From a virus, in IMG/VR virus record IMGVR_UViG_3300007541_000292, positions 1-21,025 of that record: 21,025 bases of DNA. One strand, written 5' to 3'. This document shows, in pieces, positions 1 to 21,025 of this stretch. The notes under the pieces are model-generated. The model saw nothing but the letters and a program-made list of their open reading frames with translations. It did not search any database and had not been told where the DNA came from. How positions within the stretch are numbered: the stretch's first letter is position 1; every line of letters starts with the position of its first letter. Position numbers and translations under genes: made by a program.

Positions 1-1088
1 GTAGGCGGACAAGGTTCAAGATCACCTAGTTCCTTACGTGCTTCCTGTAGTGTTGCTAGGTCTTGTTCAGCGTTGGCGATATCTTCTTCGAGCTCTACTA
101 TATCTTCCTGTTTGCTAACAATAAGTTGTTCTTGTTTTGCGTCATGAAACTCTTGCCCACAAGTAAAGCATTTATGATCTCGTAGTTGCTCAAGCTCTTT
201 TGTGTACTTTTCTATCTTTTTAGTACTAGAGTCAATAGTGTTTTGATTAGCACTGATAGCAGTATCCAAGTCTTTAATATTGCGTTCGTGTTCTTTGTAG
301 TTTACAAGACACTTGTGCGCTTCAAGTTCTGCTTCAATGTCTACCCGTTCTAGTTCTGTAATAGCAGTTTGGAAACTAACAATATCTTCCTGCTTTTTAG
401 TTTCCCACATTACACTACGACGTTCTAAGTTTGTAATTTGTGTAGTAACGTGTTCATTGGCTTCTTTAACAGCCTTGATCCTAAAGTCCTCATGTTTAAC
501 AGCGTCTTTAGTCTCTTTAATTTGTTCTTTTAGTGCGTCTGCTTTTTCACTGAGCATCGTAATACCCAACAACTGCTCAATCATTAAACGTTGGTCATTA
601 GCTCGCATGCTAAGGAATGGCTCAGTATAAGTGTTTAAGGCAACAACATGTTTAAACATGTCGTGACTCATACCAAGTAGTTGTTCTATTTCTTTTTGTG
701 TTTCTCTACTATCGCCTTGTGCATTGTCATCTTCTTGTTCGGAGTCGTTGACGTAAAACTTTAATACGTTGGGTTTACGACCACGTTCAATACGATAGTG
801 GTTGCCATCTTTCTCAAACTCAATGGTAACCATCATGTTCTTAGCGTTTGTTTTATTGATTAGGTTTTCTTTCCTAATCTTAGTAAGCGCCTCACCATAT
901 AATGCATAACTTAGTGCATTGATGATAGTAGTCTTGCCTGTGCCATTACGAGCACCACTATCATCACCACCCAAGTCTAAGTTTTTACCTAGTACAAGTG
1001 TAAGGTCATTTCTGTCAAACTGAATACCCTGAGTGCTGTTTCCAACACTCATAAAATTTTTAACTGTTATATCAGTAACTTTGAACAT
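1..1088 (-). CDS. 46: gp46-like recombination endonuclease subunit (SbcC/Rad50 family), 3' end missing
   Basis: The ORF opens at the ATG complementary to 1086-1088 and stays open to the left edge, giving 362 codons; T4 gp46 is about 560 aa, so the C-terminal ATPase half is outside the window. The protein begins MFKVTDITVKNFMSVGN, like the T4 gp46 N-terminus. Walker A is GARNGTGKT at residues 45-53. A long charged helical region follows, and a zinc-hook CxxC (CFTC) lies at residues 307-310, as in Rad50/SbcC apex hooks. In the family, gp46 and gp47 form an ATP-dependent nuclease that resects DNA ends for recombination-dependent replication. It follows gp47 with a 15-nt gap. No Shine-Dalgarno precedes the ATG; a sigma70-like promoter lies immediately upstream. 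Confidence 0.95.
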   Translation of the reverse strand, partial: MFKVTDITVKNFMSVGNSTQGIQFDRNDLTLVLGKNLDLGGDDSGARNGTGKTTIINALSYALYGEALTKIRKENLINKTNAKNMMVTIEFEKDGNHYRIERGRKPNVLKFYVNDSEQEDDNAQGDSRETQKEIEQLLGMSHDMFKHVVALNTYTEPFLSMRANDQRLMIEQLLGITMLSEKADALKEQIKETKDAVKHEDFRIKAVKEANEHVTTQITNLERRSVMWETKKQEDIVSFQTAITELERVDIEAELEAHKCLVNYKEHERNIKDLDTAISANQNTIDSSTKKIEKYTKELEQLRDHKCFTCGQEFHDAKQEQLIVSKQEDIVELEEDIANAEQDLATLQEARKELGDLEPCPP

Positions 1089-1097
1089 TAACTTTGT

Positions 1098-1126
1098 ATT
1101 ATACTATAAATTATTGTAGATGTCTA
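1098..1126 (-). promoter_or_regulatory. putative sigma70-type promoter directly before gp46
   Basis: On the minus strand TAGACA (1126-1121, 5/6 to TTGACA) is followed by a 17-bp spacer and a perfect TATAAT (1103-1098). The -10 ends only 9 nt before the gp46 ATG, so a start about 7 nt downstream would leave almost no leader. It overlaps the last codons of gp47. AT-rich sequence makes chance matches possible; the call is inference. Confidence 0.45.
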
Positions 1127-2117
1127 ACAGTAACTTCTTGTCAAACTGATTGCTGTCAATAGCAGTAATTTGATTTGTAACAATTTGATCTACGCTCTTA
1201 AACTCTACCTGTATAGCAGTAGCATCTTGTTCAGCATGCTCATTCTTACGTGGCATGAGAGTAATCTCACGTAGTTTATGTGTGCCTAAGAATGTGTCTT
1301 TAATAAAGTTTGCTTCCTCATAACTGATCTCAATATCCAAGTTTACTCTAACATGCATGTTAGGTTTTAATATCTTGTCAGCGTGGTCAATAATCTGACT
1401 GAGGTCGTAAACACGATATGTAGGTTGATCGGGCCAACTAACAAACTCTGGTTGACTGCCCCACTCTAATATCATAAGTCCACGATCATCGTCTCCTGCA
1501 TCTGCATAGTTGTGAGGAAACGCATTGCCTGTATATGTGATGTTGCCCTGTGTTTGTCTTTTGTGAAAGTGTCCACTAAACACGTGCTCTATGCCACCAA
1601 AGTGTTCGCCTTGTATCTCACCGTGGTCAGGCATCTTTACCATTGCATTCATAAAGAAGTTAGGTAACTCAAAGTGTCCAAACATATACTTGCCAGACAT
1701 TTTAGGTATCTTCTTATGTTCATCGCCAACTAGCCAGGGTACAATTATAATGTCATCTTCATTATAAAAGTTATTGACTATTTCAATGTTGGGAATATGT
1801 TTAGCCCATTCTGCTGACTGTATATCACGTTTGTCTCTGTAGTACAGGTCGTGATTGCCAGGGATAAACAAGACTCTATCAAAAGCCTTGCCTAGTTTTT
1901 CCAGGGCCCTGAGACTGTAGTTAAGTGTAACAATGTTAATACTAGCACGGTTATTGTGCCAGTCTCCCATCATTATACAAGTATCACAGTTCTTTTCTTT
2001 TGCTGTGGTTATTACCCAATCGACAAAAGCCAAACAATCATCATTGTGTAAATGACTGTTTGACTTTAGTCCGAAGTGGATATCCGTGAATACTGCGGCT
2101 CGTTTAAATGCAGGCAT
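1104..2117 (-). CDS. 47: gp47-like recombination endonuclease subunit (SbcD/Mre11 family)
   Basis: This 337-aa protein matches the size of T4 gp47 (339 aa). It carries the metallophosphoesterase motifs in order: DIHFG at 12-16 (D12, H14), GDWH at 51-54, GNHD at 87-90, GHFE at 147-150 and GHFH at 182-185, which together would form the two-metal site. Family knowledge: it is the nuclease partner of gp46, acting on phage DNA ends during recombination-dependent replication, and the 55-47-46 order resembles the T4 neighbourhood. The ORF ends in TAG, 15 nt before gp46. The start gives MPAFKRAAVFTDIHFG, with the catalytic motif at the usual distance. There is no recognisable Shine-Dalgarno; a promoter-like -10 sits 6 nt upstream of the ATG. 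Confidence 0.95.
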   Translation of the reverse strand: MPAFKRAAVFTDIHFGLKSNSHLHNDDCLAFVDWVITTAKEKNCDTCIMMGDWHNNRASINIVTLNYSLRALEKLGKAFDRVLFIPGNHDLYYRDKRDIQSAEWAKHIPNIEIVNNFYNEDDIIIVPWLVGDEHKKIPKMSGKYMFGHFELPNFFMNAMVKMPDHGEIQGEHFGGIEHVFSGHFHKRQTQGNITYTGNAFPHNYADAGDDDRGLMILEWGSQPEFVSWPDQPTYRVYDLSQIIDHADKILKPNMHVRVNLDIEISYEEANFIKDTFLGTHKLREITLMPRKNEHAEQDATAIQVEFKSVDQIVTNQITAIDSNQFDKKLLLDIYNNL

Positions 2118-2123
2118 CGTACT

Positions 2124-2151
2124 ATTTTACAGTTTTAAGTTGAAAAGTCAA
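2124..2151 (-). promoter_or_regulatory. putative sigma70-type promoter directly before gp47
   Basis: On the minus strand TTGACT (2151-2146, 5/6) is followed by a 16-bp spacer and TAAAAT (2129-2124, 5/6). Only 6 nt separate the -10 from the gp47 ATG, so transcription would begin at or next to the start codon. The -35 lies within a small GTTGA/TCAAC inverted repeat (2139-2152) just after the gp55 stop. Inference from sequence only. Confidence 0.4.
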
Positions 2152-2153
2152 CG

Positions 2154-3056
2154 TTAAAAGTTGCCAGTTCTATTGCGTTCTTCTTCTCGCTCAAATGCTT
2201 CAGCGTTCTGTCTACTGAAACTAGGAGTAAAGTCATTCATTTCTAAAATGTCATCACGTATGTTCTGCATTTTCTTTTCGATGTGCAATACTCTGGTAAA
2301 ACTATTTGTAATAGCGGCAGTGTAATAAGCAAATGGGTTTTGTGATTTGCTTTCATCAAACTGTAAACCAATTTGTGCTAACTGTAACAATGCTTGGCTA
2401 CGCATCTCATCGTTGTATGTGTATCCACGCCAGTTACTACGAGTAGCATAACGCTCACATAACTTCATAAACATATGAGCCAGTTTGTTAGTCATTTGAC
2501 CATGCTCTTTGTTAAACTCACCAGTCTCTAAGTCACCACGCCAGTGACTTTTACCAACAACATAAGGTTCTAAGTCCTCTGTAACTTTATAGTGAAAGAA
2601 AGGTGGGAAGTTACACTTCACATATTTTGCACGTTCTTTTTTAGCACGTTTGGCAGGATCGGGTTCGTAGTCCTCTTCTTCTTCAATATCCTCGTCGTCT
2701 ACAGTTTCCCCTTCAGGTAATGCTTTTTTATCTTCTTTGAGAGGAATGTGTTCAAACGTCATAACTCTAAACACTAAATCAGTAACAGCTACGCTACTAG
2801 GTTTAAGTTTAAACTCGTCTAGTTTAACCTTGCTTTTAGGGTCACCTAACAGTGCGGCTTCATGTGCTAGTTTAGCAAGCCTGTCTGCACGTAATTTTAA
2901 TGCTTCTTTGACGTTTGTTTTATTAATTTTACCTACATTTGCAACTATCATGTCGTAGTCTGCGTATTCAGGTTGTGTATATGAACAGTAGGTATTTTTA
3001 GATTTGTGTATTTCTTTGAGGATATCTTTGTTGTTAAGATAGTTTTGTCTTCTCAT
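2154..3056 (-). CDS. 55: gp55-like late-transcription sigma factor
   Basis: The 300-aa product resembles T4 gp55 at two places. Its N-terminus (YLNNKDILKEI, residues 6-16) is like T4 YVNNKELLQAI. Residues 211-263 align with the sigma region-2-like core: GYTYNDEMRSQALLQLA, then FDESKSQNPFAYYTAAITNS, where T4 has [20 protein letters not shown]. Family role: it binds host core RNA polymerase and recognises the TATAAATA-type late promoter. It is longer than T4 gp55 (185 aa). The extra length is mainly residues 20-180, including a very acidic stretch (about 115-133) followed by a basic one (135-147). The C-terminus does not show the T4 clamp-binding ending LDFLYE. AAGGA at 3072-3068 (11 nt spacing) supports the start. 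It is the first gene of the minus-strand cluster. Confidence 0.88.
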   Translation of the reverse strand: MRRQNYLNNKDILKEIHKSKNTYCSYTQPEYADYDMIVANVGKINKTNVKEALKLRADRLAKLAHEAALLGDPKSKVKLDEFKLKPSSVAVTDLVFRVMTFEHIPLKEDKKALPEGETVDDEDIEEEEDYEPDPAKRAKKERAKYVKCNFPPFFHYKVTEDLEPYVVGKSHWRGDLETGEFNKEHGQMTNKLAHMFMKLCERYATRSNWRGYTYNDEMRSQALLQLAQIGLQFDESKSQNPFAYYTAAITNSFTRVLHIEKKMQNIRDDILEMNDFTPSFSRQNAEAFEREEERNRTGNF

Positions 3057-3086
3057 GCTAATATTTATCCTTCTTTATATTAGCAT

Positions 3087-3115
3087 ATTATAAAGCCAAT
3101 AAATACTAAAAGCAA
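3087..3115 (-). promoter_or_regulatory. putative sigma70-type promoter for gp55
   Basis: On the minus strand TTGCTT (3115-3110, 3/6) lies 17 bp before a perfect TATAAT (3092-3087). The predicted start near 3080 leaves a leader of about 24 nt containing AAGGA (3072-3068) before the gp55 ATG. The -35 box overlaps the plus-strand late-promoter block at 3098-3112. The -10 and spacing are good, the -35 is weak. Confidence 0.5.
3098..3112 (+). promoter_or_regulatory. putative T4-type late promoter for the gp48-gp53-hub operon
   Basis: AATAAATACTAAAAG contains AATAAATA, a 7/8 match to the T4 late consensus TATAAATA recognised by gp55. The identical 15 nt occurs at 10366-10380 before gp6, and I found no other copy in the window. 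The start would fall about 50 nt before the gp48 ATG, which has AAAGGA at 3149-3154. Because it is duplicated upstream of two late structural genes I favour a real promoter over chance. Confidence 0.65.
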
Positions 3116-3160
3116 TAAAATTAAAGAGTTACAAGTTTGAATTTTACCAAAGGATAGATA

Positions 3161-4306
3161 ATGGCTAAAACAAGAGGGACGTCGTCTAAAGGAAGATCAG
3201 CGGCAGATACTGCTCGTTTCAATCCTATGCAACAAAATCGTCCTCCTATAGGCGGTAAAGGCACAGGAAATTTTAATCTTGCCGACATGGGTAGAGGCCT
3301 ACAAGGATTGGGCGGCAAGGCCAAGGATCTAATAAGCAATCCCAGTCTTTCTAGATTAAACATCAACGGACTTGTGCCTGGAGGTTTTGGTAAACAGGGT
3401 GGCATGTCTCCCGACATATTCTTTGGCTCTGCTGATAGTGGCACAGGCGCAATTACTCCAGACAACGACTGGAGAGTTAGAGTTACAGCCGCTCCCGCAG
3501 GTCCTTTTACATTTGAAGGACCTATGACAGCACTTGCTAGTGATAGAGGGGTAGTGTTCCCCTATACACCTAATTTACAAATTAATCATAATGCCAATTA
3601 TGGTAGTGTAGCGCCTACACATAGTAACTACCCAAGTTATTTTTATCAGAATAGTGCAGTACAGGCTATTACAATAAGTGCAGACTTTACAGCCCAGGAC
3701 ATATCGCAAGCAGAGTACGTATTAGGAATGATATGGTTCTTTAGATCAGCAACAAAAATGTTTTATGGCGGGCCTAAGTCAGGCAATCCTCCACCAATTG
3801 TTTACCTAGACGGTTACGGAGAGTGGCATTTACCACACGTCCCATGTGTGGTTACAAGTTTTAGCCACACTATGCCACCAAATATTGATTATATAGAATG
3901 TATTGTTGCTAACGGTCCTATAACAAGTATAACTGATAATGTGGCGTCAGGTGACTCAGTGCCGCAAACAGTATCAACACAACCACAACCCGCCCCTGAG
4001 CCAAAACCGGTTGCTCCAATACAAACAGGTCTGGCAACTACAACTACCGCAAATCAAACTGGTGTAGCTACGGGTTTAGCTACCAGTACTTCTACTCTTA
4101 GTAATCAGCAGGGAGCAGTGGTGTCACTCACACCTAAGGTAGAGACAACAGTACAATCAACAGGCAAAACAGCAAGAATACCTACTAAGTCTTCTATATC
4201 ATTAACGTTACAGCCTGTTTATAGCAGAAGGAACATTTCTCAGAAATTTAACTGGGAAGATTTCAGTACAGGTAACCTACTAAAAGGTTCTGGAGGATTT
4301 TTATAA
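3161..4306 (+). CDS. 48: gp48-like baseplate tail-tube cap/initiator protein
   Basis: This 381-aa protein is similar in length to T4 gp48 (364 aa). Residues 1-90 are a Gly/Ser/Lys-rich low-complexity leader, including GRSAADTAR at 11-19. Residues about 95-255 form a compact domain with WRVRVTAAP and AEYVLGMIWFFRSATKMFYG, of the gp48/gp54 tube-cap type. Residues 256-340 are a Pro/Thr/Gln linker. The end ISLTLQPVYSRRNISQKF resembles the T4 gp48 ending. Family role: it sits on the hub and starts tail-tube polymerisation. The gene is first in the plus-strand operon, has SD AAAGGA and overlaps gp53 by one base (TAATG). The gp48 versus gp54 choice rests on the adjacent gp53 and is less sure than the family. 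The leader repeat recurs at the end of the 885-aa ORF. Confidence 0.75.
   Translation: MAKTRGTSSKGRSAADTARFNPMQQNRPPIGGKGTGNFNLADMGRGLQGLGGKAKDLISNPSLSRLNINGLVPGGFGKQGGMSPDIFFGSADSGTGAITPDNDWRVRVTAAPAGPFTFEGPMTALASDRGVVFPYTPNLQINHNANYGSVAPTHSNYPSYFYQNSAVQAITISADFTAQDISQAEYVLGMIWFFRSATKMFYGGPKSGNPPPIVYLDGYGEWHLPHVPCVVTSFSHTMPPNIDYIECIVANGPITSITDNVASGDSVPQTVSTQPQPAPEPKPVAPIQTGLATTTTANQTGVATGLATSTSTLSNQQGAVVSLTPKVETTVQSTGKTARIPTKSSISLTLQPVYSRRNISQKFNWEDFSTGNLLKGSGGFL
3191..3207 (+). repeat. 17-bp direct repeat, copy 1 (GRSAA peptide codons in gp48)
   Basis: GGAAGATCAGCGGCAGA is identical at 7225-7241, same orientation and same reading frame. The following GCTCGT is also shared after a few changed bases, giving GRSAADTAR here and GRSAAETAR there. 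The copies flank gp48-gp53-885-aa ORF, about 4.0 kb apart. Confidence 0.85.
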
Positions 4307-4611
4307 TGGCTGTTACCTATAAAAAATCTAGTCCTTATTTTGATACAAAAATTGTAAATGGAAAATATCTTGATGTTTTAAGTATGCGTAGAATACCATC
4401 TAACAAAGGTGATACTACCTATACAATAACAGATACATATCAGTATAGACCAGACTTACTGGCATTTGACCTTTATAAGGATCCTGATCTATGGTGGGTT
4501 TTCGCAGTAAGAAATCCAAACACACTTAAGGATCCTATATTTGACTTTAACTCAGGGACAACAATTTACATTCCCAACCAGGACACTATTAACAAAGCAT
4601 TAGGGATATAA
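4306..4611 (+). CDS. 53: gp53-like baseplate wedge protein
   Basis: The 101-aa product starts MAVTYKKSSPYFDTKIV and contains LYKDPDLWWVFAVRNPN (about residues 56-72) followed by GTTIYIPNQDTI near the C-terminus. This Trp-rich core and the IYIP ending are typical of the T4 gp53 / LysM-like wedge family, although the protein is about half the length of T4 gp53 (196 aa), as I recall being usual for marine relatives. Role in T4: gp53 joins neighbouring wedges round the hub. The start is supported by GGAGG at 4292-4296 and one-base overlap with gp48. The 885-aa ORF follows after 3 nt, so translation is probably coupled. Confidence 0.85.
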   Translation: MAVTYKKSSPYFDTKIVNGKYLDVLSMRRIPSNKGDTTYTITDTYQYRPDLLAFDLYKDPDLWWVFAVRNPNTLKDPIFDFNSGTTIYIPNQDTINKALGI

Positions 4612-4614
4612 CCT

Positions 4615-7272
4615 ATGGCGGGCCTTCAGGATCAATTTAAAACAAGGAGCGGACCTTTAACAGAGAAAGAACTTAAAGGCGCAACTCGTGATAACAGACC
4701 TAGAAGTGGTACGTTTGATTTCCATAATCCAGGAGGAACAAGACCTAAATCTGTGGCATCTAGTAACGGAAATGATGTTGGTCGAAAGTTTGACGGCAGA
4801 CTTATTAATAATCAAACAGATTTAACAAACGGCACAGAACCTGAAACTGTAGGCACAAATCCGTTTTTTAATAAAGATAATACACCAGATGATCTAAGTG
4901 GTTCTGTCAATAACACCAGCGCACTAGACCCTGCAGGAACATTTGATCCTTCAGGTAAAAAAGCATTTGGAGCTCAAAAAGAAAGTGCAATTAGACCAAA
5001 TCCTCTAAACAACTATAGCTCGTATACCTATAACATTAAACTAGGTTTAATGACACCTCAAATGTTGAATGAGTTCAGTGAAGGAAATTATGCATCCTTG
5101 AATAATAATTTGCTTATAAGTTCTGGTGGCATGGATTCAAGCCAACGTGCTGAAGGGTTCGAAGTAGATTTTTACATCGATAACTTATCTATTCAAAGTA
5201 TAATAGGTCTTAACCAAATGACAGGTGGAGCGAATGCCACTGAAATAACATTTACTATTACAGAACCTAACGGTGTTACATTTTTTAATAGACTGTTAAA
5301 ACTTTGTAGATCAACAGGCATTAAAAATTATTTAGATGTACCATATTTCTTGAAAGTACAGTTCCAGGGATACAAAGATACTGACGATAATGAGCCAGAT
5401 CAATCATTGGTCCCATTTATAACACCAATTAAAATAACAGGTATTAACAACAGAGTTACTGTCGAGGGCGGTGTATACGATGTAGAGGCAGTTGCATTTT
5501 ACGATAGTGCATTGTTTTCGACCGAATGTTCCATACACGAAACATTTAGTGGCAAAGCCGCAACGGTAGGAGAGTTTTTTGACAAACTTACAGAATTTTA
5601 TAACAACTATTACAAGAATGCGTTAATATCACAGTCTAAAGGTAATACCCAGACTGATATATCAGAAGAATATTATCACACAATAAAATTTGAAATAGAC
5701 GAAGAGATTAGGAACAGTCCTATTAAATTTAATCTAGATGTGAAAGATGCAGATAAGGCAGCAATGTCCGATGCGGCAAAGTCTGGAAGTGGTTTCCAAG
5801 CCACTGCGGCTAAGGCAATGACGGATAGGAAATTAAAACTACATCTTACCGATATTAATCTTAATTTTCCTTCCGGCTCAAACATCATAAAAATAATTAA
5901 TCAGGTTATTATACAACAAAGTAACTATATTAAAAGTCAGAAAATAGAGCCTGAAGAAAGAAAACGTTTAGAAAATATTAGTGACAAAGACAAGAGGAAG
6001 GAAGCACTAGAAGAGTTATCTGCGAAATACCAGGACACATTAAAGTGGTTTAAAATAAAAAATAAAAAACTTATTAAACAATTTAACATAGACACACAGA
6101 AATATTCTAGGACTAATACATTTGTAATTTCTAAATATGAAATAACAAATAAAACTGTACCCACGTACCCAGGTTGGGGAGAAACTAAGCCAGTAAAAAA
6201 TTACAAGTACATTTACACTGGCGAAAACGATTCTGTATTGGACTTTAATATTAAATTTGATGCATTGTACTATCAAGCAATGATTCCTAATCCTGATCAG
6301 TACAGAATAGCTTCAGGGAAGCCAGATGATTCTGGGGATCCTAGAACTAAACACAGTAAGCAAAATGCAGACGATAATGATACCTCTGGTGGCATTGCAC
6401 CAGCACAGCAGAATGCAGTCCCTCCTTCTATAGAATCTGGACAAGGATCTGATAAAGCAGACTACCAACAGCAGGACGATAGAATACTACAAGAAAATTT
6501 ATATACAAACGCAAAAGGTGACATGGTCGAACTTGACTTAAAGATAATTGGTGATCCTGACTTTTTAGTTGGTTACAACGAAGCTGACTTTGCCGGGGAA
6601 AACATGAATTTACTCTCAAAAGCTGATGAGATCAACTGTAATGTCTTGTTTAAAACACCTCAAGACTATGATGATGATACAGGTTTGTTGGTAGACGAGA
6701 ATGATCCGTTTTTTGTTAACAGCGCATTCAGTGGAGTCTATAAAATTATAATGGTACAAAGTTCTTTTAGTAATGGACAGTTTATACAAGACCTTAATAT
6801 GGTAAGATTGTTTAATCAGCCTGGTGTAGGTGTAGAGACTAAGAAGGAAGTTACAAAAACAGCAGATAATGTTGTACAAGGTGTAAATGGAGTATTTCCT
6901 GGGTCTGGAGTTTCTAATTCTACTGAAACTAAAACAGGTCTAGAAACTAACGAGAGTACAGCATCAGTATCGGACACCCCACCAGCAAACACTACTAGAA
7001 CAGGTTTAGGCACAGCGGCTAACGTTTCGCAGTCTAATGGTTCCACAGTATTCGCAGGATTAGGATCCGTACCTCCAGCCGACGGTCCAGCAACAGTTTC
7101 TACTCAACCTGGACAAACATCATTAACTAATAGCCAGGCACATAGGGTTAGTAATGGAGGCCCTACCATTAATGATCAATTTAGAACAAGAGGTCGCGGA
7201 AAAGATGCCGCTAATAAGTCTACAGGAAGATCAGCGGCAGAAACAGCTCGTAATAATCCATTAGCACGGTAA
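4615..7272 (+). CDS. large baseplate protein, probable hub (gp27-like) candidate
   Basis: I do not recognise the full 885-aa protein, but its layout points to a baseplate hub. Residues 1-132 are low complexity. Residues 133-300 hold beta-rich segments such as FEVDFYIDNLSIQSIIG and ATEITFTITEPNGVTFF, like the first beta domain of gp27/VgrG-type hubs. Residues 443-490 form a charged helical stretch. About 590-640 is a polar linker, and 700-735 (FSGVYKIIMVQSSFSNGQF) resembles the closing strands of hub proteins. Residues 737-852 are Ser/Thr/Gly-rich, and the last 30 residues repeat a motif seen at its own N-terminus (DQFKTR / DQFRTR) and at the gp48 N-terminus. It lies immediately before gp5, where a hub would be expected, and no other gp27 candidate is visible. 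T4 gp27 is only 391 aa. Alternatives include another baseplate or tail structural protein. Confidence 0.45.
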   Translation: MAGLQDQFKTRSGPLTEKELKGATRDNRPRSGTFDFHNPGGTRPKSVASSNGNDVGRKFDGRLINNQTDLTNGTEPETVGTNPFFNKDNTPDDLSGSVNNTSALDPAGTFDPSGKKAFGAQKESAIRPNPLNNYSSYTYNIKLGLMTPQMLNEFSEGNYASLNNNLLISSGGMDSSQRAEGFEVDFYIDNLSIQSIIGLNQMTGGANATEITFTITEPNGVTFFNRLLKLCRSTGIKNYLDVPYFLKVQFQGYKDTDDNEPDQSLVPFITPIKITGINNRVTVEGGVYDVEAVAFYDSALFSTECSIHETFSGKAATVGEFFDKLTEFYNNYYKNALISQSKGNTQTDISEEYYHTIKFEIDEEIRNSPIKFNLDVKDADKAAMSDAAKSGSGFQATAAKAMTDRKLKLHLTDINLNFPSGSNIIKIINQVIIQQSNYIKSQKIEPEERKRLENISDKDKRKEALEELSAKYQDTLKWFKIKNKKLIKQFNIDTQKYSRTNTFVISKYEITNKTVPTYPGWGETKPVKNYKYIYTGENDSVLDFNIKFDALYYQAMIPNPDQYRIASGKPDDSGDPRTKHSKQNADDNDTSGGIAPAQQNAVPPSIESGQGSDKADYQQQDDRILQENLYTNAKGDMVELDLKIIGDPDFLVGYNEADFAGENMNLLSKADEINCNVLFKTPQDYDDDTGLLVDENDPFFVNSAFSGVYKIIMVQSSFSNGQFIQDLNMVRLFNQPGVGVETKKEVTKTADNVVQGVNGVFPGSGVSNSTETKTGLETNESTASVSDTPPANTTRTGLGTAANVSQSNGSTVFAGLGSVPPADGPATVSTQPGQTSLTNSQAHRVSNGGPTINDQFRTRGRGKDAANKSTGRSAAETARNNPLAR
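4630..4646 (+). repeat. short repeat encoding DQFKTR at the start of the 885-aa ORF
   Basis: GATCAATTTAAAACAAG here differs by one base from GATCAATTTAGAACAAG at 7174-7190 near the end of the same ORF. The products are DQFKTR (residues 6-11) and DQFRTR (854-859). It belongs to the repeated tail peptide that also includes GRSAA(D/E)TAR. Confidence 0.7.
7225..7241 (+). repeat. 17-bp direct repeat, copy 2 (GRSAA peptide codons at the end of the 885-aa ORF)
   Basis: Identical to 3191-3207 and in the same frame, encoding GRSAAETAR at residues 871-879 of the hub candidate, 6 residues before its C-terminus. Flanking residues (TRG before, NP after) are also shared with the gp48 N-terminus, so the homology extends beyond the exact 17 bp. 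Confidence 0.85.
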
Positions 7273-7290
7273 ACATCAAGGAAATAATTA

Positions 7291-8832
7291 ATGGCAGTTA
7301 AAAATTCAGAAAATTTTGCATCAACTAAAAACTTTAGTACCGTACAGACTGGTGACTTAATTAGCGCAGGTCCTTATGTTGCTATAGTGAAAAATAATAT
7401 AGATTACACTCGTAATGGCAGGTTAGAAGTTTACATACCAGCATTAGGTGCTATTGACCCTGATGATCCCAAAGGCTGGATAATTTGTCAGTATGCAAAT
7501 CCGTATATGGGTTTTACAAATCTGAATCAAGCGTCATCAGCGGAAGACTACGATGCAGTACAACAAAGTTATGGCATGTGGGCAGTGCCACCTGATATAG
7601 GAATACGTGTTTTAGTTGTATTTGCTGAGCATGATATTAACCAAGCATTTTGGCTAGGTACCGTACCTGAGCCACTTAAAAATCACATGGTCCCAAGTAT
7701 AGGATCAAGAGCATACGCAGATGCATCTGGATCTGCGGTAGATTTCAGTGCATTGGCCGATTATCAGAGCGAAATTTTAAAAAACGCAGTAATGGAGAGT
7801 CTGGAAAGTTATTTTGAAGAAAGCCAAGATACTACTGGTCTAAAGTTTCCTATGTCTGAGGTACAATTCAAAGCAAAAGACAAACAGGACATAGAAAACT
7901 TTTATAGTAAAGCTAGAGCAATACACGAGGATGTAGCCAAGCAATTTCTAATACAAGGACTAGACAGAGATAAAGACAGAGGTCCTATATCAAGTAGTGC
8001 GCAGAGAGAAACACCTAGCAATGTATTTGGTGTTATTACACCTGGCCGTTTAAGAAAAGACCTAGCCGCTGATTTAAATCTTATTAATAAGGCAAAGCAG
8101 GGAGAGTTAACCGAGGAAGATGTAAAAGAGTACATCAATAAAGGTGATAAAGGTAGAAGAGGAGGACACAGTCTTACAATGGATGATGGTGACATTGTAG
8201 GACAGAACAACTTAATTCGTCTTAGAACTGCACGTGGTCATCAGATTACAATGCATGACACTGAAGAGTTTATTCACATAACACATGCTAATGGATTAGC
8301 CTGGATAGAAATAGATTCTAGAGGACAGATATCTATCTTTAGTAATAACAGTCTTAATATTAGAACAGGATTAGATTTAAATTTACGTGCAGATAGAGAT
8401 ATTAATATAGAAGCAGAAGACACTATAAGGCTACGTGGCAAAAAGTTTATTAAAGCAGAAACTGATGACTTACGTATTAAAACATTTAAGGACACGAATT
8501 TAGAACATGGTGGAGACTTAACTATACTAGCAGACGGTGGTATAGCCCTAAATGCCGCTAACTCGTCTGGTTGGAATTCAGGCGGTACACTTAATCTACA
8601 GGCTCCTACAATTAATTTAAACAGTGGAGCTGGTCCTGATAGTCCTGAAGTTCCTGAGATAGAAAAAGAAAAATATACCGATGTTTTACAGGAAGGTTTT
8701 ATCTGGAAAGAAGAGGAAGAGCCCAGTATAGAAAGTATATTAGAATGGATACCAACACACGAGCCATATCCTAGAAGGATATTAGCAAAATCAGCACAGC
8801 AAATAGCTGAGTTTTACCAAGGATTACTCTAA
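7291..8832 (+). CDS. 5: gp5-like baseplate hub/spike protein lacking a lysozyme domain
   Basis: The 513-aa protein has an OB-fold-like N-terminus (about 20-135: PYVAIVKNNIDYTRNGRLEV, PPDIGIRVLVVFAEHD, QAFWLGTVPE), as in gp5/VgrG spikes. A charged helical segment follows (about 150-290). The C-terminal part (about 295-445) is a repetitive beta region (LNIRTGLDLNLRADRDINIE) matching the triple-stranded beta-helix of the needle. Family role: the trimer forms the membrane-piercing tip under the tube. The T4 lysozyme domain, expected between OB-fold and helix, is not visible: I see no ExxR/IGIGHL-type catalytic region. The last 65 residues are acidic, then IPTHEPYPRRI. The start is supported by AAGGA at 7278-7282. 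The stop overlaps the next ATG by one base. Confidence 0.85.
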   Translation: MAVKNSENFASTKNFSTVQTGDLISAGPYVAIVKNNIDYTRNGRLEVYIPALGAIDPDDPKGWIICQYANPYMGFTNLNQASSAEDYDAVQQSYGMWAVPPDIGIRVLVVFAEHDINQAFWLGTVPEPLKNHMVPSIGSRAYADASGSAVDFSALADYQSEILKNAVMESLESYFEESQDTTGLKFPMSEVQFKAKDKQDIENFYSKARAIHEDVAKQFLIQGLDRDKDRGPISSSAQRETPSNVFGVITPGRLRKDLAADLNLINKAKQGELTEEDVKEYINKGDKGRRGGHSLTMDDGDIVGQNNLIRLRTARGHQITMHDTEEFIHITHANGLAWIEIDSRGQISIFSNNSLNIRTGLDLNLRADRDINIEAEDTIRLRGKKFIKAETDDLRIKTFKDTNLEHGGDLTILADGGIALNAANSSGWNSGGTLNLQAPTINLNSGAGPDSPEVPEIEKEKYTDVLQEGFIWKEEEEPSIESILEWIPTHEPYPRRILAKSAQQIAEFYQGLL

Positions 8833-9977
8833 TGAATATTGAACAAGTTATTGGACAATTAAAAACTGGCGTCGTACAGGACGGTAACGAATTGAACAAA
8901 CTTATGGCGGGTACTAAAACTCCTGGTGAGGCTGTTAGCAAGTTGTCATCAGCTTTTCCTGGTAGCCAACAAGAAATTTTATCCGGATTTTCTAAGATAC
9001 CTGGTTCAGAAGGTTTCGCAGCCGGTGATGCATCTACTAGCATGGACTTTTTAAAAGGTAAAAGTAATGCGGCTTTGGCAGGGTTAAAGAATAAATTTAG
9101 TGGCGCACTAGAAGGTGCCAATCCTAAACTTAAAGAGCAGTTATCTGCTGAGAATGTTGAAAAAATGAAAGAGACGGCGGAAAAAATACTTAAGGATCCT
9201 GAGACTCAGAAAAAATTTAACCTAGGTTTAAGTAAAATAAAAAACTTCCAGGGCCTGAACAATCTTAAAAATAAATTGTCGTCTAAAGTTAAAGACTTCA
9301 ATGCATCTGCATTTGAAGATCCTAAATTCGACAAACTAAAGGATATGTTTTCTGAACAAGGTATAGACTTACCATTAGACGACGCCGCAACTAAAGCACA
9401 AATGGAAATAGACAAATTTAACCAGGCAGGCGGACTTCAGAGTGTAGGTGATTTAGGCGCAGAACAGATGAATGGGTTCACTACAGCAATGGGTCAAGCA
9501 CAAAGTAAATTTGGAGATGGCAGATACTTACAGGACTTAGGCGACAAGTTAGGCAAGTACCAAATGAATCCTGAAATGCTTGAATCAGCAGGTATGTTGC
9601 AAAAAGGTTTGGGAGACAAATTTAGATCAGGTGCACTAACAGGATCATCTATTCTTAACAATCCTAATAACTGGATGGGAGGCACAAAGCCTGGTAGTAA
9701 AGCCGCTTTCCTAGGTAATCCAAAAGCACAAGAAACAGGCTTTAGGTCAGCATGTAATGACTTTTTTGGAAAAATGAAGAAAAATGGCGGTATTAGTCCA
9801 ACAGACCCAGCCAAGTTTAAAGGCGCTATGATGGCGGTGTCTACACAACTTGGCCCGGTGGGGGCAAAAAATTGGAGACAGGGAACTGGAAATTTAAACG
9901 CATCCCTGACAGCCTACGCAGATAACTTAGCCAAGCATGGAGCTCATGGGGTAAGTGTTTTAGGAGTTAGAAAATGA
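8832..9977 (+). CDS. unrecognised 381-aa protein between gp5 and gp25
   Basis: I do not recognise this protein. It has no signal peptide or clear membrane segment. Residues about 100-175 are Lys-rich and helical (SAENVEKMKETAEKILKD), and the rest is Gly/Ala/Met-rich with many short amphipathic helices and Phe-Gly turns. The C-terminus (NGGISPTDPAKFKGAMMAV, then KNWRQGTGNLNASLTAYADN) looks compact and may be the folded domain. It is translationally coupled on both sides: TAATG overlap with gp5 and ATGA overlap with gp25, with AAGGA at 8819-8823. Its place inside the hub/wedge operon suggests a virion or baseplate assembly protein. It could replace a T4 hub component (for example gp26, gp28 or gp29-type roles), but nothing in the sequence decides this. 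Confidence 0.85.
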   Translation: MNIEQVIGQLKTGVVQDGNELNKLMAGTKTPGEAVSKLSSAFPGSQQEILSGFSKIPGSEGFAAGDASTSMDFLKGKSNAALAGLKNKFSGALEGANPKLKEQLSAENVEKMKETAEKILKDPETQKKFNLGLSKIKNFQGLNNLKNKLSSKVKDFNASAFEDPKFDKLKDMFSEQGIDLPLDDAATKAQMEIDKFNQAGGLQSVGDLGAEQMNGFTTAMGQAQSKFGDGRYLQDLGDKLGKYQMNPEMLESAGMLQKGLGDKFRSGALTGSSILNNPNNWMGGTKPGSKAAFLGNPKAQETGFRSACNDFFGKMKKNGGISPTDPAKFKGAMMAVSTQLGPVGAKNWRQGTGNLNASLTAYADNLAKHGAHGVSVLGVRK

Positions 9978-10348
9978 TAAAATATAAAGGGTTCAGTACA
10001 GTTAACAATACACGAAAAACTAAACTAACTGATTTTGAATTAGCCAAACAGGATTTAATTAATCACTTCCACATTCGTAAAGGTGAAAAACTTCACAATC
10101 CTAATTTTGGAAGTAATCTTTGGTCCGTTGTATTCGATCCATTAACCACATCATCTAAACAGGCAATCATAGACGACATTAAAGCAGTGGTCAGTTACGA
10201 TCCTAGAATTAACGTAGTTAATGTTAACGTTGTAGAATATGACCAAGGCATACAGGTAGAACTTGATCTTGAATACATTGATAGTGATCAAACAGATACT
10301 TTAAGGATGATGTTTGACCAGTCTGATCAAAGTTTAACAGCATTATAA
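9974..10348 (+). CDS. 25: gp25-like baseplate wedge protein
   Basis: The 124-aa product is close to T4 gp25 in size (132 aa) and carries the family features: LAKQDLINHFHIRKGEKLHN followed by PNFGSNLW, then VVFDPLT and the SYDPRINV segment before the closing beta-strands (VELDLEYID). The gp25/GPW family corresponds to TssE of type VI secretion and helps initiate the sheath and stabilise the inner wedge ring with gp6 and gp53. The start is set by AGGAG at 9962-9966 and by ATGA overlap with the upstream gene. The gap to gp6 (43 nt) holds a putative late promoter. Confidence 0.93.
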   Translation: MIKYKGFSTVNNTRKTKLTDFELAKQDLINHFHIRKGEKLHNPNFGSNLWSVVFDPLTTSSKQAIIDDIKAVVSYDPRINVVNVNVVEYDQGIQVELDLEYIDSDQTDTLRMMFDQSDQSLTAL

Positions 10349-10365
10349 CAGTACATTTTAGGTAA

Positions 10366-10380
10366 AATAAATACTAAAAG
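10366..10380 (+). promoter_or_regulatory. putative T4-type late promoter before gp6
   Basis: AATAAATACTAAAAG is an exact copy of the block at 3098-3112, with core AATAAATA (7/8 to TATAAATA). It ends 11 nt before the gp6 ATG. A start site 5-7 nt after the core would fall at about 10379-10381, on top of the AAAAGG that would serve as the gp6 ribosome site, so the transcript would be almost leaderless. Confidence 0.6.
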
Positions 10381-10391
10381 GTTAACAAAAT

Positions 10392-13300
10392 ATGGCAATT
10401 AATGAACGACAAACAGGACTTTTAGCCGCAGAAGATTGGCAAAAAGTCTATCAGAGTTTTAGGGAGGCAGACTTCCAGAGTTATGACTTTGCGACTCTTC
10501 GCAAGGCCATGATAGACTATCTGCAACTCTACTATCCTGAAGACTTCAATGACTTCATTGAGTCCAGCGAGTATATTGCCTTAATAGATTTAATAGCTTT
10601 CATGGGTCAGAGTTTAGCATTTAGAGCAGACTTAAACACCCGTGAAAACTTTATTGATACAGCTGAGCGTAGAGATAGTATACTACGTCTAGCACGTTTA
10701 GTAAGTTATAATCCCAAAAGAAATATACCAGCATCAGGATTTTTAAAATTTAATAGTGTATCTACTACAGAAACATTGACTGACAGTGCAGGCAAAAATA
10801 TTACAAACATCAATATTAATTGGAACGATATCACTAACCCAGACTGGTTAGAGCAATGGAATACAGTACTTAACTCAGCAATGGTTTCCGGACAAAAAGT
10901 TGGGAAGCCTGCAAATAGTCAAACGTTAGATAGTGTGAGACATGATGAGTATGCTTTTAGTATTAACAATACAGTTGCACCGGTATTCCCGTTTAGTAAA
11001 AGTATTGACGGAACATCAACTAATTTTGAATTAGTTAGTGCAAGTACATTAGGACAACAATATGTTTATGAACAAAATGTAGGCCCTGACGGTACTTTTC
11101 AGATAATTTATAAAAATGACAATTTAGGCAACTCAAGTAATAATACAGGATACTTCTTTTACTTTAAGCAGGGTGCATTAAGTAGCATCGATCTTAACTT
11201 CGACGAAAGTTTAAGTAATCGTGTTGCAAGTATTAACCTAAACAATATTAACAACAATGATGTTTGGTTGTATAGTTTAGATGACAACGATGACATCAGT
11301 GATCTTTGGACTAAGGTCCCTAGTGTTGCTCAAACCAATATCATATATAATTCAGATGACACGCAAAGTCGTCTAGCATACCAGGTAACATCCCGACTAA
11401 ACGATCAGATTAACTTAGTGTTTGGTGATGGTGCATTTGCAGACATCCCTAAAGGAAGATTTAGACTATTTTATAGACAAAGTAACGGACTGACCTATCA
11501 GATTACTCCAGCTGATATGCAAGAAATTTCCTTCAGTGTTCCCTATGTAAGCAAGAGAGGTAGACAGGAAACACTTACTATTGTTGCAAGTTTAGAGTAC
11601 ACAGTCACTAACGCAAGTGCAAGAGAAACGTCAGACCAAATTAGGTTAAAAGCGCCACAACAATACTATACACAAAACCGTATGGTTAATGGTGAAGATT
11701 ATAATATTTTCCCATTTACAAACTTCAGCGACCTAGTTAAGGTCAAAGCAGTTAATAGAACAGCCTCAGGTGTTAGCAGATTTTTAGATGTATCAGATAC
11801 CTCAGGACGTTACAGTAGTACAAATATATTCTGTCAAGATGGTATGCTATATCGCAGAGACAACGATAAAACATTTACATTCGACTTTGTTACTAGTGCG
11901 GATATATTGAATGCGATTAACACACAAGTAAAGCCAGCATTGGCTGAACGAGAAACATTGCATTTTTATTATGCAAACTTTAATAGATATACTTTTCCAA
12001 GTTTATACTGGAATCAAAGCTCAGTAGCAACTAATGTGTGTACTGGGTATTTTGTTAACGCAGATGACGATCCACAAAATATAGGTAGTTACGTAGGTGA
12101 TAACAGAAAATATCTGACTGAAAATAGTTTAATTAAATTTGATGCACCAAGCGGCAAATATTTTACAGCGGATAATCTAATTAAAACAGGTTCACCTGCA
12201 TTGCCTGGTGATCGCTCTACTATCTGGGCAACTATTAATGATGTTGTTACTGATGGTACTAACGGTGGTTTAGGTAATTTAGATAACGGCAACGGTCCTG
12301 TAACGTTAAATGAAATAGTTCCTACAGGTGCCGAGATGGCACAGATTATTCCTACATATAACAACACTCCTAGTAGTACAATAGAGAATACTATTATAGA
12401 ACTACTAAGAGTATATGATGAATTCGGTTTAGGGTACGACCAAACATTAAGAACTTGGTATGTGATTGCCGAAGCAGATTTAGATCTATCAAGTGATTTT
12501 AGTTTAGCTTATGCTAAGAATACAACTAGCGCAAACTTAGATGCAAGTTGGGTTATGCATTTTAAAGCAACTAATCAAGTTTATACAGTTACATATCGAA
12601 GTTTAGAATACATTTACGAGTCTGAAGGCGAAACTAACTTTTATCTAGACGAAACTGTTAAAATTTACGATGCAACAATAGGTGGTATCGTAAGAGATAA
12701 TATCAAGATTTTACGAACTAATACGAAACCTGATAGTTCTGATCCTCTAGCAATAGACTATAACTTACAAGTTTACAAGAATGTTGTAGAGAGTGACGGG
12801 TATATTAATAATAAGCGTTTGCGAGTTAGTTTTACTGATAGAGACGATGACGGAATCGCTGACGATCCTGACTTCTTTGTTAGCTACGTTGATCCAGATA
12901 CTAATCCTAACAACAAACGTGTTTATTTTAAACCAACGACAGATCAATATAGTTTTAATGACACCGAACCGTTACCTGCTGGACAAGTGAACTATTCATT
13001 TGCTAACATAGATGAAATAGAAGCCAACAAGAACGATTACCCAGACGGAAAAATATTCTTTACAACATCTACAAAGTTGTTTTACCAGCTTTCTGTTGTT
13101 AATAACGTTAAAGTAGTTAGTCCTATCTCAGGTTATCAATATTATACAGGAAGGCAGGGTATATACTTCCAGTACAGACACAATGCACCAGGTTACAAGC
13201 GTATAGATCCTAGTCCAAGTAATATAGTTGACTTATTCTTGTTGACTAATGAATACAATGATGATTACAGGTTATGGGCATACGACACAACAGGTAAAAT

Positions 13301-13769
13301 TACCCAACCACTAAGACCAACTAGTGAAGATCTAAGATTAAACTATGCAAGTTTAGAAAACTATAAGAGCATAAGTGACACATTAATTTATAATAGTGCA
13401 AAATTTAAGCCTTTATTTGGAATTAAGGCTGAGAACGGTTTAAGAGCAACCTTTAAGGTTGTTAAAAATCCAAATATTAATATCAGTGATAGTGAGATAA
13501 GAGTACGAGTAGTATCTGCTCTAAACACATATTTTGAATTAGAAAACTGGGATTTCGGTGAGACTTTCTACTTCAGTGAGCTAAGTGCTTATTTGCATGC
13601 AGAACTAGTCCCCTATGTAGCAAGTATTGTTATCGTTCCTGATAATTCTACATACGGTAATCTACAGCAAATTACCTGTGAAGCAGATGAGATTTTTATT
13701 AGTGTGGCAACTGTTGATCAAGTAGCAGTTGTACCAAGTTTAACAGCATCAAACTTAAAGTTAGGTTAA
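10392..13769 (+). CDS. 6: gp6-like baseplate wedge protein, greatly enlarged
   Basis: The 1125-aa protein has both ends of gp6 but is far longer than T4 gp6 (660 aa). N-terminal residues about 20-115 (LRKAMIDYLQLYYPEDFNDF, LIAFMGQSLAFRADLNTREN) are typical of gp6. LVFGDGAFADIPKGRFRLFY (GDG at 345-347) and VNGEDYN (432-438) mark the baseplate-J-like core. The C-terminal part (about 1030-1100: NTYFELENWDFGETFYFSEL) again matches the family. The extra sequence lies mainly between about 460 and 1020 and includes DRDDDGIADDPD at 816-827, an EF-hand/dockerin-like calcium loop. In T4, gp6 dimers link wedges into the inner ring with gp25 and gp53. AAAAGG at 10376-10381 precedes the ATG. The next ORF starts after 3 nt. 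Confidence 0.88.
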   Translation: MAINERQTGLLAAEDWQKVYQSFREADFQSYDFATLRKAMIDYLQLYYPEDFNDFIESSEYIALIDLIAFMGQSLAFRADLNTRENFIDTAERRDSILRLARLVSYNPKRNIPASGFLKFNSVSTTETLTDSAGKNITNININWNDITNPDWLEQWNTVLNSAMVSGQKVGKPANSQTLDSVRHDEYAFSINNTVAPVFPFSKSIDGTSTNFELVSASTLGQQYVYEQNVGPDGTFQIIYKNDNLGNSSNNTGYFFYFKQGALSSIDLNFDESLSNRVASINLNNINNNDVWLYSLDDNDDISDLWTKVPSVAQTNIIYNSDDTQSRLAYQVTSRLNDQINLVFGDGAFADIPKGRFRLFYRQSNGLTYQITPADMQEISFSVPYVSKRGRQETLTIVASLEYTVTNASARETSDQIRLKAPQQYYTQNRMVNGEDYNIFPFTNFSDLVKVKAVNRTASGVSRFLDVSDTSGRYSSTNIFCQDGMLYRRDNDKTFTFDFVTSADILNAINTQVKPALAERETLHFYYANFNRYTFPSLYWNQSSVATNVCTGYFVNADDDPQNIGSYVGDNRKYLTENSLIKFDAPSGKYFTADNLIKTGSPALPGDRSTIWATINDVVTDGTNGGLGNLDNGNGPVTLNEIVPTGAEMAQIIPTYNNTPSSTIENTIIELLRVYDEFGLGYDQTLRTWYVIAEADLDLSSDFSLAYAKNTTSANLDASWVMHFKATNQVYTVTYRSLEYIYESEGETNFYLDETVKIYDATIGGIVRDNIKILRTNTKPDSSDPLAIDYNLQVYKNVVESDGYINNKRLRVSFTDRDDDGIADDPDFFVSYVDPDTNPNNKRVYFKPTTDQYSFNDTEPLPAGQVNYSFANIDEIEANKNDYPDGKIFFTTSTKLFYQLSVVNNVKVVSPISGYQYYTGRQGIYFQYRHNAPGYKRIDPSPSNIVDLFLLTNEYNDDYRLWAYDTTGKITQPLRPTSEDLRLNYASLENYKSISDTLIYNSAKFKPLFGIKAENGLRATFKVVKNPNINISDSEIRVRVVSALNTYFELENWDFGETFYFSELSAYLHAELVPYVASIVIVPDNSTYGNLQQITCEADEIFISVATVDQVAVVPSLTASNLKLG

Positions 13770-13772
13770 TAA

Positions 13773-16700
13773 ATGGCAGTTAGAACATTAGATTTTTTAC
13801 CAACAGTATTCAGGACGCCGTCTAATCAGAAGTTTTTAAATGCAACATTAGAACAGGCAACAACTGAACTAGAGCTTAAACGACTAAATGGATACATTGG
13901 TCGTAAGTTTACTCCTACCTTTAGAAAAACAGACAATTACCTAACAGAAAATACTGACGATAGGACTGATTACCAACTAGAACCTAGTACAGTAGTAAAA
14001 AATGATGCGGGTACTATTACTTTTGCTAATACATATACAGATTTATTGAATAGTTTAGAGTACCACGGTGGTATTACTTATGATCATGACAGATTATTTT
14101 CTGCTGAAGCATATACGTTTACAGGTGAGATAGACTTAGACAAGTTTGTTAACTTTGCGCAGTACTACTGGTTGCCTAGTGGTCCCGACGCAGTAGACAT
14201 TATTACTAGTCCAGTTGCATCCAGTGAAGCATACAGAGTAACTAGAAATACAACAAAGAGTGAATATGCTTTTGCTGATTCAGGCGATAATATTAACAGC
14301 ATAGGATTAGAAGGCAACCCTACTATATACCTAGCACGTGGCGGCAGTTATACTTTTACAGTCAATCAAGGACCTAATAGTTTTTGGATACAGACAGAAC
14401 TTGGTACGTCAGGGGTAAGACTTAACCAACAAAATATTAGTAGTAGAGAAATACTTGGGGTAACAAATAATGGCATAGACACAGGTCAAGTCACATTTAA
14501 TGTACCTCTTAAGACAGCACAAAACTTTTACATAAACATGTTTAAGGTTGCTGATGTAGACCTTTGCAGTGATTTAGATTTTAATCAGATTAATAATCAG
14601 TTATTAAGCACGGTATTAGAAAAATATGGTGGCATTGACGGTCAACGAAATTTACTAGATAAAACAGTTATATTTCCTAGCTTAGATGGTTGGTTGTTTG
14701 GTGGTGTGTTTGACCAAGATGGTGCGAACTACGATTCTGAAACATATGATGAAGGTTACGAACCAACAGATCCTGTAAAATGGGGTATATGGCGTATAGC
14801 ACTTAAAGGTAATCCAGAGGATCCTCTCATAACATTGGAGCCTGTTAGAACAATACCTACTAATAACAAAGTTTTAATTTTAGAAGGAAAAGAAAAAGGT
14901 AACAAGGAGTTCTATAAAGCAGGATCCGGCTACCTACAAGAAATACCTATTATAACTGCTATAATGGATACACTATATTATCAAGATGGTAGTGATGGTG
15001 CTAGGTACGGTATTATTAAACTTGTAGAACCAGAAAGCACAGAAAGTATTAATGTAAACACTGACATAATAGGTAAAACTAATTATACATCCCCCACCGG
15101 TGTCAAGTTCAGTAATGGACTAAAAGTTAAGTTTGACGCAGGGGTCTTGCCTGTAGAATATGCTAACAACAGTTATTACGTAGAAGGAGTAGGAACAGCC
15201 ATTACATTAACTGATGTAACTAGTCTGGTAACACCTGAACCTTTTAGTGAGGACGAATCATTGGGATTCGATCTAGACTTATACGATAGTCAAGGATACG
15301 AATCAAGTGCTAATGCGCCTATTAATCCAGATTATCTGGTTAGTAAAAGAAGTAGCCTAGATGGAAATGCGTGGGCACGTACTAATAGGTGGTTTCACAT
15401 TGACGTAATTAATGCTACTTCTCAGTATAATAATTATACTCCAGTTATTGACCAATCAAAACGTGGCAAAAGACCTATTATAGAATTTAATCCTAATTTA
15501 CAACTCTTTAACTATGGCAAAACTGCTAAAAAGCCTATTGACATTCTAGATGATACCACTTTAGATGCTTTCACTAATGCAGAGGGTTACTCAACTTATA
15601 CATCTGATGGGATAGTATTAGCTAACGGTCAAAGAATAATTTTTACGGCTGACAGAGACGACCTAGTTAGAAATAGAATTTATTCAGTTCAAATTATAGA
15701 CCCTCAGGACGATGGAACTTTCCAGGTACACTTTGAACCTGAAGACACAAATATACAAAAATATGATACTGTAGTGGTAAAATCAGGAGCGACTAATCAG
15801 GGCAAACAATACTGGTTTGATGGTAGTGATTGGATACAGTGTCAGCAAAAAACAAGTTTAAATCAATCACCACTATTTGATGTTTTTAACAAAAGCGGTG
15901 TAAGCCTTAGTGATTCTACTGTTTTCCCAGGCACAACATTTAAAGGCACAAAACTTTTTAGTTATAGACCTAATAATACCGGTACTGTTGATACTATACT
16001 AGGCATAGGCCTTAGTTATAGAAATTTTCAAAGTGTAGGAGATATATTATTTGATTTTAATTTAACATCAGATACATTTAGAACAACTGCTAAAAATGTT
16101 AACTATGTAAACCAAGGGTTACTTCATGTAAACTCTGATAACACAAACTTTACATTGGCAAACGGGTGGCAGAGGACAAACACTGACACTAGACAATTTC
16201 AGGTATTTTCCTATGAATATACCGGAAGCAACCGATTTTTGTATGATGCACAAGAAATATCTAACTTGCCTAGAAAAACATTAAAAGTTTATGTAGGCAG
16301 TGTTCTATTACAGGCATCGCAGTACTCTAAGGTTACAATAAACAATAAACAGTATATTGAGATAGAGTCATCTGTTGATTTAACAGATAAGAATATTACT
16401 ATTCTGTCTCTAAGTAATGATACACTTGACAATACATATTACCAAATACCTGTTAACTTAGACAATAATAGCCTAAATCAAAACTTTAATAGGGTAACAT
16501 TAGGACAGTTGCGAAACCACTTCGCAACATCCTTTGAAAATACTGTAGGGACGGAAGGTATCTTTCCTGGTGGTAATAATAGTAGAGACATAAGAGTAGA
16601 TAGAAGCCAAGGCGGAATTTTGCAACATACTGCAGGCATACCATATGCCATGTTGTTTGCAGGTGATGATCAGACAAACTTTTTTGACAGTTTAGATTAT

Positions 16701-19700
16701 GCAGGCAGAGAATATAGTACCTTTAAAAATAAATTTGTAGAAGCAACATATACACTGCCTGGCATAGAATTTTTAACTGTGGATCAAGCTGTAGAACAGG
16801 TTTTAACAACCTTGAATGAAGCAAAAGACAATACATTCCCATTTTATTATTCAGACATGGTGCCAGTAGGAAGTGAATATACAGAACAAACAAGCACATG
16901 GTATGACGGGAACAGTAAATCTTTTAGGTTAACTAACGTTACCGATATGAATGTTCCTAGTAATAAGTCTGTCCTTATTTTTAACGGGACATCCCAATTA
17001 TTAAGAAATAGAGATTATAATTTTAGTACAGATGGGTTATTTGTTGAGTTTACCACGTCATATACACCCACCGCAGGTGACATTATTACTATAAGAGAAT
17101 ATAGTAACACGCATGGAAGTTTTATCCCAGAGACTCCTACAAAGATGGGGCTATATCCTAGCTTCCAACCAAGACTACTGGTAGATAACACGTACACAAA
17201 CTCAACAACATTTATTGTTGGGCACGACGGCTCAAAGACTCCAGCCTGGGGCGACCTTAGAGATGACATCCTATTAGAATTAGAAAAACGTATCTACAAC
17301 AACTGCAAAGTTGCTTACGATAAAGACAGACTAGACATACATGACGTTTTACCAGGACAATTTAGAGATACTGATTATTCAAGGGCGGAATGTGTTTATA
17401 TTCTAGGCGGTGAATTCGCACGTTGGTCGGGTAACAACAGAATAGACTATAACGAACACGACTTCTTTAATAATTCTGACCCATTTACATACAACTGGAG
17501 CCAAAGTTCTAGCGCAGTTGATGGAGAGTTACTACCAGGTTACTGGCGTGGTGTGTATAGATGGTATTACGATACAGATACTCCACACTTAACACCTTGG
17601 GAATGTTTAGGACTAGCAGAAGAACCTAGTTGGTGGGCAGACGCATACGGTACTGCTCCGTTTTCAGCAGGTAACCTAGTGTTATGGGACGACCTAGAAG
17701 CAGGGTACATTAAAGAGCCTGGCAACGAACGTTATGATTTGAGGTACGCCAGACCTGGTGTCACCAAGTATATACCTATAAACGTATACGGTGAACTAAG
17801 AGCCCCTAATGAGTTCCTAGTAAGAAGCTTCAATGGTAATTATGTAAGTGGTCCGTTTGAAGTAGGTGATGAAAGTCCAGCAGAAACAGCTTGGATTAAG
17901 AGCAGTCACTACCCCTTCGCAGTACAGAAACTACTAGCATTAACGAAGCCAGCAAAGTATTTTGGACTCAACGCTAGAGTGAGCAATTATGCCAAAGACG
18001 AAAATTTAGGACAATATACACTTGCAGACTCTAACCTAAGACTAACACCTAATGATGTGATAGTCAATGGACAGGTAACAAACAATACTAATGTATACGT
18101 AGCAGGGTATGTCAATTGGATATCTGCTTACATGCAGAGTTTTGGCTTAGATGCTGTAGTAACATTGCGCAACAAATTAGACAACTTAAACATCCAACTT
18201 GGTTATAAATTGGCAGGTTTCACTGACAAGTCTTACCTTAGAGTGCTGGCAGAACAGAATAGTCCACAATCTACTACTGATAGTGTTCTAATTCCAGATG
18301 AGGACTACGATCTTTATTTGCAGAAATCTAACCCATTAAACAGACTAAGTTACAGTGCTGTGGTTATTGAGCGGGTAGCCGGAGGATATAAGATTGAAGG
18401 TTATGATTCAGATAACCCGTTCTTTAGAATTGTTCCTAAACAAGATGTAGGGAGCCCCTCTACTCTAACGATTTTTGATGAGACTGTCAATATACAGGAA
18501 AACTTTATTCCTGTATGGGAAACAGTACCATACGGCAGAACTTTTCGGTCTCGTCAAGAAGTAGTAGACTTTTTATTGGGCTATGGAAGATACCTCACAA
18601 GCCAGGGCTTTGTGTTTAATTCACGTCTAGGCACGTTGGGAGAAACCAAGTCATGGTTATTAAGTGCTAAAGAGTTTTTAACATGGTCACAACAAGGTTG
18701 GAGTAACGGAAATTTATTAGTAGTTTCGCCAGCATTTGATCAAGTAGATGTAGTATTGGATGACGGAACAGTAGATAATATTTCAGGTGGTTATAAAGGA
18801 AGTAGAGTACTTGATCAAAACTTCAACATTATTCCAATCAAGAATTTACATATTAACAGAATAGGGAATAGTATAAGCATCAAAGCTCTTGATAATCAAA
18901 CCATATCTCTAGTTATTTTGAATGCAATTACTTACGAGCACTTGTTTGTGCCTAACAATCAAACAGTGTTTAATGATGTAATTTATCAACCTGAACTTAG
19001 CAATAGACAGGGTAGATTAAAACTTGTAGGCTTTAAGACAAATAACTGGGACGGCACATTATCTCCTGGTGGATTTATCTTGAACCAGGACAATATACCT
19101 AATTGGAATAAGAACAAAGATTATAGAAAAGGTTCGTTAGTTAAATTTAAAACAAAATATTTCTCTGCCCTTGAGAACATAGCGGGCACAGTATTGTTTA
19201 ACGAATCTCAATGGTCTGAAATAGATTATAATAAGATTAAAAAAGGTTTATTGCCTAACCTTGCAAACACTTCTGGCAGCATAGAAAAGTTTTACGATAT
19301 AGATGACATCAACCTAGAAAGTAACAAGGATCTATTCAGTAAGAGCTTAATAGGTTATAAGAATAGACCTTACTTAGACGCATTAGGTATAGATGATACA
19401 AGTCAGATAAAGTTTTATCAAGGTTTTATTCAGGAAAAAGGTAGTAAAAATGCTATTAATGCACTTACTAGGGCTAACCTTAATAACCTACAATCAAAGC
19501 TAAGTTTTTATGAAGAATGGGCGTTTAGAACTGGAAGTTACGGTGTGTTAGATCGTAATCAAGTTATCGAAATACAAACAAATGATAACGACTATTCTAA
19601 TACATCTAGTACTGTTAAATTATTAGGACAAAGTGATCCTGTTCCTAATGATACACTTAGCGTTCCATTTAATGATGTTTACAAAAAACCTAAAAAATAT

Positions 19701-21025
19701 GAAGGTAGTCCCTTTATATACAGAGGTATAGGAACAGACTTAAATGTTGATATTAACAAAGCAGGTTATGTAAGATTAGATGATGTAAACCACACTATAT
19801 TTGATATAAGTGATATTGCAACTGCGGCTCAAAACGTCGAACTTATGGGCGTGGGTCATGAAGTATGGGTGGCTAAAGACTGGAACGGTAGTTGGAATGT
19901 TTATAGAATTACAGAAACTAATACTACGGTAACAAAGGTAACAAATATTACTAACAATTTTATGAAGGTTACATGTAGTGTCCCACATAATTTAGTTAAA
20001 GACGATGTAGTTGTATTAAAAGATTTCAGTTTTAAGTTTGATGCAACATACAGAGTCGACAAAGTAGTCAATGAATACGAATTCATAGTGCTTTCGACCT
20101 ATGTAAGAATGAACTTGCTAATAGATCCTAACACAGGTGCTCCTGGTAGCTTAGATGGCACAGGTAATGTTTACAAATTTGTCAGTGTTCGTTACAAGTA
20201 TCCAAGTAGAGCGGCGGCAACTGATCCATTAAACTACTGGAAAGTAGGCGACAAGATCTGGATTGATGAATACAATTCAGATGGTAACTGGCACGTTAGA
20301 GAAAAGACTAACCCTTGGACAAACAATAAGAAGTACACTTGGTCAAGTGGTAGTGCAGACGACCTATACGGTAAGGCTGTTATGGTAGGACATAGTGCTA
20401 CATGGGCGGCAGTAAGCGCACCTGGCGAAGGTACTGGTCGAGTACTTGTATATGATATTAACAGTCTGAATGATTTAGATTACAATCAAATTTTAACAGC
20501 TGAAGTGGGTGCCAGTAGTGATGTTACAGATGCATTTGGCGACAGTCTCGCAACAGGACAATTAAGTTTTGACTACGATGGTTCAACAGCAATTAGTGAT
20601 GAATACCTTGCTGTTGGCGCACCAGACAGTTATGGCACACGTGGTGGTGTCTTAATTTATAGACTAAGAAGTGGCACTTGGACAACACATCAATACATTG
20701 AACCAGTAAGTGCTAGTGGTGGGGAAGAGTTCGGTAAAGCATTAGCAATTAGCAAAAATGCTAGATGGTTATACGTTGGTGCTCCTGGTGAGGACAGGGT
20801 ATACGCATACGGTTTAGATACACAATTAGAAGAACAAAGTGTTACAATTACAGGTGATGGCAGTACACTAACACATGCTTTAGGATTTACTCCTAAGAGC
20901 TTAGAAAGTTTGTTTGTACAAGACAGCGCAGGCACAATTTACAGACCAACTATAGACTACTCTATTAGTGGAAGCAACATAATTTTTGTAGTTGCTCCTA
21001 GTGTTAATGTTACAGTTAAGTCTAA
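13773..21025 (+). CDS. giant baseplate-region structural protein in the gp7 position, 3' end missing
   Basis: The frame from the ATG at 13773 has no stop to the right edge: at least 2417 codons, against 1032 aa for T4 gp7. The N-terminus (MAVRTLDFLPTVFRTPSNQ, then NFAQYYWLPSGPDAV near 125-140) is of a type I associate with marine T4-like phages at this locus, some annotated gp7 or VrlC-like. Residues 182-256 look cupredoxin-like (TIYLARGGSYTFTV, VTNNGIDTGQVTFNVP). A Trp/Tyr-rich central region follows (about 1180-1300). Residues 2199-2351 hold three FG-GAP repeats, and 2361-2417 is a fibre-type module. By position it would be the outer wedge arm or a receptor-facing part of the baseplate. No T4 gp7 motif proves homology. 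It starts 3 nt after gp6 with only a weak TTAGG at 13761-13765. Confidence 0.7.
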   Translation, partial: MAVRTLDFLPTVFRTPSNQKFLNATLEQATTELELKRLNGYIGRKFTPTFRKTDNYLTENTDDRTDYQLEPSTVVKNDAGTITFANTYTDLLNSLEYHGGITYDHDRLFSAEAYTFTGEIDLDKFVNFAQYYWLPSGPDAVDIITSPVASSEAYRVTRNTTKSEYAFADSGDNINSIGLEGNPTIYLARGGSYTFTVNQGPNSFWIQTELGTSGVRLNQQNISSREILGVTNNGIDTGQVTFNVPLKTAQNFYINMFKVADVDLCSDLDFNQINNQLLSTVLEKYGGIDGQRNLLDKTVIFPSLDGWLFGGVFDQDGANYDSETYDEGYEPTDPVKWGIWRIALKGNPEDPLITLEPVRTIPTNNKVLILEGKEKGNKEFYKAGSGYLQEIPIITAIMDTLYYQDGSDGARYGIIKLVEPESTESINVNTDIIGKTNYTSPTGVKFSNGLKVKFDAGVLPVEYANNSYYVEGVGTAITLTDVTSLVTPEPFSEDESLGFDLDLYDSQGYESSANAPINPDYLVSKRSSLDGNAWARTNRWFHIDVINATSQYNNYTPVIDQSKRGKRPIIEFNPNLQLFNYGKTAKKPIDILDDTTLDAFTNAEGYSTYTSDGIVLANGQRIIFTADRDDLVRNRIYSVQIIDPQDDGTFQVHFEPEDTNIQKYDTVVVKSGATNQGKQYWFDGSDWIQCQQKTSLNQSPLFDVFNKSGVSLSDSTVFPGTTFKGTKLFSYRPNNTGTVDTILGIGLSYRNFQSVGDILFDFNLTSDTFRTTAKNVNYVNQGLLHVNSDNTNFTLANGWQRTNTDTRQFQVFSYEYTGSNRFLYDAQEISNLPRKTLKVYVGSVLLQASQYSKVTINNKQYIEIESSVDLTDKNITILSLSNDTLDNTYYQIPVNLDNNSLNQNFNRVTLGQLRNHFATSFENTVGTEGIFPGGNNSRDIRVDRSQGGILQHTAGIPYAMLFAGDDQTNFFDSLDYAGREYSTFKNKFVEATYTLPGIEFLTVDQAVEQVLTTLNEAKDNTFPFYYSDMVPVGSEYTEQTSTWYDGNSKSFRLTNVTDMNVPSNKSVLIFNGTSQLLRNRDYNFSTDGLFVEFTTSYTPTAGDIITIREYSNTHGSFIPETPTKMGLYPSFQPRLLVDNTYTNSTTFIVGHDGSKTPAWGDLRDDILLELEKRIYNNCKVAYDKDRLDIHDVLPGQFRDTDYSRAECVYILGGEFARWSGNNRIDYNEHDFFNNSDPFTYNWSQSSSAVDGELLPGYWRGVYRWYYDTDTPHLTPWECLGLAEEPSWWADAYGTAPFSAGNLVLWDDLEAGYIKEPGNERYDLRYARPGVTKYIPINVYGELRAPNEFLVRSFNGNYVSGPFEVGDESPAETAWIKSSHYPFAVQKLLALTKPAKYFGLNARVSNYAKDENLGQYTLADSNLRLTPNDVIVNGQVTNNTNVYVAGYVNWISAYMQSFGLDAVVTLRNKLDNLNIQLGYKLAGFTDKSYLRVLAEQNSPQSTTDSVLIPDEDYDLYLQKSNPLNRLSYSAVVIERVAGGYKIEGYDSDNPFFRIVPKQDVGSPSTLTIFDETVNIQENFIPVWETVPYGRTFRSRQEVVDFLLGYGRYLTSQGFVFNSRLGTLGETKSWLLSAKEFLTWSQQGWSNGNLLVVSPAFDQVDVVLDDGTVDNISGGYKGSRVLDQNFNIIPIKNLHINRIGNSISIKALDNQTISLVILNAITYEHLFVPNNQTVFNDVIYQPELSNRQGRLKLVGFKTNNWDGTLSPGGFILNQDNIPNWNKNKDYRKGSLVKFKTKYFSALENIAGTVLFNESQWSEIDYNKIKKGLLPNLANTSGSIEKFYDIDDINLESNKDLFSKSLIGYKNRPYLDALGIDDTSQIKFYQGFIQEKGSKNAINALTRANLNNLQSKLSFYEEWAFRTGSYGVLDRNQVIEIQTNDNDYSNTSSTVKLLGQSDPVPNDTLSVPFNDVYKKPKKYEGSPFIYRGIGTDLNVDINKAGYVRLDDVNHTIFDISDIATAAQNVELMGVGHEVWVAKDWNGSWNVYRITETNTTVTKVTNITNNFMKVTCSVPHNLVKDDVVVLKDFSFKFDATYRVDKVVNEYEFIVLSTYVRMNLLIDPNTGAPGSLDGTGNVYKFVSVRYKYPSRAAATDPLNYWKVGDKIWIDEYNSDGNWHVREKTNPWTNNKKYTWSSGSADDLYGKAVMVGHSATWAAVSAPGEGTGRVLVYDINSLNDLDYNQILTAEVGASSDVTDAFGDSLATGQLSFDYDGSTAISDEYLAVGAPDSYGTRGGVLIYRLRSGTWTTHQYIEPVSASGGEEFGKALAISKNARWLYVGAPGEDRVYAYGLDTQLEEQSVTITGDGSTLTHALGFTPKSLESLFVQDSAGTIYRPTIDYSISGSNIIFVVAPSVNVTVKS
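20367..20826 (+). repeat. three FG-GAP (integrin-alpha type) repeats within the giant ORF
   Basis: Three tandem units begin at residues 2199 (YGKAV), 2255 (FGDSLA) and 2320 (FGKALA). Each leads to a small-residue block, AAVSAPGEGTGRVLVYD, LAVGAPDSYGTRGGVLIY and LYVGAPGEDRVYAYG. The (F/Y)G...VGAP...G.V.(V/I)Y pattern is that of FG-GAP blades of beta-propellers. A full propeller needs six or seven blades; only three are visible here, and the sequence immediately before (SSGSADDLYG) gives no further copy. Confidence 0.75.
20853..21025 (+). other. fibre-type GDGS...TPKSL...DYSISG module, cut by the window edge
   Basis: Residues 2361-2417 read GDGSTLTHALGFTPKSLESL, then RPTIDYSISGSNIIFVVAP. This pattern (GDGST..., ...RP..DY.(I/V)SG..I.F..AP) is a beta module that recurs in many phage tail-fibre proteins. 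It follows the FG-GAP block directly. The frame is still open at the last base. Confidence 0.6.

Follow-up and report, generated by a model that had tools for sequence, protein, structure and literature searches.

Two neighbouring proteins encoded in the window, the 21,025-nt stretch of DNA analysed here, carry the same short peptide on opposite ends, and we think that this peptide may well be a docking tag, short and interchangeable, which the stacked proteins of the tail core carry and which has been copied or swapped from one end to another. The peptide spans 12 residues (GRSAA[DES]TA[RA]xNP when relatives are included) and sits near the N-terminus of a gp48-like tube-initiator candidate and at the C-terminal end of a gp27/VgrG-like hub. 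We favour the docking-tag reading because the neighbours share an end peptide and relatives bear such peptides on other ends.

The window comes from a virus, an uncultured relative of giant phages, and all genes discussed lie on its + strand. The gp48-like candidate (381 aa, 3161..4306; phrog_12050, E 4e-37) has cyanophage A-1(L) baseplate-initiators and eCIS baseplate proteins as its top Foldseek matches, with a weaker match to the T4 5iv5 chains (E about 0.04); it thus combines a tube/initiator fold with a position beside the gp53 and hub genes. Between the genes of the two tagged proteins sits that of a gp53-like wedge protein (101 aa, 4306..4611; PF11246, E 1.4e-4; phrog_7145, E 2.3e-26), which is a candidate partner of the tag. 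The hub (885 aa, 4615..7272; phrog_11190, E 5e-27), assessed from a monomer model, has a core whose fold matches the eCIS spike, VgrG and T4 gp27 (Foldseek, E 6.5e-8 to 1.5e-5), these being among 39 PDB matches at E <= 0.001. A trimer with a pseudo-sixfold barrel ring is the feature defined for the T4 gp27-type hub in the portion of the source available (PMC3004832). Downstream lies an untagged gp5-like spike/OB protein (513 aa, 7291..8832; phrog_13211, E 2e-34). By pLDDT, the hub has long tails of low model confidence (residues 1-124 and 736-885), and the gp48-like protein has such stretches at residues 1-13 and 16-60. Both tagged ends fall inside these stretches, and the low pLDDT, obtained with alignments of 19-20 sequences, weakly suggests that the tagged tails are disordered.

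The first copy of the tag, GRSAADTARFNP, occupies gp48 residues 11-22 (3191..3226, +) in the low-confidence N-terminal tail (1-60), and the second, GRSAAETARNNP, hub residues 871-882 (7225..7260, +). That the gp48 N-terminal peptide recurs at the hub C-terminus had been noticed in a first-pass annotation, whose strings and coordinates we confirm in full, and the match exceeds chance in both protein and DNA. Comparing the N-terminal 45 residues of gp48 with the C-terminal 45 of the hub gives a score of 57, which none of 3000 shuffles reaches (null maximum 55). At the DNA level the 17 bp said to be identical at 3191 and 7225 are indeed so (GGAAGATCAGCGGCAGA at both) and fall within a longer 42-nt direct repeat, whose copies at 3184..3225 and 7218..7259 (both +) are 86% identical; the top direct-repeat score in 2901-7600 is 25, as against a maximum of 17 across 200 dinucleotide shuffles. 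Moreover, 9 of the 11 residues shared by the two copies use the identical codon, where 4.1 are expected (P 0.003), and this excess points to kinship by DNA, beyond mere protein similarity.

The same annotation had also paired the two ends of the hub through DQF(K/R)TR. The strings are present, as LQDQFKTR at residues 4-11 (4624..4647, +) and DQFRTRG at residues 854-860 (7174..7194, +), and so is the reported match of 16 of 17 bp, with GATCAATTTAAAACAAG at 4630 and a single-base difference at 7174. The score of this pair is 31, however, which 168 of 3000 shuffles reach, so that the match alone does not go beyond chance and we do not count it as a second independent repeat. The hub N-terminal tail of one relative, L020, retains LQDQFKT with 6 of 7 codons the same, and the hubs of two others, L003 and L017, have no internal similarity between their N- and C-ends (scores 19 and 17).

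Searching relatives for the tag motif, as had been proposed at the outset, finds it on the gp48 of two further contigs, L020 and L072, and in a third virus, L015, where it is internal, in a linker of a tube-like protein; it is therefore not absent from all relatives, the outcome that had been set against its significance. The L015 protein keeps the peptide with different codons and many synonymous changes, and scores 69 against the hub C-terminus and 73 against the gp48 N-terminus, neither value being reached in 3000 shuffles. An exact-codon scan of IMG/VR for GRSAAxTAxxNP returns six stretches, four on gp48, hub or tube-like proteins and two in short stop-to-stop frames that we judge to be chance; for SAA[DE]TARxNP there are eight, two on these proteins and six judged chance. 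Leaving the chance-judged frames aside, the peptide occurs in related viruses, within these scans, only on tail-axis proteins. The copy on the hub C-terminus is found in a single virus only (the window and a near-identical longer record): the hubs of L020, L003, L017 and L021 lack it and end in ..QxG[SN]F[KQ]... Other close relatives have instead a look-alike, SAAQQ[KR]RLNP, on the hub N-terminus. Its kinship with GRSAAxTARxNP is weakly suggested by the comparison of the two peptides, in which 117 of 3000 shuffles score as high against the window gp48 tag and 29 of 3000 against the L015 tail. In relatives, N- and C-ends also resemble each other through a generic L[ST]xAQ, which we discarded as probably a common helix-start pattern.

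Further afield, no shared hub/gp48 end pair was found among 15279 pairs within pieces of a 289-kb relative, G002, or among 10090 pairs in the T4, PA5oct, Atu_ph07 and Phosso regions. End sharing is present in other protein pairs of both sets; those of G002 are fibre-like and paralogous pairs, none with hub or gp48. A scan of a bacterial genome collection found no relatives, and tblastn of a 52-aa peptide from L160 against named phages gave no match.

The end peptides of hub and gp48 are more conserved than the adjoining linkers and often more than the folded core. Between the window and L020, gp48 is conserved at 19/23 positions in residues 1-23, at 10/27 aligned positions in residues 24-60, and at 138/195 in residues 61-260. 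Likewise, the hubs of L003 and L017 agree at 15/16 of the first 16 residues, 16/83 of residues 17-100, 294/598 of the core and 20/24 of the last 24. In relatives the end peptides are thus under protein-level constraint. Window and L020 also encode the gp48 tag with unusually similar codons (12/17 the same, 6.5 expected, P 0.006).

The arrangement recurs in more distant relatives, where the ends of hub and gp5-like proteins bear a different peptide, VWDDNLGDY. The records from which L036, L039 and L043 derive have WDDNLG[DE]Y on hub or gp5-like ends only; for L039 and L043, the tag of the lineage lies at the C-terminus of the gp5-like protein. We surveyed the protein ends of 52 loci (6898 terminus pairs) after removing near-duplicates by eye; because each locus has hub or gp6 at its centre, baseplate genes are over-represented by design. 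Five pairs reach a score of 50, the shuffled maximum being 47; three involve hub ends (window 57, L039 69, L036 55) and the remaining two come from L029, from a single pair of TnpB-like genes. What we find is a short terminal peptide that is common within a phage group and differs between groups, less clearly so for the SAAQQ variant.

How else might two proteins come to share an end? Illegitimate recombination may recently have put a copy of part of the gp48 start at the hub gene's end, where it would have no function. We consider such a neutral duplication rather unlikely, even though the codon-level likeness of the window copies (9/11) and the hubs of L020, L003, L017 and L021, which have no C-terminal copy, both speak for it: it explains how a second copy arose, but neither why the peptide is kept on L020 gp48 (19/23) and, despite many synonymous changes, on the tube-like protein of L015, nor why hub ends in L036 and L039 share a different one. 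A role of the shared end as a proteolytic or sorting signal, to be recognised and trimmed by a host factor or maturation protease, seems improbable; the terminal placement and the low-confidence tails would suit it, but we found no positive support and the L015 copy is internal. The T4 capsid targeting peptide acts in the head. A signal at the level of nucleic acid, such as a regulatory or recombination site read in frame by chance, could explain the codon identity between window and L020 gp48 (12/17 vs 6.5, P 0.006), but is scarcely credible when L015 encodes the same peptide by different codons and the core, allowing up to 4 mismatches in the window, the G001-G003 pieces, L015 and five other loci, turns up only at these coding sites.

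The first-pass annotation had offered as an alternative that the repeats bound an exchangeable cassette of roughly 4 kb, gp48-gp53-hub. This is very improbable. L020 and L003 keep an unbroken gene order across the region, with no breakpoint at the repeats, the repeat at the hub end is missing in relatives, and the window is collinear with the longer record of this virus. Nor is any relative abruptly closer inside the repeats than outside: the identity of window genes to L020 is 57 for gp48, 73 for gp53 and 50 for the hub inside, and 64 for gp5 and 52 for a lysozyme-like gene outside. We rejected cassette exchange after comparing 11 sets of loci gene by gene (one being the same virus), which showed no step at the repeats. 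On its side, tag placement departs from the gp6 tree, which places the window, tagged on gp48, together with L017, of the hub-N type, with support 100/99. (The trees have 8 rows for hub, 10 for gp48 and 7 for gp6; L021 is in no tree and L072 in the gp48 tree only, because both are partial.) This departure, together with the unusually similar gp48 tag codons of window and L020, makes it possible that something smaller, the tag segments alone, was exchanged.

Of the two roles originally proposed for a common tag on the unfolded tails of adjacent hub proteins, docking is the best-supported reading, given the low-confidence tails, the recurrence in relatives, the constraint and the second peptide. 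By analogy with T4, from which the oligomeric states are carried over, the tagged flexible tails would belong to a trimeric gp27-like hub and to a hexameric gp48-like ring; one relative would add a tube-like protein to these. The peptide would bind one partner in the core baseplate, perhaps the gp53-like protein, the tape measure or an assembly factor. With a single shared partner, the presence of the tag on the components would matter, and the end that is tagged would matter less. In the window lineage the tag would later have been added to the hub C-terminus through local DNA copying. A more specific version, which we hold to be quite doubtful, is that the tag resolves the 3-to-6 mismatch: six partner copies with one pocket each, the gp53-like protein being the natural candidate, would be filled alternately from hub and gp48 ring, an alternation modelled on the tails of A-1(L) gp16. 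Over evolution the tag could then hop from one end to another, as well as among hub, gp48 and tube-like proteins, each lineage retaining its own tag-pocket pair.

Short docking peptides are described for receptor-binding proteins on the outer side of the tail; if the docking-tag reading is true, it extends them to the inner hub and initiator of T4-like giant phages. It would give a handle, visible in sequence, on how a trimeric hub joins a hexameric tube, and a means of predicting contacts among tail-core proteins. In metagenomic phages that lack cultured relatives, the tags could also flag hub components. Within the literature searches made, as far as the sources were accessible, shared end peptides on hub proteins were not found reported, and a search combining phage baseplate with short linear motif gave no match.

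Encapsulin targeting peptides and the T4 capsid targeting sequence are cases in which an interchangeable short end peptide brings different proteins to one assembly; these act in the shell or capsid interior, whereas the window tag is on the tail hub. T4 gp9 and gp10 are a comparable pair, being baseplate neighbours that share an N-terminal segment (score 77 as computed here, about 38 residues), but they are wedge/fibre proteins and have no C-terminal copies. Phages K1-5, K1E and SP6 and Klebsiella phages, in the part of the account available, dock receptor-binding proteins by short N-terminal peptides of 7 to 29 residues (PMC6872550), which are likewise conserved, group-specific and present on different virion proteins of one phage. 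There, however, the peptides are N-terminal and belong to tailspikes hanging from an adapter or gp10-like domain; here they occupy either terminus or a linker, and none of the carriers is a receptor-binding protein, these being inner hub, tube-initiator and tube-like proteins. In A-1(L), according to the available part of its description, the tails of gp16, a LysM baseplate protein compared with T4 gp53, dock alternately on hub and tube initiator (PMC10966104). In both systems flexible ends would bridge the symmetry mismatch, stitching a trimeric hub to the wedge and a hexameric tube initiator, but in A-1(L) it is the tails of one protein that dock on hub and initiator, while here the hub and gp48-like proteins themselves bear the common peptide.

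We find that the N-terminus of the gp48-like protein (381 aa, a tube-initiator candidate; 3161-4306) and the C-terminus of the 885-aa gp27/VgrG-like hub (4615-7272) share a 12-residue tag, GRSAA[DES]TA[RA]xNP, with a protein score of 57 that is equalled by 0 of 3000 shuffles. The two identical 17-bp words and the 16/17 word reported by the first-pass annotation lie where it placed them, and the first 17-bp word is part of a 42-nt repeat (86% identity) that scores 25, whereas none of 200 dinucleotide shuffles scores above 17. The same annotation remarked on DQF(K/R)TR at both hub ends; the likeness is there, and taken alone it is ordinary (168/3000 shuffles as high). Shared tag residues use the same codon at 9 of 11 positions (4.1 expected, P 0.003), the rare GCG among them, which points to DNA copying between the gp48 and hub sites.

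Exact-codon scans of IMG/VR for SAA[DE]TARxNP and GRSAAxTAxxNP place the motif on genes for such tail-core proteins in four records, and the tag does recur in relatives. The window's own virus holds two copies; a 65,198-base record (L002, G001) is this same virus, with 10 of 10 compared genes 99.7-100% identical. Relatives L020 and L072 carry the motif at the gp48 N-terminus (MAKTRGTSSTGRSAASTAAMNPM), and in L015 it occupies positions 460-471 in a tube-like protein of 626 aa adjoining the tube and sheath genes, with the peptide kept and the codons not. The remaining stretches (6/8 and 2/6 for the two patterns, respectively) were judged chance by frame or residue. Where gp48 and hub N-termini are both in hand, for five distinct viruses (L071 and L017, identical over 1366 nt, count once), gp48 bears the motif in two (window, L020), and in the other three (L003, L017, L073) gp48 lacks it and the hub begins MADGLSAAQQ[KR]RLNP. 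This complementary placement is suggestive only, because 117 of 3000 shuffles match the variant's likeness to the tag.

The hub model has a hub-family fold at modest confidence (mean pLDDT 55.7; below 50 over the first 124 and last 150 residues), and the solved structures closest to it are those of contractile-injection spikes, VgrG and T4 gp27. The gp48-like protein matches A-1(L) baseplate-initiators and eCIS baseplate proteins, and T4 5iv5 chains more weakly, with low confidence at residues 1-13, 16-60 and, one gap aside, 262-323. In T4, according to excerpts of PMC3004832, a gp27-type trimer lies below a gp48-type hexamer, one on the other; the tag lies on low-confidence tails of two proteins that, by analogy, would stack likewise. 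SNGS[ST]VF[AT]GL is a second conserved segment in hub C-tails (window 6820-7269; L020, where it occurs twice; L003; L017), and distant hubs finish with ..NIFAGG, ..TVFAGS or ..SVFNGYP.

The window spans 21,025 bases of a record from an uncultured virus. Its genes run SbcD-like and late-sigma-like, both on the minus strand, then gp48-like, gp53-like, hub, gp5-like, lysozyme-like, gp25 and gp6. The PHROGs phrog_12050 (3161-4306) and phrog_11190 (4615-7272) are both classed as 'head and packaging', but their members here are placed in the baseplate by gene order and fold matches. The closest named phages are giant phages, with gp48 or hub identity below 40%. The SbcD-like protein (1104-2117) is 95-98% identical to those of L020, L071 and L073, an unusual step up from its sigma-like neighbour at about 80%. 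In the 289-kb relative, the SbcC/gp46-like ORF (L003:3332-6390) has an intein-like stretch at its start and an extra 366-aa ORF adjoining, presumably an intein and an endonuclease; its counterpart in the window's virus is an ordinary-looking 588 aa.

How should a peptide shared between two neighbouring proteins be read? We put about even chances on a docking tag, in which flexible ends would bear a short linear motif read by one baseplate-core partner. End peptides are slower to change than the sequence around them: gp48 of the window and L020 agree at 19/23 over residues 1-23, 10/27 aligned over 24-60 and 138/195 over core 61-260. Hub ends of relatives are conserved peptides too, though different ones, since L003 and L017 agree at 15/16 over the first 16, 16/83 over 17-100, 294/598 over core 101-700 and 20/24 over the last 24. 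An exception is the tagless gp48 N-termini of L071 and L073 (17/23, vs core 133/150). To a recent duplication that left the hub copy without function we give roughly half the credence of the docking tag. The gp6 tree groups the window with L017 (support 100/99), in conflict with tag placement; the hub tree, joining L020 with L003 at 87/93, leaves the placement question unsettled, and the gp48 tree is compatible with a single origin. That the repeats bound an exchangeable segment of about 4 kb, as also proposed in the first pass, we consider very improbable.

Are shared ends found elsewhere? Across 52 baseplate-centred loci we compared the 45 residues at each end of every gene product (6898 pairs); shuffled pairs reach at most 47 and five observed pairs score at least 50. 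The two ends of a single L029 gene pair, which we take to be TnpB-like, account for two of the five; the other three all involve a hub, namely hub C vs gp5-like C in L039 (AGKVWDDNLGDYI / AGKEWDDNLGDYI; 69), gp48 N vs hub C in the window (57) and hub N vs hub C in L036 (55). WDDNLG[DE]Y occurs five times, in 3 of 9 records pattern-searched, always at hub or gp5-like ends; codon likeness between the L039 copies is not beyond chance (7/11 vs 5.4 expected). In loci L158 and L160 the protein encoded next after gp5 (L158:6385-7926, L160:4913-6526) bears a 50-52-residue peptide, ..IVWDR.N.ERLRRGLPSL..IGYPRPP.., near each of its ends (scores 201 and 212). The protein matches no PHROG, and tblastn with the 52-aa L160 peptide finds nothing in named phages. 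No hub pair is outstanding in the T4, PA5oct, Atu_ph07 and Phosso regions (10090 pairs) or within pieces of the 289-kb relative G002 (15279 pairs). T4 gp9/gp10 (77) stands out in these comparisons, as do several fibre-like or paralogous pairs, and shared ends are therefore not confined to hubs. Two adjacent G002 proteins (L078:2966-3352 and 3362-5377) have a common N-terminal INIG..NDGTGD..R.A.DK.NDNF.E.Y segment resembling the T4 gp9/gp10 N-termini.

Among known systems, a concrete form for docking tails is given by A-1(L), where, in the excerpts of PMC10966104, six LysM gp16 proteins send C-terminal tails alternately to the hub barrel and the tube initiator; the window's peptide differs in lying on the hub and initiator side, with a gp53-like gene between those two genes. 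The nearest described kind (PMC6872550) is the short peptide at the N-terminus by which receptor-binding proteins are attached, and the tag differs from it in its virion location and in using either terminus.

Follow-up and report, generated by a model that had tools for sequence, protein, structure and literature searches.

The window analysed here, 21,025 nucleotides of the IMG/VR virus record IMGVR_UViG_3300007541_000292, contains genes for a gp25-like and a gp6-like baseplate wedge protein followed, in that order, by a giant open reading frame of 2417 codons that is still open where the window ends (Table 1). The complete gene is present in a 65-kb IMG/VR contig (L001:3001-13950) and encodes 3650 residues, the first 2417 of which are identical to those of the window ORF. 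The protein belongs to the PHROG 10938 family, and HMM comparison delimits two conserved blocks, residues 1-2079 (the core) and 2849-3330, which lie on either side of a large insert and are both conserved in all of the cultured phages compared. The record of the ortholog in phage PA5oct carries the annotation ESI-MS/MS.

Table 1. Features of the baseplate region and of the FG-GAP insert in the window (residue numbers refer to the giant ORF)
Feature	Position	Strand	Basis
gp25-like baseplate wedge protein	9974..10348	+	PHROG 43 E=2.2e-15, PHROG 261 E=1.4e-15
gp6-like baseplate wedge protein, immediately upstream of the giant ORF	10392..13769	+	PHROG 10646 E=3.4e-296, PHROG 219 E=3.7e-18
Giant wedge-slot protein, first 2417 of 3650 residues	13773..21023	+	PHROG 10938 E=3.8e-278
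Conserved core block, residues 1-2079	13773..20009	+	common to PA5oct, SCTP-2, Phosso, Atu_ph07, 121Q, XaC1
Linker and acceptor hairpin strand 1 (GDKIWIDEYN...GNWHVREK)	20010..20330	+	junctions compared with PA5oct, Phosso, L083, L093
FG-GAP blade 1, residues 2187-2229	20331..20459	+	blade HMM and AF2 model
FG-GAP blade 2, residues 2245-2298	20505..20666	+	blade HMM and AF2 model
FG-GAP blade 3, strands one to three, residues 2309-2347	20697..20813	+	blade HMM and AF2 model
Small beta domain (start), predicted between strands 3 and 4 of blade 3	20814..21023	+	strand placement from the model

An earlier note, written from the window alone, had described three FG-GAP units about 2200 residues into the giant ORF and had named a profile search, a count of further blades beyond the window edge and a structure prediction as ways of checking them; all three analyses bore the description out. 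The three units occupy 20331-20813, and four more follow in L001, giving seven. The small beta domain of blade 3 runs on beyond the window, and blades 4-7 (residues 2426-2845) lie at residues 2426-2477, 2557-2605, 2702-2777 and 2800-2845 of the L001 ORF, the whole series as found with our own blade HMM extending over residues 2187-2845. The Pfam family FG-GAP_2 (PF14312), with a curated cut-off of 23 bits, reaches 29.9 bits for the in-window portion of the insert by itself, 100.3 bits (E=6.8e-29) for the complete insert in the full-length gene and up to 117.5 bits (E down to 3e-34) for the inserts of relatives. When the in-window part is scored inside the whole 2417-residue protein, the value falls to 14.9 bits, and thus routine annotation of the contig would miss the FG-GAP repeats.

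A profile built from 23 relatives (A2) matched integrin alpha-4 in the PDB with E=2.1e-12, and nearly all other matches were integrins as well. AlphaFold2 prediction on the same alignment (711 residues) yielded a confident propeller (pLDDT 80, pTM 0.85), for which the top Foldseek matches were the propellers of integrin alpha-V, alpha-5 and alpha-4, with E values down to 4e-10 and, for the best matches, TM-scores normalised by target of about 0.5-0.6. The insert is a real integrin-type seven-bladed FG-GAP beta-propeller. The N-terminal propeller of integrin alpha, the best match of both the profile and the structure, likewise consists of seven FG-GAP repeats; however, the phage propeller is only about 12% identical to it, lacks the DxDxDG calcium motif, and is predicted to carry domains in the loops between strands 3 and 4 of blades 3-5, all within a wedge-slot protein. 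A motif search for DxDxDGxxD found none in L001, L002, L038 and L047; in L011 and L025 it matched positions that are not part of the propeller. In the model, strands three and four would be separated by a small domain in each of blades 3, 4 and 5, and in blade 6 a long loop would separate strands two and three. A Pfam scan of the inserts revealed weak CBM_X2 matches under the curated cut-off and no glycosidase family. The phage repeats themselves are well over the FG-GAP_2 cut-off, and differ from the Pfam family in being fused into a protein of a jumbo-phage baseplate operon.

The earlier note had also assigned the ORF to the gp7 slot of a T4-like baseplate. By gene order this assignment holds, because the ORF follows the gp25-like and gp6-like genes just as T4 gp7 follows gp6, but homology to T4 gp7 (1032 aa) is not detectable: in profile comparison with the single T4 sequence as target, the hhalign probability was below 1% for the core, the insert and the downstream ORF. 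The model of core residues 1041-2140 is of low confidence (pLDDT 54, pTM 0.33), its fold matches are uninformative, and Foldseek returned no wedge protein among its top 50 matches; the T4 gp7 chain was likewise not among the top 50 matches of the propeller. Since similarity to T4 gp7 was not found and the core is poorly modelled, the protein is called wedge-slot protein here and not gp7. The remark that T4 gp7 has nothing comparable to the repeats agrees with the T4 result, FG-GAP_2 having no match in T4. The gp7 ortholog of phage XM1 has only 242 residues (PMC10457771), and therefore large lineage-specific additions are to be expected in this slot. In the T4-like cyanophage S-CAM4, the slot between gp6 and gp8 is filled by a giant protein of 3494 aa with a YHYH domain (60634-71118; L068:6635-17119). 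It was considered as a bridge to gp7 and rejected, having neither similarity to the family described here nor FG-GAP repeats; its size, without such similarity, suggests that giant proteins may have evolved in this slot more than once.

The propeller interrupts a beta-hairpin after its first strand, within which GNWHVREK begins at 20283. The junction reads GKVWIDSINSDNDWAVAVVSGSTITNIRSRQNLVDSKLFENAYFYD in PA5oct versus GDKIWIDEYNSDGNWHVREK, about 670 residues and then GWKVLRTETPQVESRAINKAYLYD in L001, and the propeller-free hairpin is readable in PA5oct, Phosso, Atu_ph07, SCTP-2 and two uncultured relatives, L083 and L093, in which the reading frame and the flanks are intact. At the insertion site the propeller is absent from all six cultured relatives examined (PA5oct, SCTP-2, Phosso, Atu_ph07, 121Q and XaC1). 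The two conserved blocks are separated by fewer than 100 residues in 121Q and XaC1, by up to about 300 in PA5oct, by about 390 in SCTP-2 and by a long unrelated stretch in Phosso and Atu_ph07, in each case without FG-GAP. The giant virion proteins PA5oct gp355, 121Q gp582 and Atu_ph07 gp180 (PHROG 10938) resemble the window protein in operon position, core and second block, but lack the propeller.

Scanning IMG/VR with the core gave at least 594 matching stretches, the best 80 of which were used, so that the sample leans to close relatives. Among these best 80, the propeller is present in 59 of the 61 uncultured relatives with both flanks, L083 and L093 being the exceptions, and seven blades were detected in 36 of the 61, six in 20, eight in two and five in one. 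In a tree of the core, rooted on 121Q and XaC1 and with short deep nodes, the propeller clade excludes all six cultured phages; nested in it, L083 and L093 form a pair (support 1.0) in a group of seven (support 1.0), the position of which relative to its neighbours is weakly supported (0.37). With the cultured phages outside the clade and this pair nested inside it, the simplest reading would be one gain of the propeller and one loss, in L083/L093.

Neither a search of 50,697 records of cultured phages nor a pattern scan of bacterial and archaeal genomes revealed relatives of the insert; the insert of L011 gave a weak match (E 0.5) to Synechococcus phages, in a gene without an FG-GAP family. 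FG-GAP_2 repeats occur elsewhere in two of the cultured relatives. Of the 55 matches in Phosso, most lie in two ORFs (3702 and 3182 residues), and a 'hemagglutinin' gene of Atu_ph07 that adjoins tail-sheath genes contains four; there are none in PA5oct, SCTP-2, 121Q and XaC1. In Phosso, the region 48338-68978 (L069:2339-22979) encodes two neighbouring giant hypothetical proteins with FG-GAP_2 repeats far beyond one propeller each.

Conservation was compared in 17 related pairs that are partly non-independent. In these pairs, identity was lower by 1.0 point in the blades than in the core, which is not significant, whereas inserted domains of more than 40 residues were less conserved than the core by 6.8 points (p=0.004) and less conserved than the blades by a mean of 5.8 points (p=0.003, the partial non-independence of the pairs applying here as well). 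Most indels of the region also fall in the inserted domains. It should be noted that conservation is also lower in the linkers, in core residues 200-520 and in the C-terminal part than in the remainder of the core, and thus the inserted domains are not uniquely fast. Taken as a whole, the insert is slightly better conserved than the core among the nearest relatives of the window, and close relatives share 92-94% identity in blade 5 versus about 70% in the core. A hypervariable propeller was therefore rejected: its blades keep pace with the core in their evolution, faster change being confined to the inserted domains and some other segments. The propeller core is thus not a hypervariable determinant of host range, and the data agree better with a conserved scaffold that bears variable domains than with a hypervariable face for binding.

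We favour, with a probability of roughly 0.55, the interpretation that the seven-bladed propeller in the hairpin of the wedge-slot protein serves as a platform at the baseplate rim, the inserted domains and loops of which contact the host. The computations establish the fold family, the number of blades, the site of insertion, the distribution and the differing rates. Beyond these, the propeller would protrude from the rim as a stable platform, contact with a glycan or protein on the host surface might be made by the strand 3-4 loop domains of blades 3, 4 and 5 and by the exposed loops, and the wedge itself would bear an adhesin beside separate fibres. The propeller would then probably be an exposed surface module for gripping the host and may have a role in host range; receptor or glycan binding by the propeller is plausible. 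The earlier note had proposed such a receptor- or glycan-binding propeller, carried on the wedge instead of a separate fibre, and this reading is supported in part. Several observations point in this direction: the inserted domains are more variable than the blades and carry most of the indels, the inserts contain the sub-cut-off CBM_X2 matches, separate proteins of Phosso and Atu_ph07 also contain FG-GAP_2 repeats, and propellers have precedents in phage host recognition, namely the phi11 receptor-binding protein and PhiKZ gp131C (PMC4901313). Against it, the variability of the blades is no higher than that of the core, near-universal retention also fits an architectural role, the CBM_X2 matches are below the cut-off and the DxDxDG motif is absent.

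The main rival to host contact is an architectural role, in which the propeller would be a docking platform for fibres or would mediate wedge-to-wedge contacts in a very large baseplate, and would have no host ligand. Propellers are general protein-docking platforms, and the equal rates of blades and core, the strong conservation of blade 5, the retention in 59 of 61 relatives (among the best 80 of at least 594) and the constant blade count are all in line with such a role. However, the propeller is absent from all six cultured relatives and from L083 and L093 although the flanks are conserved, which argues that the baseplate can be built without it, and the faster-changing parts include the domains on the blades. 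We regard an architectural role as possible but less likely. An enzymatic propeller, for example a glycan depolymerase or a sialidase-like hydrolase, is improbable: some phage propellers do hydrolyse glycans, those of the K1F and phi92 endosialidases among them (PMC4901313), but both the sequence and the structure comparisons point to integrin-type FG-GAP propellers, which are non-enzymatic, and the Pfam scan of the inserts gave no glycosidase family. Chance matches or an assembly chimera, for which only the low score of the in-window part inside the full protein could be cited, can practically be dismissed, as the architecture is repeated in dozens of separate contigs with E values down to 3e-34.

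As a tentative proposal, which may well need revision, a widespread clade of uncultured jumbo myoviruses would carry a host-adhesion module in the wedge protein, with exchangeable recognition domains on blades 3-5, gained once ancestrally at one hairpin and occasionally lost. If the propeller does bind the host, the wedge, beyond the fibres attached to it, would recognise cells, and receptor contact would be tied directly to the trigger of contraction. Relatives that carry or cleanly lack the propeller at a single hairpin provide a natural comparison for this idea. The finding also puts an integrin-like fold, which is best known from animal cell adhesion, into numerous environmental jumbo phages, and no cultured propeller-bearing member was found here.

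None of the papers searched dealt with FG-GAP propellers of a phage tail or baseplate; two other phage propellers are among the closest known systems. PhiKZ gp131C (PDB 4GBF) has a seven-bladed propeller at the baseplate periphery that is suspected to be a receptor-binding domain (PMC4901313); like the insert, it is a seven-bladed propeller on a jumbo myovirus baseplate, but it forms the C-terminal domain of another protein, whereas the propeller described here is an internal insert of the wedge-slot protein, and gp131C was not among its top 50 structure matches. The receptor-binding protein of Staphylococcus phage phi11 contains a five-bladed propeller proposed to hold the binding site for host sugars (PMC4901313); it is a separate, trimeric protein with five blades, in contrast to the seven blades and internal position found here.

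Further features of the wedge-slot protein were observed. Within the core, positions 19101-19247 of the window encode a module of ~49 residues that resembles a CBM5/12 chitin-binding domain (WNKNKDYRKGSLVKFKTKYFSAL); it is not present at that core position in cultured relatives, and matches to it occur elsewhere in PA5oct, L013 and others. Downstream of the 3650-aa ORF, a short gap (L001:13950-13963) precedes an ORF of 1014 aa, an arrangement also present in the close relatives of the window, and in most other clade members the sequence of this second ORF is a C-terminal fusion in a wedge-slot protein of about 4,100-5,100 aa. A version of 6194 residues is encoded at L141:9983-28564, with a core longer by roughly 900 residues and seven blades inside a gap of 1369 residues.
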